From assembly GCA_040219515.1 (NCBI GenBank), contig JAVJSI010000012.1, positions 1 through 64,000 of the forward strand: a stretch of DNA of 64,000 bases, in the 5' to 3' direction. Shown piece after piece: positions 1-64,000 of this stretch. Positions within the stretch are counted from its first letter, which is position 1. Each line of letters begins with the position of its first letter. The DNA comes from Acidimicrobiales bacterium. Its GTDB lineage: Bacteria; Actinomycetota; Acidimicrobiia; Acidimicrobiales; Aldehydirespiratoraceae. The position numbers and the translations under genes are program-made. The notes beneath the pieces are model-generated. The model was not told the DNA's origin, searched no databases, and worked only from the letters and a program-made list of their open reading frames with translations.

Positions 1-10
1 GAGTCCAACA

Positions 11-196
11 ATGACCACCGCATACCAGTTCCTCAGCGCCTGGATCACCAGCCGTATCGATGACGAGCGTGGCGCGAGCCTCGTGGAGTACGCGCTCCTC
101 GTCGCCCTCATCGCCGTCGTGTGCATCGCTGCCGTGACCGCCCTCGGCGAGTCCGCTTCCTCGAAGTTCTCGGAAGTCGACTCCTCGCTCGGCTAA
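11..196 (+). CDS. Flp/Fap-family type IVb pilin
   Basis: Small 61-residue pilin precursor, probably the structural subunit of a Tad/Flp-type pilus. A short polar leader ends at Gly21. The mature part begins ASLVEY, with Glu at +5 and Tyr at +6, the classic prepilin-peptidase site of the Flp family. It is followed by one hydrophobic helix (about residues 28-45) and a short Ser-rich tail. The length is normal for the family. A strong hairpin lies 28 bases after the stop, so the gene probably ends its transcript. The tad assembly genes are not seen here and may lie to the left of the window. Family assignment is confident; a role in adhesion is inference. Confidence 0.9.
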   Translation: MTTAYQFLSAWITSRIDDERGASLVEYALLVALIAVVCIAAVTALGESASSKFSEVDSSLG

Positions 197-224
197 CCCC
201 TTGGGTCAACCGAACTTTCCGCAG

Positions 225-273
225 GAGCACAACTGCGGGGTGGCCTGAGAAGGTCACTCCCGCAGTTGTGCTC
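225..273 (+). terminator. Intrinsic terminator after the pilin gene
   Basis: A perfect 15-bp inverted repeat (225-239 with 259-273) encloses an inner stem of 7 bp with one mismatch (240-246 with 251-257). A T-rich stretch (ttcggctttt) follows on the + strand. It sits just downstream of the pilin stop and upstream of the next gene. Confidence 0.85.
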
Positions 274-337
274 TTCGGCTTTTCGGGGTGCGGGAAGGGG
301 ACCTTGAACCCGACGCCGGGCCGCCGACGAGGAGGGA

Positions 338-1408
338 GTGGAACAGACCCCCTTCCGGATCGCCCTGTTGGCCGCGGCCTTCATCGGCGTTCTGACGCTG
401 AGCACCTTTGCGCTCCAGGGGGCGGACCAGATCTACAAGGGCGACCCCCAGTCGTTCCGCCTGGTCGCCGAGGATCCCTTCGGTGACGGCCACCTGATCC
501 TGGAGGACGCCGACGTCCACGACCAGGGTGTGGCCTATCGCTACGGCCGGATCCTTGTGCCGCTCGTCGGCTGGGTCATGGCGGGAGCCCAGGCGGATCT
601 GGTGGTCTGGACACTGCCGCTGGTGGGCATCCTGGGCTTCGCGGTGAGCGCCTTTCTCGCCGCTCGGCTGTGCCGGATGGCCGGCAAACCCGCCGATCGG
701 GGGTTCCTGGTCGTGGCGGTGCCGACGATGATCACGTCGACGGTCCTGGTGTATTCCGAGCCGGTGGCCATCGCGCTGCTGCTCGGTGTCTACGTGAGCT
801 ATCTCGAGGATCGCCGCCGACTGGCGGTCGGCCTGGCCCTGTTCCTGCCCCTGGCCCGCGAGGCCTACCTCGTGGGACTCCTGCCGCTGGCCTTCGCCGA
901 ACTTAGACGGCTGTCGCTGCGCCACACGGCGACGGTCGGCGCGGTCGTCGTGACGCCCTACCTGGCCTGGCTCGTCTGGGTGCGCGGGCGGGTCGGCGAC
1001 TGGACGTTCACCGACCCGTCGACCTCACGAACCGACGCCGTCGGTCTCCCCGGAGTGAGCCTGGTCGAGGCGATCGGCGATGCCGATGGCGAACCTGCGG
1101 TGATCGTCGGCGCGCTGCTGGTCGCCTGCCTCGGTCTCGCCGGCTTCGTCGTTGCGGTCGTGTTGCTGCGACGCATGAAGAGGGACCGCCTTCTGCTCTG
1201 GGCGCTGCTCGGCTTCGCGGTGCTGGGCCTGATGGTCGGACCACAGGGCTATCGGTTCTCCGGCGACGGACTGCGGGTGCTCCTGCCCGGGCACCTGCTG
1301 CTGGCATTGATCGCGGCGAGGAACCTGGGGAACAAGGAGGGCGACGCCGTCGAAAACGTCCCCGCGGGGACGTTTTCGGCCCCGGTGGGTGTCACACCCG
1401 ATCAGTAG
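338..1408 (+). CDS. Polytopic membrane protein, glycosyltransferase-C-like
   Basis: A 356-residue integral membrane protein of unknown function. It starts at GTG with a GAGGAGGG-type ribosome site just upstream. A first transmembrane helix (about residues 7-25) is followed by a ~50-residue polar loop containing acidic residues. About eight further hydrophobic segments run to about residue 328. The layout, with a large first extracytoplasmic loop and a chain of hydrophobic helices, resembles GT-C glycosyltransferases such as mannosyltransferases, but I see no diagnostic motif, so this stays a guess. The last 20 residues are polar and are encoded partly by a perfect palindrome (1351-1378). The DUF222 gene follows after 36 bases. 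Confidence 0.65.
   Translation: MEQTPFRIALLAAAFIGVLTLSTFALQGADQIYKGDPQSFRLVAEDPFGDGHLILEDADVHDQGVAYRYGRILVPLVGWVMAGAQADLVVWTLPLVGILGFAVSAFLAARLCRMAGKPADRGFLVVAVPTMITSTVLVYSEPVAIALLLGVYVSYLEDRRRLAVGLALFLPLAREAYLVGLLPLAFAELRRLSLRHTATVGAVVVTPYLAWLVWVRGRVGDWTFTDPSTSRTDAVGLPGVSLVEAIGDADGEPAVIVGALLVACLGLAGFVVAVVLLRRMKRDRLLLWALLGFAVLGLMVGPQGYRFSGDGLRVLLPGHLLLALIAARNLGNKEGDAVENVPAGTFSAPVGVTPDQ
1351..1399. repeat. REP-like palindrome pair at the 3' end of a gene
   Basis: A perfect 28-bp palindrome (1351-1378) centred on gtccccgcggggac is followed by a second inverted repeat, gggtgtcacaccc (1387-1399). Both lie inside the last codons of the membrane protein gene. The central 16 bp recur exactly at 2791-2806. 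Confidence 0.75.
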
Positions 1409-1444
1409 TTTCGGGGGGGAACGACGAGGGAAACGAGGCCCCGA

Positions 1445-2839
1445 ATGTCCCCCACCGACCGGTCCACCGACACCAATGCCGACGACGTTCCGCTCGATCG
1501 GCTCGAGGCACAGATCACCGAGTGGTCGGGCCATCTGGCCGCGGCGACGGCCGATCTGCTCGGCTGGATCGCCGAGTACGACCGTCGCGAGGGCTGGAAG
1601 TCGTGGACGTGCAAGTCGGCCGCCCACTGGCTCTCGTGGAAGTGCGGCGACACGCTCCACACCGCACGCGAGAAGGTGCGGGTCGCCCGAGCCCTCGAGG
1701 GCCTGCCGGCCATCGCCGCCTCCTTTCGCGCCGGTGAGCTCTCCTATTCCAAGGTGCGGGCCATCACGCGCGTGGCCGTCTCGGCCGACGACGCCGAGTG
1801 GCGCGACACGGCCAAGCACTCCACCGGGGCCGCGCTCGAACGCGTCGTGGCCGCGGTACGCGGGGCCCTCGACCACGACGAGGTCGGCGACGCACGGCAG
1901 GCATTCGAGAAGCGCTCCCTGAGGCGCTCGTCGAAGGGGGGCGGCGTCGACCGGCTCATGGCCGACGCCCCGCGCGACATGGTGGAAACCGTCATGGCGG
2001 CGGTCGACGTGATCGCCACCCAGATCGTCGACGACGCCATGGGCGACGGATGCTCGCGACGCGAGGTCATTCAGTCACGGGGTGGCACGGCCGCGATCCG
2101 CGTCGACGCCCTGGTCCGGATGGCCGAGCGAACACTGGCGGCGGCACCGGCCGCAGCCGAGCGAGGCGACATCGGCCGTCTCCAGCTGAATCTCGACACC
2201 GACGACTGCGCCGAGGACGCCGACGGGGGCGAGGGCGATGGTGCCGGTGAGCAGACGCTGGCCGGCCGACGGGTGTCGACCGAGACGGCCAAGCGGTGGG
2301 CCTGCGACACCAGGGCAGCGGTGATGCTCGAGCACGACGGGCACCCGGCCGACTGCGGCCGCGACAGCCGCACGGTCAACCGACGACTGCGCCGAGCGCT
2401 GCACCGCCGCGACCACGGCACCTGCCGGTTCCCCGGCTGCGCCGCCTCGTCATGGCTGCACGCCCACCATGTGGTCCACTGGGCCGAGGGCGGCCACACC
2501 GATCTCGACAATCTCGTCAGCCTGTGCGGGTTCCACCACCATGCGGTGCACGAGGGCGGCTGGTCGGTGGCCGTCGTCGACCACACGGTGGTCTGGTCCG
2601 ATCCCGACGGCGTACCGGCCACCGTCGAGCCGCTCACCGGGTCGGCCCAGCCGGTCGGCGAGGCGGGCCGACGGGCCGATGTCGACCACTCGTCGATCGA
2701 GTCACGTTGGGTCAACGACCGTCTCGACTTCGGGTTCGTCGTGAGCGTCATCATCGAGCACTGCATCGCCGCCCGATCGAAGCTCGACCGCGTCCCCGCG
2801 GGGACGTTGCGCCCGAGCGGTCCGACCAGCGAACCGTAG
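1445..2839 (+). CDS. DUF222 / HNH endonuclease family protein (13E12-type)
   Basis: A 464-residue member of the actinobacterial DUF222-HNH family (the 13E12 repeat family of mycobacteria). The N-terminal helical DUF222 region covers about residues 15-240. An acidic low-complexity linker (about 251-270) follows, then a C-terminal HNH nuclease fold. Visible HNH residues are Cys327 and Cys332 (CRFPGC), the HAHH motif around 339-342, Asn356 in DLDNL, and a second metal half with CGFHHH around 361-366. The family is often multicopy and its cellular job is not established; a DNA endonuclease activity is inferred from the motif. Its 3' end contains a 16-bp palindrome shared with the preceding gene. 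Confidence 0.88.
   Translation: MSPTDRSTDTNADDVPLDRLEAQITEWSGHLAAATADLLGWIAEYDRREGWKSWTCKSAAHWLSWKCGDTLHTAREKVRVARALEGLPAIAASFRAGELSYSKVRAITRVAVSADDAEWRDTAKHSTGAALERVVAAVRGALDHDEVGDARQAFEKRSLRRSSKGGGVDRLMADAPRDMVETVMAAVDVIATQIVDDAMGDGCSRREVIQSRGGTAAIRVDALVRMAERTLAAAPAAAERGDIGRLQLNLDTDDCAEDADGGEGDGAGEQTLAGRRVSTETAKRWACDTRAAVMLEHDGHPADCGRDSRTVNRRLRRALHRRDHGTCRFPGCAASSWLHAHHVVHWAEGGHTDLDNLVSLCGFHHHAVHEGGWSVAVVDHTVVWSDPDGVPATVEPLTGSAQPVGEAGRRADVDHSSIESRWVNDRLDFGFVVSVIIEHCIAARSKLDRVPAGTLRPSGPTSEP
2791..2806. repeat. Second copy of the cgtccccgcggggacg palindrome
   Basis: A perfect 16-bp palindrome identical to the core at 1357-1372. It is read in the same frame as the first copy, so both genes encode Val-Pro-Ala-Gly-Thr near their C-termini. 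Confidence 0.75.
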
Positions 2840-2860
2840 TCAGTGGGATAGGTTTCGGCG

Positions 2861-3277
2861 ATGACCGGAACCGAGGTGGAGATCCAGGCAGCCGCCGACG
2901 CGGCCCGCCGCGCCCGCGACCACGCGTATGCCCCCTACTCGGATTTCCTGATGGGAGCCGCCGTCCTCACCGACGATGGCGGCACCATCGCCGGTGTGCT
3001 CGTCGAGAACGTGTCGTTGGGCCTGGCCATGTGTGCCGAACGCGTGGCGCTCTTCACCGCGGTCACCCAGCAGCGTCGCCCCATCGTGCTCGCGCTCTGC
3101 TCGAAGCGGACCGCAGGCGAGCTCACATTCCCGTGCGGCGCGTGCCTCCAAGTTGCGCTGGAGATCGGTGGACCCGACCTCGTGATCGTGGCCACCGACC
3201 CCGCCGGAGCGATCGATCGCACCACGGTCGGCGAACTCCTGACGAGAGCGCCGAAACGACACAGCCCACCGCACTGA
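2861..3277 (+). CDS. cdd: Cytidine deaminase
   Basis: A 138-residue homotetrameric-type cytidine deaminase of pyrimidine salvage, converting (deoxy)cytidine to (deoxy)uridine in the cytoplasm. The zinc site is complete: Cys58-Ala-Glu60 supplies one ligand and the catalytic glutamate, and Pro91-Cys92-Gly-Ala-Cys95 supplies the other two. Asn50 of the ENVS motif fits the nucleoside-binding residue. The length is typical. There is no clear ribosome site; a TAGGTT hexamer seven bases before the ATG suggests a leaderless start. The next gene begins 13 bases downstream. Confidence 0.93.
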   Translation: MTGTEVEIQAAADAARRARDHAYAPYSDFLMGAAVLTDDGGTIAGVLVENVSLGLAMCAERVALFTAVTQQRRPIVLALCSKRTAGELTFPCGACLQVALEIGGPDLVIVATDPAGAIDRTTVGELLTRAPKRHSPPH

Positions 3278-3290
3278 TAGGCATAGGGCC

Positions 3291-4319
3291 ATGGCCGAAA
3301 GCATTGTCGTCGGAATCTTCTATCCCACCGGATGGCACGCCGATCTCGAGACCGACATCGAGCGGTTGCGAGCCATCGATTCCCGGGTCGAGGTGATCGT
3401 CGAGACCTACGTCGAACCCGAAGAGGCCCGCAGTGGCCGGGGCGTGCCGCCCTACGACGACATCATGCACCTCGTGCCGGAACTCACCGACGCCCAACGC
3501 GAGGCGTTCGCCCGCGTCGACTGTTGCGTCACCCTCGACCTGCCATTCGACATCGCAGCCAAGGCTCCCCGGCTGCGCTGGGTGCAGGCCGTCGGGGCCG
3601 GGATCGCCCAGCTCCAGTCGGCCGGTGTGCACGAGGCCGGCATCAAGCTCACCAACGGGGGCGGGCTCACCTCCGCCGCCATCTCCGAGTTCGTCATGGC
3701 CCGCATCCTGGGCGAGTACAAGAACACCCGCGCCCTCGATGCCGTCCAGAACGAACACCAGTGGACTCCCGTCTACGGGGAACAGATCGAGGGCAGGACC
3801 GTTGCCCTGGTGGGGTTCGGTCCGATCAACCAGGCCGTCGCCACGCGGGCCCGGGCGTTCGGGATGCGGGTGCTGTGTCTCCGCCGAAGCCGGGCCACCG
3901 ATCCGTTGATCGACGAGGTCTTCGGCCCCGACGAACTCCACGAGATGCTCGGCCGCGCCGATGTGACCGTCGGTGCGGTACCCGAGTCGCCGGCCACCGA
4001 GAACATGATGGACGCCGCCGCGTTCGCGGCGATGCCGAAAGGATCGATGTTCGTCAACGTCGGTCGAGGCACCTTCGTCGACGAAGCGGCGCTGGCCGCC
4101 ACTCTCGAGTCGGGCCATCTGCGCGCCGCCGCGATCGACGTCGCCCGCACCGAACCGCTGCCCGCCGACTCCCCGCTGTGGACGGCACCCAACATCTACA
4201 TCTCGGCGCACTGCTCGACCGACCCGTCGAAGCTGTTCGCCAACCTCCACCGCCTCTTCGAGGACAATCTGGGCCGGTTCCTGGCCGGACAGGACCTCCG
4301 CAACGAAGTACCGGGCTGA
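3291..4319 (+). CDS. D-isomer-specific 2-hydroxyacid dehydrogenase family protein
   Basis: A 342-residue NAD-dependent dehydrogenase of the phosphoglycerate/hydroxypyruvate/glyoxylate reductase superfamily. The nucleotide-binding fold begins at about residue 168 with GFGPIN (175-180), a variant in which the last Gly of GxGxxG is Asn. The catalytic triad is visible as Arg259 (NVGRG), Glu288 (RTEPL) and His307 (SAHCS). The family interconverts 2-oxoacids and D-2-hydroxyacids; the substrate here cannot be told. It lies between cdd and trmL on the same strand with short gaps, so co-transcription is likely. Confidence 0.85.
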   Translation: MAESIVVGIFYPTGWHADLETDIERLRAIDSRVEVIVETYVEPEEARSGRGVPPYDDIMHLVPELTDAQREAFARVDCCVTLDLPFDIAAKAPRLRWVQAVGAGIAQLQSAGVHEAGIKLTNGGGLTSAAISEFVMARILGEYKNTRALDAVQNEHQWTPVYGEQIEGRTVALVGFGPINQAVATRARAFGMRVLCLRRSRATDPLIDEVFGPDELHEMLGRADVTVGAVPESPATENMMDAAAFAAMPKGSMFVNVGRGTFVDEAALAATLESGHLRAAAIDVARTEPLPADSPLWTAPNIYISAHCSTDPSKLFANLHRLFEDNLGRFLAGQDLRNEVPG

Positions 4320-4333
4320 GGCCCGTACGAACG

Positions 4334-4843
4334 GTGCACGTCGTTCTCGTCCACCCCGAGATCGCGCCGAACACCGGCGCCATCATCCGTCTGTGCGCGA
4401 ACACCGGCGCCCGGCTGCACCTGGTCGAGCCGCTCGGGTTCGAGCTCAGCGACACCCAACTCAAGCGCGGCGGCCTCGACTATCACGAGCACGCCGACAT
4501 GACGGTCCACCCCGATGTCGACACCGCATTGGCCGGTCTGCCCGGCCGTCGTTTCGGCTTCTCGTCCCGCGGCACCCGGCGCTACACCGACGTCGACTTC
4601 ACACCTGACGACGTGCTGATCTTCGGCGCCGAGCGGGCGGGACTCGACGACCACGCCATCTCGCTGATCCCGGCCGATCAGATGCTGGTGATCCCGATGC
4701 GGCCCGACAACCGCAGCATCAACCTCGCCAACGCCGTGTCCATCGTGCTCTACGAGGCATGGCGTCAACGCGACTTCGCCGGCGCCGGCGAGACCGGCAC
4801 CGGCACGGTCGAACGGCTGCACCTCGGCCCGTTCGACTCATGA
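4334..4843 (+). CDS. trmL: tRNA (cytidine/uridine-34-2'-O)-methyltransferase TrmL
   Basis: A 169-residue SPOUT-class RNA methyltransferase, which 2'-O-methylates the wobble nucleotide of tRNA-Leu isoacceptors using S-adenosylmethionine. The start is taken as GTG at 4334, because the conserved N-terminus HVVLVHPEIAPNTG begins there; the open frame upstream is only a shadow of the preceding gene. SPOUT motif 1 (APNTGAIIRL, about 11-20), motif 2 (FGAERAGL, 97-104) and motif 3 (IPMRPDNRSINLANAVS, about 120-136), which form the trefoil knot, are all present. The length is typical. It starts 14 bases after the dehydrogenase stop. Confidence 0.92.
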   Translation: MHVVLVHPEIAPNTGAIIRLCANTGARLHLVEPLGFELSDTQLKRGGLDYHEHADMTVHPDVDTALAGLPGRRFGFSSRGTRRYTDVDFTPDDVLIFGAERAGLDDHAISLIPADQMLVIPMRPDNRSINLANAVSIVLYEAWRQRDFAGAGETGTGTVERLHLGPFDS

Positions 4844-4874
4844 TCGGCGCAAGCCCCGGCGCTACCCTCTCCAC

Positions 4875-5282
4875 ATGGAATACGTGATGGTCCCCGTGCC
4901 CGAGGAGATCGTGGCCGAGGTCAAGGACTGGATGGCGTGGAATCTGAACGCCCCGAAGGTGGCCGAGAACCCCGATGCCGTCCGTCAGGTGGTCGAGGAG
5001 GCCGATCCCGACCTCCGCTCGCTGATCCTGCACACGGCGGCCGTCACCAACGACGGCGGCCTCACCGCTCTCGTCGACGCGGCCGAGGGCACCGGGATGT
5101 CGCCTCGCGAGGTCATGGGCGCCGTCGGCGATCTCCACGCTCGCATCGTCGCCGCCGGCCGGCCGACTCCGCTGATCATGGCCAGGGTGGATCCGCGCGA
5201 TCTGCCGGAAGGCCGCCACGACTCACTCCACCGAGTGCTCCACATGTCCGAAGCCGACGCCGCCTTCGTGGTCGATCTCTGA
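4875..5282 (+). CDS. Small protein with YVMVPVPEE N-terminus, possible winged-helix domain (paralogue A)
   Basis: A 135-residue protein that I do not recognise from a named family. It opens with EYVMVPVPEEIVAEV, which is nearly repeated by the 149-residue protein at 8668-9117. The middle (about residues 60-100) contains DAAEGTGMSPREVMGAVGDL, which looks like a helix-turn-helix or winged-helix segment and aligns with LSSRETSAIVRELNEL of the paralogue. A DNA-binding or regulatory role is therefore possible but is inference. A TACCCT hexamer at 4863-4868 fits a leaderless start. It is convergent with the large glycan enzyme that follows, with 19 bases between them. Confidence 0.6.
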   Translation: MEYVMVPVPEEIVAEVKDWMAWNLNAPKVAENPDAVRQVVEEADPDLRSLILHTAAVTNDGGLTALVDAAEGTGMSPREVMGAVGDLHARIVAAGRPTPLIMARVDPRDLPEGRHDSLHRVLHMSEADAAFVVDL

Positions 5283-5301
5283 CAACGTCGGCCTGATCGG
5301 G

Positions 5302-8300
5302 TCAGCCGATCCGCTTCAGGAAGCCGCCGGGGTTGAAGGACAGCGAGTACTTCTCCATCGAGTGATCGGCAACGAAGTCGCCGCGTTCGCCCAGGATCTG
5401 CTTGACCCCTTCGCCGGGGCCCGGTCCGAACGCCGGCCACACGGGGCGACCGTTGAGGATCGTCTCGGTGACCACCACATAGGAGCCGACGGGAACGAAG
5501 CGTTCGAGCCGCGAGAACTCGCGATAGGTCGTCGCCCGATCCGCAGCACCGCCCAGCACGACCAGCGCCCGGCCGTCGCCGACCAACGCGGCGATCTGTT
5601 CCTCGACCGCGGTGTCGGTGACCGAACCGTCGAGGTGGGTCAGCCGAGCATGAGTCGGGCGATCCGCCGGATCCGCACCCACCGCAACCACCGTGCCGCA
5701 CTCGGCGAGCTCGCAGATCGACGCGAGGAACAGCGACCGGCCACCATCGGCCGCACCGGTCTCGACGATGACGTCGGGACGAACGTCGGTGATCAGTTGT
5801 TGGTACGCCAGCAGGTCGGTCGGCGCGGTCGTGATGGCCCGGCCGAGCCATGTGGTGTCTCGCCAGGGCAGTGTGTGCCACACGGCCTCGGTGAAGGCCG
5901 AGGCCAGCTCGTCGGGCATCGGCGACGGCGTCGTCGGCTGTCCGTCGATCGCGAGATCCTCGACGAAGGCCCGCGACCCGAGACGTCGCGGCTTGCTCCG
6001 TCGGGCGGCGCCATTCGGCAGCCGGCCGACGAAGTGCAACGGCTTGCCGGGGCCCTTGAACGGCCGTCCCCGGAGCTCCGCGTAGTCCTGGCTGTAGCCG
6101 AAGACCCGGTTGCGACGCGTCACGGCATCGGGCTGATTGGTGGTCGTCCCGCCGTGGGTCTGGTGAAACGACCCTTCGCCGATCATCGTGCACACGGTGA
6201 GTCCGGGCGAGTTGCCGATGCGTTCGTAGATCTCGAGATTCGAGTAGCTGCCACCGGAGACGTCGAACGATTCGTCGAAGCCGCCGACCTGCTGGAGCTG
6301 CTCACGCGACACGAAGAGGCAGTTGCTCTCCCACACCCCGTCGAACCAGTCGCGGTCGCCGACGAACGAACCGATCTCGAAGAGTCGGTAACCGGCCCGG
6401 GGCCAGCCGATCTTCTCGAACAGGGCGTCCTCGTAGTCCTGGTCGTAGCCCCCGATCATCGCCTCGCCCTGCTGGCCCGGCCCGACGTACCACTGTTGGG
6501 TGGCCACCATCGCCGGGGCATGCTCACGCAGCGCCATGGAGGCGAACCGCAGCACGCCCGGCGTGACCACGTGGGCACCGTCGATCATCAGGCCGAAGTT
6601 GCGACCGCGCCCGAGTTCGATGCCGTGGTTGAGGGCGAAGACGGGCGACGACTGCGCGTCGTCACCGATTTCGACGAAGCGGAACTCGGGTCCGAAGCTC
6701 GTGACGAACTCCTCGTCGAGGCGTTGGTCGGGGTCGGAGCCGTTGTCGATGGCGATGACCTCGTAGGTGAGGTCGTCGATGCCCTCCTGATACGAACGCG
6801 ACAGCGAGCGCAACGTGCGGGCCGCTTCGCGGCGCATGTTGTAGAAGACGACCACCATCGTCAGGTCGACGGTGCCCTCGACCCGAGGCGGCAGAAGTGG
6901 TGCCCCCCGATGGGAGGGCGAGGCCGCCACCGTTTCGGCCGTACCGTCGTCCTCGCTGCGGACCCAGGCGACCATCGCGTCGTCGACGCGATCGATCGGG
7001 GCCTGGATGCCCCGGCGTTCGTGGAACTCCTCGACCGCCTCGCGGGTGGTGTCGTGGGCGTGCTCGTCGACGATCACCACGCCGCCGACGGCGAGCTTGT
7101 CGTAGAGCTGCTCCAGGATCGCCGCGGTCTTCGCTCCCACGCCGTGACCGATGCGCAGCAACGCGATCTTCTCGATGGGGGCCTCGCCGGGTGCCCGGTC
7201 GAGGGGGCCGGTCACGAACGAGACCCGGTCGTCGAGCAGGTCGAACCGAGCGAACCCTTCGCGCACCATGTTGAGGTCGGCCTGGAAGCCGTCGATGCCG
7301 CGCTTGGGAATGGTTGGCGCGTTCTCGCCTTCCGGCGAAGAACGGAAGACGTCGGCCACCCACACGTGGGGGTCCTTCATCTCGTGGCCCTCCACGAAGG
7401 CCTTCAGGAAGATCGCCCCGCCGCCGCGTCCGGTGCCGCATTCGACGAAGTCGCCGTCGATGCCGTTGGCGCGGACGTGCTCGGCGCATGCCTCGAGGTG
7501 TTCGAGCCGTGACCGGCCCATGGCCGTGTAGGGCAGGAAGGACGAGTTGGCCCGCTTGTCCGGGATTCCGGCCCGACCACGCTGAACGCGATTGGAACGG
7601 GGCCGATCGAACCGGAGTGGGTCACGCAGCTCGGCGGCTGAGAGTTTGGTGCCGTTCCTCGCCGCGTCGTAGAGGTTTTCGATCCGCACCTCGTTCTCGA
7701 GATAGTGCTCATCGAGCAGCGCCGACTTCACCACACCCAGGTAGCGAGCCGCAGAACGGGCCTGGAACTGCTCGCGCTGGAAGAAGACGTTGTGCTGGAA
7801 CAGCATCGCCTTGATGCGGATGTCCTCGGCCACTTCGAGCATGTCGAACCGGGCCTCGGACGACTCGAGTCGATCGAAGGCGGCGGCGAGTTCGGGCTCG
7901 GCGGCCAGGTGCGCCTCCTCGGCGACGATGGCGAGACCGAAGTAGAACGGCAGCACGACCTGGCGTATCGGGTTCGGGTGTTCGGCCACGAAGTCGTCGA
8001 GGCCGGTCATCACGCCGTTGCGCTCACCACCTTCTTCGAGCGCATTGGCCATCGTGGGGTTGAGCCCGCCGTGTTTCGCGAGCTTCTTCATCCCCGGCTT
8101 CATGCCCAGGAAGTCGTAGGGCTGACGCCGTTCCTCGGGCACGTTCGACGGGTCGTAGTAGAGATCGCGGCGGCCGTAGGGCCAGGCGACGTCGTGCAGG
8201 ATCATCACCGGCATGAACCGGTCGGCGGCCAGCGCGTTCTGGGCGAGCATGCGGCACTCGTTGTAGACGGTCCACCAGTTGTGGTCGCCGTCGATCAGCG

Positions 8301-8559
8301 CGGCGTCCATCGGCTCGAGCCCGGGCAGGACATCGAGGCTCAGCGCCTCGTGGAAGAAGTAGCGACCCGGCCACCGCTGCTCGTGCTCGGCGGGGTCGAA
8401 GTCGGGGACCGGATCGATGACGTGGAGCTCGCCCTCGGGGCCGAGATGATCGAGGATCTGTACGGTGTTCTCACCACGGAGAGCGCCGATCTCGACCACC
8501 TTCCGGGCTCGGCAGGCGGTCAGAACGGGCGCGATGGCAACATCCCAGAGGGGAAACAT
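5302..8559 (-). CDS. Four-domain methyltransferase/TylF/GT2/CmcI-like protein (copy 1)
   Basis: A 1,085-residue soluble multidomain protein. Domain order: class I SAM methyltransferase fold (about 1-210; VVEIGALRGENT at 21-32, then HVIDP and ALIDGDHN); a TylF/macrocin-O-methyltransferase-like domain (about 345-535; FVECGTGRGGGAIF at 371-384); a GT2 glycosyltransferase (about 565-800; VVVFYNM, AIDNGSDPD, and MIDGAH at 658-663 where DxD is expected); and a cephalosporin-hydroxylase/rhamnosyl-O-methyltransferase-like domain (about 875-1085; IVETGAADGGRS). The start at 8559 was chosen because MFPLWDVAIAP matches the start of its homologue at 29882 (MYPFWEPVIAP). A TACTCT hexamer at 8567-8572 suggests a leaderless transcript. 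A role in building and O-methylating a surface glycan is inferred from the domains and the exporter next door. Confidence 0.8.
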   Translation of the reverse strand: MFPLWDVAIAPVLTACRARKVVEIGALRGENTVQILDHLGPEGELHVIDPVPDFDPAEHEQRWPGRYFFHEALSLDVLPGLEPMDAALIDGDHNWWTVYNECRMLAQNALAADRFMPVMILHDVAWPYGRRDLYYDPSNVPEERRQPYDFLGMKPGMKKLAKHGGLNPTMANALEEGGERNGVMTGLDDFVAEHPNPIRQVVLPFYFGLAIVAEEAHLAAEPELAAAFDRLESSEARFDMLEVAEDIRIKAMLFQHNVFFQREQFQARSAARYLGVVKSALLDEHYLENEVRIENLYDAARNGTKLSAAELRDPLRFDRPRSNRVQRGRAGIPDKRANSSFLPYTAMGRSRLEHLEACAEHVRANGIDGDFVECGTGRGGGAIFLKAFVEGHEMKDPHVWVADVFRSSPEGENAPTIPKRGIDGFQADLNMVREGFARFDLLDDRVSFVTGPLDRAPGEAPIEKIALLRIGHGVGAKTAAILEQLYDKLAVGGVVIVDEHAHDTTREAVEEFHERRGIQAPIDRVDDAMVAWVRSEDDGTAETVAASPSHRGAPLLPPRVEGTVDLTMVVVFYNMRREAARTLRSLSRSYQEGIDDLTYEVIAIDNGSDPDQRLDEEFVTSFGPEFRFVEIGDDAQSSPVFALNHGIELGRGRNFGLMIDGAHVVTPGVLRFASMALREHAPAMVATQQWYVGPGQQGEAMIGGYDQDYEDALFEKIGWPRAGYRLFEIGSFVGDRDWFDGVWESNCLFVSREQLQQVGGFDESFDVSGGSYSNLEIYERIGNSPGLTVCTMIGEGSFHQTHGGTTTNQPDAVTRRNRVFGYSQDYAELRGRPFKGPGKPLHFVGRLPNGAARRSKPRRLGSRAFVEDLAIDGQPTTPSPMPDELASAFTEAVWHTLPWRDTTWLGRAITTAPTDLLAYQQLITDVRPDVIVETGAADGGRSLFLASICELAECGTVVAVGADPADRPTHARLTHLDGSVTDTAVEEQIAALVGDGRALVVLGGAADRATTYREFSRLERFVPVGSYVVVTETILNGRPVWPAFGPGPGEGVKQILGERGDFVADHSMEKYSLSFNPGGFLKRIG

Positions 8560-8667
8560 GGGGCCGAGAGTAGCGCACGAGAAAGCCCGTCGATTCAGGT
8601 CGTACGGGCCATTTATCGCCCACCGGAGCCGCCGGTATACTCGCCGTTGCGACTCCCAGGAGGACAA
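8560..8667. promoter_or_regulatory. Divergent promoter region
   Basis: A 108-bp gap between divergent genes. On the + strand, TATACT (8636-8641) is a good -10 box, and AGGAGG (8658-8663) is a strong ribosome site for the gene at 8668. On the - strand, TACTCT (8572 down to 8567) stands seven bases from the ATG at 8559, with no ribosome site. -35 boxes are not convincing on either strand. Confidence 0.5.
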
Positions 8668-9117
8668 ATGCCCTACGTGATGGTGCCGGTGCCCGAAGAG
8701 CACGTCGAGGAAGTCATGCAATTCATGCTCCGCACGATGGCCCGGGCATCCCAGGAAGACTGGGATCAGGAGAACGTCACCCGAGTCTTCGGCGAGGTCG
8801 ACGAGCTGTCGAAGACGCTCCTCGCCCACATCGCCCGCGCAACCGTCGCGGGCAAGGAAATCTTCGAGAACGACGCTGCAGCGGCTGTGCAGTTGAGTTC
8901 GCGAGAGACCTCGGCCATCGTGCGCGAACTGAACGAGCTCGCGCGCGAAGAGAACCGACCGTCGATGATCTATCGACGTCCGGCCACCGAGGTACTCCCC
9001 AACGGTCGCACGGTCGACAAGACCGCAATCGTGGTGGATGAGGAGGTCGCGCCGCTGATAGTCGAGGCCGAGAAGGCTGATCTCGCGGCCAACCCGTTGC
9101 CTGGCACACCCGGATGA
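8668..9117 (+). CDS. Small protein with YVMVPVPEE N-terminus (paralogue B), first gene of the exporter operon
   Basis: A 149-residue protein of unknown function, homologous to the protein at 4875-5282 over the N-terminus (PYVMVPVPEEHVEEV) and the helix-turn-helix-like middle (LSSRETSAIVRELNEL, about 76-91). It has a longer C-terminal tail ending in an acidic/Ala-rich helix. The start is fixed by AGGAGG five bases upstream. Its stop overlaps the ATG of the ABC ATPase by four bases (9114-9117), so the two are almost certainly co-translated. This ties the family to surface-glycan export; a regulatory role is inference. Confidence 0.7.
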   Translation: MPYVMVPVPEEHVEEVMQFMLRTMARASQEDWDQENVTRVFGEVDELSKTLLAHIARATVAGKEIFENDAAAAVQLSSRETSAIVRELNELAREENRPSMIYRRPATEVLPNGRTVDKTAIVVDEEVAPLIVEAEKADLAANPLPGTPG

Positions 9118-9902
9118 CCTCCGCGCCGACGGCCGTCGAGGCCCGACCGGCGATCGAGGTAGAGCGGCTGTCTGTCGACTATCGCGTCCGCCTCCCCGGC
9201 CAGAACGCAGCCACCGACGTCTACAACCTGCTCACCCGCAAGCGTCCCGCCGAACGCACCGTAAAGGCGGTGCGCGACGTCAGCTTCGCGGTGCCTCGAG
9301 GCGAGACACTGGCGATCGTCGGCCGCAATGGCGCCGGGAAGTCCACTCTTCTACGGGCACTCTCGGGCGCACTCGTGCCCACCCAGGGTCGCGTCACCGT
9401 GCGAGGCCGGGTCTCGCTCCTGGCCCTCGGGATCGGAATGAACCCGAACCTCTCGGGCCGAGAGAACATTCTTCTCGGCGGACTCGCCGTCGGGCTCGAC
9501 CACAAGCGACTTCGCGAGCTCTATGACGAGATCGCGGAGTTCGCCCAACTGGGCGAGTACCTCGACTTCCCAATGACCACATACTCGGCCGGCATGCGCT
9601 CCCGACTGGCGTTCGCGGTGGCCGTCCACCTCGACCCCGAGATTCTGCTGATCGACGAGGCACTGAGCGGTGGCGACGCCGGATTCGCGGAGCACGCCCG
9701 GGTCAAGATGGCCGAGTTGATGAGAGAGGGTCGCACCATCGTGCTCGTCACCCACGGCCTCTCGTCGGTGCGCTCCATGGCCACGAGTGCGCTGTGGATG
9801 CACCAGGGTGCCATTGCCCAGACCGGCGAACCCGAAGACATCATCACGGCCTACATGCGCTACTGCCGGCTCGAACAACTCGAACTCCCCGACGAGAACT
9901 GA
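9114..9902 (+). CDS. Polysaccharide ABC exporter, ATP-binding protein (Wzt/TagH-like)
   Basis: A 262-residue ATPase that would energise export of an undecaprenyl-linked polysaccharide or teichoic-acid-like polymer together with the permease that follows. Walker A is GRNGAGKS (70-77, Lys76). The signature is the exporter-type YSAGMRSRLAFA rather than classic LSGGQ, Walker B is ILLIDEAL, and the switch His is in LVTHG. It lacks the extra C-terminal carbohydrate-binding domain of some Wzt proteins, so it is of the short type. It overlaps the upstream small gene by four bases and precedes the permease by three, forming a tight operon at 8668-10919. Confidence 0.92.
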   Translation: MTSAPTAVEARPAIEVERLSVDYRVRLPGQNAATDVYNLLTRKRPAERTVKAVRDVSFAVPRGETLAIVGRNGAGKSTLLRALSGALVPTQGRVTVRGRVSLLALGIGMNPNLSGRENILLGGLAVGLDHKRLRELYDEIAEFAQLGEYLDFPMTTYSAGMRSRLAFAVAVHLDPEILLIDEALSGGDAGFAEHARVKMAELMREGRTIVLVTHGLSSVRSMATSALWMHQGAIAQTGEPEDIITAYMRYCRLEQLELPDEN

Positions 9903-9905
9903 TCC

Positions 9906-10919
9906 ATGTCCGACACGACCGAAACGCACACCGACCACGATGAGCGCGACGAGTACGACGACGAGGCCGAGCCCGATGTGCTCGGCACCAGCGACACCGA
10001 AGCGTTCACGAGTGACAAGCGCAAGGAGTTGCGTCGCCGCCGACGAGACGCGAAACGGGCCTATCGCCAGTCCCGGTCCGGTGCGTCGGCCGACGACGAG
10101 ATCGTCTTCGTCTACGAACCTCACGTCCGCTTTGTGCCACCGATCGGACCGTACCTCCGTGACCTCTGGGCCCGCCGAGAGTTCGCGATGGCAATGGCGA
10201 AGTCGAAGGTCAAGGGAGCTCGCTCCAACACCGCCCTCGGCGGTCTCTGGGCGCTCATCGACCCCTTGTTCATGGTCGCCCTCTACTACTTCCTCTTCAC
10301 CATTCTCCGCGGCGGCGACCGACCGTCCGCGTTCATCCCGATCATCATCTCCGGGATCCTCCACTTCCAGGTGAGCGCCGCCGCGCTCAACGAGGGCGGC
10401 AACTCGGTGTCGTCGGCGTCGGGGTTGATGCTCAACTCGACATTTCCGCGGATGCTGTTGCCGCTGTCGGCCATCCTCGGCGGGGTCATCAAGTTCCTCC
10501 CGTCCATGCCGATCATCTTCGGCGCCGCCGTACTCCTCGATGCGACCATCGGCGTGAACCTGCTCTGGTGGTTCTTGCTCTTCCCGCTGCAGGTGGTGAT
10601 CGGTCTCGGGGTCGCGTTGCTCGTCTCCACTGCGATCGTGTTTTTCAAGGACATCAAGAACATCCTCAGCTACGTCAGCCGACTCATGTTCTTCACGAGC
10701 CCGATCATCTTTCCGATCGAGATCATCTCGGACACCATCGTTGCATTCATCAAGTGGACGCCGTTCTTCGGCATCTTCGCCAACTACCAGTACATCCTCG
10801 GCGGCCAGCGCCCCGACTTCGGCTACCTCTCCATCTCCGTGGGATGGGCCGTCGGCAGCGTTGTCCTCGGCGGATGGCTCTTCCTGCGCTATGAGCGAGA
10901 GTTCGCGACGAAGCTCTGA
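9906..10919 (+). CDS. Polysaccharide ABC exporter, permease (Wzm/TagG-like, ABC-2 family)
   Basis: A 337-residue membrane subunit of the glycan exporter. The first ~75 residues are an unusual hydrophilic extension, acidic (residues about 10-40) and then very basic (RKELRRRRRDAKRAYR). An amphipathic interface helix region follows (YLRDLWARREFAMAMAKSKVKGARSN), then about six transmembrane segments between residues 112 and 330, typical of ABC-2 permeases. The conserved FFKDIKNI segment, seen in Wzm/TagG proteins, is present before the fifth helix. Loss of partner specificity cannot be judged from sequence. Co-transcribed with the ATPase three bases upstream. Confidence 0.9.
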   Translation: MSDTTETHTDHDERDEYDDEAEPDVLGTSDTEAFTSDKRKELRRRRRDAKRAYRQSRSGASADDEIVFVYEPHVRFVPPIGPYLRDLWARREFAMAMAKSKVKGARSNTALGGLWALIDPLFMVALYYFLFTILRGGDRPSAFIPIIISGILHFQVSAAALNEGGNSVSSASGLMLNSTFPRMLLPLSAILGGVIKFLPSMPIIFGAAVLLDATIGVNLLWWFLLFPLQVVIGLGVALLVSTAIVFFKDIKNILSYVSRLMFFTSPIIFPIEIISDTIVAFIKWTPFFGIFANYQYILGGQRPDFGYLSISVGWAVGSVVLGGWLFLRYEREFATKL

Positions 10920-11012
10920 GCAGAGGTTCGGAACCTAGTAGTCCGTCGCGGATTCAGTGATGCGATCAAGGGTGGAGCAGGGCCCTCACTTAGGTTGCGT
11001 TCCCCGTCGATC

Positions 11013-11669
11013 TCATGTGGCGGGGATCGGCCCGGGTTTGCGGCTTCGGACTGAGCGACCATTGATATAAGGCTCGCCGTTGTGATCGGGCAGAAATCGG
11101 CGATCGACTGACTTACGGAAAACCTGGAGCTTTCCGAGATCCTCGACCAGCTCGAACTCCTGTTGCTGCTCCAGCAAGCGTCCCAACTCGGCTACGGAGT
11201 GCAGTTGGAGATCGTCGATAATGAGAAGCGCACCTCGGCGCATCATCATATTGACGTAGCAGAAGTCGACGAATACCGTCGGCCATCCGTGGCCTCCATC
11301 GATGAGGCCAACGTCGAATCGCTGGTTGTCGAAGGCAATAGGTGGGAGTGCCCGCTCCGAGCGATCGAGAACGTACTCCAGCGAGTCGACCGTGATACCG
11401 ACGTCGGCACAGTAGTTTGTGATCCGATCGCGCAGCTCCTCGTCGGGTGCAATCGACAAAACCCGTCCCGGCGACGTCTGTAGAAATGTCAGCGTCGATG
11501 CTCCCGCCCCTGTCTCGATGAAGTTCACGGACCCAGACGGGAAGTGTTCAATGACCAATTCGCGAATCCTCTGAAGATGATGGGGACGAAACCCACCGGT
11601 CACCCAGGTCTCGCCGCCGTCCCAGGTGTGCAAGAGCGGCAAGTCATTCAGGAAGTCCTCGAACTGCAA
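11013..11669 (-). CDS. Class I SAM-dependent methyltransferase-like protein
   Basis: A probable 218-residue methyltransferase. After the N-terminal LHTWDGGETWVTGGF segment, motif I reads FIETGAGASTLTFL. An acidic residue after the second strand follows, and FDVGLIDGGHGWPTVFVDF looks like the motif seen in glycan or small-molecule methyltransferases next to glycosyltransferases. The open frame runs to 11957, but its first 96 codons do not look like protein. I chose TTG at 11669, with AGGAGA six bases upstream; the start is uncertain. The gene and its upstream neighbours (11013-13664) are visibly poorer in G+C than the flanks, which suggests recent acquisition. The substrate is unknown, probably a sugar of the exported glycan. 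Confidence 0.65.
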   Translation of the reverse strand: MQFEDFLNDLPLLHTWDGGETWVTGGFRPHHLQRIRELVIEHFPSGSVNFIETGAGASTLTFLQTSPGRVLSIAPDEELRDRITNYCADVGITVDSLEYVLDRSERALPPIAFDNQRFDVGLIDGGHGWPTVFVDFCYVNMMMRRGALLIIDDLQLHSVAELGRLLEQQQEFELVEDLGKLQVFRKSVDRRFLPDHNGEPYINGRSVRSRKPGPIPAT

Positions 11670-12060
11670 GCGCTGTCTCCTATGGTCCTCCCGCCGTTGG
11701 ACGGGCCCGCTCGCTTGGACCGTAGTGGACCTTATGGTTTCGGTGCCACCGCAGAAGACGTCCACGGGCGCATCAAGCACCCAAAGTGGCGCTGCACGGC
11801 GGCTGGCGTCGCTCAGGCGTTCATCGGCTCTGGTGAGCAGCCGGCGTTCATCGTGACGGCGTCGAGTCGCTGGTCGGCGACCTGAGTATCGCCGGGCAGC
11901 ATGGTCGTGAACGCCGACCGCCACGGACCCGACAGATCCAACGTCGCCCAATGCCACGCGATCCGCCAGACTCGCAGGGCCTCTGTTTCCCGTCGCGGTG
12001 CCTCAGCCCCCGATCACTTCCCCCTCAGATCCGAAGCGCCGTGAAGGCTCCGCCCAGCGG
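11670..12060. other. Intergenic stretch without a convincing gene
   Basis: About 390 bases between the methyltransferase and the sulfotransferase gene. Open frames exist on both strands, but none has protein-like composition or a recognisable motif. It may be remnant DNA from the insertion of the low-GC genes; I see no RNA gene or clear terminator. Confidence 0.4.
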
Positions 12061-13086
12061 CTAGGCGAATGACGCACGGACAAGCAGGTGAGCGACCGTC
12101 CGACTGAGACTTTCTGGTTCGACCTCCAGGAGTGTGGTCAGCTCACCGGATTCCCACCCATCCGGATCAGGGTCGTCCGCTGCCAGTGGTTCCACGATGT
12201 GATCGAAGCGGATGCTGAACTGCGCAGCGAGATACTCCAGATCCCTCTCGTGGCTTCGAGCAATAGCTGCGCTGATCTCAGGTCTGAGGCGAGGGACAGT
12301 CTGCGGGATATCCCTGCCGAGCTGGCGCAGTTCGCTCATCAGTCGGAGACTCGCTGCGGTCCGGCGGTCCTCTTGGTCAGGATGCACGTGCCGTCGAACC
12401 ATCTGCATGATGCACATTGCCTCTGCTGAGAATGAGGCATTTTGATTCTCTACGGTAAACGAAGCAGCCTCCTCAGGTGAGATCCCGAGCACAGAGACCG
12501 TGAAGTCCGTAACGATGTCGCCGCCAATCAGTGCCGTGCGGTCGAATGAGCGAGCTGTCACGGTCGATCGCAGAGCTTCGGCATGTCGACGGACGCAAAT
12601 CTCCGCTCGAAGTCTGAACTTCGCCGGCGAAGGCAGCACCGCAGCCGCTCTGACCCGCTGCTGCACGAAAGACAGGTAGTACGACGCCGGGTCTCGGAAG
12701 TAGACCACGACCTCGATCTCGTCGAAGAGCGGGATTAAGACCTCAGCCAGCCTCTCGACTTCGCCTTCGTTCATCCCGAACAGGTATTCGCCGCTGAGCA
12801 CAACCGTCGAGCCTCGAGAGTTCTTTAACTCCGATGTCATGTCCCTCCACCACCGCTCGGCGAGGTGACGGACATCACTCGGCGAAGACCCTCCTTGGAG
12901 AAATTCCCGGGGGTATCGATGCTCCTCCTGACAGAGCACTGCCAGGAGATTGTGATTCGTCTTTCGTTTTGGAGGCGTCGGGTAGAGCACGCCGGCTCGC
13001 TTCCATGTTTCCGAATGCAAATGCATCGACGCTTGAATCGAGGATGTCCCGGTCTTGGCGGTGCCGATATGGAGGATCAACCTCAT
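12061..13086 (-). CDS. Sulfotransferase-like protein (P-loop/PAPS type)
   Basis: A 341-residue protein with the sulfotransferase fold. The 5'-phosphosulfate loop is HIGTAKTGTSSIQ (6-18, Lys11), and the 3'-phosphate-binding region is VVYFRDPASYYLSFVQQ (about 127-143). Such enzymes transfer sulfate from PAPS to a hydroxyl or amine, here probably on a glycan given the context. Its start overlaps the stop of the upstream sulfotransferase gene by four bases (13083-13086). Codon and base use are lower in G+C than the neighbours: the 60-base line 12421-12480 holds only 29 G+C. A downstream gap of about 390 bases separates it from the methyltransferase. Confidence 0.75.
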   Translation of the reverse strand: MRLILHIGTAKTGTSSIQASMHLHSETWKRAGVLYPTPPKRKTNHNLLAVLCQEEHRYPREFLQGGSSPSDVRHLAERWWRDMTSELKNSRGSTVVLSGEYLFGMNEGEVERLAEVLIPLFDEIEVVVYFRDPASYYLSFVQQRVRAAAVLPSPAKFRLRAEICVRRHAEALRSTVTARSFDRTALIGGDIVTDFTVSVLGISPEEAASFTVENQNASFSAEAMCIMQMVRRHVHPDQEDRRTAASLRLMSELRQLGRDIPQTVPRLRPEISAAIARSHERDLEYLAAQFSIRFDHIVEPLAADDPDPDGWESGELTTLLEVEPESLSRTVAHLLVRASFA

Positions 13087-13664
13087 GGCTCGACTCGTTC
13101 AGATCGCCCGCGGTTCTCCCAGGGGAACGGCGCATCTGGTACCGGACGTTCGAGAAGCCGACAGAGCGGCGCCCAATCGTCGAGCGCCGTAATGTCGACC
13201 TCAAGGAAATCGGCCCTATCGCAGAAATAGGCGCGAACGCGTTCAACGTGTACGTTCCACAACGAACGCCACGCAGCTTCGTCCACGGTTAGGAATTCGC
13301 CGTCGTACTCACCAGCAGCCCGGCGGCGCACGTTCGTCTCGACGTGCCGTCGTCGACTATCGATCCATCCGTCGAGAGACCGGACTGTCAGTATGAAGGT
13401 GCTTTTCGGGTACTGCTGATCAAGTAGGTCAAAGTTCAGTGACAGGGCTTCGATGTCGGAGAAAGCATCTATAGCTGGGTCAAGACCCTCCAGAAGGGGA
13501 CGCCCTTCAGCCAGAGCCGACTCGACGACAGCCCGAACGGTTGGTCCTCCCCAGTGAAGACTCCGATAGCCGAGCAGGGTGAGCGCTTTGTGAAGAGACG
13601 TTGTCCCAGTCTTGTTCAGACCAACGCAAAAAACGCGAGGGCGCCGTGGATCGTCAGGATCCAT
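13083..13664 (-). CDS. Sulfotransferase family protein (NKTGTTS type)
   Basis: A 193-residue short sulfotransferase-like protein. The phosphosulfate loop is VGLNKTGTTSLHKAL (14-28), a form found in a bacterial family related to glycolipid sulfotransferases. A possible 3'-phosphate segment, TFILTVRSLDGWIDSRRR, follows near residues 90-107. The start at 13664 was chosen because the 81 codons upstream in the same frame overlap the preceding gene and are not protein-like. Its start overlaps the end of that gene (13654) by 11 bases and its stop overlaps the next start by four, so the three sulfotransferase genes form one unit. Confidence 0.75.
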   Translation of the reverse strand: MDPDDPRRPRVFCVGLNKTGTTSLHKALTLLGYRSLHWGGPTVRAVVESALAEGRPLLEGLDPAIDAFSDIEALSLNFDLLDQQYPKSTFILTVRSLDGWIDSRRRHVETNVRRRAAGEYDGEFLTVDEAAWRSLWNVHVERVRAYFCDRADFLEVDITALDDWAPLCRLLERPVPDAPFPWENRGRSERVEP

Positions 13665-14529
13665 CGCTCGCCCACGCTTGGAGGTCCGCGATCGCGCCGT
13701 AGCCGGCTCGTGCCCACGTGCCGGCCGCAACGGAGGCGAACTGCTTGCGGCGCTTCTTGTCCCAGTCCGACCAGTCGTCGTCCTCGGGCCGGGTGGGGTC
13801 AAGCTTGAAGCTCGACCCGATGCGCTTCTTCGAGAAGAAGTTGCCCGGGCCGGGATGGTGACGCAGATCGAGGAACTCGAGCACCGGGTCGAAGGCTTCC
13901 GGGCCACCGGCCGCCAGCTTCTCGTTCCACACGGTCATGCAGCGATCCGGATTCGCCTCGGCGAAGTCGAGACCGGCGTTCACCCATGTCGACCACGTCT
14001 CGCAGGCCTTCTCGAGGTCCTTGCTCCACTTCGGGATCTCGTTGGACTTCGCGTTGGCCAGCAGCTCGTCGTCGAACTTGCGCTCGAAGTTCGACATCGA
14101 CCGGACCACGTTGCGACCGTCGCGCACGATGTGGATGAACTTCGCCCCCGGGAACATCTTCGCCAGGGTCGGTGCCATGGGCGTGTAGAGCGGCGTCTGA
14201 TCGATCCAGCGCTTGCCCTCGGCCCGTGACGAGAACAAGGCGTTGAAGCCGAGGCCGATGAACGCCAGCCACTCGTCCTTCTCGACCTGCTCGTGGTCGA
14301 GCCAGCACGGCGTCTGACGGTCCTGCTGGTTCTCCCACACCCGTTCGGCCCGCTCGCCCTGGAAGAGGTCGGAGAGGATGTAGCTCTCCTTGCCGACCCA
14401 GAGGTCGGGGTGACGGTTGAGGGACTGGGCCATGGCCGTCGTGCCCGAGCGCGGCGAGCCGATCACGAAGACCGGATTCGGGCAGATGCCCTCGCTCGCG
14501 AGATACGGCGCGGCGTGTTCGAGACTCAT
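13654..14529 (-). CDS. Sulfotransferase
   Basis: A 291-residue sulfotransferase (Sulfotransfer_3-like). The PAPS loop is VFVIGSPRSGTTAMAQSL (20-37) and the 3'-phosphate region is FIHIVRDGRNVVRSMSN (about 133-149), the most canonical pair among the sulfotransferases in this window. The start at 14529 is supported by an ATGA overlap with the stop of the three-GT gene (14526-14529). The open frame extends much further upstream, but that part lies antiparallel-free inside the preceding gene in another frame and is a shadow. Probable role: sulfation of the exported glycan; the acceptor is unknown. Confidence 0.85.
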   Translation of the reverse strand: MSLEHAAPYLASEGICPNPVFVIGSPRSGTTAMAQSLNRHPDLWVGKESYILSDLFQGERAERVWENQQDRQTPCWLDHEQVEKDEWLAFIGLGFNALFSSRAEGKRWIDQTPLYTPMAPTLAKMFPGAKFIHIVRDGRNVVRSMSNFERKFDDELLANAKSNEIPKWSKDLEKACETWSTWVNAGLDFAEANPDRCMTVWNEKLAAGGPEAFDPVLEFLDLRHHPGPGNFFSKKRIGSSFKLDPTRPEDDDWSDWDKKRRKQFASVAAGTWARAGYGAIADLQAWASDGS

Positions 14530-17500
14530 TGCGGGGGGGCCTCGAACGAACCGTGGTAGTCGGCGTACTTGCGGTTGTAGTACGGCGGCGCGGCGAGCGG
14601 GTCGACACCGTGCTTCCAGCCGTACTTGTAGCGGTGGCCGAGCAGGAGCCAGTCGACGTTCGGTGTGGTGCTCGCCGTCGTCCGTCGGGCGTGGACCACG
14701 CGTGCCGCCGGAACGGGCTCGAGGTCGATCCCCAGCTGCCAGGCCCGATGCCAGTAGTCGGTGTCTTCGCAGAAGGCCGGGTTGAACCACTCGTCGAAGA
14801 CGCCCACTTCCTCGTAGATCGCCTTCGTCATCATGAAGCACCAGCCGGCTGTGCCACCCTGATCGGGTGTGGTGAAGCCCTTGCCGTCGCAGTGATCGGT
14901 GTAGGGGAACGCGATGCGGCGACCGTCGTTGGCGGCCTCGAGCAGGGCCTCGTCCCAGCCGGGTTCCACCATGCAGTCGCTGTTCATCACGACGAACGTG
15001 GGTGCGGTCGACAGCCGGATGCCGGTGTTCCAACCGGTGGAGACACCCTTGTTCTCGGGGTAGCGATACACCTTGGCCAGCAGCTTCGAATCGAAATCGG
15101 AGCCGTTGTCGATCGCCACCACCTCGGTGGGCACGCGAGCGACCTCCCATATCCGTTCGACCGTCTTCTCGACCATCCGCGCCAGCTTCTCGCTGCGACT
15201 CCACACGGGCAGGGTGATGCTCAGGACCGGATTGTCGGACGCTTCCGGCGGACTGCCGTCGTAGAGCAGGTCCGGGTCGGTGTCGGCGAAGGGTTGCACC
15301 GTGGTTGGCTGTCGTGGCATGGCGTGGACCCCTCCGGTCGTCTCCGTGATCCCCTTGGCGTTGAGGATGCGGAACATCGTGCGATACGCGTCGTGTAGTT
15401 CGTCGAGTTCGACCTCGTCGAGGCCTCCAGGCGCCGAGGCGCCGGCCTCGAGCCGCGCCACCGTGGTCCGCAGACCCATCTCGTCGAAGCGGTGCCGGTC
15501 GTAGAGTTCGCGGGCGTCGTCGAGCTTCAGTTGGGCGTCGATGTCGGTGCCCGGGTGCAGCGAGGCGATGATCGCCACCGCCTTGCCCTTGGCCTGGGTG
15601 CGGGCGCAGAAGCTCTCGAAGTCGAGCGGTCGCGCCATCACGCTCGTGGCCGCCGGTTCGTAGACGACCGTGAGACCGTGCGGCATCAGGCGCCAGCCCA
15701 TCTCGATGTCGATCGAGTAGTTCAACCGCTGGTCGTGCAGACCGTGTCGCATCAAGAGCGACCGCTTGCACGAGATCCGGCCCTCCCAGAAGCCCCGCCA
15801 GTCGAGTTGTTGGCCCTTCGAGAGACTCCCGTAGGAGAACATGAGGCGATCGACATCGGTGACGAAGTGCATCAGCGGTGTCACCTCGAGTTCGGGCGCC
15901 CACGCCGTGTGTCCGAGGATCGCCACACCCTCGTCGGGGCGGGCCGCGTGCCCGTCGAGATGACGTTCGAGATAGTCGGGAGTCACCCGGTCGTCGTCGT
16001 CGAAGAACAGGACGACGGGCGCCTGGGCCAGCAGGACACAGAGATTCTTGGCGGCGCTGCGGCCGCCGTGACGGGCGTTCACGCCGATGATCCGGATGCG
16101 ATCGGCGAACGACGCGACGATCTCGTCGAGCGCCGAGTCGCTCGACCCGTCGTCGACGACGACGACCTCGTAACGCGCTGCGTCGATCGTCTGATCACAG
16201 AACGACTCGAGTGCGGCGCGGAGCAGGTCGGGACGGTTGTACGTCGAGATCAACACGCTGATCTCGGGCTGCGTCGCGGCCGGCGGACAGTCGATGACAC
16301 GAGGCACCCCGTCGTCATCGGCCACCCACAGCCGACGGACACGGGCGAACCCGTCGCCGAGATCGTCGGCCTCGATCGATGCCCGCAGTCCGATCGTGAG
16401 GTTGTCGCAGATGGTCACCGGCCCGTCGAGGGCCGTGCCGGCCCGCACGGAGAGGACCGGCAACGGCGTCGCCGCGTCGACCTCACGGGCAACGACGCTC
16501 CGCTGACGTTCGGTCATCGGCGGACCGGCCTCGGGCCCGCTGTTGTGGGCGGGCTGGAGGCGATCGACCCCCAGCGTGTCGTGCGTGGCGATCAGGTCGG
16601 GAAGAAAACCGGCGGGGAGCACTGCGTTGTCGTGGAGATAGACGACGAAGTCGGCGCCGGTGTCGTCCATGGCCATCGTGGCGTCGGGGTCGTCGTCGGC
16701 CCGCCACACCTGGCGGACGCTGAGGTCGCCGGTCGTGGCGAGCGCGGTGAGCAGGTCCGGATGCGGGCCACTGCGGCCGGCCGAGAAGGTTCCGGCGACG
16801 AACACCGAGGCCGCCGGCGCGGGTGCGAGCGCCACATCGTCCACGGCGGGGACGAGGTCGTAGATGGCGACGGTGTCGTCCTGGTAGCACCGCTTCCCCT
16901 CGCGCTCGAGGTGCTCGATGAGTTCAGGGAACCGGCGACGCCAGTCCGCCGCGGTCTGGGGCAGGACGAAGTAGCGGGCCCCCCGCTGACGTTGCGCGTC
17001 GAGGTGACTGATCGCCGCACGGCCGTCGACCGGGTCGAAACCCGCCCAGGCGCCGTCGCCCGACTCGGGGAAGTGCCAGCACGGTTGGGACCCCAGATCG
17101 GTCAACGCGTCGTCGCCGAGCGAGACCACCAGCACCGGCGCACCCGGCTCGGCCACCGACTGGATGCGATGCCGGATGGCGGCGGCATCGCAGGCCTCGC
17201 CCGCCGCATCATCGCCCTCGCCGACGCCGCGGGGTCGGCGGGGCAACTCGAGGACCTGCGTCAGCACCCGATCGAAACGGGCCTGGATCCGGGAGAGACC
17301 ATGGCGCTCGTCGACGTGCTCGGCACCGGCATCGGCGAGACCGAGCCAGAGATCATCGTCGGTGAGCACGCGGGTGAGCGCCGCGGCCATGTCGGGCGCG
17401 TCGGCCGCGATGAGGGCGTGGCGGCCCTGCACCAGGTCGAGTCCCTCGGCCCCGATCGGGGTCGTGACCACCGGGGTGTAGGCCATCATCGACTGGAGGA

Positions 17501-18347
17501 CCTTGCGCTTGACGCCGGCACCGTGCAACAGCGGCACCACGGCCACACGCGACCGCTCGACATAGGGGGCCACGGTCGGGACCCAGCCCACGAGGTTGAG
17601 GCCCGGCATCTGGGGATCGACGTCGAGCTGGATCTGATCCAGATAGTTGCCGATCACCGTGAACGGGTGACGCCGGCGGAGATCCTCGTCGATCAGCGGC
17701 AAGACCTCGTTGGCGAGGTAGGCGACCGCCTCACGGTTGGGGACATGGCGGAAGTTGCCGACGAAGAACCCGCCCCGCCGGTCGGCCAGCGGCACCGCCG
17801 ATCGTTCGATGTGCTCACCGAGCGGCAGGGTGAAGACGCGGTCGTCGCCCACGAAGTCCGCGAGCAGCGCCTGCTCCTTCTCGGAGACCGCGATGACCGC
17901 GTCAGCCGAGTGGTAGACGTTCAGTTCACGGGCGGTGTCGGTGCCGAAGGTCGCGTCGACCGCACCCGTCTGGCCGAACGCCTGACGGGCGGTTCGCAGA
18001 AAATGGATGTCCATCGAGTTCACGACCACCCGCGTGTCGGGCGAGTACTCGTGCAGCATCGGCAGGATGGCCTCGGCCACCTCGAAGAACGCGATCACCG
18101 ACAGATCGAAACGCGACGACCGCAACAGCTTCGGGGCCCAGTCGAACCCGGCGAAGGTGGCCACCCCCAACTGTCGCAATCGTTCGGCATGGCGGCTCTC
18201 GGCCTCGTCTTCCGCCTCGCGGGAGAGGAAGGTGACCCGCCATCCGTCGGCGAGCAGCCACTTGATGATGTTGTCGATGTCCTGGGACCCGCTGTCACGA
18301 TCGAAGGCGGGCATGCGGGTGTGGACGACCAGTGCGTGGCGGGCCAT
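14526..18347 (-). CDS. Three-glycosyltransferase fusion protein (GT4 + GT2 + GT2)
   Basis: A 1,273-residue protein. Residues 1-365 form a GT4/GT-B enzyme (FVGNFRHVPNREAV at 195-208, then GVKRKVLQSMMAYTPVVTT in the nucleotide-sugar region). Residues about 395-500 form a module with GARYFVLPQTAADW and PELIEHLEREGK that recurs in the next gene. Residues about 695-930 are a GT2 domain (ISVLISTYNRPDLLRAAL, VVVDDGSSD, FFDDDDR as the metal site). Residues about 1045-1273 are a second GT2 domain with NSDCMVEPGW. It probably adds several sugars in succession to the surface glycan. It overlaps the upstream gene stop by one base (TGATG) and the downstream sulfotransferase start by four. Confidence 0.85.
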   Translation of the reverse strand: MARHALVVHTRMPAFDRDSGSQDIDNIIKWLLADGWRVTFLSREAEDEAESRHAERLRQLGVATFAGFDWAPKLLRSSRFDLSVIAFFEVAEAILPMLHEYSPDTRVVVNSMDIHFLRTARQAFGQTGAVDATFGTDTARELNVYHSADAVIAVSEKEQALLADFVGDDRVFTLPLGEHIERSAVPLADRRGGFFVGNFRHVPNREAVAYLANEVLPLIDEDLRRRHPFTVIGNYLDQIQLDVDPQMPGLNLVGWVPTVAPYVERSRVAVVPLLHGAGVKRKVLQSMMAYTPVVTTPIGAEGLDLVQGRHALIAADAPDMAAALTRVLTDDDLWLGLADAGAEHVDERHGLSRIQARFDRVLTQVLELPRRPRGVGEGDDAAGEACDAAAIRHRIQSVAEPGAPVLVVSLGDDALTDLGSQPCWHFPESGDGAWAGFDPVDGRAAISHLDAQRQRGARYFVLPQTAADWRRRFPELIEHLEREGKRCYQDDTVAIYDLVPAVDDVALAPAPAASVFVAGTFSAGRSGPHPDLLTALATTGDLSVRQVWRADDDPDATMAMDDTGADFVVYLHDNAVLPAGFLPDLIATHDTLGVDRLQPAHNSGPEAGPPMTERQRSVVAREVDAATPLPVLSVRAGTALDGPVTICDNLTIGLRASIEADDLGDGFARVRRLWVADDDGVPRVIDCPPAATQPEISVLISTYNRPDLLRAALESFCDQTIDAARYEVVVVDDGSSDSALDEIVASFADRIRIIGVNARHGGRSAAKNLCVLLAQAPVVLFFDDDDRVTPDYLERHLDGHAARPDEGVAILGHTAWAPELEVTPLMHFVTDVDRLMFSYGSLSKGQQLDWRGFWEGRISCKRSLLMRHGLHDQRLNYSIDIEMGWRLMPHGLTVVYEPAATSVMARPLDFESFCARTQAKGKAVAIIASLHPGTDIDAQLKLDDARELYDRHRFDEMGLRTTVARLEAGASAPGGLDEVELDELHDAYRTMFRILNAKGITETTGGVHAMPRQPTTVQPFADTDPDLLYDGSPPEASDNPVLSITLPVWSRSEKLARMVEKTVERIWEVARVPTEVVAIDNGSDFDSKLLAKVYRYPENKGVSTGWNTGIRLSTAPTFVVMNSDCMVEPGWDEALLEAANDGRRIAFPYTDHCDGKGFTTPDQGGTAGWCFMMTKAIYEEVGVFDEWFNPAFCEDTDYWHRAWQLGIDLEPVPAARVVHARRTTASTTPNVDWLLLGHRYKYGWKHGVDPLAAPPYYNRKYADYHGSFEAPPQ

Positions 18348-21322
18348 CAGGCGTCCGCCTCGGGTGCGGTGGCGCGAACGTCGTCGTTGGCGAGGAGAAA
18401 GCGCCACGCGCCCTCACCGAGCTCGGCGGGCCGGTTCGGCCGGCCGGCCAGCCGCTGCGCCCAGGGACCCTCGACACGGCGCGGCCGGACACCGGCCGAC
18501 TCGATACGAACCGCCACGGCGGCCGACTGATACAGGACGTCACGTCCGGAAGCCCACGCCGAACCACACCACATCGGTAGATCGTCGTCGGAGAACTCGG
18601 GCAACGCCGACCACACCGCGCCCGCGGCGGCGACGAGGCCGCCGCCCCAGCACACGGCACGGCTGAACTCGTGCCAGGGGGCGCGTACGTCGAGGGTGCC
18701 GGCCGCGATGCCGGCCACCGATCCGTCGGCGAAGACCATCCCACCGGCCGATTCGATCCGGCCCTGATCGTCGAGGACCTTGGCGACGCAGACCGAGTCG
18801 GGGAATCGCCGCGCCGCGGCGACGATGGCGGCCAGTGCGCCCGGCAGGGGCACCACGCCGGCCTCGATCACCACGACCGTCTCGGCCTCGACCGCGCCGG
18901 GGCGCACATCGAAGGCGAGCGCGGCACCGAACTGCTCGGCGGCGCCACGCACGGCATCGTCGACCTCCGGCGAGCACGACGATGCGACCACCGTCACCCC
19001 GACGCCCGGCCCGGCGTCGTCGAGCATCGAGACGACACGATCGACCACCATCTCGCGGCCCCGGCGAGTACCGACCACCACCGCGGTCGATGCCACCCGC
19101 GCGGCTTCGGCGAGGTCGTGCCCATCGGTGGTGACCACGACTTCGACACTGTCATCGAAGTACGGCAGTGTCGTCGACAGCAGGGACCCGGGGGACGCGG
19201 GCGGCGAGAACGTGGTGAAGCCGGGAAGGTCGTCGGCGATGTCGAGGTCGGTCCAGTCGAGCACCGCCGGCATGGATGCGGCACCACTCGTGAGATCTCG
19301 CACCTCGGCGAGGAGCCCTCGACCCGACTCGGAGGCACTCGTGAGATCGAACACGAGACCGGCCGCCGGACGGTCGATCATGATCGGATGACTCCGGACA
19401 AGATGGTCGCGGAGCTCGGGGTGGCCCTGATACCAGGACCGGGCGCCCTCGGGAACCACGAGCCGCGTTGTTCCCCGCAGCCGCATCGCTTCGACGATCG
19501 CGATCAGCGACACCGAATCGGCGGCCGGCGACTGCCCGTCGGCGGAGGGGAACGCGACCCCCGTGCGGCCCGCGGCCCGCACGACGCCCGCTTTGCAGCC
19601 GGGCGTCGCGACCGCCCATGGCGCGCCGCTCGGCACGAACTCTTCGACGAGACGCTCGTAGCCCTTCTGCCACTTGAACGTGGCCGGACCCTTCGGCACG
19701 ACGGTGCTTCGTCCTCCCTTGCGGGCCTTCGGCCGCGGTGCCGGCGTGGACTTCTGAACCGCACGCTTCGGGGCGCGGCGGGCGGGGGCCGAGACGGTGC
19801 CGCCGAGCCGACGACTGACACCGAGCCGACGATCGACACGTTTCGCGGCCTTGCGCGCCGCCGGTGTCGCGGGCGACTGCAGGACGACCCGAGCGCCCCG
19901 GCGGGCGATCTTCTCTGCGGGACCGGGCAGGAGGACGACCACTCGTTGGGCGCGTTCCTTGACGCGATTGCCGGCCTGGCCGTCGGCCACTGCCCGCCGC
20001 ACCCGGCGCAGATTGTGCTTCACCGGGTCGGGCATCTGCCGGGCCGTCGCCCTCGCCGTCTGCTTCGCCGTGCGTTTCGGGCCGACGACGCGGCGGGCGA
20101 CGCCGCGGACCAGCCGCCGAACCCGGCCGACCACTCCGGTGGAACGTTCTGCTTCCACGCTCTGCTCCACGGCCCGGAGCTTCACGTGGACCGCATCGAG
20201 AATGTCGCTGACGTGGTTCGTCCGGTCGAGAATTCCCCGCTGCCGCTCGTCGAGGCCCGCAGTGGTGTCCCTGAGAGCGCCGACCACCTCGATCAGTCGC
20301 GCGTTCTGGTCCTCGATCGCCGAGAATCGACTGCTCGTGTCGGAGCGAACGTGGTCCAACTCACGACTGACGGATTCCAACTGCGCCCGGCGGGCCTCGG
20401 ACTCCCGCCGGATCTCGGACAGCTGCTCGCGCGATTCCTTCTCGGCCGCCTGTGATTCACGCAGGCGCTCTTCGAGACGCTCGATGGCCTTCTGTCGCTG
20501 ATCGGCATGGCGGGCGGCCACGGTGCCGTCGAGCACGAGCCGGCGGACCTGTCCCTCGTCGACGGCCCTCGATTGCGGCGCCGGCGCGCCCGCCTCGTCA
20601 CACAGCCGTGCGTAGAGCTCACGGATCTCGCCACCCAGATTGGCCTCGTCGAGGCTGACGCCCACGTCGTGGTGGCGAAGGTCCGAACGCACCTCGAGCG
20701 GCGCGGCCTCGAGCCCGGCGAAATCGCAGACCCGACCGAGCTCGCCGACGGGGTCGAGGAAGTAGGTGTCGTAGTGGGTGACGATGCGGCGGTCCTCTGG
20801 GACGAGTTCGAGAATCGATTCGTAGTACCGCTCCCAGAGCGACAACCCCAGCGAATACGAGTTCTGGTTGCGACGCTTGAGCGACAGCGCAACCTCGAGC
20901 GGGTTGCGGACCGAGATCACGAACCGCAGATCCGGCTGGAGATCGAGCCAGAACGCCGCAGTCAGGCAGAGCCGAGGGTCCTTGAATCCCCATCGATCGT
21001 TCTCCGCCAGACCGGCCAGGGCTCTGGTGGCCGGATCGATCACGGCAGCGAGGCGGGGATCGTCGACCGCCATCGGCAGCAGCGCCGGCGGGTTGTCCCA
21101 CGCCCCTCCGGCCGCCTCGAGCAGGTCGTCGTTGCAGGCGACGATGGCCTTGTTCTCCCAGAACCCCTCGGGGTTGTCGTCGGCGGCTTCCAGGAGTGCG
21201 TCGGCGTCACCGCCGATGAGATGCAAGCCCGATTCGTGGAGGCCACGAGTGATCATGGACGTGCCGGACCGGTGCATGCCGGTGATGGCAATCGGATGTG
21301 TGGACGCGGGGTCGTCACTCAT
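18347..21322 (-). CDS. Sulfotransferase / coiled-coil / GT-like fusion protein
   Basis: A 991-residue multidomain protein. Residues 1-240 are a sulfotransferase (PAPS loop TGMHRSGTSMITRGL at 14-28; 3'-phosphate region FVISVRNPLEVALSLKR at 134-150). Residues about 275-395 are a charged coiled coil. Residues about 400-545 are a very basic, Arg/Lys/Pro-rich linker. Residues about 552-660 contain the same VxEAxRxRGxxxLVVPEGA plus HPELRDHL module as the three-GT protein. The remainder (to 991) resembles a degenerate GT2 domain ending in a GGMVFADG-type region. The start ATG at 21322 is clear. The coiled coil and basic region may anchor it to partners or to membrane phospholipid; that is inference. 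Confidence 0.8.
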   Translation of the reverse strand: MSDDPASTHPIAITGMHRSGTSMITRGLHESGLHLIGGDADALLEAADDNPEGFWENKAIVACNDDLLEAAGGAWDNPPALLPMAVDDPRLAAVIDPATRALAGLAENDRWGFKDPRLCLTAAFWLDLQPDLRFVISVRNPLEVALSLKRRNQNSYSLGLSLWERYYESILELVPEDRRIVTHYDTYFLDPVGELGRVCDFAGLEAAPLEVRSDLRHHDVGVSLDEANLGGEIRELYARLCDEAGAPAPQSRAVDEGQVRRLVLDGTVAARHADQRQKAIERLEERLRESQAAEKESREQLSEIRRESEARRAQLESVSRELDHVRSDTSSRFSAIEDQNARLIEVVGALRDTTAGLDERQRGILDRTNHVSDILDAVHVKLRAVEQSVEAERSTGVVGRVRRLVRGVARRVVGPKRTAKQTARATARQMPDPVKHNLRRVRRAVADGQAGNRVKERAQRVVVLLPGPAEKIARRGARVVLQSPATPAARKAAKRVDRRLGVSRRLGGTVSAPARRAPKRAVQKSTPAPRPKARKGGRSTVVPKGPATFKWQKGYERLVEEFVPSGAPWAVATPGCKAGVVRAAGRTGVAFPSADGQSPAADSVSLIAIVEAMRLRGTTRLVVPEGARSWYQGHPELRDHLVRSHPIMIDRPAAGLVFDLTSASESGRGLLAEVRDLTSGAASMPAVLDWTDLDIADDLPGFTTFSPPASPGSLLSTTLPYFDDSVEVVVTTDGHDLAEAARVASTAVVVGTRRGREMVVDRVVSMLDDAGPGVGVTVVASSCSPEVDDAVRGAAEQFGAALAFDVRPGAVEAETVVVIEAGVVPLPGALAAIVAAARRFPDSVCVAKVLDDQGRIESAGGMVFADGSVAGIAAGTLDVRAPWHEFSRAVCWGGGLVAAAGAVWSALPEFSDDDLPMWCGSAWASGRDVLYQSAAVAVRIESAGVRPRRVEGPWAQRLAGRPNRPAELGEGAWRFLLANDDVRATAPEADA

Positions 21323-21391
21323 GGGTTCCCCAGTGTGGCGCGTCCGACGGCGGACAGAAAGACCAGTTTCCCACTTTGAGTCGGATGGCCC

Positions 21392-22309
21392 TCACGGAGC
21401 GTGTGGAGTCGACTGACGCTCCCACCACTCGAGCGACGCCCGCAGGTGGCGCATCGCCTGGGGCGGGACGGCACCGAGGAACCGGGGTGAGAGGGTCGGC
21501 GGCTCGAACACCCGGCCGCGATGGGCCGCGTACTCGGCCCACAGTTCGTCGCGAACGGCGGTGCCACCGGTCGCGGCGCCCCCGTGGAACTGGTGGAACG
21601 TGCCTTCGCCGAGCAGCACCACCAGCTCGGCCCCCGGCCATTCACAGGCACGGCGGAACAGGTCGTGATTGACCAGGCCGCCGCCGGCCCGATCGAACAC
21701 CTCGTCGAACCCGCCGAGCTCGCGCCAGCGCTCGGCGGTCATGAAGACGGCGTTGCTCTCCCCCATTGGACCGAACCAGCCCCGCGCCGACGAACCGGCG
21801 AAGGTGCTGATCGAGAAGAGTTCGTAGCCGTCGCGCCGCCAGTCGACCGTCTCGAGGAGCGCATCCTCGACCGCCTGGTCGTAGCCCTTGGCCGCCGCGG
21901 TCATCTGGGGCTCGTCGCCGAGGTGGAAGGCGAGCGTCGCCGCCACCACGTGCGGCCCGATCGAGATCGCATCCGCAACGCCCGCGACCAGGCCGGGCGA
22001 GACCATCCGGGCGCCGTCGATCATCACACCGACGACGGCACCCTGCGCGGCCTCGATACCGAGGTTGGCGGCCCGGGCCGGCGACGCCGGGGCCGGGTCG
22101 AGACGGATCAAGCGGCCGTTCGGCACCAGGTCCATCAGCGACTCGTCAACCGGTTCCGGTGACCCGTTGTCGACCACGATCACCTCGTAGTCGACGCGGC
22201 GGTTCCCCGCCGCCCCGTGCTGGGCACCGGTCGCCAACGTGGCGAGCGTGCGCGGCAATTCGCGGGCCATGTCCCAGACGACCACGACGACGCTGACCGC
22301 TACATTCAC
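21392..22309 (-). CDS. GT2-family glycosyltransferase
   Basis: A 305-residue stand-alone GT2-like enzyme, homologous to the GT2 domain of the two four-domain proteins: AVSVVVVVWDMARELPRTL at the N-terminus, VIVVDNGSPEP, then VMIDGARMVSP where DxD is expected, and GEGTFHQFHGG near the C-terminus. The start is GTG at 22309; the open frame further upstream overlaps the divergent promoter and gene and is not protein-like. No clear ribosome site is seen. It precedes the sulfotransferase fusion by 69 bases and is probably its operon leader. The sugar donor is unknown. Confidence 0.8.
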   Translation of the reverse strand: MNVAVSVVVVVWDMARELPRTLATLATGAQHGAAGNRRVDYEVIVVDNGSPEPVDESLMDLVPNGRLIRLDPAPASPARAANLGIEAAQGAVVGVMIDGARMVSPGLVAGVADAISIGPHVVAATLAFHLGDEPQMTAAAKGYDQAVEDALLETVDWRRDGYELFSISTFAGSSARGWFGPMGESNAVFMTAERWRELGGFDEVFDRAGGGLVNHDLFRRACEWPGAELVVLLGEGTFHQFHGGAATGGTAVRDELWAEYAAHRGRVFEPPTLSPRFLGAVPPQAMRHLRASLEWWERQSTPHAP

Positions 22310-22329
22310 GCCGGAACGGTAGCCCGCAC

Positions 22330-22358
22330 TTCCCACTCGGACCGAGCGGTGGTACAGA
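22330..22358 (+). promoter_or_regulatory. Promoter of the first WecD-like gene
   Basis: TTCCCA (22330-22335), 17 bases, then TACAGA (22353-22358), seven bases before the ATG at 22366. The same arrangement and the same gcggtgrtacagatgggcgg context recur upstream of the next gene, which strengthens both. No ribosome site is seen, so the transcript is probably leaderless. Confidence 0.55.
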
Positions 22359-22365
22359 TGGGCGG

Positions 22366-23100
22366 ATGTCAGGCCGCATCGAAGCGCTCCCCTGGGACAG
22401 CGACTTCTTCGACCTGTCGATCGGGAGAGTCGTACTCGACGGCGCCACCGCCGACGACCTCGCGGCCTTCGATGCCGAAGCCCGCGACAGGGACTTCGAC
22501 TGCGTCTACGGCGCACTCGACACCGGACAGGACGACGACAATGTCGCCATCCGGGTGCAGCTGCACAACTTCCTCCTCGTCGACCAGTCGGTGCAGATGA
22601 TGCGCCCGGACGTTCCCTACGTTCCATTGCCATCCGACTCGGTCGCGCGGGAGGCCACCGAGGACGACATCGAGGCGATCATGGAGATCGTGCCGATCAT
22701 CGCCCCGTGGAGCCGGTTCGGGGCCGACGACCGCTTCGGGCTCGAAGCCGGGGTGCGGATGTGGCGGGCCCAGGTGGAGCGTGGGATCCGGGACGAGACC
22801 CGCCTGGTCACCGTGACCGAGGACGACAGCGGACTCACCGGCTTCGCGACGCAGGCCTGCCCGGGCGAACTGGGCGTGCCCGGCTACGAATCGACGACGG
22901 TGACGAAACCCGGCGCCGGCGTGGCCGACGCGCTCATGGCGTACTTCTTCGACTGGGCCCCGGGAGGGACCGCCACGTCGGCCGGATGGATGGCCGTCCG
23001 CAACATCGCCATCCTCCGTCACCTCCACCGCCACGGCTACGTGATCAGCAGTTCCCGCGGCGCCTTCCATTGGTGGAAAGACGGCGCTTCCTACGGCTGA
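22366..23100 (+). CDS. WecD-like sugar N-acyltransferase (GNAT fold), copy 1
   Basis: A 244-residue GNAT-type protein resembling dTDP-4-amino-4,6-dideoxygalactose acetyltransferase (WecD/RffC). The family N-terminus LPWDSDFFDLSIGRV is clear (about residues 7-21). The acyl-CoA-binding part lies in the C-terminal half, with AVRNIAILRHLHRHGY near 210-225. It would N-acylate the amino sugar made by the aminotransferase at 23853. It is followed by a diverged tandem copy that has its own promoter. The exact amino sugar and acyl donor are not determinable from sequence. Confidence 0.8.
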   Translation: MSGRIEALPWDSDFFDLSIGRVVLDGATADDLAAFDAEARDRDFDCVYGALDTGQDDDNVAIRVQLHNFLLVDQSVQMMRPDVPYVPLPSDSVAREATEDDIEAIMEIVPIIAPWSRFGADDRFGLEAGVRMWRAQVERGIRDETRLVTVTEDDSGLTGFATQACPGELGVPGYESTTVTKPGAGVADALMAYFFDWAPGGTATSAGWMAVRNIAILRHLHRHGYVISSSRGAFHWWKDGASYG

Positions 23101-23116
23101 AACGTCGGGGCCAGCC

Positions 23117-23145
23117 TTCCCTCTGGAACCGTGCGGTGATACAGA
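23117..23145 (+). promoter_or_regulatory. Promoter of the second WecD-like gene
   Basis: TTCCCT (23117-23122), 17 bases, then TACAGA (23140-23145). It closely copies the promoter at 22330-22358, so the duplication included the regulatory DNA. The ATG at 23155 lies nine bases after the -10 box. Confidence 0.55.
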
Positions 23146-23154
23146 TGGGCGGAT

Positions 23155-23856
23155 ATGTCAGACCGGATCGACAAGCTCCCCTGGGACAGTGACTTCTTCA
23201 GCATCTCGATCGGGCAGGTCGATCTCAACGGCGCCGACGTGGCCGCCCTCGACGCGATCGTCACGGAGGCCCGCGACCGACGCTTCGACTGCGTCTACGG
23301 AACACACGAACCCCGCGACAGTTTCACGTCCGTCCGGGCCCAGGACGTCGGATTCCGTCTGGTCGAAGTCAGTCAGTTGATGAAGCGCCCGCCCGGCCCC
23401 TTCGAGGTGCCGCCGACCCGGTCGGTCGTGCGTGAGGCGACCGAAGCCGACCTCGACCAGATCAGTGACTCGCTCGACACGCTCGCCCCTTGGAGTCGCT
23501 TCGGCGTCGACCCGCGTTTCGGCCGGAGCGCCGCTCGTCGTCTGTGCAGCGCCTGGGTGACTCGAGCGGTGACGGACGACGATCGCATGGCCACCATTTC
23601 CGAAGACGAGGACGGCATCGACGGGGTGGGTACCCACGTGTGGGGCGAGCCTCCCCGCATCGACCTGCTCGGCGTCATCCGGCCCGGCACCGGTGCCGCA
23701 TGGGCCCATATCGCCAAACTCATCGATTGGGCCGACGGTGGCGAGGTACACGGCGGAACGTGCGCGGCCCGCAACATCGCGCCGCTTCGCTTCCTCGAGC
23801 ACTGTGGGTTCGCGCTGACCCGGGTGACCTACACCCATCACTGGTGGGCGACATGA
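23155..23856 (+). CDS. WecD-like sugar N-acyltransferase (GNAT fold), copy 2
   Basis: A 233-residue tandem paralogue of the preceding protein. It shares LPWDSDFFSISIGQV at the N-terminus, FDCVYG, APWSRFG in the middle and AARNIAPLRFLEHCGF near the C-terminus. The two copies have clearly diverged over much of their length, so they may acylate different positions or use different acyl groups. The stop overlaps the ATG of the aminotransferase by four bases (23853-23856), which links it directly to amino-sugar synthesis. Confidence 0.8.
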   Translation: MSDRIDKLPWDSDFFSISIGQVDLNGADVAALDAIVTEARDRRFDCVYGTHEPRDSFTSVRAQDVGFRLVEVSQLMKRPPGPFEVPPTRSVVREATEADLDQISDSLDTLAPWSRFGVDPRFGRSAARRLCSAWVTRAVTDDDRMATISEDEDGIDGVGTHVWGEPPRIDLLGVIRPGTGAAWAHIAKLIDWADGGEVHGGTCAARNIAPLRFLEHCGFALTRVTYTHHWWAT

Positions 23857-25019
23857 GCAACTACGCCGAGAATCCCGAGAGCTTCATTCCCTTCAACCGC
23901 CCGAGCGTCGAAGGCCGCGAGCTGGACTACATCAAGTCGGCGGTCGAACACGGCCACACCTCGGCGTCCGGACCCTTCACCGCCCTCGCAGTCGACGAGC
24001 TGAAAGCCGCCACCGGCGCGGCCGACGTCCTGCTCACCACCTCGTGCACGGCCGCGCTGGAGATGAGCGCGATCCTGCTCGACATCCGGCCCGGCGACAC
24101 GATCGTCGCCCCGTCGTTCGGGTTCGTGACCACCGCGTTGGCCTTCGTCCGCGCCGGGGCCAAGGTGCGGTTCTGCGACATCGAGCCCGACACCCTGAGT
24201 CTCGATGTCGACCGCCTCGCCGACATCATGGACGACACCGTCAAGGCCGTCGTGCCCATTCACTACTCCGGCATCGGCGGGCGCATCGCCGACATGTGCG
24301 ATGTCGTCGAACGCTGGCCCCGGGCCGACATCGTCGAGGACAACGCCCACGGGTTGTTCGGCACCTACCGCGGCGAACCGCTCGGTTCGTTCGGCCGGTT
24401 CTCCACCCTCAGCTTCCACGAGACGAAGAACTTCATCTGCGGCGAGGGCGGCGCCCTCGTCGTCAACGACGAGGCCGACATCGACCGCGCCCACGTCATC
24501 TACGACAAGGGCACCAACCGACGGGCCTTCCTGCACGGCCAGGTCGACAAGTACTCCTGGCAGGACGTGGGGTCCTCGTTCGGCATGGCCGACGTGCTGG
24601 CCGCCTATCTCTACGGGCAGCTCGAGGAGAAGGAATCGATCCTGCGCAAGCGCCGCCACGTGTTCGACCACTACTTCGACGCGCTCTCCCCGTTCGTCGA
24701 TTCACACGGCATCCGCCTGCCCGTGGTCCCCGACGACTGCGAGCAGGCGTACCACATGTTCTACGTCCTGCTGCCCGACGCCGAGATGCGCAACCACGTG
24801 TTGAAGGCGATGAACGACGACGACATCTACGCCACCTTCCACTACGTCCCGCTGCACAGCTCACCCGGCGGCGTGGCCGTGGCCGCCGAGGAACTGGCGT
24901 GCCCGGTGACCGACGACGTGAGTCGCCGGCTCCTGCGACTGCCGTTCTTCACGAGCCTCGGTCAAGCTGACCTCGACCGGGTGACCGAATCGTTCATCTC
25001 GGCCGTCGAACAATTCTGA
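23853..25019 (+). CDS. wecE: dTDP-4-amino-4,6-dideoxyhexose aminotransferase (WecE/RffA-like, DegT family)
   Basis: A 388-residue PLP-dependent sugar aminotransferase, expected to convert a dTDP-4-keto-6-deoxyhexose to the 4-amino sugar using glutamate. The PLP lysine is Lys192 in SFHETKNFICGEGG; VEDNAHG (161-167) supplies the cofactor-stacking region. The stretch KGTNRRAFLHGQVDKYSWQ is characteristic of WecE/FdtB-type enzymes. The start at 23853 overlaps the upstream acyltransferase stop by four bases. A dTDP-glucose pathway (rmlA, rmlB) is not in this window. WecE is the closest named relative I recognise, but the product stereochemistry could differ. Confidence 0.85.
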   Translation: MSNYAENPESFIPFNRPSVEGRELDYIKSAVEHGHTSASGPFTALAVDELKAATGAADVLLTTSCTAALEMSAILLDIRPGDTIVAPSFGFVTTALAFVRAGAKVRFCDIEPDTLSLDVDRLADIMDDTVKAVVPIHYSGIGGRIADMCDVVERWPRADIVEDNAHGLFGTYRGEPLGSFGRFSTLSFHETKNFICGEGGALVVNDEADIDRAHVIYDKGTNRRAFLHGQVDKYSWQDVGSSFGMADVLAAYLYGQLEEKESILRKRRHVFDHYFDALSPFVDSHGIRLPVVPDDCEQAYHMFYVLLPDAEMRNHVLKAMNDDDIYATFHYVPLHSSPGGVAVAAEELACPVTDDVSRRLLRLPFFTSLGQADLDRVTESFISAVEQF

Positions 25020-25048
25020 GCGCGCGAGCGGTAACCTCACCGCCGTCG

Positions 25049-25141
25049 GGAGACGTGGCCGAGCCAGGTTGAAGGCGCTTCCCTGCTAAGGAAGTAACGT
25101 CGTCAAGGCGTTCGTGGGTTCAAATCCCACCGTCTCCGCCA
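25049..25141 (+). tRNA. tRNA-Ser (anticodon GCU)
   Basis: A class II tRNA with a 7-bp acceptor stem (ggagacg with cgtctcc), discriminator G at 25138 and encoded CCA at 25139-25141. The anticodon loop is ctgctaa, giving GCU. A long variable arm (about 25092-25110) and a T-loop ttcaaat are visible. It lies 29 bases after the aminotransferase stop. Confidence 0.95.
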
Positions 25142-25199
25142 AGCACATGTGAGTCGAGAATCCGGTGGCGCCTGCGTTCAGTGGGCGTACACTGGCGTC

Positions 25200-25230
25200 T
25201 CGTTATCTCAAGAGGCCTCGTTGTCTCAAG
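25200..25230 (+). repeat. Short direct repeat upstream of tRNA-Arg
   Basis: tcgttatctcaag (25200-25212) is repeated as tcgttgtctcaag (25218-25230) with one mismatch. It falls in the tRNA-Arg leader, just after a TACACT (25188-25193) that could be its -10 box. Confidence 0.4.
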
Positions 25231-25236
25231 GGCAGT

Positions 25237-25313
25237 GCGCCCGTAGCTCAGCTGGATAGAGCATCTGACTACGGATCAGAAGGCCGGGAGTTCGAATCTC
25301 TCCGGGCGCGCCA
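25237..25313 (+). tRNA. tRNA-Arg (anticodon ACG)
   Basis: The acceptor stem gcgcccg pairs with cgggcgc, the discriminator is G at 25310, and CCA is encoded at 25311-25313. The D-arm is agctcagctggatagagc. The anticodon loop ctacgga gives ACG, which would be edited to ICG to read CGN codons. The T-loop is ttcgaat. Confidence 0.95.
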
Positions 25314-25328
25314 CAGCAATACAGATCA

Positions 25329-25350
25329 GGGCCGCTCTCCGGAGCGGCCC
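25329..25350. terminator. Bidirectional terminator between tRNA-Arg and a convergent gene
   Basis: A 9-bp inverted repeat (25329-25337 with 25342-25350, loop tccg) is followed by ttct. It lies 16 bases after tRNA-Arg and 9 bases beyond the stop of the convergent gene at 25359. Confidence 0.8.
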
Positions 25351-25358
25351 TTCTGCTG

Positions 25359-26306
25359 TCAGGGCACGATCGCGAGGATCTCGCGCCGCACCATCGTCAG
25401 CTTCTCGGCGACCTCGCTCGTGAGGCCCTCGGGGATCGTCGGGACCGTGCCCCCGTCGACGGCACCCCGCAGCACCGCGGCGCTGAACTCGGCCACCTCG
25501 AGTCGATCGGCGTTCCAGGTGGTGCGATCCACGCGACCAAGCTTCGCCACGGGTCCCGCAGCGGAGAGTTCGGGGGGCGAGAGGTAGTGCGTCATCCCGC
25601 CGATGTGGAGCAGGTTCGGATGTTCCTGATGGCGCAACTCGTGGCCCGATTCCTGGAGGAAGACGTTGACCAGTTTCCCCGTGTCGTACAGCCAGTAGTC
25701 GTGACCCGCAGCGGCGAGCGCCGCGGCGGCCGACTCGGCCAGGTCGGGACCCGCGGAGTCGAAGCGCACACCCCAGCGATCACGGACGTCGTCGATCGCG
25801 GCGCGGCGATACATCGCGAAGTGTGGGCTCCCGAAGAGAAACCCGTCGCGGGAGTAGAAGTACTCACCGTTCACCCCCGGGTGACCCTCGGGCACGACGT
25901 CGGACGTCGACCAGACGCCCTTTCCCGAGGTCACGCCGGCGATTTTGCGTTCGTTGTCCGTCTCGCCGGCGAGGATCGCCGCGAAGTCCGCCACGAAGGG
26001 ACCTGATGCCCGGATGTCGCTGTCGATCAGGCAGAAGAACTCGCCGTCATCGCGCGCATCACGAACACGCTCGAGGGCGGTGCCGTGGGGCACCATCTCG
26101 TCACGAGACACCTCGAGGACCTCGACGACCTGCGGCTCGGAGGCCGCGAACGCCTCTAGCAGCGCCAACTCGGCGGGCGGACACGCGTTGGCCACGAAGC
26201 GGAAGTGCGCCTCGGTGTGAGCGATCTGGCTCTGGACGAAGAACCGGAGGTAGGAGAAAACCGTCCCCGCCCACACGACGTTGAAGACGAATTCGCGCTC
26301 TCCCAT
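25359..26306 (-). CDS. Glycosyltransferase-like protein (GT-A fold)
   Basis: A 315-residue protein with a GT-A-like layout. The N-terminal half leads to EFFCLIDSDIRA (about residue 96), where DSD is a candidate metal-binding DxD. SPHFAMYRRAAID follows in the middle and a His-rich segment HELRHQEHPNLLHIGG later. It probably transfers a sugar to the surface glycan, but I cannot name the family with certainty. ATG at 26306 is preferred over GTG at 26309, because GAGG lies five bases before the ATG. The upstream sulfotransferase ends eight bases before, so the two are one unit. Confidence 0.65.
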   Translation of the reverse strand: MGEREFVFNVVWAGTVFSYLRFFVQSQIAHTEAHFRFVANACPPAELALLEAFAASEPQVVEVLEVSRDEMVPHGTALERVRDARDDGEFFCLIDSDIRASGPFVADFAAILAGETDNERKIAGVTSGKGVWSTSDVVPEGHPGVNGEYFYSRDGFLFGSPHFAMYRRAAIDDVRDRWGVRFDSAGPDLAESAAAALAAAGHDYWLYDTGKLVNVFLQESGHELRHQEHPNLLHIGGMTHYLSPPELSAAGPVAKLGRVDRTTWNADRLEVAEFSAAVLRGAVDGGTVPTIPEGLTSEVAEKLTMVRREILAIVP

Positions 26307-26313
26307 CACGGCC

Positions 26314-26904
26314 TCAGATCACCACAGCCGGCGGCATCGAGTCGATCTGCGACGCCAGCTCGCCGTACATGGCATCGACACCGTCGCGAGTATCCGGCGC
26401 CGCCGAGCGCCAGTCGCTTCTGCGCGACTCGTAGGCGAGCCGAGGATGTCCTTCGGGCAGCCCGACGAACGCCGCGAGGTCATCCCACGCCTCGTCGATG
26501 CGATCGAAGCGGACGAACATGACCGGGTAGCCGGCGGGGTGCCGGCGCCATCCGTCGACATGGTCGGCCAGACCGAACTCGTCGACACCTCCCGCCAGGA
26601 ACGTGTGGAGATCGGCGAGGCCTCCCGGCGCCGGGGTGTCGGGCTCGGTCGAGTGGAGGCCGCGCCAGTGCCCCTCCTGGATGCCGCGACGAAAGATCGA
26701 CAACACCGCGTCACGAGGATCGCTCAGGGGGTAGACGACCCGAAACCCCGGCGGCACCGCATCGGCGGAGGGTGGCCGGCGGAGATGCTTGTGGGGCCAT
26801 TGTGCAGGTCCGCGCGGCAGATCGAGGGCCGCGTCGACGAAGACCCTGGTCAGCGCGGTCGTGCCCGAACCCCCGAAGGAGGTGAGCTGTACCGTGTGGC
26901 GCAC
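26314..26904 (-). CDS. Sulfotransferase-like protein, short
   Basis: A protein of about 196 residues. It opens with VQLTSFGGSGTTALTRVF (5-22), a phosphosulfate-binding loop, and YPLSDPRDAVLSIFRRG near residues 54-70 fits the 3'-phosphate region. The length is short for the fold, like several neighbouring sulfotransferase genes. The start is uncertain: GTG at 26904 was chosen because the conserved loop begins immediately after it. The frame remains open far upstream, but that part is antisense to the GT4 gene at 27064. Confidence 0.6.
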   Translation of the reverse strand: MRHTVQLTSFGGSGTTALTRVFVDAALDLPRGPAQWPHKHLRRPPSADAVPPGFRVVYPLSDPRDAVLSIFRRGIQEGHWRGLHSTEPDTPAPGGLADLHTFLAGGVDEFGLADHVDGWRRHPAGYPVMFVRFDRIDEAWDDLAAFVGLPEGHPRLAYESRRSDWRSAAPDTRDGVDAMYGELASQIDSMPPAVVI

Positions 26905-27048
26905 GAGGAAGGGATCGCCCTGGGCCGCGAACTCGGCGATCGCGAGGTGGGCGAGCTCGGCCGCGATGGCGAGGTCGTGTTTCTCCCTCGCGCTCTCGAC
27001 ATCGGCGGTCTCATCCACGAGCAGGTCAGGGTAACAGTTGGCTGCGCG

Positions 27049-27054
27049 TACAAT
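27049..27054 (+). promoter_or_regulatory. -10 box of the GT4 gene
   Basis: TACAAT, nine bases before the ATG at 27064, in an otherwise GC-rich gap. No ribosome site follows, so a near-leaderless transcript is likely. No convincing -35 box is seen. Confidence 0.45.
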
Positions 27055-27063
27055 CGCCCCGCG

Positions 27064-28104
27064 ATGATCCTCACCTTTCTCGCGCCGAGTACACGGCACC
27101 CCGTCGGCGGAAACGCGACGATCTACGAGTTCGCCACGGTCATGGCGCAGCGCGGCCACGAAGTACACCTCTACCACCACGATCTCTGGGGCGACGACGC
27201 GGTCCGCAGCGTCGGCGAGATCGGTTGGTACGAGTTCCGAGCGGAGCTGCACCACCACTTCCGCGGTACGCCCGAGCTCGACGCCGGCGGGATCGTGTCC
27301 GCCGACGTCTTCTTCGGCTACGGCAAGGAGGTCGAAGAGAATCCCCGCTACGGGCTCCCGGTCTCGTGGGTGCAGGGCTTCCAGATGTACGCCGAATCGG
27401 TGGAGCTCGCGACCTACCGCAATCCGTGCCCGAAGATCTGTGTCGCCAGTTGGCTCACGCGCATCGGGCGCGAACACGGTGTGCCCGCCGAACAGCTGGT
27501 CCACATTCCCAACGGATTGCGACACGACCGCCATCGACTCACCCGGCCGATCGCGGGGCGGCCCTCGCGAGTGCTCTTCTGCTACAACTCGCATCGCAGC
27601 AAGGGCGCGGCGCTCGCGCTCGAGGTTCTCACCGCGCTGCATGCCCGACGTCCCGACGTGGAGATCGTCGGGTTCGGCAGCCTGCCTCCGGAGGACCCCC
27701 TGCCCGACTGGATCACCTACTTCGAGGATCCCGATCAGACGACCCTGGTGGACGAGCTCTTCAACGGCAGCGCCGTGTTTCTCTGGACGAGCCGGATAGA
27801 GGGGTTCGGACTCCCGGCCCTCGAGGCGATGGCCTGCGGGGCTGCGCTCGTGACCACCGACAACGGCGGGTCCGAGGACTACGCCTTCCCCGGCGAGAGC
27901 GCGCTCGTCGCCGACTACCCGGATGGGCCTGGGCTCGTCACCGCCGTCGAGCGGTTGCTCGACGACGACGCCATGCGGGTCGCACTCGCCACGACCGGAC
28001 AGCGGGTCGCGGCGGGTTTCACCTGGGAGGCCTCGGGCGATCGCCTCGAGACGTTCCTCGACGCCTACCTCGCCGAGCCGCAGAAGTACGGCCGGCCCGG
28101 CTGA
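27064..28104 (+). CDS. GT4-family glycosyltransferase (copy A of a convergent pair)
   Basis: A 346-residue GT-B glycosyltransferase. The N-terminal Rossmann half begins ILTFLAPSTRHPVGGNATIYE. The donor-binding half has VLFCYNSHRSKGAAL and SRIEGFGLPALEAMACGAALVTTD (about 240-263), with the E-x7-E motif that retains the nucleotide sugar. VQGFQMY and PKICVASWL are shared with the convergent gene at 28105-29130, showing common ancestry. It is cytoplasmic or membrane-associated and probably extends the island glycan. The stop codon abuts that of the neighbour, leaving no room for a terminator. Confidence 0.85.
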   Translation: MILTFLAPSTRHPVGGNATIYEFATVMAQRGHEVHLYHHDLWGDDAVRSVGEIGWYEFRAELHHHFRGTPELDAGGIVSADVFFGYGKEVEENPRYGLPVSWVQGFQMYAESVELATYRNPCPKICVASWLTRIGREHGVPAEQLVHIPNGLRHDRHRLTRPIAGRPSRVLFCYNSHRSKGAALALEVLTALHARRPDVEIVGFGSLPPEDPLPDWITYFEDPDQTTLVDELFNGSAVFLWTSRIEGFGLPALEAMACGAALVTTDNGGSEDYAFPGESALVADYPDGPGLVTAVERLLDDDAMRVALATTGQRVAAGFTWEASGDRLETFLDAYLAEPQKYGRPG

Positions 28105-29130
28105 TCACCCGTCGAGCGGCGGGGCGAGGAACGGCGCCGGGTCGGCGACATAGCGTTCGAGGATCTCGGCGAGGTGCTCGGACGAGCGATCCCAGTCGAA
28201 TGTCATCGCGTGGTGCATGCCGGCCTGGGCGTAGCGCAGTCGTCGTGGTTCGTCGTCGAGAAGCCGGATCACCGCGTCGGCCAGGGCTGACGGCTGTTCG
28301 ACGGGGACGACATCAGCCGTCAGCCCGGGTCGTGCGTAGTCGCGAGAACCCCCGCAGTCGGTGGAGACCAAGGCGGCGCCGCAGGCCATCGCCTCCAAGG
28401 GGGTCAGGCCGAACCCCTCGTTCCGGCTGGCCTGTACGAAGACCCGGGTCTCGGCGTAGATCTCCTCGGCCAGACGACGGTGGTCCGGCGAATCGACGGT
28501 CTCGACCCCGGCGGGAATGCGGTCGTCGAGCGAGCGACCGAACACGACCACCCGTGTCTCGGGCCGACGCTCTCGCAACTCGACGAGCATCGCCTGCGCC
28601 GTCGGCCAGTCCTTCTCACGATGAGGATGATGCAGCATGGCGACGTCGATCGCCCGGTCGGTGAGCGGTGTCGTCCGACGGAATCGCTCATGGTCGAGGC
28701 CGGGGGGGACGTGGTGGAGCTGATCACGCCGAACGCCATAGGCCTCGCCGACGTCCTGGAGCCAGGAGGCGACACAGATCTTCGGTCCCGGGCCACGAAA
28801 CGCCCGCCGTTCCCATTCCTCCGAGAGCATCCGGTGACCCTGGATCATCGTCGCCGGCAACCCGAGCCGAGCCGGCGCCTGCGTGTTGAAGATCACATCC
28901 CCGCCGGGCAGTTGCGGGTCGTCGATGTCGTCGAACAGGTGGTGATGCACACCGTCGCCCACGGCGATCTCGGGCAGCTGGTCGAGCGAATCGATCCGGT
29001 TCGGCCACGCCGGGCCGTGGAGGAAGTTGACGTTGCAACCGGCCCGGGCCAGACCCCGGGCGAGCTCGTAGAGCACGGCCTCCCCGCCGGTGACCTGCCC
29101 CGTGGTCGGATACACGAACTGGACGATCAC
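28105..29130 (-). CDS. GT4-family glycosyltransferase (copy B of a convergent pair)
   Basis: A 341-residue GT-B enzyme: IVQFVYPTTGQVTGGEAVLYEL at the acceptor half, PKICVASWLQDVGEAYGV mid-protein, and SRNEGFGLTPLEAMACGAALVSTD with E-x7-E in the donor half. It is a diverged homologue of the gene at 27064. The GTG start at 29130 overlaps the acyltransferase stop (GTGA, 29127-29130), which fixes the start. The longer frame upstream is an antisense or other-frame shadow. It probably acts on the same glycan, possibly adding a differently acylated sugar. Confidence 0.85.
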   Translation of the reverse strand: MIVQFVYPTTGQVTGGEAVLYELARGLARAGCNVNFLHGPAWPNRIDSLDQLPEIAVGDGVHHHLFDDIDDPQLPGGDVIFNTQAPARLGLPATMIQGHRMLSEEWERRAFRGPGPKICVASWLQDVGEAYGVRRDQLHHVPPGLDHERFRRTTPLTDRAIDVAMLHHPHREKDWPTAQAMLVELRERRPETRVVVFGRSLDDRIPAGVETVDSPDHRRLAEEIYAETRVFVQASRNEGFGLTPLEAMACGAALVSTDCGGSRDYARPGLTADVVPVEQPSALADAVIRLLDDEPRRLRYAQAGMHHAMTFDWDRSSEHLAEILERYVADPAPFLAPPLDG

Positions 29131-29774
29131 GCGTCGCTGCGCTCCACGACGCGTGCGGGCACCCCGACGGCGGTCGCCCGGTCGGGCACGTCGCCCATCA
29201 CGACACTGTTGGCCCCGACCTTGACCTCGCGACCGAGCGTGATGCTCCCGAGCACCTTCGCCCCGGTGCCGATACGGCTGCCGGCGCCGATGGTCGGGCC
29301 GACGAAATCGGGGGCGAGGAGGCCGACGGTGACCCACGGGGAGAGCGTGACGTTCCGGCCGAGGCTCGTCATCCCGTCGATCACCACCATGCCGTGGGGA
29401 AGGCACAAGCCGGGTTGGATCACCACCGGATCGCCGATGCACACCTGGGCCGACATCAACGCCACCCGATGGAACAACCGTGGCAGCAACGGGATCCGGC
29501 GCTTGAGGCACTCGGTCTTGGCGCGATAGGCGACCACGGCGACGAACGCGTCGGTCACGACGCACAGGCGGACCACCTGGACGACGAGATCGAGTGTCGA
29601 GCTGAATTCGTGTCGATCGCCGCGACCCAGCGCCGCGGCGCGGGCATCGCCCCGGATGGCGTCCACGAAACCCGGATAGCGACGCCGGAGATCGGCGTCG
29701 AACCGTCGCCGATCCGGGGTGTCGGGGGTGGCGCGGAACCTCTCTCGCCACGCACCCCGGCCCGAACTGGTCAT
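29127..29774 (-). CDS. Hexapeptide-repeat acyltransferase (CysE/serine-acetyltransferase-like)
   Basis: A 215-residue acyltransferase with a helical N-terminal half and a C-terminal left-handed beta-helix. Repeats such as IGDPVV, IGAGSRIGTGAKVLGSI and VKVGANSVVMGDVP are visible from about residue 130 on, and the catalytic-type His is in LPHGMVV. CysE-like enzymes in glycan loci usually O-acetylate sugars, which is the favoured role here; a true serine acetyltransferase is less likely without cysK nearby. The ATG at 29774 was preferred over upstream codons that overlap the divergent promoter. Confidence 0.8.
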   Translation of the reverse strand: MTSSGRGAWRERFRATPDTPDRRRFDADLRRRYPGFVDAIRGDARAAALGRGDRHEFSSTLDLVVQVVRLCVVTDAFVAVVAYRAKTECLKRRIPLLPRLFHRVALMSAQVCIGDPVVIQPGLCLPHGMVVIDGMTSLGRNVTLSPWVTVGLLAPDFVGPTIGAGSRIGTGAKVLGSITLGREVKVGANSVVMGDVPDRATAVGVPARVVERSDA

Positions 29775-29881
29775 GGACGCCGATGTTAGCTGTCCAATGG
29801 TGTGTTCTTTTGTTGACCGGGCACGCCCGCCCCTCCACACTTGGGCACCGCGCCCGCAATACCCCCGCCGGAAAGGCCCCC

Positions 29882-32800
29882 ATGTACCCGTTCTGGGAAC
29901 CCGTCATCGCACCACTCGTCCGCATCTCCGGGGCGCGGCGCATCGTGGAGATCGGCGCCCTCCGCGGCGAGACCACGGCGAAGATGTTGGAGGACCTCGG
30001 TCCCGATGCCGAGATCCACGTGATCGACCCGCTGCCCCAGTTCGACCCCACCGAGCACGAGGCCCGCTTCCCGGGTCAGTACATCTTCCACCGGGACCTG
30101 AGCCTCAACGTGTTGCCCGAGGCGCGGGCGTTCGACCTCGCGCTGATCGACGGCGATCACAACTGGTACACCGTCTACAACGAGTGTTCTCTCCTGCGCG
30201 AGGCCTCACGGCGCGAGGGCCGCCACCTCCCACTCATGGTCCTCCACGACGTGGCGTGGCCCTACGGCCGCCGAGACCTCTACTACGACCCGAGCAACGT
30301 GCCCGAGGATCAGCAGCAGCCGTGGGACACCCGCGGCATGGCACCGGGACGACCGCAGCTGCTCAAGCGCGGCGGCATGAACGTCAACCTGGCGAACGCG
30401 ATCACCGAGGGCGGCCCCCGCAACGGCGTCCGCACCGGCCTCGACGACTTCATCGCCGAGCACGACACTCCGATCCGTCAGGTGATCCTCCCGATCTATT
30501 ACGGGCTGGCGATCGTGGCCGAGGAGGCGTACCTCGACGAGCACCCCCAGGTGCGCGAGACCCTCGACCGACTCGAGTCCATCACCGGAGTCCAGGAGCT
30601 CCTCGAGCTCTCCGAGGCCATCCGGCTCGACGAGGTCGTGTTCAGCCACAACATCGGCCGGATGAACGACAGTCGTCTCGAGCGGGCCATCGACCGTCAC
30701 CTCGACCTGCTCCGGGGCACCCTGGTCGACGAGCACTATGTGGAGAACGAGGTGCGCATCGATCATCTCGTCAACGTGATCGAACGGGCCGACCAACTCG
30801 ACCCGGAACTGCTCCGGTCGCCGCGTCAGCACCGACCACCGCTCGTTCGCGAGTACGACCGGACACGGACCGACGGCGACCCGACCGGTGCGACCGGCGC
30901 CTTCGCCTACGCCGACATCGGCCGGCGCCAGCTCGACGCCATCCACGCGGCGCTCGACATCGTGCGCAGCGACGGCGTCGAAGGGGACTTCGTGGACGTG
31001 GGTTGTGGTGCGGGTGGCGTGGGCATCTACTTCCGCGGCTACCTCGACGCCCACGAGGACGAGGGCCGCACCGTCTGGGTCGCCGACGAGTTCCGGGCGG
31101 CCCCCGCCGGCGGCCGCCGCGCGCTCACCGACGGCGGCAAGGCCGATCTGTGGTCCGACCTCGCCGATGTCCGCAGCGGCTTCGACCGCTTCGGACTGCT
31201 CGACGATCGGGTGCGATTCGTCCAGGGTCCACCCACCGACGCTCTGCCCACCAGCCCGATCGGGTCGATCGCGATGCTGCGGCTCGGCCGCGGTCAGGTC
31301 GGCGACCTCGGGGCGATTCTCGAAGCCGTCGGCGACCGCCTGAGCGACGGCGCGATGGTGCTCGTCGACGACTCCGACACCGACGCCGCTGACGCGCTGG
31401 CGGAGTTCCGCGGCACGACCACCACCGCGGCCGAACGGATCGGCTGGAACGGCCTCGCCTGGCGACACCATCGCGACGGCACGACGGCGGCGCCCTCGCT
31501 CGGCGGTGGGCCGGTTCCGCTCGCGTCGGCGGAGCCCACCGAGAGCCTCGACCTCTCGGTCGTGGTCATCTTCCACAACATGGCCCGCGAAGCGCGTCGC
31601 ACACTCCATTCGCTGTCGCGGACCTATCAGCGGGACATCGACGATGTTCGCTACGAGGTCATCGCCATCGACAACGGCTCCGATCCGGATCAGCGTCTCA
31701 CCGAGGAGTTCGTCCGCAGCTTCGGCGAGGAGTTCCGGCTGATCGACCTCGCGGACACGGCCGATCCGTCGCCCAACGCCGCTCTCAACCTCGGCATGCA
31801 CGAGGCCACCGGTCGCCAGATCGCGTTCATGATCGACGGGGCCCACATGTTGACCCCGCGAGTCCTGCGCTACGGACTCGACGGACTCTCGGCCTACGGC
31901 AGTCCCGCCGTGGTGGCGACACAACAGTGGTACGTCGGACCCGGCCAGCAACCCGACATCGTCGGCGAGCACTACGACCAGGACATCGAGGACCAGCTCT
32001 TCGAGAACATCCAGTGGCCCGACGACGGCTACCGACTCTTCGAGATCAGCCACTTCATCGGCGAGCGGGACTGGCTCGACGGCATCATCGAGAGCAACTG
32101 CCTCTTCGTCGGCCGCGACCTCCTCGAGACGGTCGGCGGATTCGACGAGCGCTTCTCGATGGCGGGGGGCGGCTACACGAATCTCGAGCTCTACGAGCGA
32201 CTCGGCGGCCACCCCGGCACCAAGCTGGTGACGATCCTCGGCGAGGGGTCGTTCCACCAGGTCCACGGTGGCATCACGACCAACGACGGGTCCGTCGATC
32301 AGCGACGCACGAAGATCTTCGGCTACGGCGACCACTACCGCGAACTGCGGGGGCGGACCCTCGGAGGACCGGGCAAGCACATCAGCTACGTCGGTGGCTT
32401 CTCCACGAAGTCGGCGGTGCGAACCCGGTCCCGCCGTCTCGGTGCGATGGCCTTCGACTCCCCGGACTCGCGCGGCGAGATCCCGAGCGAACCGGTGCCG
32501 ATCCCCGACGAGATCGCGGCCTCGTTCATCGACAGCTACTGGCGGTCGCTGGCCTGGCAGCACACGTCGTGGCTCGGACACCCGATCCAGAACACGCCGA
32601 CCGACCTGATGATCTATCAGGAACTGATCTCCTCGATCCGGCCCGACCAGATCGTCGTCGTGGAACGCGAGGGCAGCGGCACCGCCCGCTACGTCGCGAG
32701 CATCTGCGAACTGATCGGGCACGGCCGAGTCGTCTCCGTCGGCGAGTTCGCCCCCGGCGACGCACCCCGGCTGACCCACATCGATGCCGGGCCCGCGTCG

Positions 32801-33115
32801 CCGCGAGCGGTGAAGGAACTCATGGAGGACGTCGACCCGGACGCCACGTCGATGGTGATCCTCGGTGCCGGTGGGAAGGCGGGCATGCTCACCAAGGAGT
32901 TTGCCGCCTACTCGCCACTCGTGAGCGTCGGCTCGTACCTGATCTTCGAGGGCACCGTGGTCAACGGCAATCCCGTGTGGCCCGGATACGGGCCCGGTCC
33001 GCTCGAGGCACTGCGCGGGCTCCTGCCCCATCACGGCGAGTTCGTGCAGGACACCGACGTCGAGCGGTATGGCCTGACCTTCAACCAGGGCGGCTACCTG
33101 CGCCGGCTGTCGTGA
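29882..33115 (+). CDS. Four-domain methyltransferase/TylF/GT2/CmcI-like protein (copy 2)
   Basis: A 1,077-residue homologue of the 5302-8559 product with the same domain order: SAM methyltransferase fold (IVEIGALRGETT, then HVIDPLPQFDP and ALIDGDHNW); TylF-like domain (FVDVGCGAGGVGIYF, near 370); GT2 (VVVIFHNMAREARRTL, AIDNGSDPDQ, MIDGAHMLTP and GEGSFHQVHGG); CmcI-like C-terminus. In the last domain the SAM motif is altered (VVVEREGSGTARY against IVETGAADGGRS in copy 1), so that domain may be inactive or changed. GGAAAGG at 29870-29876 precedes the ATG. The stop overlaps the sulfotransferase start by four bases. Confidence 0.82.
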   Translation: MYPFWEPVIAPLVRISGARRIVEIGALRGETTAKMLEDLGPDAEIHVIDPLPQFDPTEHEARFPGQYIFHRDLSLNVLPEARAFDLALIDGDHNWYTVYNECSLLREASRREGRHLPLMVLHDVAWPYGRRDLYYDPSNVPEDQQQPWDTRGMAPGRPQLLKRGGMNVNLANAITEGGPRNGVRTGLDDFIAEHDTPIRQVILPIYYGLAIVAEEAYLDEHPQVRETLDRLESITGVQELLELSEAIRLDEVVFSHNIGRMNDSRLERAIDRHLDLLRGTLVDEHYVENEVRIDHLVNVIERADQLDPELLRSPRQHRPPLVREYDRTRTDGDPTGATGAFAYADIGRRQLDAIHAALDIVRSDGVEGDFVDVGCGAGGVGIYFRGYLDAHEDEGRTVWVADEFRAAPAGGRRALTDGGKADLWSDLADVRSGFDRFGLLDDRVRFVQGPPTDALPTSPIGSIAMLRLGRGQVGDLGAILEAVGDRLSDGAMVLVDDSDTDAADALAEFRGTTTTAAERIGWNGLAWRHHRDGTTAAPSLGGGPVPLASAEPTESLDLSVVVIFHNMAREARRTLHSLSRTYQRDIDDVRYEVIAIDNGSDPDQRLTEEFVRSFGEEFRLIDLADTADPSPNAALNLGMHEATGRQIAFMIDGAHMLTPRVLRYGLDGLSAYGSPAVVATQQWYVGPGQQPDIVGEHYDQDIEDQLFENIQWPDDGYRLFEISHFIGERDWLDGIIESNCLFVGRDLLETVGGFDERFSMAGGGYTNLELYERLGGHPGTKLVTILGEGSFHQVHGGITTNDGSVDQRRTKIFGYGDHYRELRGRTLGGPGKHISYVGGFSTKSAVRTRSRRLGAMAFDSPDSRGEIPSEPVPIPDEIAASFIDSYWRSLAWQHTSWLGHPIQNTPTDLMIYQELISSIRPDQIVVVEREGSGTARYVASICELIGHGRVVSVGEFAPGDAPRLTHIDAGPASPRAVKELMEDVDPDATSMVILGAGGKAGMLTKEFAAYSPLVSVGSYLIFEGTVVNGNPVWPGYGPGPLEALRGLLPHHGEFVQDTDVERYGLTFNQGGYLRRLS

Positions 33116-33801
33116 CCCGGTACTTCTTCCTGCACCTCCACAAGACGGCGGGAACGGCACTATGGCGTCGACTCCAGCGGCAGTTCGAGCCCGCGGCCCT
33201 CTACCCCGGGCCCCAGGACGACACGGCCCCGGACCGCACGCTGGTGCCCGAGTACCTGATCGAGCGCTACCGGGCCCGACGCGACGAGATCCAGGTGGTG
33301 ACCGGTCACTTTCCGCTCTGCACCACCGAGGTGCTCGGTGACACGTTCTCCACGTTCACCGTGCTGCGTCATCCCGTCGACCGGACGATCTCCGTGCTGC
33401 AGCATCACCGCGATCTCACCCCGGGTGCCCACGAACAGTCGCTCGAGGAGATCTACGACGACCCGATCCGCCAGCTGCTGATCCGCAACCACATGATCAA
33501 GATGGTGGCCCTGCGACGCGACGAGATGACCGATGGTGCCCTCACCGACATCACGTTCGATCGGGCCCGCCTCGACCTCGCCAAGGAGCGCCTCGCGTCC
33601 ATCGACGTCGTCGGCGTACAACCGCGCTTCGAGGAGTTCTGCACCGCCCTCGCCGCCCGCTTCGGGTGGAACCTCGGCGGGCCGGTCGAGGCGAACAAGT
33701 CGACGCCGGTGCCGGTCAGCGAGGCGCTACGCGAACGGATCGCCCACGACAACGCGCTCGACATCGAATTCTACGACCACGCCACAACGATCGCGATCTA
33801 G
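33112..33801 (+). CDS. Sulfotransferase family protein
   Basis: A 229-residue sulfotransferase of the Sulfotransfer_2 type. The PAPS loop is FLHLHKTAGTALWRRL (6-21) and the 3'-phosphate region FTVLRHPVDRTISVLQHH (about 79-96). The GTG start at 33112 overlaps the stop of the four-domain protein (GTGA), so the pair is translationally coupled. This links sulfation directly to the multidomain enzyme. Its stop overlaps the stop of the convergent PhyH gene by four bases. Confidence 0.8.
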   Translation: MTRYFFLHLHKTAGTALWRRLQRQFEPAALYPGPQDDTAPDRTLVPEYLIERYRARRDEIQVVTGHFPLCTTEVLGDTFSTFTVLRHPVDRTISVLQHHRDLTPGAHEQSLEEIYDDPIRQLLIRNHMIKMVALRRDEMTDGALTDITFDRARLDLAKERLASIDVVGVQPRFEEFCTALAARFGWNLGGPVEANKSTPVPVSEALRERIAHDNALDIEFYDHATTIAI

Positions 33802-34736
33802 AGGACCACGGGGATCTGCCCGTCGGGGAACGTCGATGGGGAGAAGAACCAGCTCTCGATCGCGTAGCGCGGCTGCGTCATCGACTCGCTGACCGCGGTG
33901 CGGTGAAGGAAGAGGTGGTCGAACAGCAGCGCGTCGCCGGGGGCGAAGACCGGTCGGACGATGCCGGCCGAACCTGCCACCTCATCGACGACCGCCTGGG
34001 CGACCGACCAGTCGAACATGGCGTCGTGGGTTCCCGTGTCGACGACCCGATCGAGGCGTCGCGGCACGAGGTCCAGTCCGGGGGCGTCGACACCACAATC
34101 CGAGAGCGAGAGCCAGAGATTCACGGATCGGGTGTCCTCGCCCAGGAACGCCCCGTCCTGATGCCAGTTGGTCGGGATACCGGTCGGCACCCGGCGCAGA
34201 TTGAACTTGTTGGCCGAAATCACCGGTCGCTCGTGCAGGATCGACTCGACCAGGGCCAGGATGCCGAGCTCGTCGTAGCGGGTCAGGACCTCGTCGAACA
34301 GGCGGGGTGAGTCGACCGCCCAGATGCTGCCGGCGTCGCGCATGAACTTGCGACGCGGGCCGAGCTTGCCGTGCTCGGGACGCGGGGTGAAGGGCGTGAA
34401 CCACTCCTCTCGGCCGGCCCGCTCGTCACGCGGGAGATCGGCGGTCTCGAGCGCGCGGTCGATCGCGGTCCGCAACCACGCGGCCTCGGCCGCACCGACG
34501 AGACCGCGCACGAGCACGCAGCCGTGGTCGGCCATCAGCCGTCGATAGCGCTCGGCGTCGAGGTCGGCGGCAGCGACCTCGGGGATCTCGGGACCCGACC
34601 AGGGCCCGGCGGTGATCCGAGGCGGCAGCGGGTCGGGCGCGTGCCAGGTGGCGTCGCGGAAGTACTCGTGGCGCAAGCGGATCGCCTGCGCCGGTGCCAG
34701 CGTTGCCAGCGCCTCGGCGAATCTGTCGGCGTTCAC
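33798..34736 (-). CDS. PhyH-family 2-oxoglutarate/Fe(II) dioxygenase (1)
   Basis: A 312-residue phytanoyl-CoA dioxygenase-like protein. The facial triad appears as His-x-Asp in NWHQDGAF and a distal His in FDHLFLHRTAVS; PRYAIESWFF supplies the Arg that usually binds 2-oxoglutarate. Members hydroxylate lipids, amino acids or secondary metabolites; the substrate here is unknown. The GTG start at 34736 overlaps the stop of the second PhyH gene by four bases, so both are expressed together. It borders the glycan island and is convergent with a sulfotransferase. Confidence 0.75.
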   Translation of the reverse strand: MNADRFAEALATLAPAQAIRLRHEYFRDATWHAPDPLPPRITAGPWSGPEIPEVAAADLDAERYRRLMADHGCVLVRGLVGAAEAAWLRTAIDRALETADLPRDERAGREEWFTPFTPRPEHGKLGPRRKFMRDAGSIWAVDSPRLFDEVLTRYDELGILALVESILHERPVISANKFNLRRVPTGIPTNWHQDGAFLGEDTRSVNLWLSLSDCGVDAPGLDLVPRRLDRVVDTGTHDAMFDWSVAQAVVDEVAGSAGIVRPVFAPGDALLFDHLFLHRTAVSESMTQPRYAIESWFFSPSTFPDGQIPVVL

Positions 34737-35722
34737 GGGCGCACCGCGCCGCGCTGCGCACGCCGGACGTTGGACCGGTGCTCCTGGCGGAGGTATTCGC
34801 CGATCATCTCCTCGGCGGATGCGGCGACGTGTACCGGCAGCTCTTCGAACGGCGCGATCCGGTAGTCGAGGTCGCGCCAGTAGTACTGGTGCTCGTCGCT
34901 GTCCCAGTCGGCATAGATGTCCTCCCAATCGAGGGTGCCGAAGTGTGGGGACAGGCAGCCCTCGGTCAAGGGCTCACCTTCGCGCTGCCACCGGTAGTCG
35001 ATGGAGAGCCGCATCGCATTGGCCGAGAGGTTGTGCCGGGATGCATGGACGGTGAGCGAGGGGAAGACGAGCACGTCGCCCAACGTGAACTCGGTGGTCA
35101 CCCAGCGGCACTGCTCGAGCATGTCGAGGGGCAGCTGCGCACAGCGGTTCCCGGCACCGAGATGGGTCTCGAGGGGCAGCGGGCCCCAGCGGTGCGAACC
35201 CCGCAGGATCGCCAGACCACCGAGGGCCACCGGCACGTCGCTCAGGGGAATCCAGGTCGCGGTGAGACCCTCGGTGCCCTGATTGTTCGGGAAGTCCTGA
35301 TGCGGTGGCGTCGAGATCGCCTCGAACTCGGGGAAGATCATGCGACAGATCTTGAGCGGGTGGGCGAACGCGGTCGACCCGACCACCTGGTGCATCAGGT
35401 CGGTCAGGACCGGATCGTGGCCGAACTCGTGGAAGCTCTGGAGCTTCTGAACCCCGGCGAGGGGCTCCCAGAAGTCGTCCTCCCCTTCACGGACGGGCGT
35501 TCGGATGACCCGTGCGTCGAGCTGCTCGTCCCCACCGGCGATCCATCCGGCGCCGGCCAGCACGCCGGTGATCTGCTCCCTGATCCGTCGCAGCTTCTCC
35601 ACCGGGAGAATCTGCTCGAAGTAGAGGTAGCCGTCGTCAGCGAGTCGTTGGCGCAAGCGATCCGGTGCCCCGAGCAACTCGTTGGAGCGCTGCATCGGCA
35701 GAAACGCCCAGTCGTAGGTCAT
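34733..35722 (-). CDS. PhyH-family 2-oxoglutarate/Fe(II) dioxygenase (2)
   Basis: A 329-residue second PhyH-like oxygenase. HQDFPNNQG gives the His-x-Asp pair, VFPSLTVHASRHNLS the distal His, and MRLSIDYRW the 2-oxoglutarate-binding Arg. It differs substantially from its neighbour, so the two probably act on different positions or substrates. The ATG at 35722 begins the conserved N-terminus (MTYDWAFLP). It is divergent from the gene at 35794, with a 71-base gap between them. Confidence 0.75.
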   Translation of the reverse strand: MTYDWAFLPMQRSNELLGAPDRLRQRLADDGYLYFEQILPVEKLRRIREQITGVLAGAGWIAGGDEQLDARVIRTPVREGEDDFWEPLAGVQKLQSFHEFGHDPVLTDLMHQVVGSTAFAHPLKICRMIFPEFEAISTPPHQDFPNNQGTEGLTATWIPLSDVPVALGGLAILRGSHRWGPLPLETHLGAGNRCAQLPLDMLEQCRWVTTEFTLGDVLVFPSLTVHASRHNLSANAMRLSIDYRWQREGEPLTEGCLSPHFGTLDWEDIYADWDSDEHQYYWRDLDYRIAPFEELPVHVAASAEEMIGEYLRQEHRSNVRRAQRGAVRP

Positions 35723-35793
35723 CGAAGGGTCCGAATCCGCAGCATGCTGGTCATCAACACGCGAAGAATACCAGTGCGATCTACGGTTTGGGA

Positions 35794-36741
35794 ATGGAGC
35801 TCGTCCCCACCGTCGACCTACGCAAGCCATCGGGCGTGTCGCTCGAGGCGCTCGACGCGGCCTGCGCCGATCACGGCTTCTTCCTGCTCGAGGGTCATGG
35901 CCTCGACGATCTGATCGAGCGGACCTGGGCCGACACCCGGGCGTTCTTCGACACCGATCGGGCGAACAAGGAGGCAATCCGTCGCAATCCCGAGGCGATG
36001 CTCGGCTGGTACGACCGCGAGCTGACGAAACGCAAGCGTGACCACAAGGAGGTGTTCGATTTCATCGACCCGGCCATTCCCGACGACCGCAGCCCCAACC
36101 GCTGGCCCGCCGCCCCCGACTCGTTCCGGGCCACGATGACCGACTTCTTCGACGCCTTCGCCGCGCTCGCGGCCGACACGCTCTCGCTGGTGCAGGCCAC
36201 CCTCGGCCTCACCCCCGCCGTGGCGGCCACCCACCCGGCCCATCGCACCACCAGCAGCGTCCGCCTCAACCACTATCCCGTGGGCGATCCGGTCCCCGCC
36301 GACGACCGTGACGGACTCAACCCGCTCGGCGACGTCGCCCTCGGACACCACACCGACCCCGGCGTGCTCACGCTGTTGCTCCAGGACGACACGGGCGGTC
36401 TCCAGGCCGAATCCCACGAGCACGGCTGGATCGACGTCGAGCCCCGGCCGGGCACGATCGTGGTCAACCTGGCCGACACGATGCAGGTCTGGACCAATGA
36501 TCGCTATCGCGCCGCCGTGCACCGGGTGACCCCGATGACCGATCGCAGTCGCTACTCGATCCCGTTCTTCTCCAACCCCCCGCGGGATTGTGTGATCGAA
36601 CCGATCCGCGAACTCGCCGCTCCGGCGGCCCGGTATCGCTCCTTCACCTGGAAGGAGTTCATCCGGGGCCGATCCGAGGACAACTTCGCCGACTACGGGG
36701 CCGACGACGTCCAGATCAGCGACTTCGCCATCGCCCGGTGA
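35794..36741 (+). CDS. Isopenicillin-N-synthase-like 2-oxoglutarate/Fe(II) oxygenase
   Basis: A 315-residue oxygenase of the IPNS/ACC-oxidase/gibberellin-oxidase class. The N-terminal DIOX_N region is recognisable by VPTVDLRKPSG and FFLLEGHGL. The metal triad is His-x-Asp in LGHHTDPGVLTLL and His in AAVHRV, and RYSIPFF is the R-x-S motif for 2-oxoglutarate. The ATG at 35794 is chosen because the conserved start MELVPTVDL follows. It leads a same-strand run to 39101 that includes an isomerase, an EthD-like protein and a flavin oxidoreductase, suggesting a small catabolic or biosynthetic pathway. Confidence 0.8.
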   Translation: MELVPTVDLRKPSGVSLEALDAACADHGFFLLEGHGLDDLIERTWADTRAFFDTDRANKEAIRRNPEAMLGWYDRELTKRKRDHKEVFDFIDPAIPDDRSPNRWPAAPDSFRATMTDFFDAFAALAADTLSLVQATLGLTPAVAATHPAHRTTSSVRLNHYPVGDPVPADDRDGLNPLGDVALGHHTDPGVLTLLLQDDTGGLQAESHEHGWIDVEPRPGTIVVNLADTMQVWTNDRYRAAVHRVTPMTDRSRYSIPFFSNPPRDCVIEPIRELAAPAARYRSFTWKEFIRGRSEDNFADYGADDVQISDFAIAR

Positions 36742-36754
36742 TGGACACCGCCCG

Positions 36755-37516
36755 ATGACGGAGATCCTCCTGGGCACCATCGTGCTCGAGCCCAACCGAT
36801 GGTTCGGAGTCACCCAGGACACGTGGGCCACCACCCGCGTCAGCGACTGGCTCGACGCCATCGCGGCCGCCGGTTTCGACGGCATCGAGCTGTGGGAGCC
36901 GCACTTTCGCGACGCCGATGCCACGGAGCAGCAGGCGATTCTCGACCATCCGCTGCCGATCGCGGTCTACAACACCTATGTCGGTTTCGATGACGACGAC
37001 GATGCGGATCGGTACGCGGCGGCCGAGACGGTCCTGCGCACGGGAGCCCGGAAGGTGAAGTGGAACACCGGCGCCGAGCGCGACGACGGCGCCGCCGACG
37101 GGTACGCGGCGCGACTCGAGCGCTGGGCCGCCCTGCTACCGGGGGTCGAGCTGGTCTGCGAGTGCCACGACGGGTCGGCCATGGACGATCCCGCGGTGGC
37201 GGCGCGGGTGCTCGCCGCGGGCAGCAACGCGCTGGTCCACACCCACGACGACCTCGACCTGCTGCGAGCCAAGTTCGCCGCTTACGGCGAGCGCATCAGC
37301 CATGTCCACGTGAACCACCTGTTCACCGGCTCACCGAAGCTCGCCGACATCCGCGACGAGCTCACCGCCAAGATCGCGCTGGTCCGCGAGCTCGGCTTCG
37401 ACGGCACGTGGACGCTCGAGTTCGTGCACGGCACCGGCGGCGACCACGACGCGCCCGACCCGATGCTCGCCCAGGCGGTCGAGGACCTCGCCGTGCTGCG
37501 AGAACTGCTCGGCTGA
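36755..37516 (+). CDS. Xylose-isomerase-like TIM barrel protein (sugar isomerase/epimerase or AP endonuclease 2 family)
   Basis: A 253-residue TIM-barrel protein. FDGIELWEPHF near residue 40 and a series of metal-ligand-like acidic and His residues (CECHDGSAMDD, VHTHDDLD, HVHVNHLF, WTLEFVHGTGG) follow the order seen in the sugar-phosphate isomerase/epimerase family. It probably isomerises a sugar or inositol derivative; the exact substrate cannot be told. The gene starts 13 bases after the oxygenase and is followed after five bases by the EthD-like gene, so an operon is likely. Confidence 0.75.
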   Translation: MTEILLGTIVLEPNRWFGVTQDTWATTRVSDWLDAIAAAGFDGIELWEPHFRDADATEQQAILDHPLPIAVYNTYVGFDDDDDADRYAAAETVLRTGARKVKWNTGAERDDGAADGYAARLERWAALLPGVELVCECHDGSAMDDPAVAARVLAAGSNALVHTHDDLDLLRAKFAAYGERISHVHVNHLFTGSPKLADIRDELTAKIALVRELGFDGTWTLEFVHGTGGDHDAPDPMLAQAVEDLAVLRELLG

Positions 37517-37521
37517 ACGGC

Positions 37522-38148
37522 GTGCGGCTCATGCTCCACCTCGTCGCTCGTGACGGCGTCGATCTCGGTCCGGTCCTGGCCGAGACCCCCGACTCGCTCA
37601 CGGCGCTGGCCCGCGATCCCGTCTGCTTCATGGGCGCGGCCTCGCCGTTCGCCGGGGCCGTCGAGTCCGCCGTCGAGCATCACGACTCACTCGTCGAGTT
37701 CGCACACACGCTCGGCGAGCTGGTCGACCCGGCCCGGTCGATGGCGATCGCCGGCCGCGACCGCGTGTTCATCGCTCCCGCCGCGCCGACCCCCGTGCGC
37801 TACCAGTATCTCATGCACCGACGCGACGACTTCAGCCATGGCGACTATCTCGACCGCTACGAGTCGATCCACTCCGACTTCGGACTGCGCACGCCCAACA
37901 TCGAGGGCTATGTCCAGCTCCACGTCGACGTCGACGACTCGCGAGACCTCGGGTCGGCGACCGGCCTACGGGCCGACCCCTGCGATTCGATGTCGGAGCT
38001 GCACCTGCGGTCGGTCGAGCACTTCCTCGAGGGGATCATCGCCGATCCCGAGATCGGGCGACTCGCCGCCGAGGACGAGGAGCGCTTCGTCGACCGGCCC
38101 CGTTCGTTCGGCTTCGCCCACCACGTCGTGCAAGGCTCTCGCCCATGA
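37522..38148 (+). CDS. EthD-domain protein
   Basis: A 208-residue protein with a dimeric alpha/beta-barrel (EthD-like) segment in its second half: YLMHRRDDFSHGDYLDRYESIHS, in which the Arg-rich strand and His-x-x-F pattern are typical. EthD-type proteins assist cytochrome P450 or oxidoreductase pathways, or act as small oxygenases. The GTG at 37522 was taken as the start; ATG at 37531 is an alternative. The stop overlaps the next start by four bases (38145-38148), so it is coupled to the flavin oxidoreductase. Confidence 0.65.
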   Translation: MRLMLHLVARDGVDLGPVLAETPDSLTALARDPVCFMGAASPFAGAVESAVEHHDSLVEFAHTLGELVDPARSMAIAGRDRVFIAPAAPTPVRYQYLMHRRDDFSHGDYLDRYESIHSDFGLRTPNIEGYVQLHVDVDDSRDLGSATGLRADPCDSMSELHLRSVEHFLEGIIADPEIGRLAAEDEERFVDRPRSFGFAHHVVQGSRP

Positions 38149-39101
38149 TCATCCTGCGCTTCGACTTCCGCCTCGGTCCCCAGTCCACCGCAACGATGGC
38201 CGACCTCTACGGTGCGTCGCTCGAGATGTGTGAATGGGGAGAGGCCAACGGGGCGATGATGGGGATGTTCTCCGAACACCACTCGTCGAGCGACGGCTAC
38301 CTGCCCTCGCCGCTGGTGATGGCGGCGGCGGCCGCCGCCCGCACCTCCACGCTGTCGATCAATGTCGGTGCGCTGCTCGCCCTCATGTACGACCCCGTGA
38401 AGCTCGCCGAGGACATGGTGGTACTCGATCACCTCAGCCGCGGCCGGGTCGGCTACACGCTCGGGCTGGGCTACCGGCCCGAGGAGTACGCCATGTTCGG
38501 CGTCGACGCGTCGCAGCGCGGCGCGATCATGGACGAGCGGATCGGTGTCCTGCGTCGCGCCCTCGCCGGTGAGCGGTTCGACTGGGAGGGACGCACCGTC
38601 GAGGTCACCCCGGCGCCGTTCACCGACGGCGGACCGATGCTCTCCTACGGCGGCGGAACCCCGGCGGCCGCCCGCCGGGCCGGCCGGCACGCAATGATGT
38701 TCCTGCCCCAGCACGCCGACCCGGCGCTGGCCGAGGCCTACGACGAGGCCGCCGTCGCGGCCGGCAACCCGCCCGGCCTGTGCATGGCACCGGGCGCGGG
38801 CTCGCCGACCTCGGTGTTCATCGCGGAGGATCCCGACGCCGGCTGGGCCGAGATCGGCGAACACCTGCTGCACGACGCCCGCATGTACGGCCAGTGGCTG
38901 GGGTCCAACGCCTCCGCTTCTGGTTCACAGGCCACCACGGTCGACGCACTGCGGGCCGAGAACGGCCCCTACCGGATCGTCACGCTCGACGAGGCTCGGG
39001 CCCTGCACGATCGGTTCGGCGCACTGGCCTTGCAGCCGCTGTGCGGTGGCCTTCCGCCCGAGATCGCGTGGCGTTATCTCGAGCCGTTCGCCGACCTCTG
39101 A
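38145..39101 (+). CDS. Luciferase-like (LLM class) flavin-dependent oxidoreductase
   Basis: A 318-residue TIM-barrel oxidoreductase of the bacterial luciferase family, using FMN or F420. The pattern is typical: MFSEHHSSSDGYLPSPLVM, then DPVKLAEDMVVLDHLSRGRVGYTLGLGYRPEEYAMFGVD. The actinobacterial setting makes F420 plausible, but the cofactor is not decided by sequence alone. It ends the co-directional run from 35794 and is followed by a convergent GlnRS gene 12 bases away. Confidence 0.85.
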   Translation: MIILRFDFRLGPQSTATMADLYGASLEMCEWGEANGAMMGMFSEHHSSSDGYLPSPLVMAAAAAARTSTLSINVGALLALMYDPVKLAEDMVVLDHLSRGRVGYTLGLGYRPEEYAMFGVDASQRGAIMDERIGVLRRALAGERFDWEGRTVEVTPAPFTDGGPMLSYGGGTPAAARRAGRHAMMFLPQHADPALAEAYDEAAVAAGNPPGLCMAPGAGSPTSVFIAEDPDAGWAEIGEHLLHDARMYGQWLGSNASASGSQATTVDALRAENGPYRIVTLDEARALHDRFGALALQPLCGGLPPEIAWRYLEPFADL

Positions 39102-39113
39102 CGATTCCGGCGC

Positions 39114-40769
39114 TCAGCGACTCTGGCGCTTCTGGATGTTGGCCCACTCGTCGCGCAGACCCACGGTGCGGTGGAACACGAGCGGTTCGTCGAGGTCGCG
39201 GGCGAAGTAGCCGAGGCGTTCGAACTGCACGACCTCGCCGCGCGGTGTGTCGGCCAGGATCGGCTCGAGCTTGCAGCCGCTGCGGACCTCGCGCGAGTTC
39301 GGGTTGAGCGATGCCAGCGGATCCTCGCCGTCGGCGCCGGGGTGCTCGTCGGTGAACAGTCGATCGTAGAGCATCACCGTGGCGTCGACGGCGTGGTCGG
39401 CCGACACCCAGTGGATCGTGGCCTTCACCTTGCGGCCGTCGGGGGCCTGACCGCCGGCCGTCTCGGGGTCGTAGGTGCAGAGCAGGCGGGTGGGCTCGCC
39501 GTCGGGACCGGTCTCGACCTCGTCGCAGGTGATGAAGTAGCCCGCCCGCAGCCGCACCTCGGTGCCGGGCGAAAGTCGGTAGAACTTCTTGGGCGGGTCG
39601 ATCATGAAGTCGTCACGCTCGATGAACAGTCGCCCACTGAACGGCACCTCGCGGGTGCCGGCCGACTCGTCCTCGGGATTGTTGATCGCGTCGCGAACGT
39701 CCTTCTCGCCCTCGGGCCAGTTGGTGATGACCACTTCGAGCGGGTCGAGCACGGCCATGCGCCGCAACGCATGGGCGTTGTGGTGGGTGCGCACGAACGA
39801 TTCGAGCAGCTCGATCTCGTGGGTGCCGTTGACCCGGGCGATACCGATGTGGGACGCGAACGCCCGGATGGCCTCGGCGGGATAGCCACGGCGACGCAGG
39901 CCGCGGATGGTCGGCATGCGGGGGTCGTCCCAGCCGTCGACGAGGTTCTCCTCGACGAGCTGGAGCAGCTTGCGCTTGGACATCACCGTGTGGGTGAGGT
40001 TGAGGCGGGCGAACTCGGTCTGGCGCGGGCGGTCGGCGGGTAGGCCGAGCTGCTCGATGAACCAGTCGTAGAGCGGGCGGTGCGAGTCGAACTCCAGGGT
40101 GCAGAGCGAGTGGGTCGTGCCCTCGATGGCGTCGCTCTGGCCGTGGGCCCAGTCGTAGGTGGGGTAGATCTTCCAGGTGTCGCCGGTGCGGAAGTGGTGG
40201 CTGTGGCGGATGCGATACATCACGGGGTCACGCATCTGCATGTTCTCGTGGTTCATGTCGATCTTCGCTCGCAGCACGCGGGAACCCTCGGGCGCATCGC
40301 CGGCCTTCATCGCCGCGAACAGCTCGAGGTTCTCCTCGACGCTGCGGTCACGCCACGGGCTGTCGACGCCCGGCTCGGTGAACCCGCCGCGGTTCTGCGA
40401 GATGGTCTCGGCGTCCTGATCGTCGACGTAGGCCAAACCCTTCTCGATCAGCTCCACCGCCCACGCATGGAGCTGGTCGAAGTAGTCGGACGCGAACGTG
40501 GGCTCGCCCGGCTCGAATCCGAGCCACCGCACGTCGTCCTGGATCGCCTCGACGAAGCTGGCGTCCTCGGTATCCGGGTTCGTGTCGTCGAAGCGCAGCA
40601 CGCAGGTGCCGTCGAACTCCTCGGCGACGCCGAAGTTCAGGCTGATCGCCTTGGCGTGACCGATGTGCAGGAAGCCGTTGGGCTCAGGCGGGAAGCGCGT
40701 CTGCACCCGGCCGCCGTAGGGGCCGTCGGCACAGTCGCTGGCGATCTTCTCGCGGATGAAGTCGGTCAC
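39114..40769 (-). CDS. glnS: Glutaminyl-tRNA synthetase
   Basis: A 551-residue class I aminoacyl-tRNA synthetase that charges tRNA-Gln directly with glutamine. PPEPNGFLHIGHAKAI (27-42) carries the HIGH motif at 35-38, VMSKR (262-266) is the KMSKS equivalent, and the C-terminal anticodon-binding beta barrels are present (RVPF-type EVPFSGRLFIERDDFM, about 395-410). The length matches bacterial GlnRS. It is distinguished from GluRS by the FPPEPNGFLHIGHAKA signature and RFDDTNP. Its start overlaps the stop of the next upstream gene by four bases (40766-40769). Many actinobacteria lack GlnRS and use GatCAB, so its presence is notable. Confidence 0.93.
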   Translation of the reverse strand: MTDFIREKIASDCADGPYGGRVQTRFPPEPNGFLHIGHAKAISLNFGVAEEFDGTCVLRFDDTNPDTEDASFVEAIQDDVRWLGFEPGEPTFASDYFDQLHAWAVELIEKGLAYVDDQDAETISQNRGGFTEPGVDSPWRDRSVEENLELFAAMKAGDAPEGSRVLRAKIDMNHENMQMRDPVMYRIRHSHHFRTGDTWKIYPTYDWAHGQSDAIEGTTHSLCTLEFDSHRPLYDWFIEQLGLPADRPRQTEFARLNLTHTVMSKRKLLQLVEENLVDGWDDPRMPTIRGLRRRGYPAEAIRAFASHIGIARVNGTHEIELLESFVRTHHNAHALRRMAVLDPLEVVITNWPEGEKDVRDAINNPEDESAGTREVPFSGRLFIERDDFMIDPPKKFYRLSPGTEVRLRAGYFITCDEVETGPDGEPTRLLCTYDPETAGGQAPDGRKVKATIHWVSADHAVDATVMLYDRLFTDEHPGADGEDPLASLNPNSREVRSGCKLEPILADTPRGEVVQFERLGYFARDLDEPLVFHRTVGLRDEWANIQKRQSR

Positions 40770-41785
40770 CGGTTCATCGTATGCAGCCCGGCCACGACCT
40801 CGGCGAAGTGCTCGGGGTCGGGGGCGCGGTTGTTCACCAGGCTGACATGGTCGCTGATGCCATCGAGTCGAGCTGCGATGGCGGGCGCGATCTCATGGGG
40901 CTCACCCACGACGGCGATCGTCTCGATGAGTTCGTCGTCGATCAAACCAGGCATCTCGTCCCACCGGTTCTCGCGGGCCATCTGATTGAGCACGGGATGC
41001 AGATCGCCGTAGCCGTGGAGCTCGAAGACCGGCAGGTACGCCGGTGTGGTGGCGTAGAACGCAAGCTGGCCGCGCACCGCTTCGAGCGAGCGGTCGTACT
41101 CCTCCTCGGTGCGGCCCGTCACCACGATGGTGACGCAGACGACCTCGACGTCGGTCGCCGCTCGACCGGCACGGGCCGCGCCGTCGGCGATGGCCGGCAG
41201 CGTGAGCTCCAGCAGCGATCGGCGGGTGTTGACCGGGTGCACGAGGAAGCCGTCGGACACCTCACCGGCGACACGGGTGGAGAGAGGACCGAAGCCGGCG
41301 GTGAAGATCGGCGGCGGACCATGCGGATTGGGACCCGGATCGAACGCCGGGATCATCCGGGTGTGGGTGTAGAACTCGCCCTCGAAGCGCAGCCGCTCGC
41401 CGGTCTCCCATGCGTCCCAGATGGCCCGGATGGCCTCCACCATCTCCTTCATCCGGGCGGCCGGCTTCGACCACGGCATCGAGTAGCGCTGCTCGATGTG
41501 GGGTTGGATCTGCGAGCCGAGCCCGAGCACGAAACGTCCACCCGTGGTGGCCTGGAGATCCCAGCCGGTGTTGGCCAGCGTCATCGGTGTGCGGGCGAAA
41601 GCGATTGCGATGGCCGTGCCCAGTTCGATCCGGTCGGTGTGTTCGCCCGCGATCGCCAGCGGCACGAACGGGTCGTGCTTCGCCTCGAAGGAGAACGCCC
41701 GGTCGTAGCCGATGCGTTCGAGCTCGGGATAGACGTCGCGCGCCAGTCGTGGGTCTTCGGTCGGGACCGTGATGCTCACATGCAC
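40766..41785 (-). CDS. LLM-class F420-dependent oxidoreductase
   Basis: A 339-residue luciferase-like oxidoreductase of the TIGR03617/F420 type. The sequence shows AFARTPMTLANTGWDLQATTGGRFVLGLGSQ and PPPIFTAGFGPLSTRVAGEVSDG, both typical of F420-dependent members. The start GTG at 41785 gives the conserved opening VHVSITVPTED. It is divergent from the CoA-transferase gene with only 25 bases between starts. Its stop overlaps the GlnRS start by four bases, an unusual pairing of a flavin/F420 enzyme with a tRNA synthetase. Confidence 0.82.
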   Translation of the reverse strand: MHVSITVPTEDPRLARDVYPELERIGYDRAFSFEAKHDPFVPLAIAGEHTDRIELGTAIAIAFARTPMTLANTGWDLQATTGGRFVLGLGSQIQPHIEQRYSMPWSKPAARMKEMVEAIRAIWDAWETGERLRFEGEFYTHTRMIPAFDPGPNPHGPPPIFTAGFGPLSTRVAGEVSDGFLVHPVNTRRSLLELTLPAIADGAARAGRAATDVEVVCVTIVVTGRTEEEYDRSLEAVRGQLAFYATTPAYLPVFELHGYGDLHPVLNQMARENRWDEMPGLIDDELIETIAVVGEPHEIAPAIAARLDGISDHVSLVNNRAPDPEHFAEVVAGLHTMNR

Positions 41786-41810
41786 GAGCAAACTCTGCCA
41801 GATTGCGAAG

Positions 41811-42962
41811 GTGACCAAACCACTCCCCCTCGCCGGCACGCGGGTGATCGACTTCTCCCGGGTCCTCGCCGGTCCTCTGATCACCCAGAACCTGGCCGAC
41901 CTCGGCGCCGACGTGATCAAGATCGAGCGGCCGGGTCACGGTGACGACACCCGCATCTGGGGACCGCCGTGGCACCCCGGCGACGACGGCGGGCAGCACT
42001 CGACCTACTACGAGTCGCTGAACCGGGGGAAGCGTTCGATCGTGCTCGACCTGTTCGACGACGACGACCTCGCGTTCGCCCGGTCGCTGGCCCGCTCCGG
42101 CGATGTCGTGGTCGACAACTTCCGACCCGGGTTCATGGCGGGCCGCGGCCTCGACCGCGCCACGCTGGCCGTCGAGAGCCCGGCGGTCGTCACCTGCACG
42201 GTCACCGCGTTCGGCGAGGACGGGCCGGCGTCGACCCTGCCGGGCTACGACCTGGTCGCCCAGGCCATGGGCGGGCTGATGCACATGACCGGCGAGGCCG
42301 ACGGTCGGGCCAATCGGGTCGGGGTGCCCATCGTCGACATGACCACGGGTCTCTACGCAACCATCGGCCTGCTCGCCGCGTTGACCGAGGCGACCCGCAC
42401 CGGCGAGGGGCGGCATGTGTCGGTGAGCCTGTTCGACACCGCGCTGGCGGCGCTCGGCAACCACGGCACCGCCACGACGATGGCCGGCGCCGAGCCGCGC
42501 CGCGATGGCAACCGTCATCCGTCGATCGCCCCCTACGAGTCGTATCGCACCGCCGATGGCGACATCATCATCGCTGCCGCCAACGACAAGCTGTTCGCCG
42601 GAGTGGCCGCTGCGCTCGAGCGGCCGGACCTGCTCGACGATCCCCGCTTCGTCGACAACCCCACGCGTCGGGCCCACATCGACGAGCTGTCCGTCGAGCT
42701 CGAACGGACGTTGACGACCGACTCGCGCGATGCCTGGGTCGAGAAGCTCCGCAGTCACCAGGTGCCGACCGGCCCGATCAACTCGATCCCCGAGGCTCTG
42801 GCCTGGGCCCAGGAAGTCGGCATCGATGCGACGATCACCCGCGGTCGCTACACCGGCATCCGCTCGCCCATCGTGATCGACGGCGAGCGGCTCGACACGA
42901 CGCTGCCACCACCGCTGCTCGACGAACACGGCCCCGCCGTTCGCCGCGAAGCCGAGCGCTGA
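41811..42962 (+). CDS. Class III CoA-transferase (CaiB/BaiF family)
   Basis: A 383-residue family III CoA-transferase, which moves CoA between carboxylic acids through an aspartyl-CoA thioester. LAGPLITQNLADLGADVIKIE begins the CoA-binding half, and Asp in GVPIVDMTTGLYA is the catalytic residue. NRGKRSIVLDL and GRHVSVSLFDT are also characteristic. The GTG at 41811 is taken as the start. The divergent neighbour is an F420-type oxidoreductase. The acyl substrate is unknown; carnitine, bile-acid or aromatic acid degradation are all possible. Confidence 0.88.
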   Translation: MTKPLPLAGTRVIDFSRVLAGPLITQNLADLGADVIKIERPGHGDDTRIWGPPWHPGDDGGQHSTYYESLNRGKRSIVLDLFDDDDLAFARSLARSGDVVVDNFRPGFMAGRGLDRATLAVESPAVVTCTVTAFGEDGPASTLPGYDLVAQAMGGLMHMTGEADGRANRVGVPIVDMTTGLYATIGLLAALTEATRTGEGRHVSVSLFDTALAALGNHGTATTMAGAEPRRDGNRHPSIAPYESYRTADGDIIIAAANDKLFAGVAAALERPDLLDDPRFVDNPTRRAHIDELSVELERTLTTDSRDAWVEKLRSHQVPTGPINSIPEALAWAQEVGIDATITRGRYTGIRSPIVIDGERLDTTLPPPLLDEHGPAVRREAER

Positions 42963-42983
42963 AGCGCTGACCAGGGGTTCTTA

Positions 42984-43015
42984 TTGACAAACGATATGGC
43001 GCGAGTTTATCGTTT
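42984..43015 (+). promoter_or_regulatory. Promoter with palindromic operator of the DUF2975/XRE pair
   Basis: TTGACA (42984-42989) is followed after 17 bases by TTATCG (43007-43012). A perfect 8-bp inverted repeat, aaacgata (42989-42996) and tatcgttt (43008-43015), overlaps both boxes. The ATG at 43022 lies nine bases past the -10, so transcripts are nearly leaderless. The XRE protein encoded at 43687 is the obvious candidate to bind here. Confidence 0.65.
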
Positions 43016-43021
43016 CTCGAT

Positions 43022-43687
43022 ATGACAACGACACGCTCGGAATCGGTTCTCAAGGTGCTCGACACGCTGCTGGCCATCGCTCGAGTCATCCTGATCGTCG
43101 TGACCGCACTCTCCGTCGTGCTGGCGATCCTCACGCTCTTCCGCACGACGACCACCACCCTGTCCGGCACCACCGACGCGATTGCGATCGAACAGACCAC
43201 GCCGAGCGGGAGGGTCGCGACGCACGACCCGTCCACCAACACGACGACGTTGGACGAGGGTCCTCCCATCGGGGACCTGCCCGATTTCGGGGCGGCCGCG
43301 GTCTCGATCGAGATCGAGGACCCGGTCGTGCGCTCGGTTGCCGTGTTCGTGATCGCGGCGTGGCTCGGTCTCGGCTGGTTCGCCGTCACGAACGTCCGGG
43401 GCATCACGCGGGCATCCCTCGCCGGAACGCCGTTCACCATGGACAACGCCCGCCGACTCCAACGCACCGGTGCCGCGGCGGTCGGCTACGCCGTGATGCT
43501 GGTCGGCGTGCCGCTGTTGATGGACGCACTCCTGTCTCGGGTCGACCTGCCCGTCGACGGATTTCGGCTCGACGGCGGCGGGGGCGATGCATGGCTGTGG
43601 CTCATCGTCGGCCTGCTGATCATTGCGATCGCCGGCGCCGTCGAGCGGGGTGTCGAGCTGCAGGAGTTCGAGGAGACGACCATCTGA
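43022..43687 (+). CDS. DUF2975 family membrane protein
   Basis: A 221-residue membrane protein with about four transmembrane helices (roughly 16-38, 102-122, 148-166 and 189-209). A periplasmic-side loop after helix 1 is rich in Thr and acidic residues. This helix pattern, with the loop GTPFTMDNARRLQRTG before helix 3, is the mark of DUF2975. The family is nearly always followed by a small XRE-type regulator, as here. Function is unknown. The stop overlaps the next start by one base (TGATG). Preceded by a well-formed promoter and operator. Confidence 0.8.
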   Translation: MTTTRSESVLKVLDTLLAIARVILIVVTALSVVLAILTLFRTTTTTLSGTTDAIAIEQTTPSGRVATHDPSTNTTTLDEGPPIGDLPDFGAAAVSIEIEDPVVRSVAVFVIAAWLGLGWFAVTNVRGITRASLAGTPFTMDNARRLQRTGAAAVGYAVMLVGVPLLMDALLSRVDLPVDGFRLDGGGGDAWLWLIVGLLIIAIAGAVERGVELQEFEETTI

Positions 43688-43890
43688 TGCCGGTGATCGT
43701 CAACCTCGACCGAATGCTCGACGCGCGCGGAATGACACTCACCGAGTTGTCCAACGCGGTCGGCATCACCCTTGCAAATCTCTCGATCCTCAAAACGGGC
43801 AAGGCCAAGGCCATCCGGTTCAGCACCCTCGAGCTGCTGTGCGACGTGTTGGACTGCGAGCCGGGAGATCTCCTCGGCTACGAGCCATGA
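43687..43890 (+). CDS. Small XRE-family regulator (YozG-like)
   Basis: A 67-residue DNA-binding protein, almost wholly one HTH domain. LDARGMTLTELSNAVGITLANLSILKTGKAKAIRF covers helices 2 and 3, and LCDVLDCEPGDLL closes the fold as in YozG/Cro-type regulators. Translational coupling to the DUF2975 gene (TGATG) is typical of this pair. It probably regulates its own operon through the inverted repeat at 42989-43015. The SDR gene follows after 13 bases. Confidence 0.85.
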   Translation: MPVIVNLDRMLDARGMTLTELSNAVGITLANLSILKTGKAKAIRFSTLELLCDVLDCEPGDLLGYEP

Positions 43891-43903
43891 CTAGGGTCGC
43901 GCC

Positions 43904-44641
43904 ATGTTCGATCTCTCAGGCAAGACGGCGCTCGTCACCGGGGCCGGCCAGAACATGGGGGCCGGTATCGCCCGTACCCTGGCCGGACAGGGTGCGCACG
44001 TACTGGTCAACGACCTGTTGGCCGAACGGGCCGACGAGATCGCGGCGGAGATCGTATCAGGCGGTGGATCGGCGGCGGGACTGGCGTTCGACGTCACCGA
44101 CCTCGGCGCGGTCTCGGCGGCGACGGAGGGCCATCGCATCGACATCCTCGTGAACAACGCGGGCAACGGCGGGGCCGAGGGAATGCGTCCGACCAAGTTC
44201 GCCGACATGGACCCCTCCGATTGGGACGGTCCGATCGAGGTCAACCTGCGGGGCGTGATGAACACGTGTCACGCCGTCGTCAACGGCATGATCGAGCGCT
44301 CGTGGGGCCGGATCATCACGATCTCCTCCGGGGCGGGCGCCTCGGGTGTGGGCATCGGCGTCGCCCCCTACTCCGCGGGCAAGGGCGGCGGTCTCGGCTT
44401 CATGCGCTCGTTGGCGCTCGAGATCGCGGCCACCGGCGTGACCGCCAACAGCGTCGCCCTGGGCCTGATGAACAACGCCGGCGGCAGCGACATCACCGCT
44501 GCCCTCGCCAAGTCGGTGCCGGTCAAACGCCTGGGCACCCCCGACGACGTCGGCGCGATCTGCGCCTACCTCGCCTCGGAGGAGGCGAGCTGGCTCACCG
44601 CCCAGACCATCAACCTCAACGGCGGCTCCATCACCTCCTAG
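43904..44641 (+). CDS. Short-chain dehydrogenase/reductase
   Basis: A 245-residue classical SDR, an NAD(P)-dependent oxidoreductase. TGAGQNMGAG (12-21) is the cofactor loop, NNAGNG follows strand 4, the catalytic Ser is in ISSGAGA, and YSAGKGG carries Tyr and Lys. The C-terminal NLNGGSITS end fits the family. The length is normal. Substrate is unknown. A REP-like inverted repeat follows its stop by four bases and could act as a transcript end. Confidence 0.88.
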   Translation: MFDLSGKTALVTGAGQNMGAGIARTLAGQGAHVLVNDLLAERADEIAAEIVSGGGSAAGLAFDVTDLGAVSAATEGHRIDILVNNAGNGGAEGMRPTKFADMDPSDWDGPIEVNLRGVMNTCHAVVNGMIERSWGRIITISSGAGASGVGIGVAPYSAGKGGGLGFMRSLALEIAATGVTANSVALGLMNNAGGSDITAALAKSVPVKRLGTPDDVGAICAYLASEEASWLTAQTINLNGGSITS

Positions 44642-44644
44642 TTC

Positions 44645-44704
44645 GGGGTCAGACCCCCGTTGCGGTTGATGTCGCACGTCGAACTGCAACGGGGGTCTGA
44701 CCCC
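44645..44704. repeat. REP-like element ggggtcagacccc, paired inverted copies
   Basis: Perfect 19-bp inverted repeat: ggggtcagacccccgttgc (44645-44663) with its complement at 44686-44704, separated by 22 bases. Each arm contains the small palindrome ggggtcagacccc, a common core of REP elements mobilised by REP-associated tyrosine transposases. It is the only content of the gap between the SDR gene and 44730. Confidence 0.7.
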
Positions 44705-44729
44705 AAAAGCAACGGTTAGCCTCGGCACG

Positions 44730-46160
44730 ATGTCGGAGGCACGCGCACGAATACTGGTGTTCTGCACGTCGGCGGCGGTGCTGGTGCTGGAGATCCTGGC
44801 GGGGCGGTTGATGGCCCCGTACGTGGGCGTGTCGCTCGAGACGTTCACCGCGATCATCGGCACGATCCTCGCCGGCATCGCCATCGGCAGCGCCATCGGC
44901 GGGCGGCTGGCCGACCGCTACGACCCCGCCGCGCTCATCGGCCCGGCGCTTGCCATCGGCGGCGCGCTGGCGTGGTGGTCGCTCTGGATCGTCGGGGTGC
45001 TCGGCCCCGAGCTCGGCAGCGAACCTGCGGCAATCGTGGTGCTCGCGACCGTGTCGTTCTTCGCCCCGGCAACCGTGCTCACCGCAATCAGCCCGATGGC
45101 GGCCAAGCTGAGGCTCAACTCGCTGGAGGACACCGGCAAGGTCGTCGGTGGCCTGTCGGCCTTCGGCACTGCCGGTGCCCTGTTCGGCACCTTCATCACC
45201 GGCTTCGTGCTCGTCGCCGCCGCGCCGACGCGGCCGATCGTCATGATCGTGGGGGCGCTCCTGGTCGCGTGGGGCCTCTTCGAGACCGTTCGCGTCTCCC
45301 GCAAGGCGCCCAGCGCGACGCTCGTCGTGGTGCTGCTGGCGTCGTTCGGCATCGGTGCGACCGCCGATTCGCCGTGCGAGTTCGAGTCGGCCTACTTCTG
45401 CGGCCGGGTCGTGGGCGACGAGGAGGACGCGTCGGTGCGCTACCTCATCCTCGACACGCTGCGCCACGCGGCCGTGGACCTGGACGATCCGACCAACCTG
45501 GAGTTCCGCTACATCCGCCTCATCGCCGATGTGATCGACTCGACCAGCGAGGGGCCGATCGATGCGCTCCACCTCGGTGGCGGCGGATTCTCCGTTCCCA
45601 TGTGGGTCGAGGCGACCCGGCCCGGCTCCTACAACCAGGTGCTCGAGATCGACGACGTCCTCCTCGACGTGGCCCGCGACGAGCTCGGGTTCGCGACCGG
45701 ACCGGACATGGAGGTGACCATCGGCGACGGTCGCCTCGCCTTCGACGATCTCGCGGACGACTCGTTCGACGTCGTCGTGGGCGATGCGTTCGGCGGCCAG
45801 GCCGTGCCCTGGCATCTGACCACGACCGAGTTCATCGCCAGCGTGGACCGAGTCCTGCGCGACGACGGCATCTATGTGATGAACATCATCGACGGCGACC
45901 AGAACCGGTTTGCCGAATGGGAGGTCGCCACGCTGCGCGACAACTTCGACTTCGTCGAGGTGATCGTCCACCCGGACGGCATCGACCGGCAGGTACGCAA
46001 CCAGATCCTCGTTGCGTCCGATCAGCCGATCCCGGACTTGTCGTTCGACCCCGCCGACGGACTGCTGGTCGACGACGTCGACGCGTTCATCGACGGCGGC
46101 AAGGTCCTGCGCGACGACTTCGCACCCGTCGAGCAACTCGCCGCCAACCCCACCAGCTGA
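44730..46160 (+). CDS. Membrane-anchored spermidine-synthase-like protein (fused)
   Basis: A 476-residue protein. The N-terminal half (about 1-205) has six or more hydrophobic helices of MFS-like type (AGRLMAPYVGVSLETFTAIIG, then GSAIGGRLADRYDP). The C-terminal half is a polyamine-synthase-like Rossmann fold: LHLGGGGFSVPMW (about 284), VLEIDDVLLDVAR, and VVVGDAFGG. Such fused proteins are common in actinobacteria. The true aminopropyl transferase activity is unproven, and a SAM-dependent role with another substrate is possible. The gene lies between two REP-like elements. Confidence 0.8.
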   Translation: MSEARARILVFCTSAAVLVLEILAGRLMAPYVGVSLETFTAIIGTILAGIAIGSAIGGRLADRYDPAALIGPALAIGGALAWWSLWIVGVLGPELGSEPAAIVVLATVSFFAPATVLTAISPMAAKLRLNSLEDTGKVVGGLSAFGTAGALFGTFITGFVLVAAAPTRPIVMIVGALLVAWGLFETVRVSRKAPSATLVVVLLASFGIGATADSPCEFESAYFCGRVVGDEEDASVRYLILDTLRHAAVDLDDPTNLEFRYIRLIADVIDSTSEGPIDALHLGGGGFSVPMWVEATRPGSYNQVLEIDDVLLDVARDELGFATGPDMEVTIGDGRLAFDDLADDSFDVVVGDAFGGQAVPWHLTTTEFIASVDRVLRDDGIYVMNIIDGDQNRFAEWEVATLRDNFDFVEVIVHPDGIDRQVRNQILVASDQPIPDLSFDPADGLLVDDVDAFIDGGKVLRDDFAPVEQLAANPTS

Positions 46161-46201
46161 GCAGCCTTCGTCGAAGGCGGGGTCGGGGGACGGTGAGGGT
46201 T

Positions 46202-46265
46202 CCCCAGAACTGGGGGTGTTCGACGGGACAGGTGTCTGACACCCCTGGGACAGGTGTCTGACACC
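46202..46265. repeat. REP-like elements ggtgtctgacacc, two direct copies
   Basis: gggacaggtgtctgacacc occurs at 46225-46243 and again at 46247-46265; each holds the palindrome ggtgtctgacacc. An additional small palindrome (ccccag-aa-ctgggg, 46202-46215) precedes them. They lie between two convergent genes and may help end transcription from both sides. Confidence 0.7.
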
Positions 46266-46276
46266 GTTGGGACGGG

Positions 46277-47566
46277 TTACTCGGGCCAGTCGATGTTGTA
46301 GTCGTCGAACCAGAAGCGGGCTTCGCGGATGGCGTTCTCGGGGGTGCGCAACGAGAGGTCCTGGTTCAGGCTCTCGGGGGTGGGGCCGATGTCGGCGGCG
46401 ATCTTGGTGAGGCCGTCGATGTCGAGGTCGTAGCAGCGCACCGCGTTGAGACCGAGCAGGAGCCGGGTCTCCTCCACCGGGATCTGCTGGAAGTCGGTCT
46501 GGAGGCGTTCGACCGTGTTGGGCCACGAGCCTTCGGGATGCGGATAGTCGGTGCCCCACATGAGCGCGTCGATGCCGTTGACGTAGCGACGGCGGAGCTC
46601 GACCTTGCTCATGGTGGACGCACCGACGAACACGTTGGTGCCGACATACTCCGACGGCAGGCGCTGGATGAGGTCCTTGGTACGGGAGGCCATCTTCTTG
46701 ACCTTCCAGTTCTTGCCGCCGAACATCGCGTCGGCCTTGAACAGCAGGTCGCCGAGCCACCACGAACCGCACTCGACGGGGGCGTACTTGAGGTTCGGGA
46801 ACTTGTCGAACTTGCCGGCGAGCAGCAGCTGCCACAGCGGACGGTGGGTCCAGAAGGCGACCTCGAGCATGTACTGGGCCATGTTCTCGTTGTAGGCCTC
46901 GGTGTCGGCTTCACCCGAGTGGGTGTGGACGACCAGTCCGGCCTCGGCGCACGCCGCCCAGACGGGGTCGTAGCTCTCGTGGCCGTACGACGGCTTGTCG
47001 TGCCACATCGTGGGGATCATGATGCCGCGGATGCCGGGCTTGCCCGACAGCGCCTCGATCTCCTTGACGGCCTCGTCGACGCCATGGGTGATCGGCACGA
47101 GGGCCACCCCCGCCCGGCGGGGCGGGTTGGTGGCGCAGAACTCCTCGAGCCAACGGTTGTGGGCACGAGCACCGGCCCAGGCGAGCTTGGGATCGGTGAT
47201 GGCACCGGCCGAGAGACCCGCACCGAACGGCGGCGACTCCATGCCGGTGACCGCGTCGCCGTCGGCGAAGATGATCTCACCGGCGACCCCATCGGCGTCG
47301 AGGGTCTTGTCACGGATGGCCGGGTCGTAGGCGCCCTTGAGACCGATCTCGTTCTCGCTCTCCCACTGCTCGACGTATTCGCCGTTCATCTCCTCGACCA
47401 TCGCCCGGTGTTCGTGGCGGGTCGCCAGCCAGGTGTCGAACTCGGCGTGAACCGACGAGTCGAGATACTCGCGATAGTCCTCGACGAAGAGTCCGGCGTG
47501 GGTGTCGGAGGACACCACGATGTAGGGGTTGTTGCTCTGATCGATGCCCTCGAGTGGGTTCGGCAT
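46277..47566 (-). CDS. Amidohydrolase family protein (ACMSD-like)
   Basis: A 429-residue metal-dependent hydrolase of the amidohydrolase_2/ACMSD branch. VVSSDTHAG near residue 18 is the N-terminal metal motif, VVHTHSGE mid-protein supplies His ligands, and WGTDYPHPEGSWPN carries the catalytic Asp. Members decarboxylate or hydrolyse ring acids; the substrate cannot be told. It is divergent from the TetR gene, which is separated by 81 bases containing a candidate operator. Confidence 0.82.
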   Translation of the reverse strand: MPNPLEGIDQSNNPYIVVSSDTHAGLFVEDYREYLDSSVHAEFDTWLATRHEHRAMVEEMNGEYVEQWESENEIGLKGAYDPAIRDKTLDADGVAGEIIFADGDAVTGMESPPFGAGLSAGAITDPKLAWAGARAHNRWLEEFCATNPPRRAGVALVPITHGVDEAVKEIEALSGKPGIRGIMIPTMWHDKPSYGHESYDPVWAACAEAGLVVHTHSGEADTEAYNENMAQYMLEVAFWTHRPLWQLLLAGKFDKFPNLKYAPVECGSWWLGDLLFKADAMFGGKNWKVKKMASRTKDLIQRLPSEYVGTNVFVGASTMSKVELRRRYVNGIDALMWGTDYPHPEGSWPNTVERLQTDFQQIPVEETRLLLGLNAVRCYDLDIDGLTKIAADIGPTPESLNQDLSLRTPENAIREARFWFDDYNIDWPE

Positions 47567-47624
47567 GGCGAGTGATCCTGTCGTCGGCGGGCCGGACGGG
47601 TCGGCCCTTCTTGCGGGATGACTA

Positions 47625-47641
47625 GAACACTGTCATAGTTC
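47625..47641. promoter_or_regulatory. Candidate TetR operator
   Basis: A 17-base imperfect palindrome (gaacactgtcatagttc) with six of eight paired positions. It lies between divergent genes, six bases before the TetR start codon. It overlaps a weak -10 (CATAGT, 47634-47639). Confidence 0.35.
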
Positions 47642-47647
47642 CTCTCG

Positions 47648-48283
47648 GTGAGCAAGACCGGTACCACCGGCCGCCGGGCCGGACTCGACCGCGACGACAT
47701 GGTCGCCGTCGCGCTCCGACTCGTCGAGAACGAGGGTGCGTCCGCGCTGACCATGCGTCGGCTCGCCACCGAACTCGATGTCACGACCACGACGATCTAC
47801 TGGCACGTGGGCAGTCGCGACGAGCTCGTCATCGAGATCATCCGCCGTCAATCCGAACGCCAGGCGGAGCGGCCGATCGAGGGAACCACGCCGAGCGAAC
47901 GCGTCATGTCGGCCGCTCGCAACGTCTGGATCAACGCGCTCGAGAACCGAGCGATCACCTCGCTCGCCCACCAGACCGGCACGACGTCGCTGCTCGAGCA
48001 TCCGCAGGAAGTGGCGCTGGCCCGTGAGCTCGAGGCGGCGGGACTCACCGGCCCCTCCGGTGCGGACGCCCTTCGCTCCATTCTCACCACCGTGGGCGGC
48101 TTCCTCGTGCGAGCGCTCCGCAACGAATCGGCCATCCCCGAGGCGCGCCGCAGCCCCGCACTGTGGGCGACGACCGACGCCGACGTCGACCCCCGCACCA
48201 TCGCTGCGCTCGGCGGTCCGGTCGATCTCGACAACCTGTTCGAGTCGACGCTGCAAGCCATCGTCGACCACCACGTTCAATGA
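47648..48283 (+). CDS. TetR-family transcriptional regulator
   Basis: A 211-residue TetR repressor. The DNA-binding domain spans about residues 13-60, with LTMRRLATELDVTTTTIYWHVGSRDEL carrying helices 2 and 3. The C-terminal half is the ligand-binding all-helical domain and is not assignable to a ligand. It starts at GTG, 81 bases from the divergent amidohydrolase, and is followed after 28 bases by the decarboxylase-like gene. It likely controls one or both neighbours. Confidence 0.88.
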   Translation: MSKTGTTGRRAGLDRDDMVAVALRLVENEGASALTMRRLATELDVTTTTIYWHVGSRDELVIEIIRRQSERQAERPIEGTTPSERVMSAARNVWINALENRAITSLAHQTGTTSLLEHPQEVALARELEAAGLTGPSGADALRSILTTVGGFLVRALRNESAIPEARRSPALWATTDADVDPRTIAALGGPVDLDNLFESTLQAIVDHHVQ

Positions 48284-48311
48284 ACAACCAACACCGCCTC
48301 AGGAGGCACTG

Positions 48312-49082
48312 ATGTCCGACACTGCCGAAGCCCTCAAGTCCAACCCCGGAGAGATCGCCGGCTGGCCCAAGCTCGTCGTGAAGTACACGACCGACGAGTC
48401 GAACATCGCGCCCTTGCTCCCGCCCGGTCTCACCGCACTCGACAACGTCGTCCAGGTCGGGATCTACTGCATCCCGATCCTCGACGAACCCGAGTTCGGC
48501 TGCAGCATCAAGGTGTCGGCCGAATGGCAGGGCGTCGCCGGTCAGTACAACCTCGGCATGGGCATCGACCAGGAAGCCGCCGTGCACAACAGCGGCGAGA
48601 TCAACGGCCAGCCCAAGTTCCTCTGCGACATCGACTACTTCCGTCTCGGCGACCGCGTCGGTGCCCGGGCCACCCACCAGGGCTACACCTTCGTCGAGTA
48701 CGCCGGCACGGTCACCGGTCCCGGCGACGTGGTCGAGGGCGACTTCACCGAGCACGAGTGGTGGACCAAGTACTCCCGCGGCATCGGCAACGTCGAGAAG
48801 ACCTACGACTTCGCACCGGTCGTCGTCGACGTGGCGACCACCTTCGAGCAAAAGCACGTCGAGAACCTCGACGGCGAGCTGATCCTGCGGGACAGCCCGT
48901 GGGACCCGGTCGCCCGCTACCTCCCGTGCAACGACGTCGTGTCGGCCCAGCTCGTCACCCACCAGGCCAAGGCCCGGAACATCACGAACGCCGGACCCCT
49001 CGACCCCGACGCGTTCTGGCCCCACGCCGACACCATCGGCGGCAGCCGCTGGCCGGGCGAGCGCGGCGGCCCGCGCCGTTAG
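48312..49082 (+). CDS. Acetoacetate-decarboxylase-like protein
   Basis: A 256-residue protein of the acetoacetate decarboxylase (ADC) superfamily. The motif GEINGQPKFLCDIDYF near residues 97-112 is the family's Schiff-base region, with Lys104 as the candidate catalytic lysine. AGWPKLVVKYTTD at the N-terminus and PLLPPGLTAL are also typical. The start ATG at 48312 has AGGAGG five bases upstream. Divergent members act as cyclases or decarboxylases on other substrates, so acetoacetate is not assured. It probably belongs with the TetR and amidohydrolase genes. Confidence 0.75.
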   Translation: MSDTAEALKSNPGEIAGWPKLVVKYTTDESNIAPLLPPGLTALDNVVQVGIYCIPILDEPEFGCSIKVSAEWQGVAGQYNLGMGIDQEAAVHNSGEINGQPKFLCDIDYFRLGDRVGARATHQGYTFVEYAGTVTGPGDVVEGDFTEHEWWTKYSRGIGNVEKTYDFAPVVVDVATTFEQKHVENLDGELILRDSPWDPVARYLPCNDVVSAQLVTHQAKARNITNAGPLDPDAFWPHADTIGGSRWPGERGGPRR

Positions 49083-49174
49083 TCGACCCCGCCACATCAG
49101 CCCGCGGAAAGAACTGCGGCATCGCGTTCTAGTGTCGTGCCCACGAATCTCTCCGGATGGCGAAGGAGGCGGCG

Positions 49175-50971
49175 ATGATTCGGGGGCGGATGTGGTGTGG
49201 ATCGATGTCGATCAGCGGAGCGCTGATCGTCGTCGCGGCGTCGGTGCTGGTGGCGCCGGTCGGCGCCTACCCGGGGTCGCCTTGGTTCGCACCGGAGCGG
49301 CCCTACGCCGGCAACTTCCCCGATCCCCATGTGATCTTCGACGCCGCGACCACGACGTACATCGCCTACGGCACCAACACCGGCGGCGCCACGATGCCGA
49401 CGATGCAGTCCGCCGATCTCGTCACCTGGACCGCGAAGGCCGACGGGATCTCCACGCCGAGCTGGGCCGCGTCCGTCGGCGGTGGCGCCGAGCTGTGGGC
49501 ACCGTCGGTGCACCGGATGCCCAACGGAAAGTGGAACGCCTATTACTCCGTGCGCCAGTCCAACGGATCGACGCCGCGCTACTGCATCACCGTCGCCACG
49601 GGGACGCGCGCCCTCGGCCCGTTCGTCGACAACAGTGAGGAACCACTGACCTGCGGCTACGGCCCCGCCGGCGCGATCGACCCGTGGGTCTACATCGACG
49701 GCGCCAACGATCCTTGGCTCGTGTGGAAGACCGAGAACCACGCGGCCGTCGAGATCGCCGATGACGACGCCCACTTCCCGCTCACCGAGGAACTCATCGC
49801 CGAGCGCGAGAAGGCGAGGGAGGATCTGGCCGAGGGGGACCCACCCCTCCCGCTCCGGGTCCTGCCCGCCACCGCCGACGCGATCTGGTCGCAACGACTC
49901 GATCCGACCGGGCTCGCGTTCCACCAACCCGACGATGTCGAGGCCGAGCGCTCGAGGGCGTCGATCCTGTTGACCGCGAACTCGGGAGGCTGGGAGGACA
50001 ACCTCATCGAGAGCCCGGCCCTGTTCACGGCCGGCGGCCGCCTCCACCTGCTCTACAGCGGCAACCGCTGGGATTCGCACGAGTACGCCACCGGCTGGGC
50101 GACCTGCAGTTCGCCGGCCGGTCCCTGCGCACGAGCAATCAGCGGGCCACTCGTTCAGCACGGCGGCGACATCAACGGTCCCGGCGGCGCGTCGGTGTTC
50201 ACCGATCGTCTCGGCGATCTCCGCATCGCCTATCACGCGTGGAACGCGCCCCACGTCAGCTATCCGCGCTATCCGTCGTGCGATGACGACGGCGACGGCA
50301 TCTGCGCCGACGACGGTCAACGGTTCCTCGAGATCGACCAGCTCTGTGTCCTGCCCAATCGATCGCTCCACGTGGGCGTCCCGGCCGGGTGGGCGTTCTG
50401 CGATGTCGAGCCGTCGAGATGGTTCGGGCCCGGCGTGGCGTGGATGGCCACGGAGGAGATCACGACGGGCATCAGCGAGGGACGTTTCGCCCCCAGCCGC
50501 CCGCTCACGCGGGCCGAGGCGGTCACGTTCCTGTGGCGATGGGCCGGTGAGCCGGCGGCGAGTGTGCCGGCGCCGTTCACCGACGTCGAGGCCGACCGCT
50601 ACTACACGAACGCGGTGGCGTGGGCCGCCGAGGTGGGCGTGATCCGGGGCACGACACCCACCACGTTCTCACCCGACGACATCATCGACCGTGCCCAGAT
50701 CGTCACGATCCTGCACCGCGCCGCCGGCGAGACACCGCCCGTCGAGCCCAGTCCGTTCGCCGACGTGCCCGTCGACAGCTACTACTCGCTGGCGGCCACC
50801 TGGGCCGCCGAGGTCGCGCTCACCACCGGCGTGACCCCCACCGAGTTCCAGCCGTCACAGCCGACCACGCGCGCCCAGATCGGCACGTTCCTGTGCCGCT
50901 TCTCGGGCACACCCGTCGAACCCGAGACCGGCATCGTGGGCGCCGCGGCGCCGTGCGGCGAGCCGGCGTGA
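49175..50971 (+). CDS. Secreted GH43-like glycoside hydrolase with three SLH repeats
   Basis: A 598-residue exported protein. Residues 1-30 form a signal peptide ending near AYPGS. A five-bladed propeller domain of GH43 type follows: NFPDPHV (catalytic Asp), AIDPWVY (second Asp) and IESPALF (proton donor Glu). The last ~180 residues hold three S-layer homology repeats, each around 50 residues (VAWMATEEITTGISEGRFAP, VAWAAEVGVIRGTTPTTFSP and ATWAAEVALTTGVTPTEFQP). The protein is probably bound to the cell surface and trims arabinan- or xylan-type chains. The start ATG at 49175 has GGAGG five bases before it; the ATG at 49157 lacks one. Confidence 0.85.
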   Translation: MIRGRMWCGSMSISGALIVVAASVLVAPVGAYPGSPWFAPERPYAGNFPDPHVIFDAATTTYIAYGTNTGGATMPTMQSADLVTWTAKADGISTPSWAASVGGGAELWAPSVHRMPNGKWNAYYSVRQSNGSTPRYCITVATGTRALGPFVDNSEEPLTCGYGPAGAIDPWVYIDGANDPWLVWKTENHAAVEIADDDAHFPLTEELIAEREKAREDLAEGDPPLPLRVLPATADAIWSQRLDPTGLAFHQPDDVEAERSRASILLTANSGGWEDNLIESPALFTAGGRLHLLYSGNRWDSHEYATGWATCSSPAGPCARAISGPLVQHGGDINGPGGASVFTDRLGDLRIAYHAWNAPHVSYPRYPSCDDDGDGICADDGQRFLEIDQLCVLPNRSLHVGVPAGWAFCDVEPSRWFGPGVAWMATEEITTGISEGRFAPSRPLTRAEAVTFLWRWAGEPAASVPAPFTDVEADRYYTNAVAWAAEVGVIRGTTPTTFSPDDIIDRAQIVTILHRAAGETPPVEPSPFADVPVDSYYSLAATWAAEVALTTGVTPTEFQPSQPTTRAQIGTFLCRFSGTPVEPETGIVGAAAPCGEPA

Positions 50972-50984
50972 CCCGGCTGCCCGG

Positions 50985-51491
50985 TCAGGTCTCGTTCGTG
51001 AACCAGTCGGACATCAGGGTCAACCCCTCGACGCCGGCGCGGGGGTACATCTCCTCGAAGATGCGGCGATAGCCCGTGGACTTGATCCGCCAACCCTCGT
51101 CGGTCTTCACGTAGTCGTCGTAGTAGAACGCGGCGCCGTGGATGTTGACGTCGTGCTCGCCGACGATGACCGAGTCCTCGAGCTTCCAGATGCCCGACGC
51201 GGTCCCGTCACCGTGCAGGGTGATCTCGGGATGGTGCACGGCGTGGCTGGACAGGAATCTCTCGGACCCCATCGACTCCTTCAGGAACGTGATGACCGCC
51301 TCGATCCCGTCGAAGCTGTACTTCCCGTCGCTGTAGCGGGCCACCACATCCTCGGTGAGCACCGTCCGCATCTCGTCGAACTCGTGCTGGTCGAGCACCC
51401 GGAGGTACTTGTACTTCAACTGCTTGATGAGTTCGATTTCGACAAGACCTTCAGGGGTGAGGTCTTCAGGAGTGAGGGCGTCAGGAGTCAT
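50985..51491 (-). CDS. SnoaL/NTF2-like protein (SnoaL_4 type)
   Basis: A 168-residue cone-shaped NTF2-fold protein. KYLRVLDQHEFDEMRTVLTED and FLSSHAVHHPEITLHGDG match the SnoaL_4 branch, which includes bile-acid dehydratases and small steroid isomerases. The residues YDDYVKTDEGWRI close the sheet. The enzymatic activity is not known here. The start at 51491 lies inside the end of the ABC transporter gene (stop at 51481), overlapping it by 11 bases, so it is the last gene of that operon. Confidence 0.75.
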   Translation of the reverse strand: MTPDALTPEDLTPEGLVEIELIKQLKYKYLRVLDQHEFDEMRTVLTEDVVARYSDGKYSFDGIEAVITFLKESMGSERFLSSHAVHHPEITLHGDGTASGIWKLEDSVIVGEHDVNIHGAAFYYDDYVKTDEGWRIKSTGYRRIFEEMYPRAGVEGLTLMSDWFTNET

Positions 51492-53274
51492 GGCCCAATC
51501 CAACCACCCATGCGGTGTACAGGTCGAAATAGTGACCACCGGCGGCGACCAGCTCGTCGTGCGTACCGAGTTCGACGAGGCGTCCGTCGGCCACCACCGC
51601 CACTCGATCACACCGTTCCGACGTGGACAACCGATGGGCGATCGCGATGACCGTACGGCCCTCCATCAGCGTCTCCATCGCCGTTTCCACGGCGGCTTCG
51701 GTGCCGGGATCGACCGACGACGTCGCCTCGTCGAGGATCAACACCGCCGGGTCGGCCAGCGCGGCACGGGCCAGTGACACGAGCTGCTTCTCGCCGGCCG
51801 ACAGCCGGCTGCCGCGCTCCTGCACCTCGGTGGCCAGGCCGTGGGGCAGTTGTTCGAAGCGATCGAGCACCCCGATCCGCTCGACCGCAGCGCGCACCTC
51901 GGCGTCGGTGGCGTCGGGGCGGGCCACCCGGATGTTGTCCGCGATCGTGCCCGAGAAGAGGAAGCCCTCCTGGGGGACGACCACCACCTCGTTGCGCAGT
52001 GACCGCAGACGCACGTCACGCAGCCCCACGTCGCCGATGCGCACCGCTCCCCCGGTGGGGTCGTAGAAGCGGGCGATGAGCTTGGCCATCGTGGACTTGC
52101 CGGCCCCGGTCGGCCCCACGAACGCCACCCGCTCGCCCGGCGCGATCTCGAGATCGATGGCGGACAGCACGGGATCACCACCGGCGTAGCCGAACTCGAC
52201 ATCCTCGAGCACGATCGGCTCACCGACCGGGAAGTCGACGCCGTCGGCCGGCTCGTCGATCTCGATGTCCTCGTCGAGCAGCCCGTAGACCTTGTGGAGG
52301 GCGGCGGTGGCCGACTGCACCATGTTGAAGAGCTGACTGAGTTGCTGCACCGGCTCGAACAGGGTGCTGAGCAGGAGGATGAACGCCACCAGGGTGCCGA
52401 TCGTGAGTCGCCCCTCGCTCACCATCCAGCCGCCCACCCCGAGGGCGAGGGCGGTGGTCGCGGCGCCGGCGAACTCGACGATGGGCAGGTACCAGCACTG
52501 GATTCGCACCGAGTCCATGTGGGTGCGGTAGAGCGTGAAGTTCGCGGTGGAGAAACGGCGGGCCTCGACGTCCTCACGGGCGAAGGCCTGCACCACCCGC
52601 ACACCGCTGATGCCCTCCTGCAACGACGACAGCGTGTCGCCGATGCTCTCGCGCACGGCCAGATAGGCCTTGTTCGAGTCGCGCTGGAACTTCACGCTGG
52701 CGATCGCCACGAACGGCACCGAGATCGCGCACAGCAGCATCAGCTGCCACGACAGCAGCATCAGGACCACGAACGAGCCGAGCAGCAACAACGCCGCGCT
52801 GGTGAACATGATCAACCCGAACTGGACGAGCTCCTGCAGCGAGTCGACATCCGAGGTCATCCGCGAGACGAGGACCCCGGCCTTCTCGCGGTCGTAGAAC
52901 GACATCGACTGGCGCAGCAGCGAGTCGAACACCCTCACCCGCATGTCGCGCAGGAAGTGCTCGCCCACCCGGGCCAGCAGGATGATGGCGCCGCGGTAGC
53001 AGGCGTAGCTGACGATCGCGACGACGACGTAGAGCGCAATCGACAGGTTGAGCTGACCGGTGTCGTTCTTGTCGATGCCCTCGTCGATGCCGCGCCGCAC
53101 CAGTAGTGGTCCGGCCAGCAGCATCGCCGTCCAGATGACGATCAGGCCGGCGGCCGCCAACGCGTCGCGCTTGTAGGGCAGCACCATCCGGGCCGTACGA
53201 CGCAAGACCTTTCCGGTGGCCTCCAGGTCGAGCTGGTCGTCGGGATCGGTGGCGTGTCCGAGCGCCCATCCCAT
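51481..53274 (-). CDS. ABC exporter half-transporter, permease and ATPase fused (B)
   Basis: A 597-residue type IV ABC exporter half-transporter. Six transmembrane helices cover about residues 38-320, and the ATPase follows with GPTGAGKS (Walker A), SRLSAGEKQLVSLARA (signature), LILDEATSSVD (Walker B) and IAHRLS (switch). The first ATPase of such pairs is usually degenerate; both here look complete. The cargo is probably a lipid, peptide or drug. It overlaps the next exporter gene by one base, so the pair likely forms a heterodimer. Confidence 0.9.
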   Translation of the reverse strand: MGWALGHATDPDDQLDLEATGKVLRRTARMVLPYKRDALAAAGLIVIWTAMLLAGPLLVRRGIDEGIDKNDTGQLNLSIALYVVVAIVSYACYRGAIILLARVGEHFLRDMRVRVFDSLLRQSMSFYDREKAGVLVSRMTSDVDSLQELVQFGLIMFTSAALLLLGSFVVLMLLSWQLMLLCAISVPFVAIASVKFQRDSNKAYLAVRESIGDTLSSLQEGISGVRVVQAFAREDVEARRFSTANFTLYRTHMDSVRIQCWYLPIVEFAGAATTALALGVGGWMVSEGRLTIGTLVAFILLLSTLFEPVQQLSQLFNMVQSATAALHKVYGLLDEDIEIDEPADGVDFPVGEPIVLEDVEFGYAGGDPVLSAIDLEIAPGERVAFVGPTGAGKSTMAKLIARFYDPTGGAVRIGDVGLRDVRLRSLRNEVVVVPQEGFLFSGTIADNIRVARPDATDAEVRAAVERIGVLDRFEQLPHGLATEVQERGSRLSAGEKQLVSLARAALADPAVLILDEATSSVDPGTEAAVETAMETLMEGRTVIAIAHRLSTSERCDRVAVVADGRLVELGTHDELVAAGGHYFDLYTAWVVGLGHDS

Positions 53275-54974
53275 CAGCGCGCCGCTCCGTCGGTGGGGCG
53301 ATCGACGGCGAGCACTTCGCGATAGCGCTCGTTCGACGCGAGGAGTTCGGCGTGAGTGCCGTCGGCGGCCACGCGGCCCTGGTCGAGCAGCAGCACCCGG
53401 TCGGCCAGCGCGATCGTCGCCGGGCGATGGGCGATCACGATCGTGGTGCGATCCTCCATGACCAGGCCGAGCGCATCGCGGATCTCGTGCTCCTTGGTGG
53501 GATCCACGGCCGAGGTGGCGTCGTCGAGGATCAGCACCCGCGGGTCGGCCAGGATCGCCCGGGCGATCGCCAGCCGCTGCCGCTGGCCGCCCGACAGCGA
53601 GAACCCCCGCTCGCCGATCTCGGTGTCGTAGCCGTCGGGCATCTGGGTGATGAACTCATCCGCGCCGGCCAGGCGGGCCGCCTGCTCGACCAGCGCCCGG
53701 GAGGCCTCGGGATCGGCGAATGCGATGTTGTCGCGGATCGTCGAGGAGAAGAGGAAAGTCTCCTCGAACACGATGCCGACCGAACGGCGCAGCTCCTGGC
53801 GACCGACCTCGCGCACGTCGACCCCGTCGAGCAGGATCTCGCCCCGGTCCACGTCGTAGAACCGGGGCAGCAGACGGGCCACCGTGCTCTTGCCCGAACC
53901 GGTGGCGCCGACCAGCGCCACCGACTCGCCCGGCTCGATCACCAGGTCGAGCCCGTCGAGCACCCCGGTGTCGGTGCCCGGCTGGTAGTCGAACGACACC
54001 GCACGGAACTCGACCCGACCGAGCGGGCCCTGGTTCGTCGACGCGGTCGGCAGGTGCTTCGGGCGAACCGGATCGACGATCTTCGGAGCGGTGGACAGCA
54101 CCTCGCTGATGCGTTCACCGGCCGCCGCGGCTCGCTGGCCGTTGGCCACGATCATCCCGAGCATGCGCAACGGCTGCACCAGCATCATCACGTAGATGTT
54201 GAAGCTGACGAGCTGGCCCACGGTCATGTCCCCGTTCAGCACGAGGTGTCCGCCGTAGGCGAGCACGGTGATGAGACCGATGTTGGGCAGGATCTCGATC
54301 GCCGGCATGAAGCGGGCCCGGATCACCGACGAACGCATCGACTCCTCGAAGACGTCGTCGGCTTCTCGCCGCAGCTTGGCCGCCTGCACCGGCTCGGAGC
54401 CGAAGCCCTTGACCACCCGCACCCCGGAGACGGTCTCCTCGACCACGGCGGAGAGCTGGGCGGACTCCTGCTGGACGGCCAGCACCGCCGGATGGAGTCG
54501 TTGGGCGAACCGACGGCCCAGCACGTTGACGAAGGGCAGTGACACCAGCGCCAGTAGGGCCAGGGTCGGCTGGATGATCAGCATGATCACCGTCACCGAG
54601 CAGACGATGAGGAAGTTGCCGAACGTGAGCGGGATCAGCACCACGACGTTCTGGAAGTGCTGGAGGTCGGTGTTGCCCCGGCTCATCAGCTCGCCGGTGG
54701 CGTTGGCGTCGTGGAAGGCGAAGTGCAGCCGCTGCACGTGGGCGAAGATCCGGTCGCGGAGCTTCGCCTCGATGATGCGGGCATTGCGGAACGCGAGATA
54801 GCGGCGGACACCGAGGAACACGGCCGACACGAGGCCGGCACCGAGGATGAGCAGCACCCACGTCAGCAGCGGACCGTCGTCGCGTACGCCGCGATCGAGG
54901 CCGAGCTGCACCATCAACGGCACGGTGACCCGGCCGGCCGTCCACGCGATCGAGGCGAGCATGCCGAACAGCAC
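53274..54974 (-). CDS. ABC exporter half-transporter, permease and ATPase fused (A)
   Basis: A half-transporter of at least 566 residues: transmembrane region about 1-290, then ATPase with GATGSGKS, GFSLSGGQRQRLAIARA, LILDDATSAVD and IAHRPA. Asp replaces the usual Glu after Walker B, which in heterodimeric exporters marks a degenerate catalytic site. The GTG at 54974 is the first ordinary start, but it removes the expected N-terminal segment before helix 1 (WRLIWETAKDEKWG). The frame stays open to beyond 55097, where a CTG has a GGGGAGGG ribosome site seven bases upstream. The stop overlaps the start of gene B by one base. Confidence 0.82.
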   Translation of the reverse strand: MLFGMLASIAWTAGRVTVPLMVQLGLDRGVRDDGPLLTWVLLILGAGLVSAVFLGVRRYLAFRNARIIEAKLRDRIFAHVQRLHFAFHDANATGELMSRGNTDLQHFQNVVVLIPLTFGNFLIVCSVTVIMLIIQPTLALLALVSLPFVNVLGRRFAQRLHPAVLAVQQESAQLSAVVEETVSGVRVVKGFGSEPVQAAKLRREADDVFEESMRSSVIRARFMPAIEILPNIGLITVLAYGGHLVLNGDMTVGQLVSFNIYVMMLVQPLRMLGMIVANGQRAAAAGERISEVLSTAPKIVDPVRPKHLPTASTNQGPLGRVEFRAVSFDYQPGTDTGVLDGLDLVIEPGESVALVGATGSGKSTVARLLPRFYDVDRGEILLDGVDVREVGRQELRRSVGIVFEETFLFSSTIRDNIAFADPEASRALVEQAARLAGADEFITQMPDGYDTEIGERGFSLSGGQRQRLAIARAILADPRVLILDDATSAVDPTKEHEIRDALGLVMEDRTTIVIAHRPATIALADRVLLLDQGRVAADGTHAELLASNERYREVLAVDRPTDGAAR

Positions 54975-55123
54975 GCCCCACTTCTCGTCCTTGGCCGTCT
55001 CCCAGATGAGCCGCCAGCCGTCGCGGCCGGTGGAGTCGAGCGCCCCGCCCGCCGGTCGAAGCTGGTCGGACGCGTGCTCGGATGAAGATCCAGTCAGCGT
55101 CGTTCCCTCCCCGAACCGATTCG

Positions 55124-55153
55124 CCCCTCCGGAGTATGGTCGCTCCGGAGGGG
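55124..55153 (-). terminator. Hairpin after the selenoprotein gene
   Basis: An 11-bp perfect stem (55124-55134 with 55143-55153), loop of eight bases. It lies 16 bases past the peroxidase stop and just ahead of the ABC exporter gene. No run of T follows, so termination may be weak or Rho-aided. Confidence 0.6.
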
Positions 55154-55169
55154 CCGGTGGTACTCGGTT

Positions 55170-55646
55170 TCAGCCCAGGAGTGCCGGCAGTTGCTCGGCG
55201 ATCTCCTCGGGGGTGACCGTCGGCGAGAAGCGGGCGACCACTTCGCCGTCGGCGTTCACGAGGAACTTCTCGAAGTTCCAGGTGATGTCGGAGGAGTCGC
55301 CCTCGCCGGGCTGCTCCGCCTTCAACCAGTCGTAGAGCTCGCAGGCACCGTCGCCGTTGACCTCGATCTTGTCGAACATCGGGAAGTCGATGTCGAACTT
55401 CTCGGTGACGAAGGCGCGGATCTCCTCGTTGGAGCCGGGCTCCTGCGCACCGAACTGGTTGCACGGGAAGCCCAGGACCTGGACCCCGTTGTCGTCATGA
55501 TGAAGCGTACGCAGACCTGCGTACTGAGGCGTGAGGCCTCAAGCGGAGGCGACGTTGACGATGAGCACGGCGCGGTCGGCGAACTCACCGAACGACACCT
55601 GGTCACCTTCGAGTGACGCCATTTCGAAGTCGTGGAAACGACTCAT
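55170..55646 (-). CDS. Glutathione peroxidase, selenocysteine-containing (in-frame TGA)
   Basis: A 158-residue peroxidase that reduces H2O2 or organic peroxides. Reading from ATG 55646, codon 36 is TGA (55541-55539) in NVASA-U-GLTPQYAG, exactly the catalytic selenocysteine/cysteine position of glutathione peroxidase. Past the TGA the frame continues without a break through FPCNQFGAQEPG (Gln68) and ITWNFEKF (Trp123, Asn124), completing the Sec/Gln/Trp/Asn tetrad, and ends at 55170. A hairpin with loop ggtc begins 15 bases after the TGA. I read it as a selenoprotein. Ordinary calling would give two pieces. The alternative, a nonsense mutation or sequence error, is less likely because the codon falls precisely at the active site. 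Confidence 0.85.
55507..55541 (-). promoter_or_regulatory. Bacterial SECIS element
   Basis: Downstream of the TGA the mRNA can form a 7-bp stem, guacgca with ugcguac, closed by a GGUC loop (55524-55507). The gcaggucugc apex is identical to that of E. coli fdhF, and the loop begins 21 bases after the UGA, within the range known for bacterial SECIS. A second 6-bp hairpin (ugaggc with gccuca) includes the UGA itself and abuts the first. Confidence 0.75.
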
Positions 55647-55664
55647 GGATCTCCCTTGTGGCAC

Positions 55665-55677
55665 GGGGACCGTCCCC
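55665..55677. repeat. REP-like palindrome ggggac-c-gtcccc
   Basis: A 6-bp inverted repeat with one central base, in the 5' region of the peroxidase gene. The core (gggac/gtccc) is the inverse of the palindromes at 1351 and 2791. Confidence 0.5.
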
Positions 55678-55725
55678 GGCGCCCTGTCATCGTACCCGTG
55701 GTCGTCGAACCCGTGAGACGGGCCG

Positions 55726-55974
55726 TCAACCGCCGGCGATGGGCGCGAGGAAATGGATTTCGGTGGTGGGCCCGACCCGGGCGTAGATCGTGCCCTGGGG
55801 TTGGAGTTCGCCGTCGATGGCGACCGACGATGCTTCGCGCAGGATGGGGCCCAGGCCCGCGAACCGCTCGGCCAGCGCGTCGATCACCGCGCCGACGGTG
55901 GCCCCGTCCACCTCGAGCTCGCGCACGCCGTCGGTGAAGGCGGCGTGGTTGGCCTGGAGGTGGACGAGCGCCAT
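55726..55974 (-). CDS. MoaD/ThiS-family ubiquitin-like protein
   Basis: An 82-residue small sulfur-carrier-like protein. VDGATVGAVIDALAERFAGLGPIL is the ubiquitin-like helix region, and the chain ends in Gly-Gly (APIAGG), the site of thiocarboxylation in MoaD and ThiS. It starts at 55974, overlapping the stop of the Mo-subunit gene by one base. Its place at the end of a molybdenum hydroxylase operon suggests supply of sulfur for molybdopterin, specific for this enzyme; that is inference. Confidence 0.8.
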   Translation of the reverse strand: MALVHLQANHAAFTDGVRELEVDGATVGAVIDALAERFAGLGPILREASSVAIDGELQPQGTIYARVGPTTEIHFLAPIAGG

Positions 55975-58214
55975 CAGCGGTTGTTGAGCGCCTTCAGGAC
56001 GTTGGGCGGCGACATCGGCAGGTCGGCCATCCGCACTCCGGTGGCCCGGGCGATCGCGTTGGCCAGGGTGCCGATGGGCGGCACGATGCCCGTCTCGCCC
56101 ACGCCGCGCACGCCATAGGGGTGGCTCGGGTTCGGGACCTCGACGATGATCGTCTCGATCATGGGCAGGTCGGACGCCACCGGCATCCGATAGTCGAGGA
56201 AGCCGGCGTTCTGCATGACGCCCTCGCCCGAGAAGATGTACTCCTCGTTGAGCGCCCAACCGATGCCCTGGGCCGATCCGCCCTGCATCTGGCCCTCGAC
56301 ATACGAAGGGTGGATCGCCGTGCCCGCGTCCTGCGCAGCCGTGTAGCGCACGATCGTGACCTCGCCGGTCTCCTCGTCGACCTTCACGTCGGCCAGGTGC
56401 GCGGCGAACGACGGACCGGCACCGGCCGCGTTGAGCGACGCAGTGGCCGTGAGCGGGCCGCCGGTCATCTTCGCGGCCCCGGTGATCTCGGCGATGGTGA
56501 CGGGTTCGGCGCCCTCCGACGGCGGTCCCTCGATCACTGCGGCACCATCGACCCAGGCAACCTGGTCGACATCGACACCGCGCATCACGGCGGCCCGCTC
56601 CTTCAGCTGTTCGATGAGGTCGCGGCACGCGTTGACCACGGCCATACCGGTGGCGAACGTGGCGCGGCTGCCCTCGGTGATGTCGGTGAAGCCGACCGAT
56701 TCGGTGTCGGCGATGATCGGAGTGATCCGGTGCACGTCGAGGCCGAGTTCCTCGGCGGCCATCAGCGCCATCGAGGCGCGGCTGCCACCGATGTCGGGGC
56801 TGCCGGTGATCACGGTGGCGGTGCCGTCCTCGTTGAGGTTGACGGTGGCGCTCGACTGTTCGCCGATGTTGAACCAGAAACCGGTGCCGAAGCCACGGCC
56901 GACGCCCTCGGGCACCGGCGAGTTGTAGTGCTCGCTGTTCTTGATCGCTTCGAGCGTCTCGATGAACCCGATCTTCGGATGCGGCGCGCCCATCGCGGTC
57001 GGGTCGCCCTCGACCACGGCATTGCGCAGCCGCAGATCGATCGGATCGACGTCGAGCTTCTCGGCGATCTCGTCGATGAGTGTCTCGATGGCGAATGCCG
57101 CCTGCGGTGCGGACGGTGCCCGGTAGGCGGCCGACTTCGGGGTGTTGTCGACCGTGCCGATGGCCATCAGATCGAGGTTGGGGAACCGGTAGGACGCGAT
57201 CGACATCGCACCGGTCAGGGCGGCGTAGCCCTTGGCCGAACCGTTGCTGTAGTGCAGCGTGCCCTGGATGGTGGTGAGTTCGCCGTCGTTGGTGGCGCCC
57301 ATCTTGATGTGGATCTTCGAGGCCGGCGCCGGTCCGGTGGCTCGCAGCACCTCCTCGCGCGACATGACGATCTTCACCGGGCGGGACGCCTTCTGGCTCA
57401 GGCGCACGGCGATCGGTTCGAGATAGATGGTGGTCTTGCCACCGAAGCCGCCACCGATCTCGGCGGGGGTGACCTTGATCTTGTCGGTGCCCCAACCCAG
57501 GATCTTGGCCGTCTTCGAGCGCACGGCGAAGTGGCCCTGCGACGACGCCCAGATGGTGGCCTTGCCGTCCTGGCCCACGTCGGCGATGCAGGCGTGGGGT
57601 TCGATGTAGCCCTGGTGCACGGCCTTGGTCGTGAACGTCCGCTCGACGATCAGGTCGGCCGCTTCGAAGCCAGCCTCCACATCACCGCGCTGGAACGGGC
57701 CGACCGACGCGATGTTGGACGGCTCCGTGTCGCCGGTGAACAGCGTGCGGTTGGTGGAGTTGGCGATCGGGGCGCCATCAGCGATTGCCTCGTCGATGCT
57801 CAACACCGCGGGCAGTACGTCGTACTCGACCTTCACCGCCGCCGCGGCGGCGCGCGCCTCGGCGAGCGTGGTGGCGGCCACGGCGGCCACGGTGTGGCCG
57901 TTGTAGAGCACCTCGTCGCGGGCGATGTTGTTGATCGCCTCGTCATGGGCCGAGTCGGCCGGGTCGATCGCGGGGAAGTCGGCCCCGGTGACCACGGCTT
58001 TGACACCGGGCATCGCCTCGGCCGCGCCCGTGTCGATCGACACGATCCGGGCGTGGGCGTGCGGCGAGCGCACGAGCACACCCCGGAGCTGACCGGTGAG
58101 GTTCAGGTCGGCCGCGAAGCGGGCCTTGCCGGTCACCTTGTCGAGACCGTCGTGACGGACCGGACGGGTGCCGACGTACTTGTACTTCTTGGGGGGATTC
58201 TCGGTGGCGGTCAC
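55974..58214 (-). CDS. Xanthine dehydrogenase family, molybdopterin-binding (large) subunit
   Basis: A 746-residue large subunit of a molybdenum hydroxylase. Motifs: GGGFGGKT near residue 270, AYRAPSAPQAAF around 370 (the AYRxP type, not the AYxCSFR loop of form I CO dehydrogenase), GFGTGFWFNIG, and RGVGETG with catalytic Glu707. It would oxidise an aldehyde, purine or aromatic heterocycle; the substrate is not readable. The GTG start at 58214 overlaps the small-subunit stop by four bases (GTGA). Confidence 0.9.
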   Translation of the reverse strand: MTATENPPKKYKYVGTRPVRHDGLDKVTGKARFAADLNLTGQLRGVLVRSPHAHARIVSIDTGAAEAMPGVKAVVTGADFPAIDPADSAHDEAINNIARDEVLYNGHTVAAVAATTLAEARAAAAAVKVEYDVLPAVLSIDEAIADGAPIANSTNRTLFTGDTEPSNIASVGPFQRGDVEAGFEAADLIVERTFTTKAVHQGYIEPHACIADVGQDGKATIWASSQGHFAVRSKTAKILGWGTDKIKVTPAEIGGGFGGKTTIYLEPIAVRLSQKASRPVKIVMSREEVLRATGPAPASKIHIKMGATNDGELTTIQGTLHYSNGSAKGYAALTGAMSIASYRFPNLDLMAIGTVDNTPKSAAYRAPSAPQAAFAIETLIDEIAEKLDVDPIDLRLRNAVVEGDPTAMGAPHPKIGFIETLEAIKNSEHYNSPVPEGVGRGFGTGFWFNIGEQSSATVNLNEDGTATVITGSPDIGGSRASMALMAAEELGLDVHRITPIIADTESVGFTDITEGSRATFATGMAVVNACRDLIEQLKERAAVMRGVDVDQVAWVDGAAVIEGPPSEGAEPVTIAEITGAAKMTGGPLTATASLNAAGAGPSFAAHLADVKVDEETGEVTIVRYTAAQDAGTAIHPSYVEGQMQGGSAQGIGWALNEEYIFSGEGVMQNAGFLDYRMPVASDLPMIETIIVEVPNPSHPYGVRGVGETGIVPPIGTLANAIARATGVRMADLPMSPPNVLKALNNR

Positions 58215-58708
58215 TTGGATGCTCCGTTCGAGGTCGATCCTGAGAGTTGGACGGCTGCCTCCTGGACGGCGTGGATGATCTTGTCGTAGCCGGTGCAACG
58301 ACAGAGGTTGCCGGCCAGTCCGTAGCGGATCTCGGTTTCGGTGGGCGAGGGATTCTCCTCGAGCAGGACCTTGGCGGCCACGAGGATGCCCGGGGTGCAG
58401 ACGCCGCACTGCAGTGCCGCTCCCTCGAGGAACGTCTGCTGGAGCGGATGGAGGTGGTCGCCCTGGGCGATGCCCTCCACGGTGCCGATGCTGCGGCCCT
58501 CGGCCTCGGGGGCGAACATCAGGCAGGCGCAGTTGAGCTTGCCGTCGACGGTGATCGAGCAGGCCCCGCAGTCGCCGGTGCCGCACCCCTCCTTCACGCC
58601 GGTCAGGCCCAACTCGTCGCGCAGCGCGTCGAGCAGCGAGGTGTCGTCGTTGGTGAGGAAGTCGACCTCGTCACCATTGACCGTGCAGTTCACATGGGTG
58701 CGTGACAT
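58211..58708 (-). CDS. Xanthine dehydrogenase family, 2Fe-2S small subunit
   Basis: A 165-residue subunit with two [2Fe-2S] clusters. The first set is in GCGTGDCGACSITVDGKLNC (Cys42, Cys47, Cys50, and Cys60 or Cys62) and the second in CGVCTPG (Cys101, Cys104) and CRCTGY (Cys136, Cys138). It passes electrons from the Mo site to FAD. Starts overlap by one base with the FAD-subunit stop and its own stop overlaps the large subunit by four, so all three are coupled. Confidence 0.95.
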   Translation of the reverse strand: MSRTHVNCTVNGDEVDFLTNDDTSLLDALRDELGLTGVKEGCGTGDCGACSITVDGKLNCACLMFAPEAEGRSIGTVEGIAQGDHLHPLQQTFLEGAALQCGVCTPGILVAAKVLLEENPSPTETEIRYGLAGNLCRCTGYDKIIHAVQEAAVQLSGSTSNGASK

Positions 58709-59565
58709 CAGGAGGCTCCTCCGGCTCGGGCGGCGGCAATGGTGGCGGCCCGCGTGGCGAGCACGCCGGCCACCTGGCGGCGGTATTCGATGGTGCCGCG
58801 CTTGTCGTCGATGGGGTTGCAGGCGGCGGACGCCGCCTCGGCCACCGCGGCCAGCGCCGCGGCGTCGAGTGTCGAGCCGACCAGCGCCGCTTCGGCATCG
58901 GGTACCCGCACTGCGGTGGGAGCGACGGCGCCGAGCACCACGCGGGCGTCGGTGCAGGTATCGCCGTCCATCGTGAGTCGCACCGCCACGCCGACCACCG
59001 CGATGTCCATCTCGGTGCGGGGTATGAGACGGAGGTAGGCATCGGCGGTGTGGGCCGGCGGTGCATCGATCTCGAACTCGACCACGAACTCGTTCGCGGC
59101 CAGGGAGGTCTGACCGGGTCCGGTCACGATCTCCTCGACCGGCACCGTGCGCTCGCCGTCGCTCCCGGCGACCACGGCGCGGACCCCGTTGGCCACGAGG
59201 GCCGGCACCGAATCGGCGGCGGGCGACGCGTTGCAGAGATTGCCGCCCCAGCTCGACCGGTTCTGGATCTGGTCGGACCCGATGAGGCCACTGGCCTCGC
59301 TGAGTCCGGGAAAGGCTGCGGTGAACGACGCATCGGCGGTGAGCGTCGACGTGGGTGTGGCCGCACCGACCGTCCAACCGCCACTCGTCTCGGTCGCACC
59401 GACCAGACGATCGATCCTCTTGAGATCGACGAGAACGGACGGTTCGGGGCGGCCCGATCGGATCTGCGGAATCAGATCGGTGGCCCCGGCGAAGACCCTG
59501 GCATCGTCGTCGGACGCAAGGAGTCCGACGGCCTCGTCCACCGTGGTGGGTGCAGCATATTTCAT
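58708..59565 (-). CDS. Xanthine dehydrogenase family, FAD-binding subunit
   Basis: A 285-residue medium subunit carrying FAD. ARVFAGATDLIPQIRSG near residue 23 and SSWGGNLCNASPAADSVPAL near residue 104 are the two characteristic FAD-binding stretches. Gene order FAD, 2Fe-2S, Mo is the coxMSL order. The ATG at 59565 begins the conserved MKYAAPTTVDEAVGLL. The WS/DGAT gene upstream on the same strand ends 37 bases before, so a separate promoter is likely. Confidence 0.93.
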   Translation of the reverse strand: MKYAAPTTVDEAVGLLASDDDARVFAGATDLIPQIRSGRPEPSVLVDLKRIDRLVGATETSGGWTVGAATPTSTLTADASFTAAFPGLSEASGLIGSDQIQNRSSWGGNLCNASPAADSVPALVANGVRAVVAGSDGERTVPVEEIVTGPGQTSLAANEFVVEFEIDAPPAHTADAYLRLIPRTEMDIAVVGVAVRLTMDGDTCTDARVVLGAVAPTAVRVPDAEAALVGSTLDAAALAAVAEAASAACNPIDDKRGTIEYRRQVAGVLATRAATIAAARAGGAS

Positions 59566-59602
59566 GAGCCGAAACCTAGTGGCTGGGCCGGCACGGCGGT
59601 AA

Positions 59603-61075
59603 CTAGGCCAGCAACACGTCGAAGGCGTCGACCACGCACTGACGGAAGGCGCCGGGGTCCTCGATGGCCACGGGGTCGATGAAGAGACCGATGTCGAAGT
59701 TGTTGCAATAGGACAGCGCGGTGGCGTTGCACGGCGTGCCGGCCAGCGGGCCCATCGTGACCGACCGTTCGATCCTGGCGCCTCCGATGTAGAGGGGGAA
59801 CGGGGCGCCTCGCAGGTTCGACGTGGCCAGATCGATCTTCGCGGCCTGGGACCTCGCCGTGCGGGTGACCACCGACGTCGGCAACAGGTTGACCACTCCG
59901 GACAGGGCCGTGATGCCGCCGCCACGACTCGCCTCGTCGCGGGCCGCGTCGAGAATCTCGGCCGTGGTGGCCAACCGCTTCTCCCGCTCGAGCAGACCAC
60001 CGGGCAGTTGCACCAGCACCGGGGTGAACGAGTTGCCGCCGGCCCGGTTGTCGGTGCGGGTGCTGAGCACGAACGACATGTTGAGCGTGTCGAACGATGC
60101 ACCGCGGTCGGCGTGATAGCGAGCCGCCGCGTCGGCCATCCCGGCCACGAACGCCACGTTGATCGTCGTGTCGGCCGCCTTGCTCGCCGCCTTCAGTTCG
60201 TCGAGGGGAACGGTGACGGACTCGAGGTGACGATGCCGCGAGCGCGTGCGCCACAATGGCGCGCCTTCGCCTTCCTCGACCTGATGGGTGAGCTGCTCGG
60301 CGGTCCCGGCGACCACCGACGCGACATCGCTCACCCGTTCGCCCACGCGGGCCGGGTCGGCGGGCCACATGGCAATCTCCCCGGCGGCGCGGCGGGCGGT
60401 ACCCGCGACGCGGCGGGCCACATGACCGACCGAGGCGGAGGCGGCGGCGGCGAGGCTCGAGCCGAGATCGCCACCCGCCTCCTTCTGCCGATACTCGGCC
60501 GCCGCTCGCGCCACGATGCCTTCGAGATCGATGTCGGGCGAACGGGGCACGTCGCGCTCGAGATCCTGGAACATCTCGCCGATGCGCAGCTGACCGATGC
60601 CGTCGGAGATCGCGTGGTGCATCAGATTCCACAATGCGCCCTGGCCCGACTCGAGACCCTCGATCACGACCATGCGCCAGAGCGGTCGAGTGCGATCGAG
60701 CGGCTCCGTGTAGAGATGCGCGGCGAGGTCGAGCAGCTGCCGCTCGGTGCCGGGACCCGACAGCGTCATCACCCGGAAATGACTGTTGAAATCGAATTCG
60801 GGATCGGGCACCCAGGCCGGCGTGGACAGGCGACCGAGACCGGGCTGCACCCGCTGGGTGAAGCGGGGAAGATTCGCCACGGCCGTGCGCATCCGGGCCC
60901 GTAGCAGGTCGACATCGATGGGCTGATCGAAGATGAAGAGCGCGCCGCCGCTGGGGTTGAGCCACGGGTCCTTCTCGATGTTCCACATGAGCGCTTCGTG
61001 CTCGGACATACGCTCGGTCGCGTCGATCTCACGGGGGCGCTGATGCTCCGAGGCGTGGGGTGTGGATTCGTTCAT
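59603..61075 (-). CDS. Wax ester synthase / diacylglycerol acyltransferase (WS/DGAT)
   Basis: A 490-residue acyl-CoA acyltransferase making wax esters or triacylglycerol. The active-site motif HHxxxDG is present as HHAISDG (153-159). The C-terminal domain shows NMSFVLSTRTDNRAGGNSF and SNLRGAPFPLYIGGA, both typical. The length is usual. The ATG at 61075 overlaps the stop of the upstream HAD-PlsC gene by four bases, linking the two in lipid storage or phospholipid remodelling. Confidence 0.9.
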   Translation of the reverse strand: MNESTPHASEHQRPREIDATERMSEHEALMWNIEKDPWLNPSGGALFIFDQPIDVDLLRARMRTAVANLPRFTQRVQPGLGRLSTPAWVPDPEFDFNSHFRVMTLSGPGTERQLLDLAAHLYTEPLDRTRPLWRMVVIEGLESGQGALWNLMHHAISDGIGQLRIGEMFQDLERDVPRSPDIDLEGIVARAAAEYRQKEAGGDLGSSLAAAASASVGHVARRVAGTARRAAGEIAMWPADPARVGERVSDVASVVAGTAEQLTHQVEEGEGAPLWRTRSRHRHLESVTVPLDELKAASKAADTTINVAFVAGMADAAARYHADRGASFDTLNMSFVLSTRTDNRAGGNSFTPVLVQLPGGLLEREKRLATTAEILDAARDEASRGGGITALSGVVNLLPTSVVTRTARSQAAKIDLATSNLRGAPFPLYIGGARIERSVTMGPLAGTPCNATALSYCNNFDIGLFIDPVAIEDPGAFRQCVVDAFDVLLA

Positions 61076-62508
61076 GATGCGCCCGTGTCGGTGCCGGGTC
61101 GGCGCTCGGCTTCCGCGTCGGGATCGCCGGAGTAGCCGGGTGGATAGGTGAGGGCGAGCTCCTCCTCGGTCGGCTCCCGCCGTTCGCGGGCCTCCGGGGG
61201 GAGGAGATCGACGATGGCGGCCATGATCGCCCTGGTGTCGGCGTCGGGGTCCTCGCGGCCGATGTCCACCGGGGGGCCGACGGTGACGGTGATCAGCGGG
61301 CGAGCTCCCACCGGCATCTTCGGCATGCGGGCGCTGCGGGGCCACACCTTCTCGGTTCCCCACAGGCCGATCGGGATGACCGGTGCGCCGGTCATGGCGG
61401 CCAGGCGGGCCGCACCCCACCGGCCCTTCAGTTCGGGATCGAAGAACGCGGGACCGCGCGGGATCGTGCCTTCGGGAGCGAGGGCCAACACCTCGCCGCC
61501 CCGCAGCGCGTCGGCGGCAGCCTCGAGCGGTTCCTCGGAGCCGGTGCCCCGGTCGACCCGCACGCCACCGATGCCCTTCAGCAGACGCCCGACGAGAGGC
61601 ACGTCGAACACCTCCTTCTTGCCGAGGCTGCGCACATTGCGCTTCGCCTTCGCCGCGAGCAGGCCCAGGGCCGACGGATCGAAGTAGCTCCGATGGTTGA
61701 AAACGAGAATGGCGGGACCGACGGCCGGGATGTGCTCGACGCCGGCGAACTCGAAGCGGGCGAAGGGCTGGAACTCTTCACGGATGAGCGGTCGGCTCCA
61801 CTCCTGGAGCTCTTTGCCGGCCACCTTGATCACCCCGTCGAGCTTGTCGAAGTTGCGCACCGGCCAACCCCTGAGCGCCGCCACACCCTGGAGTCGCAGG
61901 TCTGGATTGACGGCGACCGGGTTGCCGACCAGCTCGAGCAAGGACGAATCGAAGTAGCTGTCGCTGTAGGCGTAGCTGTTGGCCAGCACCACGTCGTTGG
62001 CGGCGGCCCACGCCCTCACTGCGTCGGCCTTGGCTCGACCCCAGACGAACGGCCCCTCGGTCACGCCGGTGTAGACCCCTCCCTCGGACTGCCACTTCGT
62101 GGCGACCACGGCGTCGAACCCGAGCTGCTCGGCCAGCGGCGAGACCCAGGGCTCGGGCGAGGTGGTGGCGAGCACCAGCAGACGCCCGGCCGCACGGTGC
62201 TCGTCGATGGTCATGCGGGCGAACGGCAGCAGCAGTTCCTCGTCGATCTCCACTGCGGCGGCGGACGCCGCGGCATGCACCGACTCGACCGGCCAGTCCC
62301 TGGCCGAGCGGGCCCCGAGCTTGGCCGGCTGCATCATCACCCAGCTCTCCCCGAACTGCTCGTAGAACCTCATGAAGGCGTCGGCCAGCGGCAGGTCGGG
62401 AACCGACCCGAGACCCACGTCGCTCAGGTGGCGCTGGAACACGAGCGCCGACGACGAGCTGATGAGCGTGCGATCGAGGTCGAAAATCGCCGCGGTGGGA
62501 CGAGCCAT
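61072..62508 (-). CDS. HAD-hydrolase / PlsC-type acyltransferase fusion
   Basis: A 478-residue bifunctional protein. The N-terminal HAD-IB phosphatase domain has FDLDRTL (nucleophile Asp in the first motif) at residues 8-14. The C-terminal 1-acylglycerol-3-phosphate acyltransferase has NHRSYFDPS (near 260) and PEGTIPRGP (near 325), the two acyltransferase blocks. It probably makes phosphatidate and removes a phosphate, feeding triacylglycerol synthesis by the coupled WS/DGAT. The ATG at 62508 is clear. Confidence 0.85.
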   Translation of the reverse strand: MARPTAAIFDLDRTLISSSSALVFQRHLSDVGLGSVPDLPLADAFMRFYEQFGESWVMMQPAKLGARSARDWPVESVHAAASAAAVEIDEELLLPFARMTIDEHRAAGRLLVLATTSPEPWVSPLAEQLGFDAVVATKWQSEGGVYTGVTEGPFVWGRAKADAVRAWAAANDVVLANSYAYSDSYFDSSLLELVGNPVAVNPDLRLQGVAALRGWPVRNFDKLDGVIKVAGKELQEWSRPLIREEFQPFARFEFAGVEHIPAVGPAILVFNHRSYFDPSALGLLAAKAKRNVRSLGKKEVFDVPLVGRLLKGIGGVRVDRGTGSEEPLEAAADALRGGEVLALAPEGTIPRGPAFFDPELKGRWGAARLAAMTGAPVIPIGLWGTEKVWPRSARMPKMPVGARPLITVTVGPPVDIGREDPDADTRAIMAAIVDLLPPEARERREPTEEELALTYPPGYSGDPDAEAERRPGTDTGAS

Positions 62509-62588
62509 TGGTGTTCCCCTTCGGAGCAGTACCCGTGATCGTAATGTGCGACGCTCGGCGAGCGCCCTGGCGACCTAATCTCCAGGTC

Positions 62589-63542
62589 ATGACCATGCCG
62601 GCGGACTCGCCCCATCCCGTGCCCCAGTGGCAGACGCTCGCCCGACCCGACGCCGACATCGAGTGGTGCCGATGGCCGACCGACCACGCCACCCCGACCG
62701 GCGGAATCCTGATCGCCCACGGCGCCAGCGAACACGCGGCCCGCTACTCGCGCGTGGCGGGGATCCTCAACGACGCCGGCTGGGACGTCTACGGCATCGA
62801 TCACCGCGGCCACGGTCGCACCGCCGCCGAGCACGGCGCGCCCGGCGTCGCTCGGCCCGGCGGTTGGGACGCGATGGTCGACGACATCATCGCCGTGACC
62901 GACCTCGCCAGAGACGGATCCGACGGTCCCTTCGTCCTGTTCGGGCACAGCATGGGTTCACTTCTCGGCCAGCGGGTGTGTCAGCTGGCCGGCGACCGGT
63001 TCGACGCGGTGGTGCTGTCGGGCACGTCCGGCAGCCTCGACGGGGCCGACGACCTCGCTGCGCTCCTGCGCTCGATCGAGGAGGCCGAGGGTCACGAGCA
63101 GCCGTCCGCGTTGTTCGCCGGCATGTTCGCCGGCTTCAACGAGCCGTTCGCCGCCGAGGTCGACTCGCCGTCGGGTTTCGAGTGGTTGAGTCGTGACGCC
63201 GCCGAGGTGGCCGTCTATGTCGCCGATCCCTGGTGCGGGGGCGATCTGTCCAACGGTTTCGTGACCGACATGATCACCGGCATGGCGGCGATGTGGTCGT
63301 CCGGCGCGGAGGACGCCATCCCGCGTGCACTTCCCGTGCTGCTGATCGCCGGCGACAGGGACCCGGTCGGCGACTTCGGCGCGTCGGTGCGGGCCCTGCA
63401 CGAGCGCTATGTCGACGCCGGCATCGCCGACGCCGAACTCGTGCTCTACCCCGACGCCCGCCACGAACTCCTGAACGAGACCAACCGGGACGAGGTCCAC
63501 CGCGACCTCCTCGCCTGGCTCGCACGGATCGCCGCCCACTGA
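62589..63542 (+). CDS. Alpha/beta hydrolase, monoacylglycerol lipase-like
   Basis: A 317-residue serine hydrolase. The nucleophile elbow is GHSMG (119-123, Ser121). Catalytic Asp and His candidates are in AGDRDPVGDFG and DARHELLNE, and GIDHRGHGRT is the family motif after strand 4. The pattern HGASEHAARY fits lysophospholipase/monoglyceride lipase. The first ATG at 62589 is taken; a second lies six bases on. It is divergent from the HAD-PlsC gene, with 80 bases between. Confidence 0.82.
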   Translation: MTMPADSPHPVPQWQTLARPDADIEWCRWPTDHATPTGGILIAHGASEHAARYSRVAGILNDAGWDVYGIDHRGHGRTAAEHGAPGVARPGGWDAMVDDIIAVTDLARDGSDGPFVLFGHSMGSLLGQRVCQLAGDRFDAVVLSGTSGSLDGADDLAALLRSIEEAEGHEQPSALFAGMFAGFNEPFAAEVDSPSGFEWLSRDAAEVAVYVADPWCGGDLSNGFVTDMITGMAAMWSSGAEDAIPRALPVLLIAGDRDPVGDFGASVRALHERYVDAGIADAELVLYPDARHELLNETNRDEVHRDLLAWLARIAAH

Positions 63543-63594
63543 CACGTCCGCTGCCCACTGCAGGAACACTGACGGCCGTCTACAGTCCCGCCCT

Positions 63595-64000
63595 GTGACG
63601 CTTGCCACTCTGATCGACCAGCACCCCGACGACGATGTCGCCCTGATCGAGGGTGGTCGAGCGACCACCTATGGGGAGCTTCGTGACCTCGTCGCCCGCA
63701 CCCGGGCCGGTCTCGTGGCCTCCGACCTCGCCCCACGCGACCGGGTCGCCGTCGTGTGCGCCAACAACCGGGCCGCGGTGGTGAGCGTGCTCGCCGCCAC
63801 CTCCGCCGGCATGGTCGCGGTGCTGCTGGACCCGAACTGCCCCGGGCCCGAGCTCCGCGAACAGGTCAACACGGTGCGAGCAGCGATCGTGCTCACCGGC
63901 TCTCCGGTGAGCGAGGAGTTCCATCCCCACATCGCTTCGCCGGCGAGTGCGGCGGTGCACGGCGTCGACCCACTCCCCGACGGTCCCCCGGTTGCTGCTG
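63595..64000 (+). CDS. AMP-dependent synthetase/ligase, N-terminal part (cut by the window end)
   Basis: An open frame running off the right edge, at least 135 codons, from GTG 63595. TYGELRDLVARTRAGLVASDLAPRDRVAVVCANNRAAVVSVLAA fits the opening of acyl-CoA synthetases (ANL superfamily). The AMP-binding core lies beyond the window. It starts 52 bases after the lipase stop and would activate fatty acids, in keeping with the neighbours. Confidence 0.75.
   Translation, partial: MTLATLIDQHPDDDVALIEGGRATTYGELRDLVARTRAGLVASDLAPRDRVAVVCANNRAAVVSVLAATSAGMVAVLLDPNCPGPELREQVNTVRAAIVLTGSPVSEEFHPHIASPASAAVHGVDPLPDGPPVAA

Follow-up and report, generated by a model that had tools for sequence, protein, structure and literature searches.

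Selenocysteine-containing glutathione peroxidase (Sec-GPx) is an established family of bacterial selenoproteins, and the gene described here adds a member to it. Two papers name GPx as a bacterial selenoprotein family (PMC13188914, PMC1794560), and a third has a table of marine GOS data in which the GPx row carries the figure 40 (PMC2398784). The available part of a 2006 survey has one GPx selenoprotein, listed as Gpx under Treponema denticola, whereas the host here belongs to the Acidimicrobiales. Known bacterial Sec-GPx proteins (GPX-like, PF00255, UxxT), including the T. denticola Gpx, which we compared by description only, share with ours the Pfam family, the catalytic Sec, the UxxT motif (here UGLT) and the sel machinery. 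Bacterial and plant GPx of the Cys type (e.g., poplar GPX5, 2p5q) belongs to the same family and also has its Gln, Trp and Asn in place, but its catalytic residue is Cys rather than Sec, it has a Cys at position 80, and it forms fewer hairpin pairs than the Sec copies do. Without L065 (discussed below), the Cys loci among the matches listed number 44, and our gpx is 48-56% identical to them.

For the host group, a literature search on Acidimicrobiia or Acidimicrobiales and selenocysteine found PMC5649159 alone, and one on Ilumatobacter and selenoproteins found nothing, with most subscription journals lying outside both searches. The available part of PMC5649159 states that SelA and SelB co-occur in the majority of sponge symbiont bins from various phyla; two of all the bins in that study are Acidimicrobiia. 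A word search of the main text of PMC5029168 gave no hit for GPx, Acidimicrobi- or Ilumatobacter.

The window, i.e., the whole 64,000-nucleotide stretch of DNA that was analysed, comes from an uncultured member of the Acidimicrobiales, and at 55646..55170 on its minus strand it almost certainly encodes a Sec-GPx. The features of this locus, together with other candidate selenoproteins of the same genome, are collected in Table 1.

Table 1. Features of the gpx locus (window coordinates) and further selenoprotein candidates of the genome
Feature	Position	Strand	Basis
gpx gene up to and including its terminal TGA; 158-residue product, Sec at codon 36	55170..55646	(-)	sequence, translation, Pfam, PDB
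In-frame TGA, predicted Sec codon (codon 36, at the catalytic position, in UGLT)	55539..55541	(-)	translation, homologues
AAGGGAG, Shine-Dalgarno-like, 5' of ATG	55651..55657	(-)	read off sequence
bSECIS-type hairpin GTACGCA-GGTC-TGCGTAC, 7-bp stem, GGUC loop at 55517-55514	55507..55524	(-)	pairing, folding, codon comparison
Candidates L134, L138, L139, L140, L142, L151, L152, L153, L021: FdhA, two PGUT peroxiredoxins, two UGC Prx-like, two AhpD-like, SelW-like, SelD			in-frame TGA in redox-type motifs

A preliminary description had reported a start codon (ATG) at 55646, with TGA as codon 36 and an intact frame after it, and sequence and translation bear this out. The gene ends at a second TGA (55172-55170), the TGA at 55541-55539 is the one internal stop in its frame, and from there the frame is open to the terminator. 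The read-through product (MSRFHDFEM...VASA-U-GLTPQYAGLR...PALLG) matches PF00255 with 127.1 bits (cut-off 27) over positions 1-108 of the 108 in the profile, and solved GPx structures in the PDB match it across the TGA, the best with an E value of 1.1e-39. Against two NCBIfam models the product scored under the curated cut-off: gpx7 (TIGR02540; 118.2 vs 207.3) and PRK10606 (NF007900; 161.3 vs 270).

One could instead read the locus as two short proteins, namely a piece of 35 residues and, independent of it, a C-terminal ORF starting at the ATG at 55379. An ORF list with a 60-aa limit does contain the latter (55170..55379, 69 aa), and it is all that the list gives for the gpx frame, the piece 5' of the TGA having 35 codons. 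Such a split would fall inside a single domain across which the Pfam and PDB matches run, and homologues conserve the stretch of residues from the TGA to 55379, so we consider two separate proteins extremely improbable. The genes beside gpx vary: among 30 loci (our own included; flanks of about 1.5 kb or less), ten have what we take, from reading the sequence, to be a MoaD/ThiS-like gene, for which there was no NCBIfam match, and four have an ABC transporter. We therefore claim no operon.

Codon 36 was compared in 110 homologous loci, of which 30 come from TGA-GPx genomes of the same genus, family and order and the others are the best 80 of 539 confirmed named loci; the Cys copies compared are therefore the portion nearest to the query. 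Residue counts and the tree used 104 distinct proteins from these loci, six identical copies being left out. In all 110 loci codon 36 is TGA (65), TGC (40) or TGT (5). The TGA had been said to lie at the catalytic Cys/Sec position, and these homologues place it there; because codon 36 is only ever TGA, TGC or TGT among the matches listed, chance is excluded as the cause of its placement. Gln68, Trp123 and Asn124, whose presence had also been noted and which we take to be the other members of the GPx active-site tetrad, are invariant in 104/104 distinct homologues among the matches listed, as is Thr39 of UxxT (best 80 of the 539 named loci plus the 30 relatives' loci).

The genus, family and order together supply 149 genomes (our own included), of which 78 have GPx matches at E values up to 1e-20, giving 81 matches in total. 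A TGA lies inside the gene in 39 of these, from 39 genomes and at 59-99% identity, and the remaining 42 have at most 54% identity: 41 are without a stop and one has a TAG. This TAG-bearing relative (G058:C188:5647-6102) lies in a genome without a selA match and may be a broken gene or result from an error in assembly. Nine of the 39 TGA-GPx genomes gave no locus; in the other 30, all of which were checked, the TGA is at codon 36. A selA gene above cut-off was found in all 39 genomes with a TGA copy vs 14 of the 39 with only non-TGA GPx (Fisher p 1.8e-10, relatedness ignored). It was also found in 51 of the 71 genomes without a GPx match (relatedness likewise ignored) and in 104 of the 149 overall, and judged by this gene the selenocysteine trait is common around the source organism. 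A named strain, Ilumatobacter nonamiensis YM16-303, has a TGA-bearing gpx (L063:3001-3459). Elsewhere in the set, the organism label of L073, a 3752-base MAG contig titled Bordetella parapertussis, may be doubtful.

A lone in-frame stop is what one would also see in a pseudogene with a nonsense mutation, or after a sequencing or assembly error. Neither fits with the same TGA at the same codon in 65/110 loci among the matches listed, with selA in every one of the 39 genomes that have a TGA copy, or with the pattern of substitution. Comparison of our gene with 8 of the 29 loci from relatives, made codon by codon on unaligned sequences, gave a pN/pS of 0.43 upstream of the TGA and 0.31 downstream; on both sides there is selection against amino-acid change. 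At the level of the family, the conservation of the TGA refutes a pseudogene or error, and for this gpx we regard such an origin as very improbable.

The source assembly (4.02 Mb in 19 contigs, 99.98% complete, 4.96% estimated contamination) contains tRNA-Sec, selA, selB and selD, each above its curated cut-off. The tRNA-Sec (C18:131974-132065) scores 64 bits against a cut-off of 47, and ARAGORN calls it tRNA-SeC with anticodon tca (UCA); seven weaker matches of the model fall under the cut-off and are other tRNAs. On the same contig are selA (C18:155490-156623; 393.4 bits, cut-off 267.9) and selB (from C18:156659; 276.4 bits, cut-off 242.25, the match spanning only model positions 2-342 of 581), and their ORFs overlap by one base. 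The SelB protein has EF-Tu-type GTPase domains and, at its C terminus, the winged helix of SelB (PF09107; 52.8 bits, cut-off 23.2). The selD gene (C16:95480-96403; 362.2 bits, cut-off 125) has its own TGA, in SHGAG-U-GCK, presumably at the active-site Cys position of SelD. In 14 well-known genomes that served as controls, the cut-off was passed by tRNA-Sec in 5, selB in 2, selA in 1 and selD in 2. The gpx gene is on a different contig (C12) from the sel genes (C18 and C16), and contamination is estimated at 4.96% as given above, but mis-binning seems unlikely because TGA-GPx and selA co-occur in relatives.

The UGA might also be read as Cys, Trp or another residue, without selenium, through an altered code or a suppressor. 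Homologues have Cys at codon 36, so UGA read as Cys would also give a working enzyme. However, UGA also serves our own gpx as its ordinary stop, as it does 40 of the 65 loci with a TGA among the matches listed. In tRNA scans covering the window and eight loci, the sole tRNA with a UCA anticodon is tRNA-Sec, and the full sel set and the hairpin are present. Decoding of this kind has very little probability in our judgement.

Fourteen bases separate the TGA from the hairpin, which sits where a bacterial SECIS is expected and is a candidate bSECIS with a G in its apical loop. Its core, the 10-mer GCAGGTCTGC, is identical to the SECIS core of E. coli fdhF at codon 140 of that gene (a number obtained by arithmetic), and it is in the same reading phase, with the GGUC loop closed by GCA/UGC. 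The loop of our gpx is one codon farther from the UGA than that of fdhF, and beside the GCA/UGC stem it has a C-G pair where the predicted fold of fdhF has an unpaired U. This 10-mer occurs once in the window vs 0.22 times expected, and also in 20 of 100 shuffles. Rfam scans of the window and of locus L001 gave no SECIS match, and Rfam may hold no bacterial SECIS model.

Among the matches listed, the 65 Sec loci give 54 distinct Sec stretches, in which 97.6% of pair cells hold standard pairs, as opposed to 0 to 72.5% with slid partners. All seven pairs form in 45 of the 54 and six in the other nine, whereas Cys copies (n=45 among the matches listed) have 1 to 5 of the 7. Covariation is small: compensatory changes occur at two pairs in five cells among the matches listed (G-C to A-U in four, C-G to U-A in one), but sliding by -2 gives six double-change cells, and the number of pair types is not above that of shuffles (3 vs a mean of 3.3). 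RNAalifold alone predicts five of the seven pairs.

The codons that form the hairpin in the Sec copies are ones that these genes otherwise avoid. Among the matches listed, Ala43, in the Sec copies that have it, is GCA in 48/54 cases vs 96/814 Ala elsewhere (12%), Gly44 is GGT in 53/59 vs 154/720 (21%), Leu45 is CTG in 53/59 vs 201/714 (28%) and Arg46 is CGT in 50/53 vs 48/220 (22%), with binomial p values of 4e-23 to 3e-38 that treat related sequences as independent. Six Sec copies among the matches listed have GCC GGG TTG in the hairpin instead and are predicted to fold as well. Cys copies are biased too, with CAA at Gln41 (p 2e-10) and GGG at Gly44 (p 2e-8; relatedness ignored, among the matches listed).

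In single-sequence folding the z score of gpx is -2.91 (1 of 200 shuffles as low), which favours the hairpin; the scores of selD and E. coli fdhF are -1.00 and -1.14. With synonymous codons drawn at random for our own gpx alone, all seven pairs appeared in 1121 of 50000 draws and an equal fold in 376 of 3000. On this null the hairpin is not extreme and its fold energy is no strong argument, so the case for it rests on comparing many copies. The preliminary description had proposed that the organism inserts Sec at UGA, and this proposal gains support, at the level of sequence, from the sel genes, the conserved TGA and the SECIS-type hairpin at its expected place.

We infer from the above how the Sec-GPx would be made and would work. 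A ribosome would reach the UGA at codon 36 of the gpx mRNA, and SelB carrying Sec-tRNA(Sec) would bind the hairpin with its GGUC loop just 3' of the UGA, so that selenocysteine is inserted and termination avoided. In the Sec/Gln/Trp/Asn tetrad the selenol would then reduce hydroperoxides. As the protein lacks the resolving cysteine found in Cys-type GPx, an external thiol (mycothiol, another small thiol or a thioredoxin-like protein) probably reduces the oxidised selenium. Mycothiol is suggested for the source organism but not established, because the matches of the MshC model in its genome (410.7, 401.5 and 284.7 bits) are all below the curated cut-off of 485.1. The MshC-like matches (L146, L147) are two adjacent ones on C17 and one on C4, and one of them may be a cysteinyl-tRNA synthetase.

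Sec and Cys copies differ beyond the catalytic residue. Position 80, which we take to be the resolving Cys of Cys-type GPx, is Cys in 0/59 Sec copies vs 44/45 Cys copies among the matches listed. Residue 46, encoded by the 3' arm of the hairpin, is R, C or H in 59/59 Sec copies and E or Q in 44/45 Cys copies, again among the matches listed. A tree of the ‘quick’ kind was made from the 104 distinct proteins (best 80 of 539 named plus 30 relatives' loci) and leaves open 46 of its 101 inner branches. A branch with SH-aLRT 99 puts 44 Cys copies on one side and, on the other, the 59 Sec copies together with the Cys copy L065, among the matches listed. The Sec group there includes Acidimicrobiales, other Actinomycetota, Gamma- and Alphaproteobacteria and one Myxococcales MAG (among the matches listed).

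A gammaproteobacterial MAG is the source of the copy L065 (L065:2262-2729), whose catalytic codon is TGT. This copy has Ala80 and Cys46, and its identity to the Sec copy L060 is 79%. Its hairpin region retains GCAGGTCT and forms five of the seven pairs, a level also met by two other Cys copies. It is likely, though not proven, to be a natural Sec-to-Cys reversion with a relict SECIS, because its place in the tree, on forks of 83 to 89 of which none is starred, is within the Sec group.

Nine more TGA-containing candidate selenoproteins of known families (five families searched) are present in the same genome, making ten with GPx. Their TGAs lie in PG-U-T (two), U-GC (two), C-xx-U (three), RT-U-HAP in FdhA and G-U-GCK in SelD, motifs that we take to be redox or active sites. 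The FdhA candidate scores 622.1 bits, under the curated cut-off of 666.25. A TGA occurs in 4 of the genome's 8 AhpC-TSA proteins, in 2 of its 5 AhpD-like proteins (one scoring 22.0 bits, below the 23 of the cut-off) and in its single SelW-like copy. Separately, the TGA in the mshC-like match L147 was considered as a new selenoprotein and rejected: as codon three of the match it is followed two codons on by a possible GTG start, and the open frame of another gene runs into it, so that it is most likely the stop of that other gene.

A “selenoprotein-rich” organism is one with six or more selenoproteins, according to the available part of PMC1794560. On its candidate genes, the source organism is a candidate selenoprotein-rich actinobacterium.

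Taken together, the Acidimicrobiales and some marine proteobacteria may share one old Sec-GPx lineage without the resolving Cys. Its members would be one-selenol peroxidases reduced by a non-glutathione thiol (e.g., mycothiol), with at least one selenoprotein-rich host; the hairpin would have dictated residue 46 (Arg/Cys/His for Glu/Gln), and L065 would be a reversion to Cys with a fossil SECIS. We offer this combined picture tentatively, as slightly less likely to hold in full than to fail in some part. Ordinary gene callers can split or lose genes of the Sec-GPx kind. This is a convenient family in which to ask why selenium is kept, as it offers Sec/Cys pairs, one residue apparently imposed by the SECIS, and a named strain that carries the gene (L063).
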